Positions 1 through 49,953 of a stretch of 49,953 nt of DNA are shown piece by piece. The DNA is from Syntrophobacterales bacterium (GTDB taxonomy: Bacteria > Desulfobacterota > Desulfobaccia > Desulfobaccales > 0-14-0-80-60-11). Made by a program: the position numbers and the translations under genes. The notes under the pieces were generated by a model. The model was not told where the DNA came from. It ran no database searches and saw only the letters and a program-made list of their open reading frames with translations. Where the stretch lies: assembly GCA_023512475.1 (NCBI GenBank), contig JAILZL010000020.1, forward strand, positions 1 to 49,953. The letters run 5' to 3'. Numbering within the stretch: the first letter of the stretch is position 1; each line of letters begins with the position of its first letter.

Positions 1-783
1 CTGGAGGTCATCGAGCCGGGCGCGGAGTTTTGGGGCACCCTCACGGTAGAGCTGCCGCCCGAGGAGGTGCGCCGTTCCCCCAAAAACAAGATCAGACATT
101 TTATTGCCGCCCTGGATCTCTGGGCCGCGGCCCGGACATTTTACCAACAGGAAAAGGAAAAAGAGGACCAGGCTCTGTTTGAGATCGGCCGTGCTCCTCT
201 GCCCCTGCCGGAGGGTGACGGCTTGACCCCCCTGCGCCTGGGCCGGCACAGCGGCGCCGAGTGCGTCACCATTGCCGGGCACCGCAAGATCAAAATTAAG
301 CAGGCCGAAGGTCAGCCCCCCAAGATCCTGGACCACGCCACCACCCTGTGGCTGGCCGCAGACTTCCACCAGCGGGGCAAACGCCATCAGGCCAAACTGC
401 GTCCTTTCGGCTGGGCGCTCCTGGCTCAGCTTACGGCCGCGGAGCTCGGGGAGCTCACAGCGAGGGAAACCCATTGGCAGGAAGCCCGGGAGAAAACCTC
501 CGCCGGAACCCCGCCCAGGCCCACCCCGGAGATCAGGCCCACACCGAGTCCTCCCCGGCCCCCGGTAGTCAAGATGGAGGTGTGGGAAGGCGCCAGGATC
601 AGCTGGAACCCCGGGAAAGGCGAGGTCACCGCGGAGTGGCAGGGGAAAAGGGCCTTTGGCAAGGGCCGGGAGCTGGTGCCGGAGGCCTTGCACAAGAAGG
701 TGGTTACCCAAAAGAAAAGTGCCACTGCCCGGGTGACGGTGGATCCCGAGGGCTTCCGGATCCTCAAAATCGAGGCGGAATGA
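1..783 (+). CDS. csm5: Type III CRISPR RAMP protein, Csm5-like (3' part, start outside window)
   Basis: The frame is open from base 1, so this is the C-terminal 260 residues of a longer protein. It reads like the end of a Csm5-family RAMP subunit, which caps the crRNA 3' end in type III-A effector complexes. Supporting motifs are an F-W-G-T-L strand near residue 10, a glycine-rich LRLGRHSGAECVT segment near residue 80, and a TTLWLAAD block near residue 115. These match my memory of the Csm5/RAMP C-terminal domain. After about residue 150 there is a proline-rich linker and a roughly 70-residue basic, beta-rich tail that I do not recognise. The next genes are csx20 and a CARF-HEPN effector, which supports type III. 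Another RAMP family (Csx7/Cmr-type) is possible. Confidence 0.7.
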   Translation: MEVIEPGAEFWGTLTVELPPEEVRRSPKNKIRHFIAALDLWAAARTFYQQEKEKEDQALFEIGRAPLPLPEGDGLTPLRLGRHSGAECVTIAGHRKIKIKQAEGQPPKILDHATTLWLAADFHQRGKRHQAKLRPFGWALLAQLTAAELGELTARETHWQEAREKTSAGTPPRPTPEIRPTPSPPRPPVVKMEVWEGARISWNPGKGEVTAEWQGKRAFGKGRELVPEALHKKVVTQKKSATARVTVDPEGFRILKIEAE

Positions 784-936
784 TTCGGGATTCGGGCTGT
801 CCCTGAGGGGCGGTCCGCCGCCCGGGAGCGATGGCTTTGGTTTCCTCTCCCTGCAGGAACGGGCGAGCGGATAGGGGGTAAGAGCCCGGTCATCCCCGGT
901 CGCCTTGCCGAATCACCATGGCTCTGGGAGGTGGAC

Positions 937-1341
937 ATGTCCCATGCGGGGGGTCCCCGCCTTTTGCTGCTGTTCAATCACCGGATGGGGCCGCAGCAGG
1001 CCGCCCAGGCCCGGGAGGAGCTGGGGGTGAGGGAGATAGTGAGCCCGCCCCCGGAGCTGCAGGCGCGCTGGGGCCAGGTGCCGCCGGAGCTCCCGGGTCT
1101 TCAGGACTACCTCGCGCCCCTGCGGGACTGGCTCGCCCAGGAGGCCCTCCCCGGAGATTACGTCCTCATCCAGGGGGATTTCGGCGCCACCTACCTTATG
1201 GTGCGCTTTGCCCTGGAGCGGGGCCTCATTCCCGTCTATGCCACCACCCGCCGGGAGGCCCAGGAGACCGTGGACACAGACGGGGCCGTCCGCCTCACCC
1301 ACACCTTCCGGCATCAGCAATTCCGCCGCTATGGAGACTAG
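937..1341 (+). CDS. csx20: Csx20-family CRISPR-associated protein (predicted cyclic-oligoadenylate ring nuclease)
   Basis: A 134-residue protein that closely fits my recollection of the Csx20 family: an N-terminal LLLLFNH strand, a PPELQ..W..VPPEL segment, the block GDYVLIQGDFGATYLMV around residues 70-86, and IPVYATTRREA near residue 97. Csx20 is a compact CARF-like family of type III loci, predicted and in part studied as a ring nuclease that degrades cyclic oligoadenylate and switches the response off. The ATG at 937 is preferred over an in-frame GTG at 931 because GGGAGG lies 5 bases before it. The gene starts 153 bases after csm5 and stops 2 bases before the CARF-HEPN effector. Activator and off-switch would therefore be co-expressed. 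Confidence 0.8.
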   Translation: MSHAGGPRLLLLFNHRMGPQQAAQAREELGVREIVSPPPELQARWGQVPPELPGLQDYLAPLRDWLAQEALPGDYVLIQGDFGATYLMVRFALERGLIPVYATTRREAQETVDTDGAVRLTHTFRHQQFRRYGD

Positions 1342-1343
1342 CC

Positions 1344-2648
1344 ATGGCCCGCTGCTTTCTCTCCTGTTTGGGAACCTCCCGGTATAAGGAGTGCATCTAT
1401 GTGGCCCCGGACGGCCGGGAGTCCACCTTGGTGCGCTATGTCCAGGAGGCCACGGTGGGGTTTTTCTGCCGGGACTGGACCGCAGAGGATCGCCTGCTCA
1501 TCTTCACCACCCCGGACGCGTGCGAGAAAAATTGGCGGGATAACGGACACCAGGTCGGCCAGCCGGGGTTGGAAAGCCGTCTGAAGGCATTGGGCCTTGC
1601 CTGCGAGATCCAGCGGGTGGAGATTCCGGAAGGGAAAAAGATTGAGGAGATCTGGCAGATTTTCCAGATTCTTTATGACCATCTCCGGGAGGGAGATCGA
1701 GTGGTGTGTGACATCACCCATGCCTTCCGCTCCCTCCCCATGCTGGTGCTGGCGGTCCTGGGATATGCCCACACCATGAAGAAGGTGGTGCCCGAGGGCA
1801 TCTATTACGGCGCCTTTGAGGCCCTGGGAAACCCGGCCGAGGTAGAGATGATGCCCGTGGAAAACCGTCGGGCCCCTCTCTTTGACCTCACCCCCTTTGC
1901 CGCCCTGCTGGACTGGACCGCAGCCGTGGACCGCTTTCTCGCCGCCGGGGACGCCAAGATGGTTTCCCTGTTGGCCACAAATGAGATCGCTCCCCTCCTG
2001 CAGGAAAGCCAAGGCCGGGACCAGGCCGCCCGGGCCATCAAAACCATTGCCGGGCACCTGCAGGGCCTCACCAGGGCGCTGAGCACCTGCCGGGGGCCGG
2101 AGCTGGCCGACAAATTCACCGATCTGAGAACAGCCCTGAAGAATTGCCCCCGGCGGGACCTCATCCCGCCCTTTGCCCCCCTCCTTCAGCTGCTGGAAGA
2201 CAGGCTGCAAGGATATCAGGAGAAATCCTGCCACCCCTTCCTGATGGCGGCCCGCTGGTGTGCCGATCATAATCTCATCCAGCAGGGCTTCACCATCCTC
2301 CAGGAGGGATTGATCAGTTATGTGCTGGAAAATGTGCTGGGGCTACCCTCTGAAAACCTGAAAGATAAGAATTTCCGGGAACTCGTGCCCCAGAGTGCCA
2401 GAATTTACCGCCAAAATCTGGAGAAGGAAAAATGGCGGAAACCGGCCCGCTCCCACCCGGAGAAGATTGAAAAATTGCTCTCCTTCTGGAAAGAAAATGA
2501 GAAATTGTGGCAAATTTTTGACACTCTGAGTCAGTTACGCAATAATCTCAATCATGCCGGTTTCGTCAGTGATTCCAAACAACCCAAACAATTTTCCGAC
2601 GAACTTCAGGGTCTGCTGAAAGACCTGGAAACCCTGCTGAGACCATGA
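1344..2648 (+). CDS. CARF-HEPN type III CRISPR effector ribonuclease (Csx1/TM1812, DxTHG-motif family)
   Basis: A 434-residue protein. The N-terminal half is a CARF sensor of the TM1812/Csx2 type. It opens with MARCFLSCLGTSRYKE and carries the signature VVCDITHAFRSLP (D123, H126), the DxTH motif for which the family is named. The C-terminal part is helical and contains LRNNLNHAGF, an R-x4-H HEPN ribonuclease motif (R399, H404). Such proteins bind cyclic oligoadenylate made by Cas10 and then cleave RNA non-specifically. The start ATG is 2 bases after the csx20 stop. A longer open frame reaches back to 918 but is only the shadow of csx20. Its stop overlaps an ATG that opens a decayed region (cas1/cas2 remains). 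Confidence 0.85.
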   Translation: MARCFLSCLGTSRYKECIYVAPDGRESTLVRYVQEATVGFFCRDWTAEDRLLIFTTPDACEKNWRDNGHQVGQPGLESRLKALGLACEIQRVEIPEGKKIEEIWQIFQILYDHLREGDRVVCDITHAFRSLPMLVLAVLGYAHTMKKVVPEGIYYGAFEALGNPAEVEMMPVENRRAPLFDLTPFAALLDWTAAVDRFLAAGDAKMVSLLATNEIAPLLQESQGRDQAARAIKTIAGHLQGLTRALSTCRGPELADKFTDLRTALKNCPRRDLIPPFAPLLQLLEDRLQGYQEKSCHPFLMAARWCADHNLIQQGFTILQEGLISYVLENVLGLPSENLKDKNFRELVPQSARIYRQNLEKEKWRKPARSHPEKIEKLLSFWKENEKLWQIFDTLSQLRNNLNHAGFVSDSKQPKQFSDELQGLLKDLETLLRP

Positions 2649-2705
2649 GGTATCCTGACCGGGCGGAGCTCAAACGCGCCCGGGAGCGGGGCGACCTGGA
2701 CGTGG

Positions 2706-3063
2706 CCGCCCTCCCTGGTCCCGTACCTCTTGGACGTGTTCCGCCCCTGACTGGTGAACTCCCTGGTCTTCCAGCCGGTGAACCAGCGCCTCATCCGGCC
2801 CACCCTTTCTTCCGCCCCGAGAAGCGGGAGCCCGCCGCTTTCGACTTCGCCGCCGAGCGCCTCAAGGAGGGCAACCCCATCCTCCTGGCCTATACCGGCT
2901 GGAAAAATTTCTCCTCCACTTCTAACGCCGCCTGAAAAGCCGCCTCCTCTCCCTCCCCCAGGGCCGGTGCCTCCTCCACCGGAACATTCTCCTGGCCCAG
3001 GTCCGGGCCTTCATCCGCACCCTCAAGGAGGATGCCCCCTGTCAACCCTTTGCCTGGCGGTGA
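2706..3063 (+). pseudogene. cas1: Decayed cas1 (C-terminal remnant, one stop and two frameshifts)
   Basis: No single frame is intact, but three frames read in turn give a recognisable Cas1 C-terminus. From about 2706 the frame gives PSLVPYLLDVFRP, then a TGA stop at 2748-2750, then LVNSLVFQPVNQRLIRP. The family pattern is PSLALDLMEEFRP followed by the 'lvdslvf.lvNqR' helix. A frameshift near 2810 leads to FFRPEKREP...ERLKEGNPILLAY. A second shift near 2930 leads to LLAQVRAFIRTLK and QPFAWR before the stop at 3061-3063, like the final Cas1 helix and 'pyePF.wR' tail. The N-terminal two-thirds with the catalytic residues is absent. The ATG at 2645 that overlaps the effector stop starts about 20 residues I cannot place. 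Confidence 0.75.
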
Positions 3064-3067
3064 GGAT

Positions 3068-3202
3068 GTGAGGTTTGTGGCGGTGAGCTGTGATGGGCTG
3101 GAGGGCCGTCACCGCCTCAAGGTGGCCCAGGCCCTTACCGATTACGGCCGCCGGATGCAAGAGTGCACCCAGGCGGACTCTCCGGCGCCGGATGCATGGA
3201 AA
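3068..3202 (+). pseudogene. cas2: Truncated cas2 remnant
   Basis: A GTG at 3068 opens a frame whose first residues, VRFVAVSCDGLEGRHRLKVA, match the start of Cas2: a first beta strand ending in the conserved Asp, then the 'dd.rR.kvakaL' helix and a DYGRR segment. After about 40-45 residues the similarity ends and the frame runs into unrelated proline-rich sequence. Intact Cas2 is about 90 residues, so half is missing. The usual Tyr before the Asp is Cys here (VSCD). It lies 5 bases after the cas1 remnant stop, the normal cas1-cas2 arrangement. No repeat-spacer array follows. Confidence 0.7.
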
Positions 3203-3256
3203 CCCCGGAGACCACCTTTGCGGGCCCGGCCCCTCGCACCCAGGGCCCCGGCCCCC

Positions 3257-3286
3257 AAAAAACCAGGGCAGGCGATCCGCCTGCCC
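3257..3286 (-). terminator. Rho-independent terminator of the proline-rich protein gene
   Basis: A perfect 9-bp inverted repeat, GGGCAGGCG (3266-3274) and CGCCTGCCC (3278-3286) with a 3-base loop, is followed on the minus strand by a run of six T (3262-3257). It lies about 70 bases past the stop of the minus-strand gene ending at 3356. Confidence 0.8.
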
Positions 3287-3355
3287 TTGCTCTCCACCCG
3301 ACTCCCCGCCCCTCAGGGAGAGGCGCCGCCGATGGGCCCTCCCACGCCCGGGGTG

Positions 3356-5665
3356 CTACGGCGTCGGCCAGTCTCCCCCGACCCGGCCCTCCCGCAGATC
3401 CCGGCGGTAGGCCTCCAGTTTTTCCTCCCATTCCGGCGTGTTGAGGGCGTTGTATTCCTCCTGGGACAGCCGCCCGCTCTTCAGGAGTCGCTCCCGGTAA
3501 ATGATGTCGATCTGCCGCTGCCGGGCCTCCTTTTCCCGGTGCAGCTCCTCCAGCCTGTGGTGTTTGCCCAGGGCCGCACCGGTCCCCTGGGCACCGGAGT
3601 CCACCGGTTCATTCATCACCCGGGTGATGCGGTCGTCATAGTCCCGCTCGATCTGAGCCTTCCGCTCCTCCCGCCATCTGCCCTTCTCCACTTTGGATTT
3701 TTCCGTGGCCGGATGGTAGGATGTGGGCGTGACCAGGGGGGAGACCTCCCCTGAGGATTCATATTGGAACAGGTTGTCCAATGCTTTGGGGTTCCACTTG
3801 GAGGAATGATGCCGGTTCAGGATGGAGAGGGCGGCATCGGGGTCTTCCCTGCCCAGCTCCAGGAGCCTTTGGTTTTCCTCCTGGAAGGAATGCCAGACAT
3901 TTTTCAGCCATTCCTTGTCCCGGGCCCTTTCCGTCGGTTCATTCTCCAGGGACTCCCTGTTGGTGTTGATTCTCCCCCACAGCAGGGTATGCATGAGCAG
4001 TAATTTTTCCGCGTCGTTTTCCCGTCTCTTGACCTCATCCCAGTCGCCGCGTTCCTTGGCTTTGTCCAGGGCCGCAGCCATTCTGGAAATTTTCCCCCCG
4101 ATGATCTCCATCCCCTCCTCGAGATGTTTCAGCCGCCGCTCGGCATCAGCCCGCCTGCGGTCATGCCACTTGTCCACGCCCATCTCCAGCTGCGTCACTT
4201 TCTGCTCCCACTGCTTTTCCAGGTCCAGGAGGCCCGTCACCACCCGGTCCCTCTTTTTCTCCGCTGCCCGGTCCCGGGTGGGGGCGGAGGCACCCGAGGG
4301 TTTCCCGGGCGGGGGAACTCCGGCCCCGGCCTGCACTCCACGGGTCACCCCGGCCCCGCCCCGGGAAACAGGAGGGCCGCCGGGCTCCGGCAGGACGGCG
4401 GGGGGACGGGTGTTGGTGTAGGGGTCGGAGGGGGTGCCGCTGCCCCTGATCCGGTCTCCGAAGGGCTTGGTGGCGTCGGGATAATCCCGGTAGGGGTCGG
4501 TGCGCGTCCCGCTCCCCCAGATGCGGTCCCCGAAAGGTTTGTTCACCTCCGGGTAGTCCCGGTAAGGATCAGAGGGGGTGCCGCTGCCCCAGTATGGTTT
4601 TTCCCCTGTCTTGACCCCCTTCTGGTCGTAGACCTTGAGCCTGCCGGTGGGCGGGGGTGGGCCGCCGGGACCGGGCGCCGTGACCACCCCGCCCCGGGAG
4701 GAAACCGGCGGCGGGCTTTGGGCAGGGGGGCTGACCGACCGGGAGGTGGAGCCGGCGGTCCCGCCGGAGGGCGGGGTGGGCCCGGCAGGGGTCTTTTTGG
4801 TCGCAGCCCCGGAGGCGCCGCCCCCGCCTTGCTGATACTTCTCCAGGAAGCCGATCTCCCGTCGGAGCTTTTCGATCTGGGCGTCCCGGTCCTTGACGAA
4901 GCGGCCGTTGCCTGAGGTGTAGTATTCCAGAGCCTCTTTGGCGGCTTTCAGGCGGCTGTAGGTTTCGGAGGGAGAGGCCGGGGGCTTGGGCCCGGAGGCC
5001 GGCGGGGACGCCCCGGCCCCGCCGGAGGCGGCAGGAGGCGGGGAGCCCTTGGCGCTGCCGGAGGCGGGGGCTCCCTTGGCCCCGGAGGGGTTCTGGGGCG
5101 CGGCCGGACCCGCCGCCGGAGGGGCGGCCTGTTGATAGCGCAGGGGCGGGGAGGACGGGGTTCCCGGGCCCCGGTGCGGCCCGGTGGGCCGGCGGACGCC
5201 CGGGGAGGAGCCCGGGGGCACGGCCGTCGTGGCCGGGGGTTTGGTGGGCGGAGGGGCCACGGCGGGAGCTCCCGGCGGACGGCCTGCCGGTCCCACGGCA
5301 CCGGAGGGCGCCAGGGAGCCCCGGGGCGGTGCGCCGCTCTGCTGAGGCGCTGGCGGCGGCGAGGCGGGTTGCCGGACCACCGGCGGCGCAGATAAGGACC
5401 GCGATGGCGGCGGGGTTTTCTGGCGTTCCTTCACCTGGGGCAGATTCCCCGGCTGGGCCTGCGTCGGCCCGGGCCCGCTGCGCTGCTGCTTTTGGGGCTC
5501 CCGGGTCTGGGGCACCGGCTGTGGCTGCTGGACCGGCTGCGAACCGGTTTGCGGCCGCACCGATGGCGTCTGCGGCGGCGGAACCTGGGCTCCGGCGGGA
5601 ACAAGCAGGAAAAAAATGCTCAGCGCCAACGCCACTCCTCCCCGCCACATCCCGGTTCCGCTCAT
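3356..5665 (-). CDS. Secreted proline-rich repeat protein with coiled-coil C-terminus, unknown function
   Basis: About 769 residues. The start at 5665 is chosen because GGAAGGAG lies 9 bases before it; an in-frame ATG at 5674 directly abuts that site. The N-terminus is a Sec-type signal peptide (basic, then GGVALALSIFFLLVPAGA). A very long Pro/Gly/Ala/Ser/Gln-rich disordered region follows. Three tandem repeats of about 22 residues carry the pattern GSGTxxDPYRDYPxxxKPFGDRI. The C-terminal third is charged and helical with coiled-coil character (KKRDRVV, ERRLKHLEEGME, KAKERGDWDEVKRREN). I do not recognise a catalytic domain. An exported structural or envelope-associated role is a guess. The reverse strand also holds long open frames here, a composition artefact. 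Confidence 0.7.
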   Translation of the reverse strand: MSGTGMWRGGVALALSIFFLLVPAGAQVPPPQTPSVRPQTGSQPVQQPQPVPQTREPQKQQRSGPGPTQAQPGNLPQVKERQKTPPPSRSLSAPPVVRQPASPPPAPQQSGAPPRGSLAPSGAVGPAGRPPGAPAVAPPPTKPPATTAVPPGSSPGVRRPTGPHRGPGTPSSPPLRYQQAAPPAAGPAAPQNPSGAKGAPASGSAKGSPPPAASGGAGASPPASGPKPPASPSETYSRLKAAKEALEYYTSGNGRFVKDRDAQIEKLRREIGFLEKYQQGGGGASGAATKKTPAGPTPPSGGTAGSTSRSVSPPAQSPPPVSSRGGVVTAPGPGGPPPPTGRLKVYDQKGVKTGEKPYWGSGTPSDPYRDYPEVNKPFGDRIWGSGTRTDPYRDYPDATKPFGDRIRGSGTPSDPYTNTRPPAVLPEPGGPPVSRGGAGVTRGVQAGAGVPPPGKPSGASAPTRDRAAEKKRDRVVTGLLDLEKQWEQKVTQLEMGVDKWHDRRRADAERRLKHLEEGMEIIGGKISRMAAALDKAKERGDWDEVKRRENDAEKLLLMHTLLWGRINTNRESLENEPTERARDKEWLKNVWHSFQEENQRLLELGREDPDAALSILNRHHSSKWNPKALDNLFQYESSGEVSPLVTPTSYHPATEKSKVEKGRWREERKAQIERDYDDRITRVMNEPVDSGAQGTGAALGKHHRLEELHREKEARQRQIDIIYRERLLKSGRLSQEEYNALNTPEWEEKLEAYRRDLREGRVGGDWPTP

Positions 5666-5800
5666 CTGTCCCATCTCCTTCCCGCCCTTGCCGGGATTAC
5701 CGCCGCAGGGGCCTTCTTACCCTTCGGTTCCCGCTTTAAGGAACTTTAAGCGGGCAAGTGCCACCCTACCTAAACACAGCTTGCCGCCGGGGTCAAGGGG

Positions 5801-7234
5801 TCAGGCGGGTTTGTTGCCTCCGGCCGCAGCGGCGCCCGGGCGTCTCCGGCGCCGGGAAAAGCTCAGGTAGAGCACCAGGCCCGAGGCGAGGGCGGCCAGC
5901 CCGGCCAGGGAGAGCACCGGCCGGGCGTACAGGGAGAATCCTGCGATCCACAGGGTCAGGAGGATGAAAAACAACGGGGTGAGGGGGTAGCCCAAGGTGC
6001 GGTACGGCAGATCGGGGCGGGGATCCCGGCGCCTCAGGAGCAGGAGCCCCGCCACCGTAAGGAGGGAAAACCAGGACAGGGTCACGCCGATGAAAAGGAG
6101 CAGGTAATCAAAAGACGCGGTCAGCACCAGCAGGAGCGCCAGCCCCGCCTGGAGCAGGATGGCATTGCCGGGGGTGCCCCGGCTGCCCCGCCGGCCGAGG
6201 CCGGCGAAAAACAGGCCGTCTTGGGCCATGGCCAGATAGACCCGGGGGCCGGTCATGATCATGGCGCTGATGAGGGACAGGAGGCTCAGGGCGACGGCCC
6301 CGGCCAGGAGGCGGCTGATCCCGGGCCCGAAGAGGGCCAGGGCCGCCCTCTCCCCCACCTCCAGCACCCCGGCCATGTCTTCCGGTGCCAGGGCGTAGAG
6401 AAAGGTGAGGTTGAGCAGGAGATACAAGAGCGTCACCAGCAGGGTCCCGGACGCCAGCGCCAAGGGGATGTTCCGGGCAGGCCGGGATATTTCGCCCCCC
6501 AGGTAGGCCGCGGCATTCCAGCCGCTGTAGGCGAAACTGACCAGAACCAGAGACACCGCGAAGCGGCCCGGGAGCCACGGGTCGGCCGTCGGGGCGGCGG
6601 CAACATGCGCCCAATCACCCCGGCCCCACCCTAGCCCGCCCAGGACAAAGGCCACAATGAGGGCGATCTTGAACAGGATGAGGAGGTTTTGCACCCTGCT
6701 CCCCCAAAGCAGGCTGTGGCAGTGCAGGAGGGACAGCGCCAGGATCGCCGCACCGGCCAGGAGGGTGGCGGGGGAGAGGCTGAGGAGGGTGAACCCCCGC
6801 CAGGTCACCTGCCAGCCGGGAGGAAAGCCGCCGCCCGCCGCGGCCAGGCAATAGGCGGCAAAGGCCATGGCCGCAGCGGCGATGGGGGCCGAAAAACCCA
6901 CCAGAAGCGAGATCCAGCCGGAGAGAAACCCGGCCGCTTCCCCGAAGCTCTCCCGCAGAAAGACATATTCCCCGCCCGCCCTGGGGTAACGGGCCCCCAG
7001 TTCGCCGTAGCACAGGGCCCCGGCCAGGGCGTACAGCCCCCCCACCGCCCAGCAGGCCAGCAGGGCTAAGGGATGGCCCAGCTCCTGGATGATGAAGCCG
7101 GAGGTGGTGAAGATGCCCGTGCCCACCATGTTGCCCACCACCAGGAGGGTGGCGGACCACAGCCCCATCTGGGGCCCGCGCTCCGAAGCTGCTCCGTCCC
7201 CCAGGGCCTCCCGGGGGGTCGGGCGGCCGCTCAT
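5801..7234 (-). CDS. APC-superfamily amino acid permease
   Basis: A 477-residue inner-membrane transporter with about 12 hydrophobic segments. The first transmembrane segment carries the APC signature VGNMVGTGIFTTSGFI. It is followed by YPRAGGEYVFLRESFG, a segment typical of the amino acid-polyamine-organocation family (YfnA/LAT-like). It would move amino acids across the cytoplasmic membrane by proton symport or exchange. The substrate cannot be told from sequence. It is divergent from the gasdermin operon, separated by about 640 bases. Its 3' end is 126 bases from the start region of the proline-rich protein gene on the same strand, so co-transcription is possible. Confidence 0.85.
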   Translation of the reverse strand: MSGRPTPREALGDGAASERGPQMGLWSATLLVVGNMVGTGIFTTSGFIIQELGHPLALLACWAVGGLYALAGALCYGELGARYPRAGGEYVFLRESFGEAAGFLSGWISLLVGFSAPIAAAAMAFAAYCLAAAGGGFPPGWQVTWRGFTLLSLSPATLLAGAAILALSLLHCHSLLWGSRVQNLLILFKIALIVAFVLGGLGWGRGDWAHVAAAPTADPWLPGRFAVSLVLVSFAYSGWNAAAYLGGEISRPARNIPLALASGTLLVTLLYLLLNLTFLYALAPEDMAGVLEVGERAALALFGPGISRLLAGAVALSLLSLISAMIMTGPRVYLAMAQDGLFFAGLGRRGSRGTPGNAILLQAGLALLLVLTASFDYLLLFIGVTLSWFSLLTVAGLLLLRRRDPRPDLPYRTLGYPLTPLFFILLTLWIAGFSLYARPVLSLAGLAALASGLVLYLSFSRRRRRPGAAAAGGNKPA

Positions 7235-7849
7235 AACGCCCCCTGCCGGCGGCCGGCTGAATCCCCTGACCTAATGGGCCATCTGGTCACGGACCCGGCT
7301 GCCATCTCTTCATTGTCCGGCGGGCGGCAGGCAACCGGCCGGAGGTTTTCAGCCCTGCCCTTGGCGGATCGGCCGCGCGTGCCGCCCTTCATCCTGCCCC
7401 CTTGTCCCCGGCCGACCCACCTCTGCCGGGCTGGTCCGGGGACCCCGGCGCCTTCTCGATGGATCAGCCCCCGGTTCCCTCCGGGGCCGCCCGGTGGACC
7501 ATGCCCGCCTGCCGCCGCCTCTCAACCCATCATCTCATGGGAGCCCATGTCCTGCCAACCCGAGGGAGAACCTTCCGGCCTCGCAGGGCGCCTTTGAGAC
7601 CGGAGGCCCGCCGTCCCGCCCTTCCCTGCCGGCTACGGGCTCGGCTCCGGTCCCCCAGCCGGGGAAATTCAACCCTGGCATCTCCCAGGATAGGCTTGAG
7701 GAGGGGGAGTTCCCGCCTCGAGCGCGCCTTGGGGTGAGGCCTCGGGCTGGCAGGACCGCCGGGCCTCCGGGAAAAATGCTTTCTGTCCGCCCGCAAAGAT
7801 GGCATGATGAGGCCATCCGGGCAACCAAGGTTTTCGCCTGACGACACGA
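7235..7849. other. Long non-coding stretch between divergent permease and gasdermin operon
   Basis: About 615 bases without a frame that looks coding; the open frames present are Pro/Arg-rich composition artefacts. The only clear structure is a hairpin GATGGC (7798-7803) / GCCATC (7812-7817) followed by GGGCAACC, in the future leader of the gasdermin gene. I see no convincing sigma70 promoter, repeat array or tRNA. Confidence 0.5.
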
Positions 7850-7869
7850 GGCCCTAAGGGGCCGGGAGG
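7850..7869 (+). promoter_or_regulatory. Gasdermin ribosome-binding site with adjoining hairpin
   Basis: GGCCC (7850-7854) and GGGCC (7859-7863) form a 5-bp hairpin with a TAAG loop. It ends on the first base of the Shine-Dalgarno CGGGAGG (7863-7869), 5 bases before the gasdermin ATG. Such placement could damp translation initiation; this is inference. Confidence 0.4.
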
Positions 7870-7874
7870 CAGGC

Positions 7875-8690
7875 ATGTGTCGCGATCGGAGCGTCTCTTT
7901 TCTCAATGAACTCGGCTACAATGTCATCGCATTGCCCCGGGAGCGCTTTGAGCCCCTCATGGTTCTGGGCGGTCCTCCGACGGGGCTCAGGTATCTGGGG
8001 GACCTGGGGGATCTGGTGACGGCCACGGGCCCCCCGCCCGACATCCAGCGGGATGATCCGGTCCCGGCCCTGGCCGGCCGCCGCAGCAACCGGCAGGAAT
8101 TGTCCCTGGGGGTGTCTTTCCTGGAGCGGCTCCTGGCCACCATGGGGTGGCAGGGGGGCTCCCTGTCGGTGGGCTTTCGGGAGGCGGCCTTCGTGCAGAT
8201 GGTCTATCTGGAAGTCCGCCACGATTTTGTCGCACCCTTGCGGGTGGGCACCTATTTGGCCGGCGCCCGGCCTCAGCCTCTGGCCCCGGAGATCTTCCGC
8301 CAATGCGAGGCGGTGGTGCTGGTCACCGACACCCTCAAGTCGACCTGCTTCGGCGTGGCGGCTTATGACCGCCGGGAGCAGGCCCTTGAGCTGCGGGCGG
8401 AGGCCATCCAGGAGCTTCTGGGGGCCGAGGCCGGCATCCGGGTCTCCGCCTCCGGGGAGGGCTATCTCGTGTTCCAGGGCCCGCGACCACTGCGTTTCGG
8501 CTTCCGGGGCCTGGGGCTGGCGTTGTCGGAGGATCACTCCCGCCTGCAGCTCAACCTGAGAGAGGATCTGGCGGGCGCCCTGGCCAGGGGAATTCAGGAG
8601 GCCCCCCGGGACCTGCCGCCGGAGGTCTATGAAGTGCCCCGGGTGGGGGAACTGCTGGAGGTGCAGTTCGATCTTCCGGAGCGCTCCTGA
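7875..8690 (+). CDS. Bacterial gasdermin (bGSDM), membrane pore-forming protein
   Basis: A 271-residue protein that fits the bacterial gasdermin family in length and pattern. It starts MCRDRSVSFLNELGYNVIAL with Cys2, the position palmitoylated in characterised bacterial gasdermins, and continues with LPRERFEPL. Later hallmarks are an alternating strand/helix core (YLEVRHDFVAPLRVGTYLAG, VVLVTDTLKSTCFGV) and LRFGFRGLGLALSED near residue 205. Known family members are held inactive by a short C-terminal segment. Cleavage by a partner protease lets the N-terminal part assemble into large inner-membrane pores that kill the cell. The gene is followed with a TGATG overlap by a caspase-fold protease, the classic bGSDM arrangement. 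The exact cleavage site is not visible to me. Confidence 0.8.
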   Translation: MCRDRSVSFLNELGYNVIALPRERFEPLMVLGGPPTGLRYLGDLGDLVTATGPPPDIQRDDPVPALAGRRSNRQELSLGVSFLERLLATMGWQGGSLSVGFREAAFVQMVYLEVRHDFVAPLRVGTYLAGARPQPLAPEIFRQCEAVVLVTDTLKSTCFGVAAYDRREQALELRAEAIQELLGAEAGIRVSASGEGYLVFQGPRPLRFGFRGLGLALSEDHSRLQLNLREDLAGALARGIQEAPRDLPPEVYEVPRVGELLEVQFDLPERS

Positions 8691-10060
8691 TGCTCCTCGA
8701 CCTGGACAATCCCTACCGGGGAGGCGCCCCGGCCCGCCTGCGGCTGACGGCAGAGGATTTCACCTGCCGCCTTTCCTCCCGCAACCGGGAGGCCCTGGGA
8801 CGGCCGGTGTCGTGGTCGGTGCTGGCCTACCTGGCGGCGGACTGCGACCTGGCGGAGTGCCTGTTCGACAACCTGACGGAGATGAAGGCAGTGGGCTCCG
8901 GGCCCGACCTGCACCTGATGGCCCTCTTTGACGGCCCCCTCCTCACCGACGCCTTCTTCGCCCGGCTTAACCCCGACACCCGGCTCCGGGAGGACCTCCT
9001 GGTCCGCTATGGGGAGCTGGAAACCCACAAGCCCGAGGTCCTCACCCTCGCCCTGCATCTGGCGGGGCTCTACCCCGGGAAGAGGCGGGCGCTGTTTTTA
9101 GGGGGCCACGGCCAGGGCTGGCGGGGGGCCCTTCTGGATGAGAACCGGGGCCTGAACCGTCACCGCCAGGATCCGGCCTGGCTGGACCTGCCGGGAACCT
9201 ATGAGGAGTGCTTCGGGCGTCTGCTGGCATGCAACCGTCAGGTTCAGGAAGACCTCAACCGCCACCTCCCGGCACCCGCCCCGGCCGGGCCCCTGGACGT
9301 TCTCGCCTTTGACGCCTGCTTTATGGGCAATATTGAGGCCGTGGCCACCCTGGCGGAGCAGGCCCATTTTCTGGTGGTGACCGAGAATCAGATGCCCGGC
9401 CAGGGCTATCCCTATCACCGGGTGCTCACCGGCCTGGCGCGGGAGCCGGAGCTGACGGCGGAGGAGTTCTGTCGCCGCCTGGTGCAGGAGACCAAGGACC
9501 GCTACTCCTCCCCCCGGGCCCGGCCCTCCCCGGTGACCCAGGTGGCCCTCCGGGCCGGCCGGCTGCCGGAGGTGATCGCCACCTTCCGCCGTCTGGTGCA
9601 GGAGCTCGTTCCCCTCCTGGACACGGACGCCGCCATCCGCCGGGCCACCCGGTATGCCCTGGAGATGGCGTGGCCTCTCCCCGAAACCGACAGCGTGGAT
9701 CTGAAGGACCTGGTGCTGAAACTGCTGGATTGTCCCCTCCCGCAGGAGATCCGGCGGGGCGCCCAGGCTTTTCTGGAAGCCTGGTCGGCCCTGGTGCTGA
9801 GCGGCTCCCCCCCGGAGGAGAGCGGCGGCCGTCACGGGCTGGCCATCTACGCCCCCCGGCCGGAGAGATTTGACCCCGCCTATCTTTCTCTGGCCAACAC
9901 CCTCCCCTTGGGTCTCGGCTGCTGGAGCTGGTTTCTGGCCCGGCATTACTTGCAGGTGCTGGGGCAGGAGGCTCCCCGGCACCCCCTGCTGCAGGCCATC
10001 CGGCGCACGAGGGAGGAGATGATCCGGCAGGGGCTGTACCCGTCGCCGAAAGATATCTGA
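8690..10060 (+). CDS. Clostripain-like (C11) caspase-fold cysteine protease, gasdermin partner
   Basis: A 456-residue clan CD protease. The first strand has the C11 pattern WSVLAYLAADCDL followed by NLTEMKAVGS. The catalytic His is in FLGGHGQGWRG (H140) and the catalytic Cys in LAFDACFMGNIEAV (C210), followed by TENQMPGQGYPY, a typical C11 segment. The rest is helical and may sense the trigger or hold the zymogen. The ATG shares one base with the gasdermin stop (TGATG), so translation is coupled and stoichiometry tied. In characterised systems the neighbouring protease cuts the C-terminal tail of gasdermin. Nothing in the sequence tells what activates this one; no separate sensor domain or signal peptide was recognised. 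Confidence 0.85.
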   Translation: MLLDLDNPYRGGAPARLRLTAEDFTCRLSSRNREALGRPVSWSVLAYLAADCDLAECLFDNLTEMKAVGSGPDLHLMALFDGPLLTDAFFARLNPDTRLREDLLVRYGELETHKPEVLTLALHLAGLYPGKRRALFLGGHGQGWRGALLDENRGLNRHRQDPAWLDLPGTYEECFGRLLACNRQVQEDLNRHLPAPAPAGPLDVLAFDACFMGNIEAVATLAEQAHFLVVTENQMPGQGYPYHRVLTGLAREPELTAEEFCRRLVQETKDRYSSPRARPSPVTQVALRAGRLPEVIATFRRLVQELVPLLDTDAAIRRATRYALEMAWPLPETDSVDLKDLVLKLLDCPLPQEIRRGAQAFLEAWSALVLSGSPPEESGGRHGLAIYAPRPERFDPAYLSLANTLPLGLGCWSWFLARHYLQVLGQEAPRHPLLQAIRRTREEMIRQGLYPSPKDI

Positions 10061-10078
10061 CAAGGAGGCTTCACGGAG

Positions 10079-10645
10079 ATGGATGTGTGGATGGGAGTGG
10101 CGGCAGTGCTGGTGGGCGGGGTGAGCTGTTTTTACGGCTACCCCCTGTTCCGCCTGCTCCTGGTGCTGGCGGGTCTGATTGTGGGCTACGGCCTCGGTCA
10201 GCTCCTGGTGCAGAGCGGACACCCTTGGGTGTCTTTGGCCATCGGGGTGGTGGCCGCGGTGCTCCTGGCCGTGCTGGCCTACCCCCTATGGAGCCTGGGA
10301 GTGGCCCTGAGCGGGGGCGCCCTGGGGTTTCTCATCCTCAGCGCCCTGGCGGCCGCGGCGGAGGCCTCCCAGGGGGTCAGCCTGATCGCCGGCCTTCTGG
10401 GAGCCCTGATTCTGGGCGGGCTTTTTTACCACCTGCGGGATCTCCTGGTGATGCTGACCACCGCGGTGAACGGGGCCCTGGAGGTGGTCCTGGGGGTGGG
10501 CTGGCTGGTCCCTTCCCTGGCTGTGCGGCGGGGGCCGTCCGCCTGGCTGTGGGTGGCGGCCGTGGCGGTGCTGGCGGCGGTGGGCTTTGCCGTGCAGTAC
10601 GGCATGTTCAAGGATCGCCGCACTTACTCCCGAAACTCCACCTGA
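10079..10645 (+). CDS. Small multi-TM membrane protein, DUF4203 (TMEM198)-like, third gene of gasdermin operon
   Basis: A 188-residue, strongly hydrophobic protein with about six or seven membrane segments and glycine-rich helices (GGVSCFYGYPLFRLLLVLAG, GLIVGYGLGQLL). The layout resembles DUF4203/TMEM198-type proteins; this assignment is tentative. The start ATG has AAGGAGG 10 bases upstream. The gene begins 18 bases after the protease stop on the same strand, so it is very likely co-transcribed with gasdermin and protease. A membrane protein fits a pore-forming system as membrane sensor, immunity or pore modulator, but it could be an unrelated passenger. The next gene is convergent, stopping 6 bases away, so the operon ends here. 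Confidence 0.65.
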   Translation: MDVWMGVAAVLVGGVSCFYGYPLFRLLLVLAGLIVGYGLGQLLVQSGHPWVSLAIGVVAAVLLAVLAYPLWSLGVALSGGALGFLILSALAAAAEASQGVSLIAGLLGALILGGLFYHLRDLLVMLTTAVNGALEVVLGVGWLVPSLAVRRGPSAWLWVAAVAVLAAVGFAVQYGMFKDRRTYSRNST

Positions 10646-10651
10646 GGGCGG

Positions 10652-13273
10652 CTAGCGGGGGGCGGGGGGCCCCGGCTCCCCCGGGCTCCGGGGGCGCGGG
10701 GGCCGCTCGTGCGCCCGGTTGGCCTGGAGGCGCCGGTTTAAGGCCTCCAGCCCCTCCCTCAGGGAGGGCTCCATGACCACCAGCTCCCCCTGGGAGAGGA
10801 TGAGGCGCTTGAGCTGCGGGATGGTCACCCCCACCGTGGCCTTGAGATACACCGGCTGCACATAGATGATGGACTCGCCGATGGGCAGCAGGATCATCTT
10901 GCCCCGGTCCACCAGGGAGCCCATCTGGCTCCAGAGGGTAAACATCTCCGAGATGGCGGTGTCCTGGTTGATGAAGGCCTCCACCTGCTGGGGCCCGTGG
11001 ACCAATACCCCCTTGGGGAAGCGGAAGACCACGATCCGGCCGTAATTGGCCCCGTCGCAGCCCACGACGCACAGAGCCCGCAGGTTGGTGCGGTCCTTGG
11101 GGTTCATGGAGCACACCAGCATGAATTCATCCGTCTCCTTGTCCAGGATGTTCAAGGTCAGATAGCGGGGCTCCATGCGCAGCATTTTGCCCTCGTGGGG
11201 CAGGGTGGAGAACTCCCAGATATCCTCCTGCTTGTAGAAGACCTCCGGGTCGGTCTGGTGGTAGACCCGGTAGATGTTCATCTGGATGTCGAAGATGTCC
11301 CGGGGATAGCGGAGGTGGAGCTTGATCTCCTCGGGCAGCTCCGCCAGATCCTTGAGCAGGCCCGGATAGATGCGGCTGTAGGCCCGGACGATGGGGTCCC
11401 GGGGGTCCGCCAGATAGTAGTCCACCGTGCCGTCGTAGGCATCCACCACAATCTTCACCGAATTGCGGATGTAGTTGATCTCCTTGCTGTAGGGCTGGGC
11501 GTAGGGGTAGCGGCTGGAGATGGTGTAGGCGTCCTGGACCCAATAGAGCCGTTTGGAGGTGACTACCAGATACGGGTCCTGGTCCAGGACGAAGAAGGGG
11601 GTGAGGGTGCGGATGCGCTCCACGATGTTGCGCCGGAAATGCATGCGGCTGCGGGCGGTGGTCTGGGTGGTGAAGAAAATCTCCTTTTCCTTGAAATACA
11701 CGGCAAAGATGAGCTTCCGGAAGAGGGAGGCCACCGGCACTCCGCCCCGGCCGGCATAATCCACCATGACATTGGTGGAATCGACGGGATAACCGATCTC
11801 CCGGCTTTGATTGGGGGCAATGATGGGCTTCAGGTTCCCCAGGCCGTAATACACCGCGGCTTCCTCGATCCTGAGGCCGTAATCGGAGCGGGGCGGGATG
11901 CCTTGGAGGTACCAGATCATGGGCTCCTCCCCCCGCTGGGCCGCGGGGATCATCACCGCGCCCAGGCCATGGGTGTATTTCAGCCGCTCGTTCAGCCAGT
12001 TTTTGGCCCCCGAAGGCAGCTTGTCCAGCTCGATCTCCCGGGCCGCCAGATAGACCTGCTGGTACTGGCCCCCCACCGTGTAGCGGTCCACATCCACGGA
12101 GTTGAAGTCATAGTAGGTGCGCAGCTCCTGCAGGTTCTGAAAGACCTCCAGGAGCACCTCCCGGTCCCACACCGGGATGTTGCGCAGGGCGGCCTGGACC
12201 TTGGGGGCCCGCACATCCCAGGGCAGGTCGGAGATGGCGTAATCCCGGGTCTCCACCCGAGCCAGGTCGTAGGCCTCCAGGGTGGCCTGGATATTGTGGG
12301 CGATATAAGGCCGCTCCCGGGCGATTTCGTTGGGTTTGACGATGTAGGTCTGCACCAGGTGGGGCAGGAAGGGGGAATACCGGCCTCCCAGGGCCAGCAG
12401 GAACAGGACCGTGAAGGCCGCCAGCACCTTGCCCCCCCGCCGGGTATGGAGGACGACGATAAGGGAGAGGGCCATCCCCAACAGGAAGATGAGGGAGAGC
12501 CAGATGAGGGGCAGGATCACCCAGACCTCGGTGAACCCGGGCCCATAGAACAGGGGCACATGCGCCCGGCTGTAGAGGAGGGTGTGGCGCTGCAGGATGA
12601 ACGACCAGGCGCCGATGACAAAGGCCAGCAGGATGAGGAGGCTCAGGTGGACCTTGGCGCCCACGGGCAGAGGCAGGTCCTGCCCCGCCAGGAGGCGGCT
12701 CTCCCGCCAATACAGCAGGGAGAGCCCCACAAAGGTCAGGATGACCGCCACCAGCAACTCCTGCAGCAGGAGCTGGTAAATGGGCAGGGAGAAGAGAAAG
12801 TAACTGACATCCTTGCCATAAAGGGGGTCCTTCAGCCCCGCCGGGGGGGCGAAGAGATAAAGAAGGGTGTCCTCCCAGCGGTAGTAGAGGGGAAAGGCCA
12901 CAAAGACCGCCAGCAGGAGGCAAAAGGGCAGATAGAGCCGCAGGGATATGCGCCGGAAACTCTCCAGCAGCCTCTGGTAACGCAGGCGGGCCCAAAACTG
13001 GGGCGGGATCTCCTCCAGGGGCACCCGCCCGAGAAAACGCCCGGCAAACCAGAAATTGAGAAAAATGATCAGGAAGAACAGCAGGGTGAAGAAGGCGAAG
13101 ACCAGATAGCGATACAGCAGCCGCTGCCAGAAATAGAGCCCATACCCCAGAGACGAAAACCACCAGATGTCCACCAGAAAGTCGGTGAACACCAGGCCGA
13201 AGAGGAGATAAAGGGCCCCGGCCAGGAGGACCAGGGCCGCCAGGATCAGGATCCAGGATGTCACACGGCGCAT
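10652..13273 (-). CDS. UPF0182 family membrane protein (COG1615)
   Basis: An 873-residue protein with about seven transmembrane helices in the first third (for example WWFSSLGYGLYFWQRLLYRY) and a large soluble C-terminal part. The WWFSSLGY segment and overall plan match the UPF0182/COG1615 family, which has no firmly known biochemical function. The C-terminal part has the conserved DxNxYRVYHQTDPEVFYKQEDIW region and the stretch VLVHGPQQVEAFINQD. Length agrees with the family (about 850-950). It follows the P-type ATPase gene on the same strand after about 175 bases, which include small inverted repeats. It converges on the gasdermin operon with only 6 bases between stops. Confidence 0.85.
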   Translation of the reverse strand: MRRVTSWILILAALVLLAGALYLLFGLVFTDFLVDIWWFSSLGYGLYFWQRLLYRYLVFAFFTLLFFLIIFLNFWFAGRFLGRVPLEEIPPQFWARLRYQRLLESFRRISLRLYLPFCLLLAVFVAFPLYYRWEDTLLYLFAPPAGLKDPLYGKDVSYFLFSLPIYQLLLQELLVAVILTFVGLSLLYWRESRLLAGQDLPLPVGAKVHLSLLILLAFVIGAWSFILQRHTLLYSRAHVPLFYGPGFTEVWVILPLIWLSLIFLLGMALSLIVVLHTRRGGKVLAAFTVLFLLALGGRYSPFLPHLVQTYIVKPNEIARERPYIAHNIQATLEAYDLARVETRDYAISDLPWDVRAPKVQAALRNIPVWDREVLLEVFQNLQELRTYYDFNSVDVDRYTVGGQYQQVYLAAREIELDKLPSGAKNWLNERLKYTHGLGAVMIPAAQRGEEPMIWYLQGIPPRSDYGLRIEEAAVYYGLGNLKPIIAPNQSREIGYPVDSTNVMVDYAGRGGVPVASLFRKLIFAVYFKEKEIFFTTQTTARSRMHFRRNIVERIRTLTPFFVLDQDPYLVVTSKRLYWVQDAYTISSRYPYAQPYSKEINYIRNSVKIVVDAYDGTVDYYLADPRDPIVRAYSRIYPGLLKDLAELPEEIKLHLRYPRDIFDIQMNIYRVYHQTDPEVFYKQEDIWEFSTLPHEGKMLRMEPRYLTLNILDKETDEFMLVCSMNPKDRTNLRALCVVGCDGANYGRIVVFRFPKGVLVHGPQQVEAFINQDTAISEMFTLWSQMGSLVDRGKMILLPIGESIIYVQPVYLKATVGVTIPQLKRLILSQGELVVMEPSLREGLEALNRRLQANRAHERPPRPRSPGEPGPPAPR

Positions 13274-13449
13274 GAGACAGGCTCCGGATAATGACGCAGT
13301 GCTCAGCCCCGCCCGGCTCCCCCGGGTGCGGTCCCGGTTGCCGCACCTCAGGGCTGAGGGCGGCTCCTCAGGCTCGGCCCTCCCTGAGGGGCCGGTATTG
13401 GCCCTCCCGGGGAGCCGCGGGCCGCCGCCCCGAGGCGCCGCCCCCGGGC

Positions 13450-16344
13450 TCAGGTGGCATTGGCACTCCCCAGGCGGCGCACCAGCTTGTCAAACTCCAC
13501 CAGAATGATGACGCTCAGGGACACCAGGCCGATGCGCAGCCACTCCGCGGCGGAGATGGGCTCCATGCGGAAGACCCACTGCAGCCCCGGCAGGTAGATG
13601 GCAGCCAGGTGGGCCAGAAAGGCCGCCAGGGTGCCGAAAAAGAGAAAGGGGTTCCCCAGAGGGTTCATGGCAAAGAGGGAATGCAGTTCCGAGCGGCTGT
13701 TGAAGGCCTGGAAGAACTGGAAAAACACCATGGTGGTCACCGCCAGGGTGCGGGCCTTGTCCAGGGAGGCGCCCTGGTTCAGGGCCTGCAGGAAGACATA
13801 CACCACCCCGGCGGAGATGAGGGAGGCCACCAGGATGGTGCGCTGGATGAGCAACCGGGACATGATGCCTTCCTTGGGGTGGCGCGGCGGCCGCAGCAGC
13901 ACATCCTTCTCCCCCGGCTCAAAGGCCAGGGCCACATCCTGCAGGCCGTTGGTCACCAGGTTGATCCACAAAAGCTGGGCAGGCAGATAAGGAATGGGCA
14001 GGCCCAAAATCACCGTGACCAGGATGGAGAGGATGGCGGCGATGCCGGTGGGGATGAGGAAAAAGACCACCTTGCGGATGTTGTCGAACACCACCCGGCC
14101 CAGCTCCACCGCTTTATAGATACTGGCGAAATTGTCATCGGCAATGATCATATCCGCGGCTTCCTTGGCCACATCGGTGCCGGTCTTGCCCATGGCCACC
14201 CCGATGTGGGCCGCCTTGAGGGCCGGAGCGTCGTTGACGCCGTCCCCGGTCATGGCCACAATCTCGCCGTGCTTCAGCAGCTGCTGGGTGATGCGCAGTT
14301 TGTGATGGGGGGCCACCCGGGCATAGACCGAGACCTTCGGCACCAGGTGGTACAGGGTGGCATCGCTCATGGTCTCGATCTCCTTGCCGGTGAGCACCCG
14401 GCGCACCGCCCCCTCCGGCCCGGCCCGGCGCACCAGGGCGGCCAGCACTTCCTTGAGGAAGCCAAAGAGCTCCATGTCGCTCATGGCCAGGATGTGCCGG
14501 CCGGTCAGGGTGCGGGGTTCGGAATGGGGAACCCCGGCCTGCCGGGCCAGGACGCTGGCCACCTCCCGGGTGACCAGAAACAGCTCCTCATCGGTCATGG
14601 TCTCCACCGGTTTGGCCAGCAGATCCTCCACCGCCTCTTCCATCGGGATGATCCCCAGCTGCCGGGCGATGGCCTCGGCGGTGACCGCATGATCCCCGGT
14701 GATCATCACCACCCGGATCCCCGCCCGTTTACACCCGGCCACCGCTTCGATGGCCTCCGGGCGGGGGGGATCGATCATCCCCTGTAGACCGGCAAAGGTG
14801 AGGTCATGCTGCAGATCCTTCAGGGTGATCTCGGTCTGGTTTGCCGGCACTTCTTTATAGGCCATGCCCAGAACCCGAAGCCCCTGGCGGGCGAAGTGAT
14901 CCGCCACCCGGGGGACGTCCTCCCAGGCCTCGAAGCGGCAGGCGGAGCACAGGTCCAGGAGCCGCTCCGGCGCGCCCTTGACCAGGATGATATTGCGGTC
15001 CCCGAAACGATGCAGGGAGGCCATGTAGCCCCGGTCGGATTCAAAGGGGATGAGGAAAAGTTGGGGATAGCGGTCCCGCTCCTCCTCGGGCGTGAGACCC
15101 GCCTTCATGGCCGCCACGATGAGGGCGGCCTCGGTGGGGTCACCGTCCACCAGATAGCGGCCCTCCTCCTGGTAGACATCCGACTCGTTGCACAAAAGCC
15201 CGATACGGAAGAGCATCAGCAGGTCCGAGTCGGCCTCCGCCCGGATGGCATGCCCCTCCTCCAGAATCTCCCCGGTGGGCTCATAGCCGGTGCCGGTGAT
15301 CTCATAGATGCGGCGGCCGTCATACACCAGCCGCACGGTCATTTCGTTTTTGGTCAGCGTCCCCGTTTTGTCGGAGCAGATGACCGTGGTGCTCCCCAAC
15401 GTCTCCACCGCCGGCAGCCGCCGGATGATGGCGTTCTGCTGGGCCATGCGGGCCACCCCGATGGCCAAGGCGATGGTCACCACGATGGGGAGGCCCTCCG
15501 GGATGGTGGCCACCGCCGCCGCCACCGCGGTCATGAACATGTCCGCCGGCTTCTCGCCGATGAGGAGGCCCACCAGAAACAGGATGGCCGCGGCCACCAG
15601 CACCAGGATGCCGATGAAATTGGCAAAACGGTCGATCTTTTCCTGCAGGGGGGCCCGGGTGACCTGCAGCTCCTGCACATCCCGGGCGATGCGGCCCAGC
15701 ACCGTGCGGGAGCCGGTGGCCACCACCACCCCCTTGGCCCGGCCGTTCACCACCACCGCGCCCATGAAGGCCATGTTGAGCTGGTCGCCGGGCGTCAGGT
15801 TGGCTTCCGGCAGGGGGTGGGTCACCTTCTCCACCGGTACCGACTCCCCGGTGAGCATGGACTCATCGGCGCGCAGTTCAATGGTCTTGAGGAGGCGCAC
15901 ATCCGCCGGCACCCGGGAGCCGGAGGCCAGAAAGACAATATCCCCGGGCACCAGCTCCTCGCTGTTGATCTCCACCTCCCGGCCGTCCCGGAGCACCCGG
16001 GCCTTGGCCACCACCATCTTTTTCAGGGCCCGGACGTTCTTCTCCGCCTTGAATTCCTGGATGAACCCCACCAGGGCGTTGATGAGGAGGATGGCAATGA
16101 TGACCCCGGTATCCTTGTATTCCTGGAGAACGGCGGTCACCACCGCAGCGATGAGCAGGATATAGATGAGGGGGCTGGTGAACTGATGAAGGAAGATCTT
16201 GAGATAACTGATTTTTTCTTCTTCCGCCAGCTTATTGGGGCCGAAGCGGCGCAGACGCTCCCGGGCCTCCCCGGAGCTGAGCCCCTGCTCCGAGGTGTTC
16301 AGTTCCGCCAAAACCTGGCTGAGGTCCAGTTGATACCATTCCAT
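13450..16344 (-). CDS. P-type cation ATPase, type II (Ca2+-transporting-like), with P-domain insertion
   Basis: About 964 residues from the ATG at 16344 (MEWYQLDLSQVLAEL), the usual family start; the frame extends 31 codons further upstream without similarity. Landmarks are LTGES (residues 164-168), the IPEGLP ion-binding helix (281-286), the phosphorylation motif CSDKTGTLT (Asp325), KGAPE, MITGD (548-551) and TGDGVNDAP (699-707), then a six-helix C-terminal membrane domain. This is the type IIA/SERCA-PMR1 pattern, so Ca2+ efflux is likely, though Mg2+ or Mn2+ is possible. Oddly, the stretch before VYARVAPHHK is present as three diverged copies (about residues 575-679), adding about 75 residues. 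The first start alternative (16437) lacks a ribosome-binding site. Confidence 0.85.
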   Translation of the reverse strand: MEWYQLDLSQVLAELNTSEQGLSSGEARERLRRFGPNKLAEEEKISYLKIFLHQFTSPLIYILLIAAVVTAVLQEYKDTGVIIAILLINALVGFIQEFKAEKNVRALKKMVVAKARVLRDGREVEINSEELVPGDIVFLASGSRVPADVRLLKTIELRADESMLTGESVPVEKVTHPLPEANLTPGDQLNMAFMGAVVVNGRAKGVVVATGSRTVLGRIARDVQELQVTRAPLQEKIDRFANFIGILVLVAAAILFLVGLLIGEKPADMFMTAVAAAVATIPEGLPIVVTIALAIGVARMAQQNAIIRRLPAVETLGSTTVICSDKTGTLTKNEMTVRLVYDGRRIYEITGTGYEPTGEILEEGHAIRAEADSDLLMLFRIGLLCNESDVYQEEGRYLVDGDPTEAALIVAAMKAGLTPEEERDRYPQLFLIPFESDRGYMASLHRFGDRNIILVKGAPERLLDLCSACRFEAWEDVPRVADHFARQGLRVLGMAYKEVPANQTEITLKDLQHDLTFAGLQGMIDPPRPEAIEAVAGCKRAGIRVVMITGDHAVTAEAIARQLGIIPMEEAVEDLLAKPVETMTDEELFLVTREVASVLARQAGVPHSEPRTLTGRHILAMSDMELFGFLKEVLAALVRRAGPEGAVRRVLTGKEIETMSDATLYHLVPKVSVYARVAPHHKLRITQQLLKHGEIVAMTGDGVNDAPALKAAHIGVAMGKTGTDVAKEAADMIIADDNFASIYKAVELGRVVFDNIRKVVFFLIPTGIAAILSILVTVILGLPIPYLPAQLLWINLVTNGLQDVALAFEPGEKDVLLRPPRHPKEGIMSRLLIQRTILVASLISAGVVYVFLQALNQGASLDKARTLAVTTMVFFQFFQAFNSRSELHSLFAMNPLGNPFLFFGTLAAFLAHLAAIYLPGLQWVFRMEPISAAEWLRIGLVSLSVIILVEFDKLVRRLGSANAT

Positions 16345-16446
16345 GGTGGATTCCGTGAGATCGCCGGAGACAGGGCAGGCCCAGGCCCCGCAGGCCGCTG
16401 TCCGGCCGCCGGCGGCAGGCCCCTCCGGGGAGAACATTGATGTGTG

Positions 16447-16452
16447 ATTATA
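16447..16452 (-). promoter_or_regulatory. Possible -10 element upstream of the P-type ATPase
   Basis: On the minus strand this reads TATAAT, a perfect -10 hexamer in an AT-rich island about 100 bases before the preferred ATPase start. No good -35 is seen at 16-19 bases, so support is weak. Confidence 0.3.
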
Positions 16453-16525
16453 TCAGATTTCCCCCGGACTGCACTTGCTTTCGGCAGGAGCCGGGGTAAA
16501 ACCGGCGGATCCCGGCCCGGACCGC

Positions 16526-17758
16526 TCAGCGGCGCCGCGGGCGGCGGGGTGGGGCTTGCCGCGGGGTGGAGGAGGAAAGGTGCGGGCGGGAGGCGGCCAG
16601 GCGCCGGAGGGCCTGCTCCTGGCTGGACACCGCCCGCAGAACCGGCCGGGCCTCGAAGGCCCCCAGGCGCACCGCCGTCTCCAGATCCCGGCGGGCGGCT
16701 TCCGTCTGGCCCAGATGGGCATAGGCCACCCCCCGGTGGCTGTAAGCCTCGGCGGCGGTGTGCCCCAGTTCCAGGGCCCGGCTGAGATCGGCCACCGCCG
16801 GCTCATAGCGCCCGAGGCGCACCAGGAGGATTCCTCGCTTGAGATAGGCCGGCGCCGGGCCCGGATCAGCGGCCAGAGCCCGCCCATAATCGGCCAGGGC
16901 GCCCTCCTCCTCCCCCGACTCCGCCCGCAGGTCTCCCCGGAGGAGGTAGATCCCGGCTTCCTTGAGGCCGCTTCTGAGGGCTTGCTCCAGGGCTTCCAGG
17001 GCCTGGGGCAGGTCCCCCAGCCGCATGTGCACCCGGGCGATGGCATAGTGGACCTCGGCGAGATCCGGGGACTGGGGCGGCAGAACCGACACGGCCTGCT
17101 GGAAATCCGTCAGGGCCCCCTGGTAGTGCCCCAGACCCTCAAAGGCCCGCCCCCGGAGCACCCAGGGCGAAGGAACCTCCGGGCGGTAGCCCAGCGCCAG
17201 GGACAGATCCCGCACCGCCTCCCGGTAGCGCTGCAGTTCCAGGGCGCACCGCCCCGTCAGATACCGCAGCCGCTCCGCGTCGGCGCCCAGCTCCAGGGCC
17301 CGGGTCAGGGCGGCATGAGCCTGGGCATAATGCCGCCCGGCCACCGCCTTCTCCCTCGCCCGCACCTGGCTCAGGGCCTGCATATGGCGGGCGGCCTGCT
17401 CCCGGAGAAGCTTCTCCGTGCGGGCCAAAGGGTCGGCGGACACGCGGGTGAGGGAAAACCACCCCAAACCCCCCAGGAGGACGGCAGTCCCCAGCAGGAG
17501 GCCGGCGGCCACCGGGTGCTCCCGGACCAGGTTCCAGACCCTCTCCCCGGGCCCGCCCGGCCACCGGCGCCGGAACCAGCGGGCGCGGGGGGATTGCTGC
17601 GCCTGCTCCTGAAGGTATTGGGTCACCTCCTCCGGGGTGTGCTCCTCCCGGAGGCCGAGGTCCCTTCCCCGCCGGATCAGGCCGCAGGTGGGACAGCGGA
17701 CCGCATAAGGGGCCATCTCCCCGCCGCAGCGGGGGCAAACCCGGCTGTCTGTGGCCAT
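16526..17758 (-). CDS. Zinc-ribbon, membrane-anchored TPR protein
   Basis: A 410-residue protein starting at the ATG at 17758, which has AGGAG 7 bases before it. Residues 8-25 form a zinc ribbon with two CxxC pairs (C8, C11, C22, C25). A charged linker follows, then one transmembrane helix (about residues 83-103, VAAGLLLGTAVLLGGLGWF), and then a series of TPR-like helix pairs to about residue 370 (for example LTDFQQAVSVLPPQ, AYLKRGILLVRLGRYEPAV). The last 30 residues are basic and disordered. A scaffold or assembly role is likely for TPR proteins; no partner is evident. Its stop is about 180 bases upstream of the ATPase start on the same strand. Confidence 0.75.
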   Translation of the reverse strand: MATDSRVCPRCGGEMAPYAVRCPTCGLIRRGRDLGLREEHTPEEVTQYLQEQAQQSPRARWFRRRWPGGPGERVWNLVREHPVAAGLLLGTAVLLGGLGWFSLTRVSADPLARTEKLLREQAARHMQALSQVRAREKAVAGRHYAQAHAALTRALELGADAERLRYLTGRCALELQRYREAVRDLSLALGYRPEVPSPWVLRGRAFEGLGHYQGALTDFQQAVSVLPPQSPDLAEVHYAIARVHMRLGDLPQALEALEQALRSGLKEAGIYLLRGDLRAESGEEEGALADYGRALAADPGPAPAYLKRGILLVRLGRYEPAVADLSRALELGHTAAEAYSHRGVAYAHLGQTEAARRDLETAVRLGAFEARPVLRAVSSQEQALRRLAASRPHLSSSTPRQAPPRRPRRR

Positions 17759-18003
17759 CTCCCTGCTCCTTTCCCCCGCCTGTCTCAAAAACCCTGCCAG
17801 CCGCCCGGCTTGACCCGCCCGGCCGCCGGACAGGCCATCCCCGGGGGTCTCCAGGTTTCAGGAGCTGAACCGCTGTGTTCCGGATCCGGAACTTCCGCCC
17901 CCGCGGTGTCCTTCCGGCTGATCCCCATCCTAGGCCGCCACAAGGACACAATCAAGCCGGGAGCGGCGAAAAAAAAGCGGAACCGTGATTCCGCTGGTCA
18001 GGG

Positions 18004-18081
18004 TGGCGGGGACGACGGGATTTGAACCCGCGACCTCCGGCGTGACAGGCCGGCGTTCTCACCGGGCTGAACTACGTCCCC
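18004..18081 (-). tRNA. tRNA-Asp (GTC)
   Basis: On the minus strand a full cloverleaf reads GGGGACG acceptor, GTTCAGCCCGGTGAGAAC D-arm, anticodon loop CTGTCAC (anticodon GTC), the TTCAAAT T-loop, CGTCCCC, discriminator G and an encoded CCA (18006-18004). Mature part without CCA is 18007-18081. Confidence 0.95.
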
Positions 18082-18302
18082 GAAATGTCATCCGCAGTCT
18101 TTTAAGTCCTGAGTCTTAATTTGATTTTAAGGTATCAAAGTCTATAATCACATCCCTGATCCGGTGAAACGGCTCATGCAGCGGGGCCTCCTTTTATCGG
18201 GCACCGCGCGCCTCCAGGTTGACCACCGTCTGATTATGCCATCCTTCTGGGAGGTTTTCGGCAGACGTTCGCTCTCTGCCCCCTCCACCTGCCCCCCGGC
18301 AT

Positions 18303-18329
18303 GCCTCCCGCCGGCCTGGGACGGGAGGC
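18303..18329 (-). terminator. Inverted repeat after lon, candidate transcription end
   Basis: GCCTCCCG (18303-18310) and CGGGAGGC (18322-18329) form an 8-bp stem just downstream of the lon stop. There is no T-run, so it may stabilise the 3' end rather than terminate. Confidence 0.35.
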
Positions 18330-18335
18330 TTCTTG

Positions 18336-20782
18336 TCAGTGCGCCTGGATCTCCGGAATCTCCGGCGGCGGCAGGAAGGCCGGCTCCGGGGCCACCGGCG
18401 GCGGCGCCGGCTTGAAGAGCCGCTCCGGATCGTCCAGCACCAGGGCCAGCTTCAGCACCTCGTCCATGTGATCCACGGGCACCAGCTCCACCGCCTTGAG
18501 GATGCGGGCCGGGATCTCCTTGATGTCCTTTTCGTTGTCCCGGGGAATGATGACCAGCTTCATCTGGTAGCGGTGGGCGGCGATGATCTTCTCTTTGAGG
18601 CCGCCGATGGGCAGGACCCGCCCTCTCAAGGTGATCTCCCCGGTCATGGCCACATCCCGCTTTACCGGGATCTGCAGCAGGGCGGAGACGAGGCTGGTGG
18701 CCATGGTGATGCCCGCGGACGGGCCGTCCTTGGGGATGGCCCCCTCCGGCACGTGGATGTGGAGATCAATCTTGCGGTAGAAGTCCCGGGCCAGCCCCAG
18801 GTTGTCCGCCACCGAGCGCACATAGGAGAGGGCCGCCTGGGCCGACTCCTGCATCACCTCGCCCAGTTTGCCGGTGATGAGCAGCTTGCCCCGCCCGGGC
18901 AGGACCACCACCTCGATCTGCAACAGCTCCCCGCCGAACTCGGTCCAGGCCAGGCCGTTGGTGAGGCCGATCTCGTCCTTTTCCTCGGTGCGGCCGTAGC
19001 GGTATTTGGGCACCCCCAGATACTGGGGCACGGACTGGCTGGTGACCCGCACCTTGTGGTCCCGGCCCTTTTCCGCCACTTCCCGGGCCACCTTCCGGCA
19101 GATGGCGGCGATCTCCCGCTCCAGGTTGCGCACCCCCGCCTCCCGGGTGTACTGGCGGATGATGGTGTAGATGGCGTTTTCCGAAAACTGGATGTTGTCC
19201 AGGGTCAGGCCGTTGGCCTGGGCCTGCTTGGGAATGAGGAATTTCTCCGCAATGTGGAGCTTCTCCACCTCGGTATAGCCCGGGATGCGGATGATCTCCA
19301 TGCGGTCCTGCAAGGGTAAGGGGATGGAGTAGAGGTTGTTGGCCGTGGTGATGAACATCACCTCGGAGAGATCATAGTCGCAGTCCAGATAGTGGTCGTT
19401 GAAGGCGACGTTCTGCTCCGGATCCAGGACCTCCAGCAGGGCCGCGGAGGGGTCGCCCCGGAAGTCGGTGCTCATCTTGTCCACTTCGTCCAGACAGAAG
19501 ACCGGGTTGTTGCTTTTGGCCTTCCGAAGGGACTGGATGATCTTTCCCGGCAGGGCGCCGATGTAGGTGCGGCGGTGGCCCCGGATCTCCGCCTCATCCC
19601 GGACGCCCCCCAAGGAGAGGCGCACGAAGTTGCGGCCCAAGGCCCGGGCCACGGAGCGGGCCAGGGAGGTCTTGCCCACCCCGGGCGGCCCCACCAGGCA
19701 GAGGATGGGGCCTTTCATCTTCTTCACCAGGCTCTGCACCGCCAGGTATTCCAGGATGCGCTCCTTGGGCTTCTCCAGGCCGTAGTGGTCTTCGTCCAGG
19801 ATGCGCTGGGCCTCGGCGATGTCGTAGCGGTCCTTGGTCTTCTCATACCAGGGGAGCGACAGGAGCCAGTCAATGTAGTTCCGGGAGACGGTGGCCTCGG
19901 CGCTCATGGGGCTCATGAGCTTGAGTTTTTTAAGCTCGTGCTTCACCTTCTGGGTGGCCTCGGCGCTCATGCGCTTGCGCCTGAGGCGCCGCTCCAGCTC
20001 CTGGATCTCGCTTTTGAGGTCCTCCTTTTCCCCCATCTCCTTCTGGATGGCCCGCATCTGCTCGTTGAGATAGTACTCCCGCTGGGTCTTTTCCATCTGC
20101 TTCTTGACCCGGTTTTTGATGCGGTTTTCGATGGTGAGGACCTCGTTCTCCTGGTTGAGGAGGGTGAGCACCCGCTCCAGGCGCTTCACCGGATCCAGGT
20201 TCTCCAGGAGGGCCTGCTTCTCCTCGGTCTTCACCGCCAGGTGGCCGGCGACGGAGTCGGCCAGGCGGCCGGGGTCCTCCAGGCCGGCCACCGACTGCAG
20301 GGCCTCCTGAGGGACCTTCTTGTTCAGTTTGATGTAGGTCTCAAAGCTCTCCACCACCGCCCGGCGCAGGGCCTCGGCTTCGGGGGAGGGCTCCCAGACC
20401 TCGTGCAGCTCCTCCGCCTCCACCTGGAAGAAGTGGGGGCTGGGGAGATACTGCCGCACATACGCCCGGTATTTGCCCTCGATGAGCACCTTGACGGTGC
20501 CGTCGGGGAGGCGGAGCATCTGCAGGATGGCGGCCAGGGTGCCCACCCGGTGGATTTCGCTCTCCTTGGGCTCATCCCGCCGGGCGTCCTTCTGGGCGCA
20601 CAACAGCACATATTTGTCCTGGCCCATGGCATGATCCAGGGCGGCGATGGAGCGCTCCCGGCCGATGAACAGCGGCACCACCATGTGGGGGAAGACCACG
20701 ATGTCCCTCAGCGGCAACAGGGGCACCGTCTGGTGCCGCTTGCCGTTTTGGTCCCCCTTGGAGGATCGGTTCAGACGAAACA

Positions 20783-20786
<4 letters not shown>
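18336..20786 (-). CDS. lon: ATP-dependent protease Lon
   Basis: An 816-residue Lon protease from the ATG at 20786, which overlaps the clpX stop (ATGA). Domain order: N-terminal substrate-binding LON domain ([20 protein letters not shown]), coiled region ([18 protein letters not shown]), AAA+ module with Walker [14 protein letters not shown] and DEVDK, and C-terminal serine/lysine protease domain. The catalytic Ser is in [11 protein letters not shown] and the Lys in [12 protein letters not shown]. It degrades misfolded and short-lived regulatory proteins in the cytoplasm. The Pro-rich tail ([16 protein letters not shown]) is an extension beyond the usual end. It is last in the tig-clpP-clpX-lon cluster. 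The frame extends 36 codons upstream, inside clpX, without similarity. Confidence 0.97.
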
Positions 20787-22066
<1,280 letters not shown>

Positions 22067-22215
22067 GCGCTCTGTCCTCCCCAAACCCGCGGGTGGGTCT
22101 GGTGTTCGTCTGATGCACTCAGGCGGCCCCCCCTGGAGACGGCCCGATCCCCACTCAGTTATCGGCAGCCGGCCCCGGTTTCATGACGGTGGCCGGACTC
22201 AGGGTCCGGACCGGA

Positions 22216-22815
22216 TCAGACCGGGGTGGCCAGGCTGCGGCGTTCGATGACCTCGTCCACGATGCCGTAGTTCTTGGCCTCGTAGCCGCTCATATAGAAA
22301 TCCCGGTCCGTATCCTGCTGGATGCGCTCGATGGGCTGGCCCGTGTGGTGGGCCAGGATACGGTTCAGATCCTCCCTCAGCCGGAGGATCTCCCGGGCCT
22401 GAATGTCCACGTCGGTGGCCTGCCCCGAAAAGCTCCCCATCACCTGGTGGATGAGGATGCGGGAATGGGGCAGGGCATAGCGCTTGCCTTTCTCGCCCGC
22501 GGCCAGGAGCAGGGCCCCCATGCTGGCGGCCTGGCCCACGCAGTAGGTGGCCACCGGCGAGCGGATATACTGCATGGTGTCATAAATGGCCAGGCCGGCG
22601 GTCACCAGCCCGCCCGGAGAATTAATGTAAAAGTGAATCTCCCGGTCCGAATCTTCCGCCTCCAGAAACAGGAGCTGTGCGATGATGAGATTGGCCACCT
22701 CATCAGTGACCGCGGTCCCCAGGAAGATGATCCGGTCCTTCAGGAGCCGGGAATAGATGTCATACGCCCTCTCCCCGCGGCTGGACTGCTCCACCACTAT
22801 GGGAATCAACTGCAT
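22216..22815 (-). CDS. clpP: ATP-dependent Clp protease proteolytic subunit ClpP
   Basis: A 199-residue serine protease that forms the tetradecameric chamber docked by ClpX. The catalytic triad is visible: Ser98 in [12 protein letters not shown], His123 in [10 protein letters not shown], and Asp172 in DTDRDFYMS. The N-terminus ([21 protein letters not shown]) is the typical start of bacterial ClpP with the short axial-loop segment. The gene starts 2 bases after the trigger factor stop, so the two are almost certainly co-transcribed. Length and motif spacing are normal. Confidence 0.98.
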
Positions 22816-22817
22816 CC

Positions 22818-24137
22818 TTACTCCTTGGGCGCGGCCGGGGCCTCAGAGTGGAGCTCGGCCTGCCCGATGATGAGTTTCATGATCTTTTCATCCCGAAGCT
22901 GTTGCCTCAGCGGCTCCAGCAGGTTGTTCTGCCGATAGTACTGCCGCACCTCCTCCACCGGGCGGCCCAGGGCCTCGGCGTAGCGGGCCAGGGTCTCCTC
23001 CACTTCGGCTTCGCTCACCTCCACCTTCTCGGCCTGGGCGATGCGGTCCAGAATGAGCCGGCTCTTCACCCGGAACTCGGCCTTGGGCGCCAGGGTCTCC
23101 AGCATCCGGGGGTGATCCAGCCCCTCCACCTTTACCCCGTAGGATTGCAGCCGGGCCAGCTGCTCCCGGTGCATCGCCTCCTGCTCCCGCCGGACCAGGG
23201 AGGGCGGCACTTCAAAAGGATGAGCGGCCGCCAACTGTTCCAGCACCTGCTGCTCCAGGTGGGCCTGCCGCTCCCGTTCCTTTTTCTTAATAATATCGCT
23301 TCTCACGGCCTCCCGCAAGTCAGCCAGGGTCTGGAAGTTGCCGCCCAGACTCTGGGCGAAGGCGTCATCCAGCTCCGGCACCACCTGCTCCTTGATCTCG
23401 TGGAGCTTAACGGCGAATTCGATGACCTTGCCCGCCAGGAGGGGATGGAAGAAATCCGGCGGCAGCTCCACGCTGAAGCGGGTCTCGCCCCCCGGCAGAA
23501 GACCGATGAGGTGCTGTTCAAACTCCGGGTTGAATTTGCCCGCCCCCACTTCCAGGTAGATGTTCTCCCCCTTGCCCTCCGGGAGCTCCTCGCCCGCGAA
23601 ATAGGCCTGATAATCCAGGATGACGAAATCCCCTTCCTGCACCGGCCGGGGCTCGGCCACCGGCTGCAGGGTGGTGTTGTGCTCCTGGATCTCCCGCAGC
23701 CGGGCGTCCACCATCTCCTCGGTGACCTCGGCGCCGGGATCGGTGAGCGTGAGGCCCCGGTAGTCGGCCAGCTCGAATTCCGGCGGCACTTCCAGCTCCA
23801 CCACGAAGCGGTAGTCCTCCCCCGGCACCACCGGCGGCACCGGCTCCGGCCAGTGGAAGTTCAAGGGGATGAGGGCCTGCTCCTGGAGGGCCTCCCCCAG
23901 GGAGCGGCGCACCAGGTCATCGGAGACTTCCTGCTCCACCTGCTTGCGATAGTACATCTCCAGAACCGCCCGGGGCACCCTGCCGGGGCGAAAGCCCTTG
24001 ACCTTGGCCCGCTTGCCCAGATCCCGGTAGGCCCGGTCCACCGCCTGGGCGACCTCCTCCTTGGGCACCACAATGGCCAGCTTGCGTTTGATGGGGCTGA
24101 GGGTCTCCACTTCTACCTGAATGGGGATGGGTGTCAT
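22818..24137 (-). CDS. tig: Trigger factor, ribosome-associated chaperone and peptidyl-prolyl isomerase
   Basis: A 439-residue protein with the three trigger-factor domains in order. The N-terminal ribosome-binding domain has the signature KGFRPGRVP (near residue 48). The FKBP-like isomerase domain runs about residues 155-245 ([24 protein letters not shown]). The helical C-terminal substrate cradle ends in [12 protein letters not shown]. It binds near the ribosome exit tunnel and shields nascent chains. It is first in the tig-clpP-clpX-lon operon, so folding and degradation are expressed together. An AAGGAAAG ribosome site lies upstream. tRNA-Leu lies about 160 bases upstream on the same strand. 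Confidence 0.95.
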
Positions 24138-24297
24138 TGGCGATCCAACTTTCCTTATCCGTGATTTTTCTGGAATCAGCCGGGCGCCAGGCCCGACGGT
24201 GCCGCCACGCCCTGCCCGTCCTCTTCCGGGAGGGACGGAAAAATCGCGCCCTTTCTCCTCCCGGCCCCGGAAAGGACAGCCTGGCGGGGAAGGGATG

Positions 24298-24379
24298 TGC
24301 GAGAGGGGGGACTCGAACCCCCACGGTGAACCCGCTGGATCCTAAGTCCAGTGCGTCTGCCAGATTCCGCCACTCTCGC
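24298..24379 (-). tRNA. tRNA-Leu (TAG)
   Basis: Minus-strand cloverleaf with acceptor GCGAGAG paired to CTCTCGC, D-arm start TGGCGGAATCTGGCAGACGC, anticodon loop around CTTAGGA (anticodon TAG), long variable arm and GTTCGAGTC T-loop. No CCA is encoded after the discriminator A, unlike the other tRNAs here. Confidence 0.93.
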
Positions 24380-24482
24380 AGATTGCGGCATTATTGTAAA
24401 TCTATTTTCCCCACCCCGGCAAGTCCAGGCGCCGCAGCCGCCGCCTTTTCCCGGCCAGGCGTCCCGGCCGGGGCCCCGGTCG

Positions 24483-24511
24483 TTGCCCCCCGCCCCCGCC
24501 TTTGTTATAAT
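24483..24511 (+). promoter_or_regulatory. Sigma70-type promoter for the M18 aminopeptidase gene
   Basis: TTGCCC (24483-24488), a 17-base spacer, and a perfect TATAAT (24506-24511). Transcription would begin near 24518, giving a leader of about 135 bases before the aminopeptidase ATG at 24653. Confidence 0.7.
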
Positions 24512-24652
24512 GCATTGATTTCAGTCCTTATGGGAGGGGCCCGGAGTCGTGGAGTCCGGGCCCCTCTCCCCCATCTCACCCCACCCTGTCAAGGGAGGTG
24601 GGTGGGGAGGTGGAGGGGGCGGACCCCCGCCCTCTCCCTATAGGAGGCTCGC

Positions 24653-26071
24653 ATGGCGGACGCAGTGGACAAGGAGCAGTGGGAGCAACTGCGGGAGAAG
24701 CTCACGGTCACGCCCAGGCTGGTATGGGACCAGGTGGATGAGGCGGAGCGGGCCGAAATCATGGCCTATGCCGAGCGCTACAAGCGTTTCCTCAACCGGG
24801 CCAAGACCGAGCGGGAGGCGGTGGCGGAGATTGAGGCCCAGGCCCGGGCCGCGGGTTTTGCGGACCTGGCCCGAGGGGAGCCCGGGGAGCGCTGCTTTTA
24901 CAACTACAAAGGCAAGACCATCGCCCTCATGGTGCGGGGCCGCCGCCCCCTCACCGAGGGCCTGCGCCTGGTGGCGGCCCACATCGACGCCCCTCGCCTG
25001 GACCTGAAGCAGTACCCCCTTTATGAGGACACCGACCTGGTTTTCTTAAAGACCCACTATTACGGCGGCATCAAGAAATACCAGTGGCTGGCCCGGCCTT
25101 TGGCCCTGCACGGGGTGGTCCTCAGGGCCGACGGCACCCGGGTGGAGCTCAGCATCGGGGAGGACCCCGAGGATCCGGTCTTCACGGTGCTGGACCTCCT
25201 GCCGCACCTGGCCCGCAAGGTGCAGATGGACAAGAAGGTCTCCGAGGCCTTTGAGGGCGAAAAGCTCAACGTGCTGGTGGGCTCCCTGCCCCTGGGGGAC
25301 AAGGATACCAAGGAGCGCTTCAAGCTGGCCCTGCTGAAGTATCTCCAGGACACCTACGGCATCACCGAGGAGGACCTGGTGAGCGCCGAACTGGAGGTGG
25401 TGCCCGCCGGGCCCGCCCGGGACGTGGGCTGGGACCGCAGCCTGGTGGCCGCCTACGGTCAGGACGACCGCTCCTGCGCCTACCCCGCCCTGGAGGCCAT
25501 CCTCACCCTCACCGCCCCGGAGCACACCTGCATGGCCCTCTTCTATGACAAGGAAGAGGTGGGGAGCGACGGCAACACCTCCGCCAAAAGCTGCCTCCTG
25601 GAGGAGCTGGTGGAGCAGCTCCTGGAGCGGGAGGGCCTAAGCCCCCTGCTCCGGCGCCGGGTGCTCATGGCCTCCCGGGCCATCTCCGCCGATGTCAACG
25701 GCGCCCTGGATCCGGACTACCCCGAGGTCCACGAAAAGCGCAACGCCGCCAAGCTGGGCTACGGCGTCTGCCTCACCAAATACACCGGCCACGGCGGCAA
25801 ATACATGGCCAACGACGCCCACGCCGAATACCTGGCCTGGCTGCGGCGGATCTTCAACGAGGCCGGGGTCATCTGGCAGGCGGCCCACCTGGGCAAGGTG
25901 GATGAGGGCGGCGGCGGCACCATCGCCAAATACCTGGCGGTGCACGGCCTGGAGATCATCGACTCCGGCCCTCCGGTGCTCTCCATGCACTCGCCCTTTG
26001 AGGTGGCCTCCAAGGCCGATCTGTATATGACCTACAAAGCCTTCCGGACCTTTTTCCAGGCACCGGTCTGA
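24653..26071 (+). CDS. M18 family metallo-aminopeptidase
   Basis: A 472-residue zinc aminopeptidase of the M18 (aspartyl aminopeptidase-like) family. Metal-site segments are visible: AAHIDAPRLDLKQYP near residue 105, ALFYDKEEVGSDGNTSAK near residue 300, and ISADVNGALDPDYPEVHEKR near residue 345. The segment HYYGGIKKYQWLARPLALHG is also typical. It removes N-terminal residues from peptides in the cytoplasm; substrate preference cannot be read. The ATG has AGGAGG 5 bases upstream and a good sigma70 promoter further up. It stands alone: tRNA-Leu is divergent upstream, and the next gene is 170 bases downstream. Confidence 0.9.
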   Translation: MADAVDKEQWEQLREKLTVTPRLVWDQVDEAERAEIMAYAERYKRFLNRAKTEREAVAEIEAQARAAGFADLARGEPGERCFYNYKGKTIALMVRGRRPLTEGLRLVAAHIDAPRLDLKQYPLYEDTDLVFLKTHYYGGIKKYQWLARPLALHGVVLRADGTRVELSIGEDPEDPVFTVLDLLPHLARKVQMDKKVSEAFEGEKLNVLVGSLPLGDKDTKERFKLALLKYLQDTYGITEEDLVSAELEVVPAGPARDVGWDRSLVAAYGQDDRSCAYPALEAILTLTAPEHTCMALFYDKEEVGSDGNTSAKSCLLEELVEQLLEREGLSPLLRRRVLMASRAISADVNGALDPDYPEVHEKRNAAKLGYGVCLTKYTGHGGKYMANDAHAEYLAWLRRIFNEAGVIWQAAHLGKVDEGGGGTIAKYLAVHGLEIIDSGPPVLSMHSPFEVASKADLYMTYKAFRTFFQAPV

Positions 26072-26089
26072 AGGCCCCGCTTTTCTCTT

Positions 26090-26108
26090 CCGGACCTCCC
26101 GGGTCCGG
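26090..26108 (+). terminator. Short inverted repeat after the aminopeptidase gene
   Basis: CCGGACC (26090-26096) pairs with GGTCCGG (26102-26108) 18 bases after the stop. The T-rich stretch that follows is interrupted (GTTATAGTT), so this is only a weak terminator candidate. Confidence 0.35.
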
Positions 26109-26241
26109 GTTATAGTTATGGGGAGGCGGGCCAGAGGGGCAGAGGCGGCCCCTCCCCGCTCCCATAAGGGAGTGGGGTGATGGCCTGGGGGCGGGGGCGG
26201 GAACCACCTCTTGTCCCCCTCTCCCGGAAGCGGACGGCACT

Positions 26242-26829
26242 ATGGGCAGATTCTTTTCCCGTTTCAAATTCAAGGAGGCGGACCCCACCGGGGCCACCTG
26301 GGGGAATATCGCCAACTTTTACAGCCTGCTGTTGTTTCTTATCACCATCCCCTTCGTGCTCATCGTGGCCCTGGTGTGGCTCACCGGCATTTTGGGCTTC
26401 AGCGCCTGGATCTTTGCCGGGTTTGCCGTGCTGTTGGCCGTGGCCGTGTACCGGGCCTGGCGGGGCTGGGAGAATTTCAAGCAGCGCATGGCCGCCCAGA
26501 GCGGCGACTTCCAGGACCTGGTGCGGGAGGCCGCCAGAAGCGGCAAGGATATGGAAATCTCCCTGCTGAACGGGGTTGTGACCCTGCGCTACAAAGGGCG
26601 GGGGAACTGGCCCGCGGCCCTGCCCGGCGCCCGGCCGGAGCTTCTGGCCCTGGCGCCCCCGGAAGACCTGGCGGAGGCCGACGTGGTGAGCGTCGCCCCG
26701 GCCCCCCTCACCCCGGAGCGCATGCGCCAGGAGCTGGAGGGTTTCTTGCGCCTCCGGGAGGAAGGGGTCATCACCCCGGAGGAATTCGACCGCATCAAGG
26801 CGGGCCTGATGGAGCGCCTGAGCGCCTGA
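26242..26829 (+). CDS. Two-TM membrane protein with C-terminal SHOCT-like domain
   Basis: A 195-residue protein with two adjacent transmembrane helices near residues 26-75 (LLLFLITIPFVLIVALVWL, FAGFAVLLAVAVY), a charged central part, and a C-terminal SHOCT-like motif, ELEGFLRLREEGVITPEEFDRIKAGLM. SHOCT domains are short C-terminal modules thought to mediate oligomerisation. No further function can be assigned. Its transcript ends at a strong terminator (26898-26945). The next gene is convergent. Confidence 0.7.
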   Translation: MGRFFSRFKFKEADPTGATWGNIANFYSLLLFLITIPFVLIVALVWLTGILGFSAWIFAGFAVLLAVAVYRAWRGWENFKQRMAAQSGDFQDLVREAARSGKDMEISLLNGVVTLRYKGRGNWPAALPGARPELLALAPPEDLAEADVVSVAPAPLTPERMRQELEGFLRLREEGVITPEEFDRIKAGLMERLSA

Positions 26830-26897
26830 GTCACGGGGGGAGGGCCGGGGATTCGGGGACCTGCGGAGCGGCTCTCCCACGGCCCCGGCTCCAAACG

Positions 26898-26945
26898 GAG
26901 GGGAGGGAGGAGGAGCCAGAGCTCCCCGGGCCCTCCCCTCTTTTT
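26898..26945 (+). terminator. Strong Rho-independent terminator
   Basis: A perfect 10-bp stem, GAGGGGAGGG (26898-26907) and CCCTCCCCTC (26931-26940), with a further internal GGAG/CTCC pairing, followed by TTTTT (26941-26945). It ends the plus-strand gene and touches the stop codon of the convergent minus-strand gene. Confidence 0.85.
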
Positions 26946-27573
26946 ATTCCTCCCCGGGCTCCTCCGGGCGGATTTCCTCTCTCCCCAGGGCGAAGGCCGG
27001 GCCCGCGGTCAGGGAGGTGGAGTCCCAGAAATCCCGGCGGTAGCGGTAGTAGTCGTGCAGCCGGCCCAGGCAGTGGATGAGACGCGTGAGGGCGTCGTCC
27101 CCCAGCCGGTCCAGGCAGGTCTGAAAAAAGACCAGGAAGGCCGCAGGCAGGTAAAACCCCTCCTTGCCCACGCTTCCCTGAAAATTCAGGCGATAGGAGC
27201 CGTCCTGCATCTGATAGAAATCGGCCTGGTAGCGGCGCTCCGGCGCGGTGGCCGGCGCCGGGCCCAGGCTGACCGCGCCCAACGGCAGGCGGGGCCGCTT
27301 GGGCGGGCCCTCCCCGGTCAGGACCAGCCCCTTCACCTGGTCCAGAAACTCCATGAGCTCCTTGGCCACCCGGGTTTCATTCTGTTCCGCCAGCTCAAAG
27401 AGGATCCGGGCATAGAGGTAGAGCGCCAGCAGGACGGTGTCCCCCTCCTGGTCCTGGCTGTTATACCAATACACCGCCGGCACGGCCAGGTTGCCGGCGT
27501 AAAAATCCACCCGCACACTGATCTTGTGAAGGCCCCGGTCCCGGACCAGGCGGGACAGCCAGCGTTTCAGCAT
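26944..27573 (-). CDS. Conserved hypothetical protein, downstream partner of DUF3426 protein
   Basis: A 209-residue soluble protein, MLKRWLSRLVRDRGLHKISV at its start, with no signal peptide or membrane helix. It is acidic at the C-terminus and mixed alpha/beta, rich in aromatic residues in the second half (FYLPAAFLVFFQTCL, RLHDYYRYRRDFWDS). I do not recognise a family. The ATG at 27573 has GAAGG 5 bases upstream, better than the GTG at 27579. The gene starts 8 bases after the DUF3426 gene stop, so the two are an operon and may work together. Confidence 0.65.
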   Translation of the reverse strand: MLKRWLSRLVRDRGLHKISVRVDFYAGNLAVPAVYWYNSQDQEGDTVLLALYLYARILFELAEQNETRVAKELMEFLDQVKGLVLTGEGPPKRPRLPLGAVSLGPAPATAPERRYQADFYQMQDGSYRLNFQGSVGKEGFYLPAAFLVFFQTCLDRLGDDALTRLIHCLGRLHDYYRYRRDFWDSTSLTAGPAFALGREEIRPEEPGEE

Positions 27574-27581
27574 AGGCACCT

Positions 27582-28448
27582 TCAGGGATGGGATGCCGGC
27601 GGTGCCTCCACCACGACCAGGGTGAAGCCATAGCCGGCCTCCGCCAGGTCAGGGGGCACGCCGAAAAACACCAGGGTGAAGGGGCGGCGCTCCGTGGGAC
27701 GCAGGATCGCCTCCCGGCCCGGGGGGGCCTGAAGCCGCTGGTCAATCTCCGCCGGCGCCAGCGTCAGGAGCTCCTTTTCGGACAAGGTGACCCCGGCATA
27801 TCCCAGGCGCTGGGCCACCTCCCGATGCCGGGCGTCCAGCAGCGCCGCCTTGAGCTTGACCGGCCCCCGGGCCTGCTCCCCCTGATTCACCACTTCCCCG
27901 GTGAGCACCAACAGCCGCCCGGCCTGGGGATGCACCAGCCGGCCGAAATTGGCCTCCCCCACCTCGATCCGGATCTCCCGCAGCTCCGCCGGAGACGGCG
28001 GCGGGGCGGGCATCTTCAGCTCGGTGACGGCAGATCCCGCGGCCTTCGGCGCCCCGGCCCCTCCCTGGATGAGGAGGGGTACCAGACGCCAGGCGGCAAG
28101 CCCGGCCCCGACCGCCACCAGGAGGAGGAACGCCGGGAGCCACCTGCGCCGGCGGCGGGCGGCCGGCGGCGCCGGCGGACCCGGCACCTCTTCCGGTTCC
28201 GGCACCGGTATCGGGGCTTCCGGAACCGAAGCGAAGGCCGCCTCCGGCTCCTCCGGCAGCTCGGGCTCCGGGGGCGGCGGCCCGGGAGGAGGCCCCGGGG
28301 CCGGTTCTTCCTCCGGAGGCCCCCCCGCCGGCCGCCGGATAACAAAGGTATGACCGCAGCGGGAGCAGCGCCCTTTGGCGCTCTCCCCCCGGATCAGGCT
28401 CTCATCCAGCTCAAAGCGGGTGCCGCACTCTGGACAGGTGACCACCAT
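27582..28448 (-). CDS. MJ0042-type zinc-finger and DUF3426 domain membrane protein
   Basis: A 288-residue protein from the ATG at 28448 (MVVTCPECGTRFELDESL). The N-terminal zinc finger has C5, C8, C28 and C31, the MJ0042 pattern common in delta-proteobacteria. A Pro/Glu-rich disordered linker follows, then one transmembrane helix (WLPAFLLLVAVGAGLAAWRLV), then a periplasmic beta-rich DUF3426 domain (VLTGEVVNQGEQARGPVKLKAALLD). The family has no defined function. Proteins of this plan are often suggested to be membrane-bound sensors or scaffolds; this is inference. The 28 codons upstream of the chosen start have no similarity to the family. Confidence 0.75.
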   Translation of the reverse strand: MVVTCPECGTRFELDESLIRGESAKGRCSRCGHTFVIRRPAGGPPEEEPAPGPPPGPPPPEPELPEEPEAAFASVPEAPIPVPEPEEVPGPPAPPAARRRRRWLPAFLLLVAVGAGLAAWRLVPLLIQGGAGAPKAAGSAVTELKMPAPPPSPAELREIRIEVGEANFGRLVHPQAGRLLVLTGEVVNQGEQARGPVKLKAALLDARHREVAQRLGYAGVTLSEKELLTLAPAEIDQRLQAPPGREAILRPTERRPFTLVFFGVPPDLAEAGYGFTLVVVEAPPASHP

Positions 28449-28742
28449 GGTGACGAAGCTCCGGTGCCGACGGGTCCCCCGTGAGCTGCCGTCCGGACTG
28501 TGACCGAGGCCCGGGATTGCTCTGGGGACCAAAGACCGGGGACGGTGGCCTCATCCGCCGCCCTCATGCCCTCTATCCCGGTTCCGGGGCGGGGAGGTGG
28601 AGGGCCGGTCGGGAAGCGCCGCCTTCCGGCCCGCCTCTCAACGGTCTCAGATTAATCCCTGGCCGGGGCAATGTCAAACATTTCGCTTGCCGCCCAGCCC
28701 CCGGTGGCTTTGCCCCGGCCTGGGTCCCGGGATGGTTTTCCG
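28449..28742. other. Spacer between divergent DUF3426 operon and the 28801 gene
   Basis: About 290 bases with no plausible coding frame. Apart from the promoter at its right-hand edge, no repeat or RNA structure was recognised. Confidence 0.4.
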
Positions 28743-28771
28743 TTTACAGGCCCGACGGAATCATTTATAAA
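28743..28771 (+). promoter_or_regulatory. Sigma70-type promoter for the 28801 gene cluster
   Basis: TTTACA (28743-28748), a 17-base spacer, and TATAAA (28766-28771), each one base off consensus. It lies 30 bases before the ATG at 28801, which also has an AAGGAG ribosome site. Confidence 0.7.
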
Positions 28772-28800
28772 TGAAGGGATAGCAAGGCAAGGAGAGGGTC

Positions 28801-29199
28801 ATGGCTGCCAGCAGCTCCGGGGCGCCCCGGGGCATCCCGGATTGTTTAAAGAAACGGCATCTTTTGCACGACAAGGAGATCAGCCCGGAACTCTGCCGCC
28901 AGCTGGGGGAGAAGTTCCTGGCCCTGGGGTGGTGGGAGGATGCCCTGGAGTTTTTCCAGAAAGGCGGGGTGACGGAGGGGTTGGCCCGCCTCCGGGAGCT
29001 GGCCATCTCCACCGGCGACGCCCATCTTCTGACCCGCCTGGGGGAAGGGGATCCCCAGGTGTGGCGCCAGCTGGCGGATACCGCCTTGGCCCAGGGCAAA
29101 CTTCATTTCGCTTACCGGGCCCTTAAAGCCGCCGGGGACGAGGAGGCCGCCGCGGCCGTGGCCGCCCGGCTGGCAGGGCCAAGGGAGGCCCAGGAGTGA
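28801..29199 (+). CDS. Small helical (TPR-like) conserved hypothetical protein
   Basis: A 132-residue soluble protein, almost wholly helical. It contains repeated helix pairs of TPR/HEAT-like character (LCRQLGEKFLALGWWEDALEFF, WRQLADTALAQGKLHFAYRALKAAGD). I cannot assign a family. It has its own promoter (28743-28771) and ribosome-binding site, and precedes a DnaJ-like gene by 78 bases. A role as adaptor for that co-chaperone is possible but unproven. Confidence 0.65.
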   Translation: MAASSSGAPRGIPDCLKKRHLLHDKEISPELCRQLGEKFLALGWWEDALEFFQKGGVTEGLARLRELAISTGDAHLLTRLGEGDPQVWRQLADTALAQGKLHFAYRALKAAGDEEAAAAVAARLAGPREAQE

Positions 29200-29295
29200 G
29201 ACGTGACCGCCCGGGACTGCTGCGTGCCGCAGGAGTGGGAAACGGTAGTCCTGCCGGGTGGGTTCGGGAGTGAGTCATGACCGCCCGGGACTGCT
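29191..29295 (+). repeat. Imperfect direct repeat spanning a gene end and the dnaJ-like start
   Basis: A 31-base unit at 29191-29221 recurs at 29265-29295 with only three mismatches. The unit includes GAGTGAG, a start-like TGACC and CCGCCCGGGACTGCT. Copy 1 sits at the stop of the helical protein gene, copy 2 at the start codon of the DnaJ-like gene. Copy 1 even has a GTG in place of the ATG. Confidence 0.75.
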
Positions 29296-30311
29296 ACCGC
29301 ATCCTCAAGGTCTCCCCCCGCTCCAGTTGGGAGGAGATCAAGAGCAGCTTCCGGGCCCGGGTATGGGAGTGCCATCCGGATCGCCATCCCGGCGATCCTA
29401 AGGCTGCGGCCCGCTTCCGCCGCCTGATGGAGGCCTATGACTATCTGCGGCGCCGCCGGCATCCCCGGCGTCCGGAGGCCGGCGCTGCCTACCGCGCCAC
29501 CTCCCGCATGGCCGACGAGGCGCTGGAGGAGTTTTTCGGCATCTCCGCCCGCTCCCCCGTCAGCCGCTCTGCCGGCCCCGATTTCCGCTACGATCTGCGC
29601 ATCCCCTTCCTGGCCGCCCTGAAAGGCGTGGAAAAGACCATCGAAATCCCCCGGATCCACCCGTGCGGCGCCTGTGACCGCAGCGGCCGCCAGCCCGGCC
29701 CCCGGGAGCTCTGCCCGGATTGTCTGGGCAAAGGCCGCCGGCCTTTGGGTCCGGGGCTGCTGAGCAAGACCGGCCCCACCTGCCGCCGCTGCCAGGGTCT
29801 GGGGGTGGTGCCGCCCCCGGACTGCCCGGTGTGCCAGGGGCTGGGGTACCTGGTGCGCCACCACCTGGTCCGGGTCACCGTCCCCCCGGGCACGGAGGAC
29901 GGCACCCGCCTGCGTTTTGAAGGCCAGGGCGGGGACGGCGTCTTCGACGGCCCCCCCGGCAACCTGGAGGTGGTCATTTCGGTGGAGCCCCATGAATTCT
30001 TTGCCCGCCGGGGCGCCGACCTCTATTGCCGCCTGCCGGTCTCCTTTGCCCAGGCCGCCCTGGGAGGGGCGGTGATGGTCCCCACCCTGGACGGGGAGCG
30101 GCCCCTGCATCTGCCCCGGGGGACGCAGTCGGGACACATCTTCCGCTTCGTGGGGGCCGGCCTGCCCCGGGGACCCCACCGGCCGCCGGGGGATCAGATC
30201 ATCGAGGTGGTGGTCACCACCCCGGAAAACCTCTCCCCGGCGCAGCGGCGCCTGCTGGAGGAATTTGTCCGACTGGAGGGCCAGAGCCATAGCCCGGCCG
30301 CCCATGAATGA
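29277..30311 (+). CDS. DnaJ-like co-chaperone (J domain and four-motif zinc finger)
   Basis: A 344-residue type I J-protein. The J domain is at the N-terminus with the HPD tripeptide at residues 33-35 (CHPDRHPGD). The G/F-rich linker is short. The zinc-finger region has four CxxC motifs: C130/C133, C146/C149, C169/C172 and C183/C186. A C-terminal substrate-binding beta domain follows (GTEDGTRLRFEGQGGDG). It would stimulate Hsp70 ATPase and deliver clients. Divergence from canonical DnaJ and the absence of dnaK next to it suggest an extra, specialised paralogue. The stop overlaps the moaC start by 8 bases. Confidence 0.88.
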   Translation: MTARDCYRILKVSPRSSWEEIKSSFRARVWECHPDRHPGDPKAAARFRRLMEAYDYLRRRRHPRRPEAGAAYRATSRMADEALEEFFGISARSPVSRSAGPDFRYDLRIPFLAALKGVEKTIEIPRIHPCGACDRSGRQPGPRELCPDCLGKGRRPLGPGLLSKTGPTCRRCQGLGVVPPPDCPVCQGLGYLVRHHLVRVTVPPGTEDGTRLRFEGQGGDGVFDGPPGNLEVVISVEPHEFFARRGADLYCRLPVSFAQAALGGAVMVPTLDGERPLHLPRGTQSGHIFRFVGAGLPRGPHRPPGDQIIEVVVTTPENLSPAQRRLLEEFVRLEGQSHSPAAHE

Positions 30312-30801
30312 TTTCAGCCACCTGGACGAGCAGGGCCGCCTGCGCCTGGTGGAGGTGGGGGACAAGCCCGTCACCCGCCGGGAGGCGACGGCCACCTGCC
30401 GCCTCCGGGTGGGGCCCCGCATCTTCCCCCTGCTCCTTTCCGGGCAGCTCCCCAAAGGCGATGTCTGGGCGGCGGCCCGGCTGGCGGGGATTATGGCCGC
30501 CAAAAACACGGCCCAGCTCATTCCCTTGTGCCACCCCCTGCCGCTCACCGGCGTGGAGATCACCTTCACCCCGGAGCCGGAGGCCGAGGCCGTGGCCATC
30601 ACCGCCCGGGTGCGCACCGAAGCCCGCACCGGAGTGGAGATGGAGGCCCTCACCGCCTGCGCCGTGGCCGCCCTCACCCTGTATGACATGTGCAAGGCGG
30701 TGGACAAGGGCATGCTCATTGAGAATCTCCGCCTGCTGGAGAAAAGCGGCGGCAGAAGCGGCACATATCAGGCAGACAGGGAGTTCCGGCACGCCCCATG
30801 A
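30304..30801 (+). CDS. moaC: Cyclic pyranopterin monophosphate synthase MoaC
   Basis: A 165-residue enzyme of molybdenum cofactor biosynthesis that forms cyclic pyranopterin monophosphate from the MoaA product. Family motifs are complete: AAKNTAQLIPLCHPLPL, TGVEMEALTA, YDMCKAVDKGM and LLEKSGG. The catalytic Asp128 and Lys131 fall at the same numbers as in E. coli MoaC. The start is the ATG at 30304; the frame extends 13 codons upstream inside dnaJ without similarity. It overlaps dnaJ by 8 bases and the DksA-like gene by 4 (ATGA), so all three are one transcript. Confidence 0.97.
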   Translation: MNDFSHLDEQGRLRLVEVGDKPVTRREATATCRLRVGPRIFPLLLSGQLPKGDVWAAARLAGIMAAKNTAQLIPLCHPLPLTGVEITFTPEPEAEAVAITARVRTEARTGVEMEALTACAVAALTLYDMCKAVDKGMLIENLRLLEKSGGRSGTYQADREFRHAP

Positions 30802-31163
30802 ACAGCAAGGAACTGGAACAATTCCGATCCCTGCTCTATGAGCAGCTGGAGGACCTCCTGGGTAAGGCCGACACCACCCGCAGCGGCATGACGGGAGACG
30901 GCGCCGCGCCCCTCCCCGATCCCACCGACCGGGCCGCTCTGGAAACGGACCGCAACTTCACCCTGCGCATCCGGGACCGGGAACGCAAGCTCATCCTCAA
31001 GATCCGGGAGGCCCTGGAGCGCATCGACGAAGGCACCTACGGCATCTGTGAGATCTGCGGCGGCGAGATCTCCCTGAAGCGCCTCCGGGCCCGCCCGGTC
31101 ACCACCATGTGCATCCAGTGCAAATCCCGCATGGAGGCCCTGGAGCGGTCCCGACGGCAATGA
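30798..31163 (+). CDS. DksA/TraR family zinc-finger transcription regulator
   Basis: A 121-residue protein: N-terminal coiled-coil hairpin (LEQFRSLLYEQLEDLLG ... ERKLILKIREALERIDEGTYG) and a C4 zinc finger, CEICGGEISLKRL ... CIQCK. This is the DksA/TraR fold, which inserts into the RNA polymerase secondary channel and alters promoter response, often with ppGpp. The length is shorter than E. coli DksA (151) but usual for delta-proteobacterial members. It is coupled to moaC by an ATGA overlap and followed by rlmN after 47 bases. Confidence 0.9.
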   Translation: MNSKELEQFRSLLYEQLEDLLGKADTTRSGMTGDGAAPLPDPTDRAALETDRNFTLRIRDRERKLILKIREALERIDEGTYGICEICGGEISLKRLRARPVTTMCIQCKSRMEALERSRRQ

Positions 31164-31210
31164 CCCGGTCCAGCCACCCTTCTCCCCCCGCCTAAGCGGC
31201 ACCGGGCGGA

Positions 31211-32272
31211 ATGACACCCCCGGCCGCCCATCTTCCCGCGGCGATGCCTGCCCCCGTGGACCCCACCGACTACACCCTGCCGGAGCTGGAGGAGCTGCTG
31301 GCCGCCTGGGGCCACCCCCGCTTTAGGGCCCGCCAGCTCCTCAAATGGGTTTACAAAGGGGCTACCGACACCGCGGTCATGACGGACCTGGCCAAGGACC
31401 TGAGGGAGGAGTTCGCCCGCCGGTTCACCCTCACCGGCCCCGCCCTGGAGCTGATCCAGGAAGCCCGGGACGGCACCCGCAAATTCCGCTGGCGCCTCAC
31501 GGACGGCGAGGCCATCGAGTCGGTCCTCATTCCTGAAGGAGACCACCTGACCCTGTGCCTCTCCAGCCAGGCGGGCTGCGCCCAGGGCTGCCGCTTCTGC
31601 CTCACCGCCCTGGGGGGGTTCCGCCGTAACCTCACGTCCGGGGAGATCGTCCGCCAGGTGCTGGCGGTGCGCACCGGGCTGGCCGGGGACCTGCCCCTCA
31701 CCAACCTGGTGTTCATGGGCATGGGGGAGCCCCTGGCCAACTTTGCCGCGGTGGTGAAGGCCATCCGCATCCTCCAGGCCCCCTGGGGGCTCACCTTCTC
31801 CCGCCGCCGGGTGACGGTGTCCACCGTGGGGCTGGCCCCCCTCATCCCCCGTCTGGGGGAGGAGGTGCCGGTGAACCTCACCGTGTCCGTCAACGCGGTG
31901 GACGACGCCACCCGCAGCGCCCTGATGCCGGTGAACGACCGCTATCCCTTGCGGGAGGTGCTGGCGGCCTGCCGGAAATTCCCCTTACCCCCCCACCGGC
32001 GCATCACCTTCGCCTATGTCTTGCTCAAGGGCGTCAACGACTCCCCCGCCGAGGCCCGGGAGCTGGTGCGCCTGCTCAAGGGCTTTCGGGCCAAGGTCAA
32101 TCTCATCCCCTTCAACCCCCACCCCCGGCTGCCCTTCGAGGCCCCTCCGCCGGAGCGGGTGGCGGCCTTCCAGGAGATCATCCACCGGGCGCATCTGCCG
32201 GTCTTCATCCGGGAAAGCCGGGGGGCGGACATCGCCGCGGCCTGCGGCCAGCTGGCGGTGGAGCCGGACTGA
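31211..32272 (+). CDS. rlmN: Dual-specificity RNA methyltransferase RlmN (23S A2503 / tRNA A37)
   Basis: A 353-residue radical-SAM enzyme. The 4Fe-4S ligands are Cys123, Cys127 and Cys130 in CAQGCRFC, within SSQAGCAQGCRFCLTALGG. The C-terminal Cys345 in ADIAAACGQL is the one that forms the methylated intermediate. The N-terminal accessory domain (FRARQLLKWVYKG) is typical. It methylates C2 of A2503 in 23S rRNA and A37 in some tRNAs. The first ATG is at 31211; an ATG at 31244 is an alternative, since the first residues are low complexity. Confidence 0.95.
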   Translation: MTPPAAHLPAAMPAPVDPTDYTLPELEELLAAWGHPRFRARQLLKWVYKGATDTAVMTDLAKDLREEFARRFTLTGPALELIQEARDGTRKFRWRLTDGEAIESVLIPEGDHLTLCLSSQAGCAQGCRFCLTALGGFRRNLTSGEIVRQVLAVRTGLAGDLPLTNLVFMGMGEPLANFAAVVKAIRILQAPWGLTFSRRRVTVSTVGLAPLIPRLGEEVPVNLTVSVNAVDDATRSALMPVNDRYPLREVLAACRKFPLPPHRRITFAYVLLKGVNDSPAEARELVRLLKGFRAKVNLIPFNPHPRLPFEAPPPERVAAFQEIIHRAHLPVFIRESRGADIAAACGQLAVEPD

Positions 32273-32442
32273 CAACCGGGGTTTGGTGCGGGGGAATGTT
32301 CCGGTCCTTCCGGCCGGCCCTTTCCCCTTGGCTTTCCCGGCCGAAGCAGGTATGAAGAGAAAAGCGGGCCTCAGACCCGCCCGGCCGGGGGTGCACTCTC
32401 ACCCCGGGCCGCCTCGGACCCGGACCCATAAGGAGCCTACCG

Positions 32443-33099
32443 ATGCCGGTCAAGGATTGGATGAGCAGGAAACTCATCGTCGTGGATGCCGAGGCCTCCA
32501 TCATGCAGGCCTCCAAGCTCATGAAGCAGCATGGGATTCAACACCTGCCGGTGCTTAAGGACGGTCGCCTGGCAGGCATCATCTCCGACCGGGACCTGAA
32601 GGAGGCCTCCCCCTCCAAGGCCACGGCCCTGGACATCCATGAGCTCTACTACCTGTTGGACACCATTCCGGTGAAGACGGTGATGCCCCGGCAGCTGTAC
32701 ACCATCAGTCCCCAGGCCACCCTGGAGAAGGCCGCGGCGGTGATGCTCAAGCACAACATCTCCGCCCTGCCGGTGGTGGACGCCCAGGGCCACCTAGAGG
32801 GCATCATCACCAAGGGGGACATCTTCCGGGCCTTTGTGGCCATCAGTGGCATCAACCAGGCGGAGCTGGCCATGGGCTTCGCCCTGGAGGACCGCCCCGG
32901 CTCCATCAAGGAGGTCACCGACGTCATCCGGGCCCACGGTGGCCGCATCGCCAGCATCCTCACCGGCTACGAGAACGCCCCGGAAGGCTGGCGCTTCGTC
33001 TTCATCCGGGCCCGGGAGATTGACGACGAGGCCGCGTTGGAGGCCGAACTGCGGGAACGCTTCAAGGTCATCTATTTCCTGCACGATAAGGTGGACTGA
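32443..33099 (+). CDS. Two-CBS and ACT domain protein
   Basis: A 218-residue soluble protein with two CBS motifs in tandem (MPVKDWMSRKLIVVD..., then VKTVMPRQLYTISP...), each ending in GIISDRDL or GIITKGDI. An ACT domain covers about residues 140-218 (LEDRPGSIKEVTDVIRAHGGRI). CBS pairs bind adenosyl ligands and ACT domains often bind amino acids, so this is probably a metabolite-sensing regulator, similar to AcuB-type proteins. The gene has its own spacer on both sides and immediately precedes the malic enzyme. A regulatory link to carbon metabolism is possible but not shown. Confidence 0.85.
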   Translation: MPVKDWMSRKLIVVDAEASIMQASKLMKQHGIQHLPVLKDGRLAGIISDRDLKEASPSKATALDIHELYYLLDTIPVKTVMPRQLYTISPQATLEKAAAVMLKHNISALPVVDAQGHLEGIITKGDIFRAFVAISGINQAELAMGFALEDRPGSIKEVTDVIRAHGGRIASILTGYENAPEGWRFVFIRAREIDDEAALEAELRERFKVIYFLHDKVD

Positions 33100-33251
33100 C
33101 CCGGCTGAGCAAGCTTTGCGGGAGGGCATCCGGGACCGGCGGATCCCACCTCCCCCAGCCCTGGTTAAGAGGGGGAGCGGAGTGGGCGGAGAGGGCGGGA
33201 CGCCGGCGCTCCCCGGCTCCCTTCAAAAATAAGGTGGGACTTGCAAGGCTC

Positions 33252-35774
33252 ATGACCACAGAATCCGATGCCCTGGCCTACCGGCGGCGCTACCGCGGTC
33301 TCATCGGGGTGAAAAGCAAGATGCCCATCCGGGACCGCTCGGTCTTGAGCCGCATCTACACCCCCGGGGTGGGCGCGGTGTGCCGGGAGATCGACCGAGA
33401 CCCCCTGGCCTCCTACCAGCTCACCTGCCGGGGCAACTCCATCGCCCTTATCTCGGATGGGAGCGCCACCTATGAATTCGGGAACGTCGGCGCCCTGGCG
33501 GTGCTTCCCAAGCTGGAGGCCAAAAGCGTCCTTTTCAAGACCTTCGCCAACGTGGACGCCGTGCCCATCGCCTTGAACACCCAGGACCCGTATGAGATCA
33601 TCGAGGTCCTCCGCTGCCTGGCCCCCACCTTCGGGGGCTTATGCCTGGAGAGCATCGCCGCGCCCAAATGCTTCACGGTGGAAAACCGCATCCGCCGGGC
33701 GGTGCGGGTGGCGGTGCTGCATCATGAGTTCCACGCCGCCGGCATCATCGTGTTGGCGGCCCTGTGGAACGCCCTCAAAGTGGTGGGGAAAAAGCCCGGG
33801 GAAGTCCGCATCGTCATCGCCGGCGCCGGCGCCTCCGGCATCGGCGTGGCCCAGGGGCTTTTGGTCTCCGGGGTGGACAACATCGTGCTGTGCGACCGCT
33901 TTGGTGCCATCCACACCTACCGCACTGAGGGGATGAATTTCGCCAAAAGCGAGATCTCCCGGCTGGTGCGGCCCCGGCACCTGAAAGGGACCCTGGCCGA
34001 AGTCATCAGGGGCGCGGACGTCTTCATCGGGTTGTCCACCAAAAACATCCTCACCCGGGAGATGGTGGCCTCCATGGCCCCGGATCCCATCGTCTTCGCC
34101 CTGGCGTTGCCCGAGCCGGAGATCAGCGAGGCGGAGGCCAAGGCCGGGGGCGCGGCGGTGGTGGCCACCGGCCTGGCGGAAAGCGACAATCAGATCCGCT
34201 CCTCCCTGGTCACTCCCGGCATTTTTCGGGGCTGCCTGGACGTGGGCGCCGAGCGCTTCAACATCGACATGTACCTGGCCGCGGCCCGGGCCCTGGCGGA
34301 CATGATCCCGCCGGAGAAGCTCTCCCCCACCCACATCATCCCCCGCCAGATGGACTGGCACATCTCCCCGGTGGTGAGCGAGGCGGTGGCCCGGGCGGCC
34401 CAGAAATCCGGGGTGGCCAAGATCGGCCCCGAGATCATGCCCCCGGAGCAGGTGTACGAGCGCACCGAGCGCTACATCTATGAAGGCGAACTGGCCTGGC
34501 TCCCCCAGGAGGGTCAGGATTACGGCAAGCTCTCCATCGAGGAGGAGGCCTTGGAGGTGCACCGCCGTTACCAGGGGGTCATCGGGGTCTACGCCAAGGT
34601 GCCCATCAAGGATGAGGTCATCTACAGCCGTCTGTACGCCCCGCCGGCGGTGGCCGAAGTCATCCAGAAAATCCTGGCCGACCCCATGGCGGCCTACGAC
34701 TATACCGCCAAGAGCAACCTGGTGGCCATCGTCACCGACGGCAGCGCGGTTTTGGGCCTGGGCAATCTGGGCCCCCGGGCGGCCCTGCCGGTGATGGAGG
34801 GCAAGGCGGTGCTCTTCAAGACCTTCGGCGGGGTGGAGGCCTTCCCCATCTGTGTCGGCACCCAGGAGCCGGATCTCCTGGTGCGGCTGGTGGAGGTCAT
34901 CGCCCCGGCCTTCGGCGGCATCAATCTGGAGGACATCTCCAGCCCCCGCTGCTTCGACATCGAGCGCCGGCTGCGGGAGAGCCTGGACATCCCGGTATTC
35001 CACGACGACCAGCATGGCACCGCCATCGTCACCCTGGCGGGCCTGTTCAACGCCCTGAAGCTGGTGGACCGGAAGCTGGAGGAGGTGAAGATCGTCTTCA
35101 ACGGCGCCGGGGCCAGTGCCATCGCCACCGCCCGCCTCCTTCTGAAAGCCGGGGCCCAAAATATCATCGTCTGCGATACCAAGGGCGCCATTTACCGGGG
35201 CCGCACGGTGGGCATGAACGCCATCAAGGAGGAGCTGGCCGCCCTCACCAACCCGGAGCGGCTTAAGGGCTCCCTGGCCGAGGTCATCCAGGGCGCCGAG
35301 GTCTTCATCGGCCTGTCCGGCCCCAAGGCCCTCACCCAGGAGATGGTGCGGGCCATGGCGCCGCACCCCATCGTCTTTGCCATGGCCAACCCGGAGCCGG
35401 AGATCTTCCCCGAGGAGGCCAAGGCCGCGGGCGCCGCGGTGGTGGCCACCGGGCGCTCCGATTTCCCCAACCAGGTGAACAACTGCCTGGCCTTCCCGGG
35501 CATCTTCCGGGGCGCCCTGGACGTAAGGGCCCGCGTTATCAACGATGAGATGAACATGGCCGCGGCCCACGCCATCGCCGCCCTGGTGGGGCCCGAGCTG
35601 GAGCCGGGTTACATCCTCCCCGGTGCCATGGACTTCCGGGTGCCTCCGGCGGTGGCCGAAGCCACGGCCCGGGCCGCCATAGAGACCGGGGTGGCCCGCC
35701 TCACCCTGGACCCCGCCCGGGTGGCCCGCCACACCCGGGAGTACATCTACGACGACCGCCTGTCTTTGTTGTAA
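33252..35774 (+). CDS. Tandem (double) malic enzyme, first half with altered metal site
   Basis: About 840 residues made of two malic-enzyme units in one chain (roughly 1-421 and 422-840). The C-terminal unit looks active: catalytic Tyr462 in SRLYAPP, Lys523 in VLFKTFGG, metal ligands in INLEDIS and FHDDQHGTA (584-590), nucleotide site FNGAGASAI, and ANPEPEI. It would convert malate to pyruvate, CO2 and NAD(P)H. The N-terminal unit keeps Tyr36, Lys96 and GAGASGI. Its metal segment, however, is LHHEFHAAG instead of FHDDQHGTA, LESIA replaces LEDIS, and LPEPE replaces NPEPE. It is therefore probably regulatory or structural. The start could also be the GTG at 33234; the ATG at 33252 has closer AAGG. 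Confidence 0.88.
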   Translation: MTTESDALAYRRRYRGLIGVKSKMPIRDRSVLSRIYTPGVGAVCREIDRDPLASYQLTCRGNSIALISDGSATYEFGNVGALAVLPKLEAKSVLFKTFANVDAVPIALNTQDPYEIIEVLRCLAPTFGGLCLESIAAPKCFTVENRIRRAVRVAVLHHEFHAAGIIVLAALWNALKVVGKKPGEVRIVIAGAGASGIGVAQGLLVSGVDNIVLCDRFGAIHTYRTEGMNFAKSEISRLVRPRHLKGTLAEVIRGADVFIGLSTKNILTREMVASMAPDPIVFALALPEPEISEAEAKAGGAAVVATGLAESDNQIRSSLVTPGIFRGCLDVGAERFNIDMYLAAARALADMIPPEKLSPTHIIPRQMDWHISPVVSEAVARAAQKSGVAKIGPEIMPPEQVYERTERYIYEGELAWLPQEGQDYGKLSIEEEALEVHRRYQGVIGVYAKVPIKDEVIYSRLYAPPAVAEVIQKILADPMAAYDYTAKSNLVAIVTDGSAVLGLGNLGPRAALPVMEGKAVLFKTFGGVEAFPICVGTQEPDLLVRLVEVIAPAFGGINLEDISSPRCFDIERRLRESLDIPVFHDDQHGTAIVTLAGLFNALKLVDRKLEEVKIVFNGAGASAIATARLLLKAGAQNIIVCDTKGAIYRGRTVGMNAIKEELAALTNPERLKGSLAEVIQGAEVFIGLSGPKALTQEMVRAMAPHPIVFAMANPEPEIFPEEAKAAGAAVVATGRSDFPNQVNNCLAFPGIFRGALDVRARVINDEMNMAAAHAIAALVGPELEPGYILPGAMDFRVPPAVAEATARAAIETGVARLTLDPARVARHTREYIYDDRLSLL

Positions 35775-35780
35775 GGGCCG

Positions 35781-35815
35781 GCAGCGGGGCCAGGGTCATA
35801 AATCCCTGCCCCCCT
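35781..35815 (+). repeat. Dispersed stem-loop repeat, copy C (short)
   Basis: GGGGCCAGGGTCATAAATCC followed by CTGCCCCCCTCCC; CAGGG (35791-35795) pairs with CCCTG (35804-35808). The same pattern occurs near 39133 and 42366. Here it lies just after the malic enzyme stop and may act as its 3' hairpin. The rest of the 250-base spacer to 36026 holds no gene. Confidence 0.5.
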
Positions 35816-36026
35816 CCCGAATCTTATCCCACCCGTTTATTTTGCATAAATCCGGCTGCCTGGCGCAGGGCCGGGGGCCACCCAGGCGGCCACGTTCGCC
35901 AACCCTGCCCCGGAGCAGGGCCAGGTGGCCCTCCCTTGGCCTGACCAGGAAATCTCTCGGTATCGGGGCGGGGTGAGAGAGGGGGAGGCAGGGGCAGCGG
36001 TCCGGGACTTCGGGGCCCTTCCCGGC

Positions 36027-36827
36027 TTACTGCCCCCGACGCCAGAGGGTGGACAGGAAAAACAGCAGGGAGAGGAGCACCACGATGGTGGCGCCGGAGG
36101 GCCAATCCAGGTATGCCGAGGCAAACAGGCCGGCCAGGGTGGCCCCCACGGCCGCGCCCACGGAGACCCCCAGCATGGGCCGGAGATGCCCGGTGAGATT
36201 GCGGGCCGCGGCCCCGGGGATGACCAGGAGAGCGCTCACCAAAATGATGCCCACCAGATAGATGGCCACAATAATGGCCAGGCTGAGGAGCACCAGGAAG
36301 AGGGCCCGCAGAAACGCGACGGGCACCCCGCTCACCCAGGCCATCTCCTCATCAAAACTGATAAAGACGTATTCCTTGAAAAAAATCCCCACCACCGCCA
36401 GCACCCCCACCGCCACCACCAGGATCTGGACCACCTGGCGCTCGCCGATGGCCAGAATGTTCCCGAACAGGAAGCCGAAGACATCCACATTATAGGTGCC
36501 GGAGAGGTGCAGAAAGAGGACGCCCAGGGCCATGGCGGCGGCAAAGAAGATGCCGATGGCCGCATCCTCCTCGATGTGCCCCCGGGACTGGGCCCATTCA
36601 ATGGCCAGGGCCACCCCGGCGGAAAAGACGATGCCCGTCCACAGGGGGTCAATGCCCACCAGAAACCCTAAGGCCACCCCCCCGAAGGCGGAGTGGGAGA
36701 TGCCCACGCCGATGAAGGCCAAGCGCCTCAGGATGACAAAAACGGAGAGGCAGCCGCAGAGCACCGCCAGGACCACGCCGGCCACCAGAGCCCGCTGCCA
36801 GAAGCCCAATCCCAGAAGTTCACTCAT
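36027..36827 (-). CDS. znuB: Zinc/manganese ABC transporter permease (ZnuB-like)
   Basis: A 266-residue inner-membrane permease with about eight or nine transmembrane helices, from MSELLGLGFWQRALVAG at 36827. The segment ILRRLAFIGVGISHSAFGGVALG is the family hallmark (ABC-3, metal transporter). It forms the channel for metal taken from ZnuA with energy from ZnuC. The start overlaps the ATPase gene by 8 bases; the frame extends another 56 codons upstream inside znuC only by chance. It is last in zur-znuA-znuC-znuB. Confidence 0.92.
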   Translation of the reverse strand: MSELLGLGFWQRALVAGVVLAVLCGCLSVFVILRRLAFIGVGISHSAFGGVALGFLVGIDPLWTGIVFSAGVALAIEWAQSRGHIEEDAAIGIFFAAAMALGVLFLHLSGTYNVDVFGFLFGNILAIGERQVVQILVVAVGVLAVVGIFFKEYVFISFDEEMAWVSGVPVAFLRALFLVLLSLAIIVAIYLVGIILVSALLVIPGAAARNLTGHLRPMLGVSVGAAVGATLAGLFASAYLDWPSGATIVVLLSLLFFLSTLWRRGQ

Positions 36828-37596
36828 CCCGGCGCACCACCCGATGGGGGATTTCCCCGTGGAAGAGGTACTCCACGCTGCAGCCGAAGGTGCTCTCCAG
36901 GGCCAGACGGCCGATGGGGGGCGGCTCATGCACATACAGGCGCCGGTTGAGGCAGACCACCTCCTCCACATGCCGGGCCACCGCACCGATGTCATGGGAG
37001 ACCACCAGCACCGTGAGGTCCAGCTCCCTTTTCAGATCGAAGACCATTTCAAAGAGGTCGTCCTGGGCGCAGGCGTCCAGGGAAATGGTGGGCTCATCCA
37101 TTACCAGGAGGCGGGGTTCCACGGCCAGGGCCCGGGCGATGAAGACCCGCTGCTGCTCGCCCCCCGACAGGGCGCCGATGGGCCGGTCGGCCAGGTGGGC
37201 GATCTTCAGGCGCTCCAGTTGCGCCAGGGCCACCTCCCGGTCCCGGGGGCCGGGGCGCCGCCCCAGACCGATGCGGCCGAAGCGACCCATGAGCACCACG
37301 TCCAGGACGGTCACCGGAAACCGGGGCTCTGACAGGGGCTTCTGGGGCAGATAGCCCAAAAGCTGGCCGCTCTTGCGCAGTCGGGCCGGCGGCTCCCCGA
37401 AGACCCGCACCTCCCCCCGGCTGGGGACGATGAGGCCCAGGATGACCTTGAGGAGGGTGCTCTTGCCGGCACCGTTGGGACCGATGATCCCCACGTAGCG
37501 CCCCGGGGGAATGGTGAGGGTGATGTCCTCCAGGGCCGGGCGCTGCTGATAGATCACCCAGACATGGTCCAGCTGCACCGCGGGCACGTTCGTCAT
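36820..37596 (-). CDS. znuC: Zinc/manganese ABC transporter ATP-binding protein (ZnuC-like)
   Basis: A 258-residue ABC ATPase: Walker A GPNGAGKSTLLK, Q-loop LPQKP, signature LSGGEQQRVFIARAL, Walker B RLLVMDEPTISLD, and switch His in VVSHDIG. It powers metal import with ZnuA and ZnuB. The ATG overlaps the znuA stop by 4 bases and its own stop overlaps znuB by 8, giving tight translational coupling. Metal specificity follows from the Fur/Zur-type regulator and the His-rich binding protein and is inference. Confidence 0.93.
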   Translation of the reverse strand: MTNVPAVQLDHVWVIYQQRPALEDITLTIPPGRYVGIIGPNGAGKSTLLKVILGLIVPSRGEVRVFGEPPARLRKSGQLLGYLPQKPLSEPRFPVTVLDVVLMGRFGRIGLGRRPGPRDREVALAQLERLKIAHLADRPIGALSGGEQQRVFIARALAVEPRLLVMDEPTISLDACAQDDLFEMVFDLKRELDLTVLVVSHDIGAVARHVEEVVCLNRRLYVHEPPPIGRLALESTFGCSVEYLFHGEIPHRVVRRDE

Positions 37597-38576
37597 TGCA
37601 GGGCCTGCTGCATCACCGCCAGGTTGTGGCGCATGAGCTGAAGGTAGTTGCTGCCGTAGGGCGGGCGCCCGCCCAGGGGGTCCAGGAGGAGCACCTTCAC
37701 CCCGGCCTCCCGGGCCAGCGCCTCCGCGGCCCGGGGGCTGAGCTGGGGTTCGGCGAACACCGCCTTCACCCCGGATCGGCGGATAGTGGCCACCAGACGG
37801 CGCAATTGCCCCGGGGTGGGCTCCCGGCCGGGCGCGGCCTCGATCACCCCCGCCTCCGTCAGTCCGTAGCGCCGGGCGAAATAGGTGAAGGCCGGGTGGA
37901 AGGAGACGAACTCCCTCAGGCGGAAGGTGGCCACGGCGGCTTCGATCTCCCGGTGCAGGGCCTCCAGCTCCGCCAGATAGCGGCTGAGGTTGGCCTGGTA
38001 GGTTTCCCGGTGCTCCGGATCCACCGCCATCAGGGCCGCGGCGATGCGGCGGCAGATGTCCTGGGCCAGGACCGGGTCCAGCCAGATATGGGGGTTCCCC
38101 TGGTCATGGCGGTGGGTGGCCCCTTTGCCTTTGTGGTGGTCGTGCCCATGAGACTGCACCTCGGCGATGAGGGGGAGGCCGGCGGTGGCCTGCACCACTC
38201 CCGGGTCGTTGGGTCCCCGCCGGGCCACCAGCCGGGAGACCCAGGGATCCAAACCGGCCCCCACATAGACCAGGACCCGGGCCCGGGCCGCCCCGGCCAC
38301 CGCCGCGGGCGAGGGCTCATACACATGGGGGCTGGCCCCCGGCGGAATGAGGACCGTCACCTGCACCAGCTCCCCGCCGATCCGGGTCAGGAAATCCCCC
38401 AGGGGAAGGATACTGGCCGCCGCGGGAATCTTTTCCGGGGAGGCGGCCCCGGCCGGGCCCAGGGGGGTCAGGGCACAGGCGGCCAGCAGCAGCCAGCCGG
38501 CCAGAGGTCCGCAAGTCAGCCTGCCCCAAGCCGTCGATACCCGGCGCCTTCTCCGGCTCTTGCAACTCGGTTTCAT
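37593..38576 (-). CDS. znuA: Zinc ABC transporter substrate-binding protein (ZnuA-like)
   Basis: A 327-residue periplasmic binding protein, from the ATG at 38576 that shares one base with the zur stop (TAATG). The N-terminus is a basic signal peptide with hydrophobic core (GWLLLAACALTPLG); LLAAC could be a lipobox. Cluster A-1 fold markers are PHVYEPSPA (metal His), a histidine-rich loop HGHDHHKGKGATHRHD as in zinc binders, NPHIWLDP, FVSFHPAFTYFARRYGL and VKAVFAEPQLSP. The His-rich loop favours zinc over manganese. The frame extends 148 codons upstream antisense-free across zur, but that is a shadow. Confidence 0.92.
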   Translation of the reverse strand: MKPSCKSRRRRRVSTAWGRLTCGPLAGWLLLAACALTPLGPAGAASPEKIPAAASILPLGDFLTRIGGELVQVTVLIPPGASPHVYEPSPAAVAGAARARVLVYVGAGLDPWVSRLVARRGPNDPGVVQATAGLPLIAEVQSHGHDHHKGKGATHRHDQGNPHIWLDPVLAQDICRRIAAALMAVDPEHRETYQANLSRYLAELEALHREIEAAVATFRLREFVSFHPAFTYFARRYGLTEAGVIEAAPGREPTPGQLRRLVATIRRSGVKAVFAEPQLSPRAAEALAREAGVKVLLLDPLGGRPPYGSNYLQLMRHNLAVMQQALQ

Positions 38577-39004
38577 TACTCCCTCCTGCGGCACTCCCGG
38601 CACAGGCCCGTCACCCGGATCTCCAGGCGGTCGGCCCGATGGCCCAGGGGCCCCTTCAGAACCGCCCAGACCTCCTCCAGGGACACCGGCTCCAGGCACT
38701 GCACCGCGCCGCACCGGTCGCACTGGAAATGAGGGTGGGGCGGCTGTCCCCAGGCCAGTTCGAAGCGGGCCGCCTTGCCTTGGGCGGCCACCCGGCGCAC
38801 CAGCCCCCGGGCGGTGAACTCCCACAGGAGCCGGTACACCGTTACTTTGTTGACCTGGCGGCTGAGACGGAGGTGGGCCAGAAGCTCCCCCGCGGTGCAG
38901 GCCCGCCCTGCCGCCGCCAACGCCTTCAGCAGCGACAGACGCAGGCCCGTGGGCCTCAGGCCCAGCTCCGTCAGCTTCCGGGCGAAATCCCAGCCCTCCC
39001 GCAT
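38576..39004 (-). CDS. zur: Fur-family metal regulator, probably Zur
   Basis: A 142-residue Fur-family repressor. Winged-helix N-terminus (LRPTGLRLSLLKALAA, VNKVTVYRLLWEF), then the metal-binding and dimer domain with PHPHFQCDRCGAVQCLEP and a terminal CRECRRRE. The four structural-zinc cysteines (two CxxC pairs) are present. Being first in a znuACB operon, it most likely senses zinc and represses this operon. The -10 element lies only 6 bases before the ATG, so the message appears leaderless. Confidence 0.88.
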   Translation of the reverse strand: MREGWDFARKLTELGLRPTGLRLSLLKALAAAGRACTAGELLAHLRLSRQVNKVTVYRLLWEFTARGLVRRVAAQGKAARFELAWGQPPHPHFQCDRCGAVQCLEPVSLEEVWAVLKGPLGHRADRLEIRVTGLCRECRRRE

Positions 39005-39010
39005 GCCGCC

Positions 39011-39038
39011 ATTGTATCATTTTTCAACTCAGTTGCAA
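39011..39038 (-). promoter_or_regulatory. zur-znuACB promoter with palindromic operator
   Basis: On the minus strand: TTGCAA (39038-39033), 16-base spacer, TACAAT (39016-39011). Between them lies the near-palindrome TGCAACT-G-AGTTGAA (39037-39023), a 7-1-7 arrangement as in Fur-family boxes. Binding there would block RNA polymerase, so autoregulation by Zur is likely. Confidence 0.65.
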
Positions 39039-39115
39039 TTTTTTGAGGCAAATTGACAGCCTCTCAGGGGCGGCGTAAAATGAAAGGGTCCCACATCCCT
39101 TGGCAGGCGGGTGAA

Positions 39116-39222
39116 AAAACTGCTTCGGGGAAAGGGGCCAGGGTCACAGACATCTGCCCCCTCCCCCCAGGGATCTGGCTTCGGCAGACCGGCAAAATCG
39201 GCCAGCCTCATCCCCCCGGCTC
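39116..39222 (+). repeat. Dispersed stem-loop repeat, copy A
   Basis: Begins CTGCTTCGGGGAAAGGGGCC, includes CAGGG...CTGCCCC and the block GGCAAAATCGGCCAGCCTCA, and closely matches 42350-42470 block by block. It lies in a stretch of about 565 bases (39039-39603) that otherwise holds no convincing gene, only a degenerate tRNA-Ser-like sequence near 39558. Confidence 0.65.
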
Positions 39223-39603
39223 CGGGGAAGGGAATTTTTCCCCAACCTGCCAGTGGAGGGAGGGAAAAGGCCGGTCCCTGCATCCCCGGACCTTGGCTAC
39301 CAGTGCCCGGCGGGGCCGCACCGGAAGGGTGGGGCCCTGGATGCCGCCCTCCCGGAAGCCGGGGGGCGCCGCTGGCCGGGGAACAAGCGTCAGCGGTTCC
39401 CCAGAGGGGCATGGCAGGACGGCAACGCCGGTCTGCCGCTCCGCCCCACTGGAAGGAACCCTCGAGTCCCGCAGGCCCGCCCCGCAAGGGCTGTGGGTGC
39501 CGGGCACCAGACCGGCAGTCGGCTGCCTTCACCCCGCTTTGCGGCCCGGCGCCGGGGGGATGGCCGAGGGGCACGCAGATAGCGGTCCGGCCCACCCCGC
39601 CGC

Positions 39604-39689
39604 GGAGGGATGGCCGAGTGGTTTAAGGCGGCGGTCTTGAAAACCGCTGACCGCAAGGTCCGGGGGTTCGAATCCCTCTCCCTCCGCCA
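39604..39689 (+). tRNA. tRNA-Ser (TGA)
   Basis: Acceptor GGAGGGA pairs with TCCCTCC; D-arm GCCGAGTGGTTTAAGGC; anticodon loop CTTGAAA (anticodon TGA) between GCGGT and ACCGC; extended variable arm; GTTCGAATC T-loop; encoded CCA at 39687-39689. Confidence 0.95.
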
Positions 39690-39796
39690 CCGCAGCTCCG
39701 GCGCCGGGGCCGAGCCCGATTCCCACACCCACCTCCCCTCAACGGAATCGGGAGGCGATGCGGCCTCCGGGCCGGGCTTCCCACCCACCTCCTGCC

Positions 39797-39825
39797 TTGC
39801 CAACGGCTGGCGGCGCCGCTATAAT
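39797..39825 (+). promoter_or_regulatory. Strong sigma70-type promoter of tRNA-Ser (GCT)
   Basis: TTGCCA (39797-39802), 17-base spacer and TATAAT (39820-39825), nearly full consensus. The mature tRNA begins 11 bases after the -10. Confidence 0.85.
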
Positions 39826-39836
39826 AAATGAGACGC

Positions 39837-39929
39837 GGAGAGATGACCGAGTAGGCCTAAGGTGCTCGCCTGCTAAGCGAGTGTGGGGGGAAACTCCCAC
39901 CGAGGGTTCGAATCCCTCTCTCTCCGCCA
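39837..39929 (+). tRNA. tRNA-Ser (GCT)
   Basis: Acceptor GGAGAGA pairs with TCTCTCC; anticodon stem CTCGC/GCGAG with loop CTGCTAA (anticodon GCT); long variable arm GTGTGGGGGGAAACTCCCAC; GTTCGAATC T-loop; encoded CCA at 39927-39929. Confidence 0.95.
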
Positions 39930-39948
39930 TCTCTTTTTGGGGATCACG

Positions 39949-40149
39949 GTGGATTACAGCCCGCTGGGACAGCTGGTGGCCTTGGCCGGTTTGCTCCTGC
40001 TTCTGGTGGTGAACCTCACCCGGGGCCATCTGCGCCGGCAGCGCCGGCCCTCCCGGGGCCTGCTCCTCCTGCATCAGTGGGGCAGTCTCGCCGCCTTCGC
40101 CCTCATCTTCATCGGCTTGGGGCTGATGTGGCTCCGGAAAGCCCCCTGA
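39949..40149 (+). CDS. Small two-TM membrane protein (66 aa), unknown
   Basis: Starts at GTG 39949, 20 bases after tRNA-Ser(GCT), possibly on the same transcript. Two hydrophobic helices (LVALAGLLLLLVVNL, LAAFALIFIGLGLMWL) flank a basic loop (GHLRRQRRPSRG). No family recognised. Coding status rests on the hydrophobic pattern and clean ends and is moderately sure. Confidence 0.5.
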   Translation: MDYSPLGQLVALAGLLLLLVVNLTRGHLRRQRRPSRGLLLLHQWGSLAAFALIFIGLGLMWLRKAP

Positions 40150-40228
40150 GGGCGCCCCGCAGCGGGCAGGTCGAGGCGGGGGATGGGCCATGGCCCCCTG
40201 AGCCCTGGGCGCGGGCCGGAGGTGAGGG

Positions 40229-40254
40229 GCCTGACCCTTGTATAAGGGTCAGGC
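40229..40254. repeat. Perfect 11-bp stem-loop in intergenic DNA
   Basis: GCCTGACCCTT (40229-40239), loop GTAT, AAGGGTCAGGC (40244-40254). No T-run follows on either strand. It lies about 80 bases after the small membrane protein gene and 230 before the YHS protein gene. Confidence 0.7.
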
Positions 40255-40483
40255 AGAGCCCTGGACCGGAAGCCCTGGCTTTTGATAAGGCCCCGGCGAG
40301 CGGCCCAAGCAATACCGGCTCCACCCGGACCGCCCCAAAAGATGAGACCCGGGTCGCTTGGCGATCCCGGGCCTCGGTTGGAGGGGTCAGAGGACTTGCC
40401 CTCTTCATCGGCAGCCATCCTCTTTTCCTAAACTGAATGAGCCATTTTTTTTCCAAAGACGCGTTTTTTTTCCGAGGTTGGTC

Positions 40484-40765
40484 ATGACCCGCTTCTTCCG
40501 GCTTCTCCTGCTCCCTTTGCTCCTGTGGACGGCCCTCTCCCTGCCGGCTGCGGCCTCAGAGCCGCCCGCCGGCGGCCGGCCCCAGACCCTGTGTCCGGTG
40601 ATGGGGGCCCCCATCAATCGGGAGATCTATGTGGACTACCAGGGCCGGCGCATTTATTTCTGCTGCGCCGCCTGCATCGACCTGTTCAAAAAGAACCCGG
40701 AGAAGTATCTCCAGGAGATGAACCAGGCGGGGGTCACCCCGGAAAAGGCCCCTGCCGGCAAATGA
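40484..40765 (+). CDS. Secreted YHS/TRASH-like metal-binding protein
   Basis: A 93-residue protein with a signal peptide (MTRFFRLLLLPLLLWTALSLPAAA). A compact domain follows: CPVMGAPINREIYVDYQGRRIYFCCAACIDLFKKNPEKYL. Cys37 and the C60-C61-x2-C64 cluster are the YHS-type pattern, associated with copper or other soft-metal binding. Export suggests a periplasmic metal chaperone or sensor role; no partner transporter is adjacent. The T-rich stretch just upstream (40445-40470) may hold its promoter. Confidence 0.8.
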   Translation: MTRFFRLLLLPLLLWTALSLPAAASEPPAGGRPQTLCPVMGAPINREIYVDYQGRRIYFCCAACIDLFKKNPEKYLQEMNQAGVTPEKAPAGK

Positions 40766-40800
40766 GGCCGCGGGACCACCCGCAGCCGGCCCCGGGCCCT

Positions 40801-41190
40801 TCAGTCCTCAGGGAGGGCCCTTCCCTGACGGTGCTTCAGGAGGCGGGCCACCACCTCCTTGAGGGCACTGGGATCCTCCCCCTTTTCCAGCCGGGTGGCC
40901 GCAGGCAACGGGAGGTCCGGGGCCTCCTCCCGGAGCATGTAGAGGATCAAAGGCACGGCGGGAGGGTGTTCCTGGAAGTGGGCCAGCTCCACCAGGTCTT
41001 CCAGATAGGGAAGATCCGGGTCCAAAATGAGCATGTCCGGCGGGTCCGGGCTCTTCAGCCGCTGCCAGACCTCATGGCCGTCCCAGGCCTCCGCCACCTC
41101 ATAGCCTTCCGCGGTCAATTCCCGCCGGAGGAGATCCCGCACATGCCGGTTGCGATCGGCCACCAGAATTTTCCAGGCTCTGGGCACCAT
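40801..41190 (-). CDS. Stand-alone response-regulator receiver domain
   Basis: A 129-residue CheY-like protein: VPRAWKILVADRNRHVRDLL at the N-terminus (Asp12), phosphoacceptor Asp57 in DMLILDPDLPYLED, and conserved Lys103 in RLEKGEDPSAL. The usual Thr/Ser after strand four is not obvious (LILYMLREE), so signalling may be altered. There is no output domain and no adjacent histidine kinase. GGAGG sits only one base before the ATG, so the true start may be the next codon (GTG at 41187). It converges on the YHS gene. Confidence 0.75.
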   Translation of the reverse strand: MVPRAWKILVADRNRHVRDLLRRELTAEGYEVAEAWDGHEVWQRLKSPDPPDMLILDPDLPYLEDLVELAHFQEHPPAVPLILYMLREEAPDLPLPAATRLEKGEDPSALKEVVARLLKHRQGRALPED

Positions 41191-41395
41191 GCCTCCGGGG
41201 TGCGTGACGCACGGGGTCAGGGGGACCGGCGAGGGAACCTCGCGCTGCCCGCCCTCCTATGGAACCGCTCCCCTTTATGCAACCGGAGTGCCAGAGGCAG
41301 GCCGTAGGGCGCCGACCTCCGGCCCGGGGGCCGGAGCCTGGTGGTGACCCCCCGACTGTCCGGATTTTTTACAGTCTGTCAAGGATGTTCTCACC

Positions 41396-42313
41396 ATGCC
41401 CCTTGCATCCCCGCCCCGTTTCCCCGATTTTCAGCCCCTCTCCCTGGACCACCGGGACCTGATTCAGCCCCGGCTGTGGGCCTATCAGCCGGAGACGTCG
41501 GAGCTCACCTTCACCAATCTCTTCATCTGGCGGCGGCCCCATGGCCTTCGGTGGTCTCTGGAAGGCGACCATCTTCTCCTCCTCAGCCGGGAGCCGTCCG
41601 GGGCGGTGTGCGCCTGGCCGCCGGTGGGTCCTCCGCCCCGCCTGCCGGTGGTGCGCCGCCTTTTTGAGTGGCTGCGGGAGGAGCAGGGGCAAGCGGCGCC
41701 CCGTCTTGAGCGGGCCGACCCCCGGCTGGCGGCGGAACTGGCCGCGGCTCCGGAATTCCAGGTGTCGCCGGCACGGGAGCATTTCGACTACCTCTATGCC
41801 ACCGCCGACCTCATCCAGCTGGCCGGCCGCCGTTTCCATGACAAACGCAATCATGTCAACGCCTTCCGGCGGGCCCACCGCTTCCGCTATGAGCCGCTGG
41901 AGGAGCGCCACCTGCCGGCCTGCCGGGAGCTGGCCGAAGCCTGGTGCCGCCTCCGGCGCTGTGAGGAAGACCTGAGCCTGGCCGGGGAATGGGAGGCGGT
42001 CCGGGAAGCCTTGGCACACTTCCCCGACCTGAGGCTGAGCGGCGGGGTGATCCTTCTCGAGGGCCGGGTGGTCGCCTTCACCCTGGGGGAACTCCTCAAC
42101 CGGGACACCGTGGTGATCCACATTGAAAAGGCCGACCCGGAGCTGAAAGGCGCCTATGCGGTCATCAACCAGCAGTTCCTGGAGCACGCCTGGGCCCAGG
42201 TCCCCTTCGTCAACCGGGAGCAGGACCTGGGCGAGTCGGGTCTGAGGACCGCCAAGCTCTCCTACAACCCGGTGCGCCTGGTGGAGAAATTCCAAGTGAA
42301 ATTAAAGGATTAG
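41396..42313 (+). CDS. DUF2156 (phosphatidylglycerol lysyltransferase-like) domain protein
   Basis: A 305-residue soluble protein with the two GNAT-like halves of the DUF2156/LPG synthase C-terminal fold. Typical segments are SELTFTNLFIWRR near residue 38, LAGRRFHDKRNHVNAFRR near residue 145, FTLGELLNRDTVVIHIEKA near residue 225, and VNREQDLGESGLRTAKLSYNPVRLVEKF at the end. There are no membrane helices, unlike MprF, so the acceptor may not be a lipid. The family may use aminoacyl-tRNA; the activity here is unknown. Confidence 0.8.
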   Translation: MPLASPPRFPDFQPLSLDHRDLIQPRLWAYQPETSELTFTNLFIWRRPHGLRWSLEGDHLLLLSREPSGAVCAWPPVGPPPRLPVVRRLFEWLREEQGQAAPRLERADPRLAAELAAAPEFQVSPAREHFDYLYATADLIQLAGRRFHDKRNHVNAFRRAHRFRYEPLEERHLPACRELAEAWCRLRRCEEDLSLAGEWEAVREALAHFPDLRLSGGVILLEGRVVAFTLGELLNRDTVVIHIEKADPELKGAYAVINQQFLEHAWAQVPFVNREQDLGESGLRTAKLSYNPVRLVEKFQVKLKD

Positions 42314-42349
42314 CCAGGCGGGGAGGACCGGGGCGTGAGGAGGTTGTTG

Positions 42350-42470
42350 AAAAATGATTCGGGGAAGGGGGCCAGGGGTTACAGGCCCCTGCCCTCCCCC
42401 GGGACTTCCCCAACCCCATAAATGGGATGTAGTCTCGTACGGCTGGCAAAATCGGCCAGTCTCATGCCGC
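42350..42470 (+). repeat. Dispersed stem-loop repeat, copy B
   Basis: Begins GAAAAATGATTCGGGGAAGG, contains a 6-bp stem CAGGGG (42373-42378) / CCCCTG (42386-42391), and ends with TGGCAAAATCGGCCAGTCTC, closely matching 39116-39222. It lies in the 42314-42719 spacer, which holds no convincing gene. Confidence 0.65.
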
Positions 42471-42719
42471 CGGATTCCTGATAAGGGTGATTGTCAACCG
42501 CCTGCCAGGGAGGCCCTGTGAGGCCGTTTTGGCCGCCTTGGGGGAGCGGACCGGGGGAGGTGCCCCGTCCCCTCCCCCAAGCCACGTTCCTGATTGCGGG
42601 AAAGGGCGGGGAGGGATACCGCGGGCCCCCTCTTAGCCCTCCCCTCAGCAGCAGGGGTGGCGGGGCATCAGGCGCCGCCCACCCCGTCCCCCCTCCCTGC
42701 CCGGGTGGTGCGCCCCGGG

Positions 42720-44183
42720 TCACGGAAGAGGCCGCGGTTCTGCCCCCAGGGCGTCGTAGTCGATGATGCCGGTGCCGGAGACAAAGTAGCTGCGGCAGGC
42801 CTCCTCCAGCTGTTCGGGGGTGAGTTCCGGGGTGATCTTGAGAAAGCGGGCCCGGTCGAGGAGGTTGTCCACCAGATCCCGGGGATGGCAGGCGTTCATG
42901 GGCCGGGAGGCATAGACCGTGCGCATCATCTGCCGCACCGCCTCCAGGTTGAAGGCCAGATTCTGCTGGGCGCACACCCGCCTGAAGATTTCCAGGTACT
43001 GCTCCTCCTCCACATGGCCCACATAGATCTTGTGGCGGATGCGCCGGAGGAAGGCCGGGTCCGCCAGGCCCTGGGGGTCCAGGTTGGTGGCGAAGATCAC
43101 CAGCTGGTCGAAGGGCACGGCAAATTGCTGGCCGGTATTGAGGGTGAGGAAGTCCTGCCGGGTCTCCAAGGGGTACATCCAGCGGTTCAGCAGATGGCGG
43201 GGGGAGATTTTCTGGCGCCCGAAATCATCGATGAGGAACACCCCGTTGTTGGCCCGGAGCTGGTGCGGCGCCTCGTAATACCGCAGCACCGGATTGAAGC
43301 GCAGTTCCAGGGAGTCCTCCGTCATTTCGCCCCCGGCGATGACCAGGGGCCGCCGGCACAGCACCCAGCGGCGGTCCTGGCGCCGGACGTCATGGGCAGG
43401 CGGCACCGGGTGATGGTTCACCTCATCGAAGATGCGGATGATCTGCCCGTAGACATAGAGGGCGTAGGGCACAAAGACCGGGTCATCGAAGGCGTCGCCC
43501 ACCGCCTTGGCCAGGACCGTCTTGCCGCTGCCGGTGGGGCCGTACAGGAAGAGGGAGCGGCCGCTGGACACCGCCGGCCCCAGCTTGTGGATGAAGTCGT
43601 CGGTCAGGACATAATCCGCCAGCACCTCCCGGAGCCGGGGTTCATCCACGGTCACCTGCTGGATGGTCTGATATTCCACCCAGTCCCAGTAGTCCTCCAG
43701 GGGCACCGGCGCCGGCCCCACATAGCTGTTGTGCTCCAGTTCGGCCTCCGCCTTGCGTCGGCCGGACTCGCTCAGCACATAGCGCAGCTCCACCGCCAGG
43801 TGGGTGACCTCGGGCCGGATCAGGTCCCGGGGCTTGACATCCAGATACTTCTGCCCCTTGAGGTACTCAATGAGCTGCTCCACCAGGGGCTCAGGGATCT
43901 TCAAGGCCTCGGCCATCTCCCGGGAGGTGATCACCTCCCGGTGGTAGGCATGTTTGAGGAACAGCGCGGCCAGCAGCGGCTCCGGCACCCCCAGCTCCCG
44001 GAAGCTTTGCGGCTCCGGGGGGAAGGGCGGAAGCAGGCTTTTCAGCTCTTCCGGGGTCACGAGATTCAGCTCCAGGAGGTGTTTGGCCAGAAAACCCCGC
44101 TGGCGTTTCTGGCGGGCCAAGGCCAGTCCCAGCTGTTCCGGGGTGAGGATCTTTGCCTGCAGGAGTCGCTGTGCCAGATTCAT
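42720..44183 (-). CDS. AAA+ ATPase with type II secretion ATPase N-like domain
   Basis: A 487-residue protein. Residues 1-60 (MNLAQRLLQAKILTPEQLGL ... GFLAKHLLELNLVTPEELKS) resemble the GspE N/MshEN-like module that binds c-di-GMP in some ATPases. A winged-helix-like region follows (VITSREMAEALKIPEPLVEQ). The AAA+ core has Walker [19 protein letters not shown] and Walker B NNGVFLIDDFGRQKISP, and sensor ATNLDP. The core belongs to a MoxR/RuvB-like group seen in delta-proteobacteria; the function is unknown. It is alone on its strand, with an unusual direct repeat upstream. Confidence 0.75.
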   Translation of the reverse strand: MNLAQRLLQAKILTPEQLGLALARQKRQRGFLAKHLLELNLVTPEELKSLLPPFPPEPQSFRELGVPEPLLAALFLKHAYHREVITSREMAEALKIPEPLVEQLIEYLKGQKYLDVKPRDLIRPEVTHLAVELRYVLSESGRRKAEAELEHNSYVGPAPVPLEDYWDWVEYQTIQQVTVDEPRLREVLADYVLTDDFIHKLGPAVSSGRSLFLYGPTGSGKTVLAKAVGDAFDDPVFVPYALYVYGQIIRIFDEVNHHPVPPAHDVRRQDRRWVLCRRPLVIAGGEMTEDSLELRFNPVLRYYEAPHQLRANNGVFLIDDFGRQKISPRHLLNRWMYPLETRQDFLTLNTGQQFAVPFDQLVIFATNLDPQGLADPAFLRRIRHKIYVGHVEEEQYLEIFRRVCAQQNLAFNLEAVRQMMRTVYASRPMNACHPRDLVDNLLDRARFLKITPELTPEQLEEACRSYFVSGTGIIDYDALGAEPRPLP

Positions 44184-44221
44184 GGTGTCACCCGTCCTGT
44201 AGAGTCCAGGGCGTAAAAGAG

Positions 44222-44321
44222 GAAGCCCCCCTCGTGAGGTCGTCGGTTACGGTGTGTAGATTGCAAACCATCGAATGGCATCTCGGGGAAGCGCCCCCCG
44301 TGAGGTCCCTCGGTGACGGTT
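44222..44321 (-). repeat. Imperfect direct repeat upstream of the AAA+ ATPase gene
   Basis: About 32 bases at 44222-44253 recur at 44288-44321: GAAGC-CCCC-CGTGAGGTC-TCGGT-ACGGT with few mismatches. The copies are 66 bases apart, just before the ATPase start (minus strand), where a regulator could bind. Confidence 0.55.
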
Positions 44322-44417
44322 CCGGAGCCGGGACGATTTTTGACCCCTCCTGCACCCCTCCTGCCCAGGGCCTTCCGCGAACACGGCCCTTCGTATCCTT
44401 CCCTATCACAAAAACGC

Positions 44418-45260
44418 TTAAAAATCCACGGCCTGATCGTCGTGCCGCGCCGGCGGCCCCTCGGGCCGGGGCGCGGCCTCATCGTCGGGGCTCAGCCCCG
44501 CCGCCGCCAAGCGGGTTTTCACATACCAGTCGATCTGGCGGCAGATGCCTTTCACCACCTGGGTCTCCCGGGCCCGCAATCCCAATCGGTTGAAGAAACG
44601 CCGAACATTAAACATCCAGTAATCCGGATTCTGGTGGCCGATGTAGTGGATCTTCACCAGGGTGTCTTTGAGCATGGCATACATGGATTCCAGTTCCTGG
44701 ACGTTGGCCAGCCGGGGGACGAAGCGGGGTTCCGGGTGATGGGCGGTGAAGACCTCATAGGCCAGCACCATGACCGCCTGGGCCAGGTTGAGGGAGGAGC
44801 AGGCGGCGGTGGGGATGGTCACCAGGGCCTGGCAGAGGGCCAGCTCCTCGTTGGTGAGGCCCCAGTTCTCCGGCCCGAACAGGAGCGCCACGTCGTTGTG
44901 CCGGCTGAGCTCCACCACCCGGAGGGCCATCTCCCGGGGCGTGAGGAATTCCTTCCGCAGGCCGCCCCGGCGGGCGGTGGTGCCCACCACATACTGGAAG
45001 GGGGCCAGGGCCTGGGCCAGGTCGTCATGGACCTGCATGGCCTCCAGCACCGGGACGGCCGCCTGGGTGGCCATCATGCGCATCCGGGCCGGGTCCAGGC
45101 TGTGGGGCTTGACCACCACCAGCCGGGTGAGGCCCATGTTGCAGGCCGCCCGGGCCGCGGCGCCGATGTTTTCCGGCAGTTTCGGCCGATGCAGGACAAT
45201 CGCCACCCTGTCCAGGCGGACCTGCTCCTCGGATCTACGGGGCGTACGGGGCGCGTTCAT
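44418..45260 (-). CDS. TrmJ-like tRNA/rRNA 2'-O-methyltransferase (SPOUT)
   Basis: A 280-residue SPOUT methyltransferase, from the ATG at 45260. All three TrmH/TrmJ motifs are visible: RPKLPENIGAAARAACNMG, VALLFGPENWGLTNEEL and AACSSLNLAQAVMVLAYEVF. TrmJ methylates the 2'-OH of nucleotide 32 in tRNAs. The extra C-terminal helical region of about 80 residues agrees with TrmJ length. A much longer open frame runs upstream to 46430 but is antisense to slp and the Mth938 gene, so it is rejected. A TATGAT-like -10 lies about 25 bases upstream. Confidence 0.88.
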   Translation of the reverse strand: MNAPRTPRRSEEQVRLDRVAIVLHRPKLPENIGAAARAACNMGLTRLVVVKPHSLDPARMRMMATQAAVPVLEAMQVHDDLAQALAPFQYVVGTTARRGGLRKEFLTPREMALRVVELSRHNDVALLFGPENWGLTNEELALCQALVTIPTAACSSLNLAQAVMVLAYEVFTAHHPEPRFVPRLANVQELESMYAMLKDTLVKIHYIGHQNPDYWMFNVRRFFNRLGLRARETQVVKGICRQIDWYVKTRLAAAGLSPDDEAAPRPEGPPARHDDQAVDF

Positions 45261-45542
45261 CTCGCATTCTAATGTATCATAAAAAAAGAAATTGCTGACG
45301 CGGCCGGCATGGCGGTGGCGAGGGCCCGCCGGAGGAATTATGGTTTTATCAGACCGAGGCTTCGGAAAGGGGTTTGGGGGCGTCTCCTCCGGCCGGGGAT
45401 GGACTTGCTGGCCCCAGGCCGGAGGGCGCCGGTCGCCGGGCCCGCTACCGGGTTCTCCGGAGGGACGATTCCACTCCCCACCTTCCCAGAGCCCCACGCC
45501 CGCCTGCCGGCGGCCGCCTCCCGGGCTCGGAAAGAGATTCCC

Positions 45543-46067
45543 ATGGCGAGAAGATTCCTGGCGCTCCTTTTCCTGTGGATGGGGCTGGGCGCCTGTGCCC
45601 CGGCCCCGGTGGTGGGCCCCCCGCCGGGACTTCCCCCCGGCGGTCTGACGGCCCTGTTGGCTGACCCCCAGGCCTTCCGGGGGCAGGAGGTGCGCCTGGG
45701 CGGCGAGATCCTGTCCCTCACCTTTCCGGAGGGTAAAAGCCTGCTGACCATCCGCCACCGGGAGCTGGACACCCGAGGCCAGCCCAGCGGTGTAACCAGC
45801 GGCTACACCTTCCTGGCGGAAAGCCAGCGCTTCCTTTCCCCCAGCCATTACCTGGTGGGGCGGCAGGTGACGGTCCAGGGGCCGGTGGCGGGCAGCCGGG
45901 ACGGCCAGCTCCTGCTTCAGGCCAGGGATCTGAAGCTGGGGGATTACCCCCGCTGGGAAAAATATTATTACCCGGTGCCCCGGGAGTGGTATGATGGGGA
46001 CCCGGCGCTGGAACACTGGTTCACGCCGCCCCATTTCGATCCCTGGTACGGCGGCCACGGCCGCTGA
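45543..46067 (+). CDS. Slp-family outer membrane lipoprotein
   Basis: A 174-residue lipoprotein: signal peptide MARRFLALLFLWMGLGAC with the lipobox cysteine at residue 18, then the Slp-like core (LLADPQAFRGQEVRLGGEIL, SPSHYLVGRQVTVQGPVAG). It ends in the aromatic tail (YYYPVPREWYDGDP). Slp proteins are outer membrane lipoproteins induced by starvation or stress in E. coli; the function is poorly defined. The ATG at 45543 is chosen because the signal peptide starts there. The next gene follows after 33 bases. Confidence 0.8.
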   Translation: MARRFLALLFLWMGLGACAPAPVVGPPPGLPPGGLTALLADPQAFRGQEVRLGGEILSLTFPEGKSLLTIRHRELDTRGQPSGVTSGYTFLAESQRFLSPSHYLVGRQVTVQGPVAGSRDGQLLLQARDLKLGDYPRWEKYYYPVPREWYDGDPALEHWFTPPHFDPWYGGHGR

Positions 46068-46100
46068 CGAGCCGGAAAGGAGAAAGGGCATCCGGCCAAG

Positions 46101-46442
46101 ATGCGCATTGACAGCTATGATTTTGGGCACATCGTTATCGACGGGGTCTCCTACCGCCAGGACGTGCTCCTGTGGCCCGGGGGCTTGAATTCCACCTGGT
46201 GGCGGCGCCATTCCCATCTGTTGGTGCTGGAGGATGTGGCCGAGGCCCTGGCTGCCGGGCCGGAGGTGCTGGTGGTGGGCCAGGGCCAGCCCGGCAGGAT
46301 GGCCGTGGACCCGGCCTTGGCTGCTTACCTCCGGGAGCGGGGCATCGAGCTGGTGGCCCTGCCCACCCGGGAGGCCTGCCGGGTGATTAACTCTCTGGCC
46401 GGCAAACGCCGCGTGGCGGCGGCGTTGCACCTCACCTGCTGA
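46101..46442 (+). CDS. Mth938-domain (DUF498/AAMDC-like) protein
   Basis: A 113-residue single-domain protein of the Mth938 family. Features are the N-terminal strand IDSYDFGHIVIDG, the DVLLWPGGLNSTWWRR segment, PEVLVVGQGQPGRM near residue 57 and a C-terminal HLTC. The eukaryotic relatives (NDUFAF3, AAMDC) act in respiratory complex I assembly or metabolism; the bacterial role is unknown. Its stop overlaps the next ATG by one base (TGATG), suggesting a shared operon with the CDP-alcohol transferase. Confidence 0.85.
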   Translation: MRIDSYDFGHIVIDGVSYRQDVLLWPGGLNSTWWRRHSHLLVLEDVAEALAAGPEVLVVGQGQPGRMAVDPALAAYLRERGIELVALPTREACRVINSLAGKRRVAAALHLTC

Positions 46443-47803
46443 TGGCTCCCCCGGCCCCTGGCGGTGGGGAGCCCGGCACCCCGGCCCGGAGCGCCCTGAT
46501 CCTGGTGGCCCCGGACCCGCCCCCGGGGCTCTCCCCCTGGCATCTGCTCAGGGTGGCGGGAGTGCCGCATCTGGAGCGCCTGGTCCTCTCCTGCTGGCAG
46601 GTGGGGATCCCCCGGGTTTACCTTCTGGCCCCCCCCGGGCTCCAGCCGGTCCTGGAGGCGTCTGTGGCCCGGCTGGGCCGGCGTCAGGGGGGCACGGTGG
46701 AGCTCGCCCCGGACTGGGCGGCCCTGGAAAACCCCAGACCCGGCTCCTGGCTGGTCCTCACCGCCGAGCAGGTGCCCTCCCCGGCCCTCCTGGCCCGTCT
46801 GGCCCGGCAGCCCCTGGCCCCGGGCGAGGCCGCAGTGGTGTGCACCGACGATCCGGCCTGGCCGGGGGATGCCCCTCCTCACCTGCCCGCCCTCACTGCC
46901 CGCCTGGAAGGATCCGGTCTCCCGGGCTGGCGGGCGGTGGGTCTGGCCCATCTGTCGCCCGAGGCCTGGCAGGAGTGGCATCGCTGGCGGCGGGAAACCC
47001 AGCGGCCCCGGAAATGCCGGCCCAGTCCGGCGGCCCTGTTGGAGGCCGGCCTGAGGCACCTGGAGGACAACCGCCGCCTGGTGGCCGTGGCCGCGGAGCC
47101 CTTCTCTCTCACCCGACTGGGGCGACCGGAAGACCCGGAGCTGGCGACCCGCCGGCTGGCGGCGGATCTGAGGGGCTCCCCCTGGGGGGAGGGGTGGCTG
47201 GAATCCTCCCTCAACCGCCGGCTGGCCCGGGCCCTCCTCCCCCGGGTGGCCCTCTGGCCGCTGCTTCCCACCCAGATCACCCTGGTGCACCTCGCCTTGG
47301 GGCTGCTGGCGGCCCTGCTCTTTGTGGAGGGCACCTACCTGAGCACGGTGGCCGGGGCGCTGTTGCTGCCGGTGGTGGTGGTGCTGGACTGCCTGGACGG
47401 CCTCCTGGCCCGCCTCACCTTTCGGGAGACCCGCCTGGGACAATTCCTCGACCTGTATGGCGACACCCTCCTCAATCTGGTGATTTTTCTGAGCATCGCC
47501 GCGGGATTATACCGGGTGAGGGGCCAGGTGCTGTACCTCGTCCTGCTGCTGCCTCTGGCCACCGGCTATGGCTTATGCTGGTGGCTGACGGATCCCCTGC
47601 GGCTGCGTCTCCGGAGCCTCAGCGCCCCGGCCCTCGCCGCCCCGGGCCCGGTGGTGACGGAGCTGGCCAGCCGGGATTTCGTCTATCTGATCCTCCTTTT
47701 TGCCCTTTTCGGCCGCCTGGACTGGTTTGTCATCGGGGTGGCCTTGGGCAGCCACCTGGTGGCGTTCATGATCAGCTCCCTGTCCGGCAGAATATCCCAA
47801 TGA
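46442..47803 (+). CDS. Nucleotidyltransferase-like and CDP-alcohol phosphatidyltransferase fusion
   Basis: A 453-residue protein. The C-terminal half (about residues 260-453) is a membrane CDP-alcohol phosphatidyltransferase with the complete motif DxxDGxxARx8Gx3Dx3D, seen as DCLDGLLARL ... GQFLDLYGD, plus about six transmembrane helices. The N-terminal half has the layout of a GT-A-type nucleotidyltransferase (ALILVAPDPP, VGIPRVYLLAPPG) but lacks the GxGxR loop, so it may be inactive. The fusion resembles archaeal/thermophile cytidylyltransferase-DIPP synthases for inositol phosphate solutes or lipids; the product here is unknown. Translation is coupled to the Mth938 gene. Confidence 0.8.
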   Translation: MAPPAPGGGEPGTPARSALILVAPDPPPGLSPWHLLRVAGVPHLERLVLSCWQVGIPRVYLLAPPGLQPVLEASVARLGRRQGGTVELAPDWAALENPRPGSWLVLTAEQVPSPALLARLARQPLAPGEAAVVCTDDPAWPGDAPPHLPALTARLEGSGLPGWRAVGLAHLSPEAWQEWHRWRRETQRPRKCRPSPAALLEAGLRHLEDNRRLVAVAAEPFSLTRLGRPEDPELATRRLAADLRGSPWGEGWLESSLNRRLARALLPRVALWPLLPTQITLVHLALGLLAALLFVEGTYLSTVAGALLLPVVVVLDCLDGLLARLTFRETRLGQFLDLYGDTLLNLVIFLSIAAGLYRVRGQVLYLVLLLPLATGYGLCWWLTDPLRLRLRSLSAPALAAPGPVVTELASRDFVYLILLFALFGRLDWFVIGVALGSHLVAFMISSLSGRISQ

Positions 47804-47822
47804 AAATTCTAAAAATCCTCAG

Positions 47823-49880
47823 ATGATTAACAAACTGAAGCATTTTTGCTTGGATGAGGAAAATTTTTCCGGCCCCCGAAATGCTGCTTGGGGGATATTT
47901 CTGGTCAGTCTGCTGGGGCTGTTTCTGGAAATGATGCTGATTCGCTGGATCAGCACAGAGATCCGCATTTTTGCCTATCTGCAGAATCAGGTGTTAATTG
48001 TCATTTTTTTAGGGTTGGGATTAGGATGCTTTACGTGCCGTCAGCCGATAAGAATTGATAAAAGCCTAATTGCATTAGGTATTTTAACAGCACTGATTGC
48101 ATTGCCCTGGACAAGAAAAGGCTTGGGTAGAATCAGCGAAATGCTGAGCTTGCTGGATGATTTTCTCATTTGGCATAATGCTTTTATCGCCAATCCTTTC
48201 ACATCTACTTTCTTTGTTTTGCTGGGCTTGATTGGCACTTACTGTATAATGGTTTTCCTTATTGACATTTTTGTTCCATTTGGACGAATACTTGGGAGAC
48301 TGCTGGATGATCATCCGCACACCATCTGGGCATACACCATCAACATAACGGGGAGCCTGTTGGGCATCTGGGTGTTTGTCTTATTCAGCATGCTGTCTCT
48401 GCCCCCGGTCATCTGGTTCATCTTTGCAGGATTTCTCTTGCTCTTTTTTGTCGACTGGCGGAAAGTTTCCTATCTCATCATCATTGCCTTTCTCACCGTG
48501 CTGGGCTGGCTGGCGGGTCAGGAATTCCAGGCCCTCAGGGTGGTCTGGTCGCCCTATCAGAAACTCACCTTATGGGAAAGCAGTATTCTTGAATCTATCG
48601 GAGATTACATAATTTCAGTCAATAACGCCGGTTACCAGGCCATTATTGATCTGCAAAATTACCAGGGCAAAGGAGGCACGGCGGAAGAGTCAGGCACAAA
48701 AAAATTTATCAGTCAATATGATCTGCCATTTCTTTTCCATCCTCGCCCCCGCTCCTGTCTGATTGTGGGTGCCGGCAGCGGCAATGATGCGGCCGGAGCC
48801 CTGCGGTATGGGGTAGAGGAAATCGTGGCGGTGGAGATTGATCCGGCCATCATCTCGCTGGGCCGGGAATTCCATCCGGAAAAACCTTATTCCCATCCAG
48901 CGGTTCAGGTGGTGGTGGATGACGCCCGGTCTTATTTTGCCAATACCGATAAAAAATTTGACCTCATTATCTTCAGTTTGCTGGACTCCCATACCACCAC
49001 CGCCATGACCAATGCCCGCCTGGATCATTATGTCTACACCGAGGAAAGTCTCTCCCGGGCCCGGCAGCTGCTGACGGAGGATGGCATAATCTTTCTGAGC
49101 TTTGAAGCCCAGAAATATTTTATTGCCGATCGTATGGGCAATGTTCTTAAAAAGATTTTTGGATGGGAGCCGTTGACATTCAGGATACCTTTCAGCAATC
49201 TGGGGTGGGGCGGGGTGATCTTCGTAAGCGGCAACTCAAATACAATTCAAAAACAGATGCATAGCAACCGAGAACTGGCTGAGTTTGTCCAAGCCATGCA
49301 GACGGCATACTCTTTTACCCTTACTTACAATACCAAGATCGCCACCGACGATTGGCCGTATATCTATCTGGAATCCCCGCGGATCCCCTTTCTTTTTTTC
49401 CTGCTGGCCCTGGTGACCCTCCTGCTTTTCCTCCGCAGCTATTATCACTGGGGGGCTTCCGGGGTCATCCACCACTGGCAGCGAACCCATTGGCATTTCT
49501 TTTTTCTCGGGGCCGCCTTTTTGCTCCTGGAAGTCCAGAACATCAGCAAGGCAGCCGTGGTCCTGGGGAACACCTGGGATGTCAACGCGGTCATCATCTC
49601 CGGGGTTTTATGCATGATTCTCTTGTCTAACTTAATTTATTATGTATATCCTGAAATAAATAAAAATCTTGTCTATTTTTTGTTGATATGCTCCTGTATA
49701 ATTTTGTATTATGTCGATCTGGCTGCCTTCTCCTTTCTAAATTACCCCCTTAAAGCCACGGTGGTCGGGGCCCTCGCCGCCCTGCCCCTCCTTTTCAGCG
49801 GCATCATTTTCATCCGTTCCTTTGCCCGCACGGACTCCAAGGATGAGGCCCTGGGAGCCAATCTCATCGGCTCCCTGTGA
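47823..49880 (+). CDS. Membrane-embedded spermidine synthase-like protein, AT-richer than neighbours
   Basis: A 685-residue protein with N-terminal membrane helices (AAWGIFLVSLLGLFLEMMLI ... up to residue 230), a cytosolic Rossmann domain (about 295-480), and further C-terminal helices. The Rossmann part has LIVGAGSGNDAAGALRYG and VEIDPAIISLG, as in spermidine synthase-like methyltransferase folds. The aminopropyltransferase pocket Asp is in SLLDSHTTT. Such fusion proteins are common in bacteria with uncertain substrates. The DNA is visibly AT-richer than the flanks, with A/T in third positions, and there is no clear ribosome site, suggesting recent acquisition. It starts 19 bases after the upstream stop. 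Confidence 0.8.
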   Translation: MINKLKHFCLDEENFSGPRNAAWGIFLVSLLGLFLEMMLIRWISTEIRIFAYLQNQVLIVIFLGLGLGCFTCRQPIRIDKSLIALGILTALIALPWTRKGLGRISEMLSLLDDFLIWHNAFIANPFTSTFFVLLGLIGTYCIMVFLIDIFVPFGRILGRLLDDHPHTIWAYTINITGSLLGIWVFVLFSMLSLPPVIWFIFAGFLLLFFVDWRKVSYLIIIAFLTVLGWLAGQEFQALRVVWSPYQKLTLWESSILESIGDYIISVNNAGYQAIIDLQNYQGKGGTAEESGTKKFISQYDLPFLFHPRPRSCLIVGAGSGNDAAGALRYGVEEIVAVEIDPAIISLGREFHPEKPYSHPAVQVVVDDARSYFANTDKKFDLIIFSLLDSHTTTAMTNARLDHYVYTEESLSRARQLLTEDGIIFLSFEAQKYFIADRMGNVLKKIFGWEPLTFRIPFSNLGWGGVIFVSGNSNTIQKQMHSNRELAEFVQAMQTAYSFTLTYNTKIATDDWPYIYLESPRIPFLFFLLALVTLLLFLRSYYHWGASGVIHHWQRTHWHFFFLGAAFLLLEVQNISKAAVVLGNTWDVNAVIISGVLCMILLSNLIYYVYPEINKNLVYFLLICSCIILYYVDLAAFSFLNYPLKATVVGALAALPLLFSGIIFIRSFARTDSKDEALGANLIGSL

Positions 49881-49943
49881 GGTGGATCCGGTTTTCTTGG
49901 ACACGGAATTGGGAGATAATCAGTGACCCAGGAGGACCGGAAG

Positions 49944-49953
49944 ATGACAAGAG
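49944..49953 (+). CDS. Start of a further gene, cut off by the window end
   Basis: ATG at 49944 with a perfect AGGAGG (49930-49935) 8 bases upstream. Only three codons (M-T-R) are visible, so no product can be named. A GTG at 49923 is an alternative start. Confidence 0.45.

Follow-up and report, generated by a model that had tools for sequence, protein, structure and literature searches.

The window analysed here, a 49,953-nucleotide stretch of a Syntrophobacterales contig, carries three consecutive forward-strand ORFs encoding a bacterial gasdermin (bGSDM; 7875–8690, 271 aa), a Peptidase_C11 protease of the clostripain family with a clan CD caspase fold (8690–10060, 456 aa) and a TM7S3/TM198-like membrane protein (10079–10645, 188 aa; Pfam PF13886, E value 1.2e-8), all at the positions given in the original prediction. 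The first two genes overlap by one base in a TGATG junction (TGA at 8688–8690, ATG from 8690), and the third follows the protease gene after an 18-base gap (10061–10078); both the overlap and the spacing were as claimed. Orthologues of these ORFs in two sister species display 62–82 % identity and dN/dS ratios of 0.17–0.40, indicating that they are real genes rather than chance reading frames. Neither a sigma-70-like promoter on the coding strand nor a terminator was found, a result of little weight in this organism.

The assignment of the 271-aa protein as a gasdermin was borne out by several independent comparisons. It matched the PADLOC bGSDM profile over nearly its whole length (E value 2.2e-56), scored 149 bits against NCBIfam NF051890 (prok_gasdermin; curated cut-off 100) and retrieved three solved bGSDMs from Vitiosangium and Bradyrhizobium in a phmmer search (E values 5e-28 for PDB 7n51, 1e-27 for 8sl0 and 9e-4), while a Pfam search returned no match. 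The closest solved gasdermin is that of Vitiosangium sp. (PDB 7n51, 8sl0, 9a84), which is also the best Foldseek match, although it is only ~29 % identical to the window protein. The sequence matches to solved bGSDMs span residues 1–243 and cover the fold of the pore domain (approximately residues 1–216), which is followed by a linker and a putative inhibitory tail (approximately residues 217–271). The fold comparison proposed with the original prediction was run using an AlphaFold model built from a four-sequence alignment (mean pLDDT 50, low confidence); the top eight Foldseek hits were all bGSDMs, as were all seven hits with an E value of 0.001 or below, and no non-bGSDM structure lay near the model. 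We therefore regard 7875–8690 as confirmed to encode a true bacterial gasdermin, which by membership of this family would be expected to form pores and to be toxic. Its orthologues are 270–271 aa long and have a short C-terminal tail with a conserved motif; an alignment of the three species revealed no large C-terminal domain. The predicted N-terminal Cys2 is indeed present and is kept in both sister species as well; it is a candidate palmitoylation site.

The second ORF encodes a C11 protease, as claimed. The protein matches Pfam PF03415 (E value 2.8e-22, 80.2 bits, cut-off 25.8) and solved C11 structures in the PDB (6n9j, 6nag, 5dyn/4yec). The His140 (GGHGQGW) and Asp208-Ala-Cys210 (FDAC) positions align with the corresponding catalytic motifs (HG.GW, FDAC) in C11 enzymes of solved structure, and H140, D208 and C210 are invariant across the C11 orthologues of the three species, in agreement with the His140/Cys210 dyad of the original prediction. 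The clostripain equivalog TIGR02806 returned only 16.8 bits against a cut-off of 550, so the protein is related to clostripain without being that enzyme. These data identify 8690–10060 as encoding a caspase-fold Peptidase_C11 protease with intact catalytic residues. Basic residues are present between His140 and Cys210, where a zymogen might be processed into light and heavy chains. The AlphaFold model of the protein is of too low confidence (mean pLDDT 44) to serve as a query for structure searches. It is the only C11 protease encoded in its genome. Most C11 relatives in the phylum have an export signal or a lipoprotein-like start, whereas no hydrophobic stretch or export signal was found at the N-terminus of this protease or its two orthologues, and it should therefore stay in the cytosol alongside the gasdermin.

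In each of the three species sampled from the genus (G000, G001 and G002), the gasdermin and protease genes adjoin each other in an unchanged order, and among 29 genomes of the order both are confined to these species. Across the order the two genes are present together or absent, one further genome (G016) having just a distant, exported C11 protein. Both sister species retain the order gasdermin–C11–TM198, followed downstream by a convergent UPF0182 gene. Protein identity between the window and the sisters is 63 % for the gasdermin, 67–70 % for the protease, 79–81 % for the TM198-like protein and 91 % for UPF0182, with dN/dS ratios of 0.29–0.40, 0.26–0.33, 0.17–0.27 and 0.11–0.13, respectively. 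The pair thus evolves fast (several times the rate of UPF0182 at the protein level), yet purifying selection acts on both genes. Speed alone is no proof of an arms race, since a TPR gene nearby is equally fast.

The bGSDM profile returned five matches, four of them clear, over 395 genomes of the phylum, and no further bGSDM–C11 pair was present among them; a scan of genome contigs likewise recovered such pairs in the sister species only. One clear match (G077) is a lone gasdermin that lacks Cys2 and has no protease beside it. A weakly scoring match in G244 (L039, 6432–7952; E value 1.4e-8) was set aside as a gasdermin; this 506-aa, probably exported protein could be a very divergent pore-former. 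The cytosolic C11 proteins of two other genomes have no gasdermin adjoining: these related proteins without a signal peptide (L087, 7013–8368, in G052; L088, 2557–3843, in G334) have large or unknown proteins as neighbours. Searches of phages, plasmids and viral contigs yielded no bGSDM relative of this kind, and we rejected mobile carriage of the pair on this basis.

The original prediction counted the membrane protein as a member of the module, and this did not hold up. A TM198-like gene occurs in 11/29 genomes of the order, and in eight of them it stands in unrelated, varied surroundings in genomes with neither a bGSDM nor this C11 protease, on which ground we rejected it as part of the system. 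A three-gene arrangement, in which the TM198-like protein would, e.g., anchor the protease or the pore, act as their sensor or restrain them, could be argued from the common gene order in three species, from the tight spacing (18 bases here, 13 in the sisters) and from a dN that is raised relative to UPF0182. The free-standing copies speak against it, as does the slower evolution of the protein within the genus (79–81 % identity, against 63–70 % for gasdermin and protease), and we consider it unlikely. The gene is better described as a resident neighbour that is probably co-transcribed with the pair.

A type III CRISPR locus had been predicted nearby, and the module was placed with it in a small defence region. 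The window does encode a Csx1/Csm6-type CARF-HEPN protein at 1344–2645 (PADLOC E value 9e-111; TIGR02221 above cut-off), but no CRISPR array was found in it. The protein at 1–780, beside the Csx1/Csm6-type gene, matched no family, and the remainder of the locus is out of sight because the contig begins at base 1 of the window. On the reverse strand, 3356–5674 encodes a 772-aa proline-rich protein with no Pfam match, within which a 72-base tandem repeat is present in three copies (4418–4590). Neither sister genome returned a Csx1 match. Their gasdermin genes lie among housekeeping genes next to tRNA-Ser(GCT), with no CRISPR genes adjacent, and in both, collinearity with the window begins at the gasdermin (approximately 7881–7896 of the window). 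The block upstream of the gasdermin in the sisters corresponds to window positions 39795–47757 inverted, starting beside tRNA-Ser(GCT). The simplest reading is an inversion of ~32 kb (7881–39795) relative to the two sisters, one breakpoint lying directly upstream of the gasdermin and the other next to the tRNA-Ser(GCT) gene (39837–39929). Since the linkage to Csx1 is not conserved and the sister loci adjoin housekeeping genes, we rejected a defence island, and the argument from a defence region falls; the identification of the pair is unharmed.

The same observations bear on whether the pair acts as a signalled effector of a type III CRISPR system, with Csx1 5 kb away. The Csx1-type gene is encoded in the same genome, and caspase-fold proteases under CRISPR control are described elsewhere (Craspase, PMC9729208). 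However, searches with Pfam, PADLOC and NCBIfam profiles detected no CARF or SAVED domain in either protein, the sisters carry the pair without a Csx1 match and away from CRISPR genes, and the collinear block ends at the start of the gasdermin, all of which makes such a role highly improbable.

In known bGSDMs, a short C-terminal peptide keeps the protein inactive, the N-terminal Cys is mostly palmitoylated and activation comes from an adjacent protease that cleaves behind a Leu or Arg ~20 residues short of the C terminus (PMC9612521; PMC10989679). In C11 enzymes, an Asp stands two positions ahead of the catalytic Cys, and Arg/Lys is preferred at P1 (PMC10315481); globupain, a C11 enzyme, prefers Arg at this position, its best substrate being Boc-QAR (PMC10315481). 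The linker of all three gasdermins holds a residue that is basic throughout (LAR239|G in the window, RAK|A and RAR|G in the sisters), and outside the last strand no other position of the linker has that property. This A-(R/K)-(G/A) site lies 29–32 residues before the C-terminal end in the three orthologues, and the tail past it keeps a G-(E/Q)-LL-(E/D) motif that is also present in a distant bGSDM. In the window, the predicted activation site is at the Arg239 codon (8589–8591, forward strand; LAR239|G240), where a cut would leave a 32-residue C-terminal tail. The specificity of C11 enzymes fits the conserved basic site, and this match, drawn from sequence, is the main mechanistic inference of our analysis.

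We propose, with a probability of roughly three in four, that the gasdermin and the C11 protease form a two-gene death module. The gasdermin would be made inactive, its pore domain held shut by the C-terminal tail and its Cys2 probably bearing a lipid, while the adjacent cytosolic protease would be a zymogen. Once triggered, the protease would cut the gasdermin linker after Arg239 (A-R|G) and release the tail, and the freed pore domains would come together as large inner-membrane pores. The cell would then die or stop growing, most plausibly aborting phage infection, a purpose suggested by analogy with the gasdermin family. Several observations count against this reading. The predicted tail of 29–32 residues is longer than the ~20 of known bGSDMs; the tail of the window gasdermin contains further basic residues, e.g. 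Arg245 and Arg256; the pairing was seen in one genus only, and the phylum's one other clear bGSDM (G077) lacks an adjacent protease; in the sister species the locus does not lie in a defence island; and confidence was low for the AlphaFold models of both proteins (mean pLDDT 50 and 44).

Rather than phage defence, the pair might serve a physiological or stress-linked programme of death or permeabilisation, with the C11 zymogen itself answering to calcium or envelope damage. Its locus is a resident chromosomal one, common to the genus and set between housekeeping genes, searches of phages, plasmids and viral contigs did not recover it, and certain C11 zymogens mature only with Ca2+ under reducing conditions (PMC10315481). 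On the other hand, the pair evolves faster than most flanking genes, it is rare (4 clear cases in 395 phylum genomes) and another bGSDM operon has been shown to be anti-phage (PMC9612521), all of which fit immunity better; a physiological role seems doubtful to us. Calcium or envelope damage as the trigger of the zymogen is possible but speculative. Maturation of clostripain and globupain needs calcium and reducing conditions, whereas PmC11 activates without calcium (PMC10315481). No sensor domain is visible in the gasdermin or the protease, and we entertain only tentatively a minimal, sensor-less pyroptosis switch in which the C11 zymogen, of a protease family new to gasdermins, would itself be the sensor, e.g. 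of calcium entering across a breached envelope, and would directly cut the gasdermin after Arg239.

The death module we favour resembles the bGSDM system of Runella zeae (Johnson et al. 2022), as described in PMC9612521 and PMC10989679, in combining a short bGSDM that has an N-terminal Cys and a C-terminal tail with a directly adjacent clan CD (caspase-fold) protease in one operon. It differs in that the protease belongs to family C11 (clostripain) and not to C14 or CHAT, and in that the cut is predicted after Arg/Lys, whereas in R. zeae it follows Leu. With clostripain, PmC11 and globupain, the window protease shares the His/Cys dyad, the HG.GW and FDAC motifs and an Arg/Lys-type S1 aspartate; however, clostripain is a secreted enzyme and globupain carries a signal peptide, whereas the protein described here lacks an export signal and is encoded alongside a gasdermin.

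A bGSDM with a protease is a known kind of system, and the C11 partner appears to be new. The partner proteases named in a review are C14/CHAT caspase-like, Peptidase U49 and trypsin-like enzymes (PMC9612521), and none of the papers covered by our literature search, to which the primary reports (Science 2022, Nature 2024) did not belong, links gasdermins to Peptidase C11; a C11 partner may already appear in a supplement. The pairing would extend the set of gasdermin-driving caspase-fold proteases to clostripain-type enzymes. The triggers of bGSDMs are an open question (PMC9612521), and a partner from a family of Arg/Lys-specific, sometimes calcium-activated zymogens whose biochemistry is well known would make both trigger and cut directly testable, with the paired loci of three species serving as natural variants for protease–substrate matching.

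Finally, a gasdermin-like protein annotated as hypothetical is encoded on the Gloeothece verrucosa plasmid Cy782201 (827013–827969; 6001–6957 of locus L071). No protease is annotated within the stretch shown; the gene is followed by one for a 360-aa predicted membrane protein, and a RAMP CRISPR gene lies ~5 kb away.
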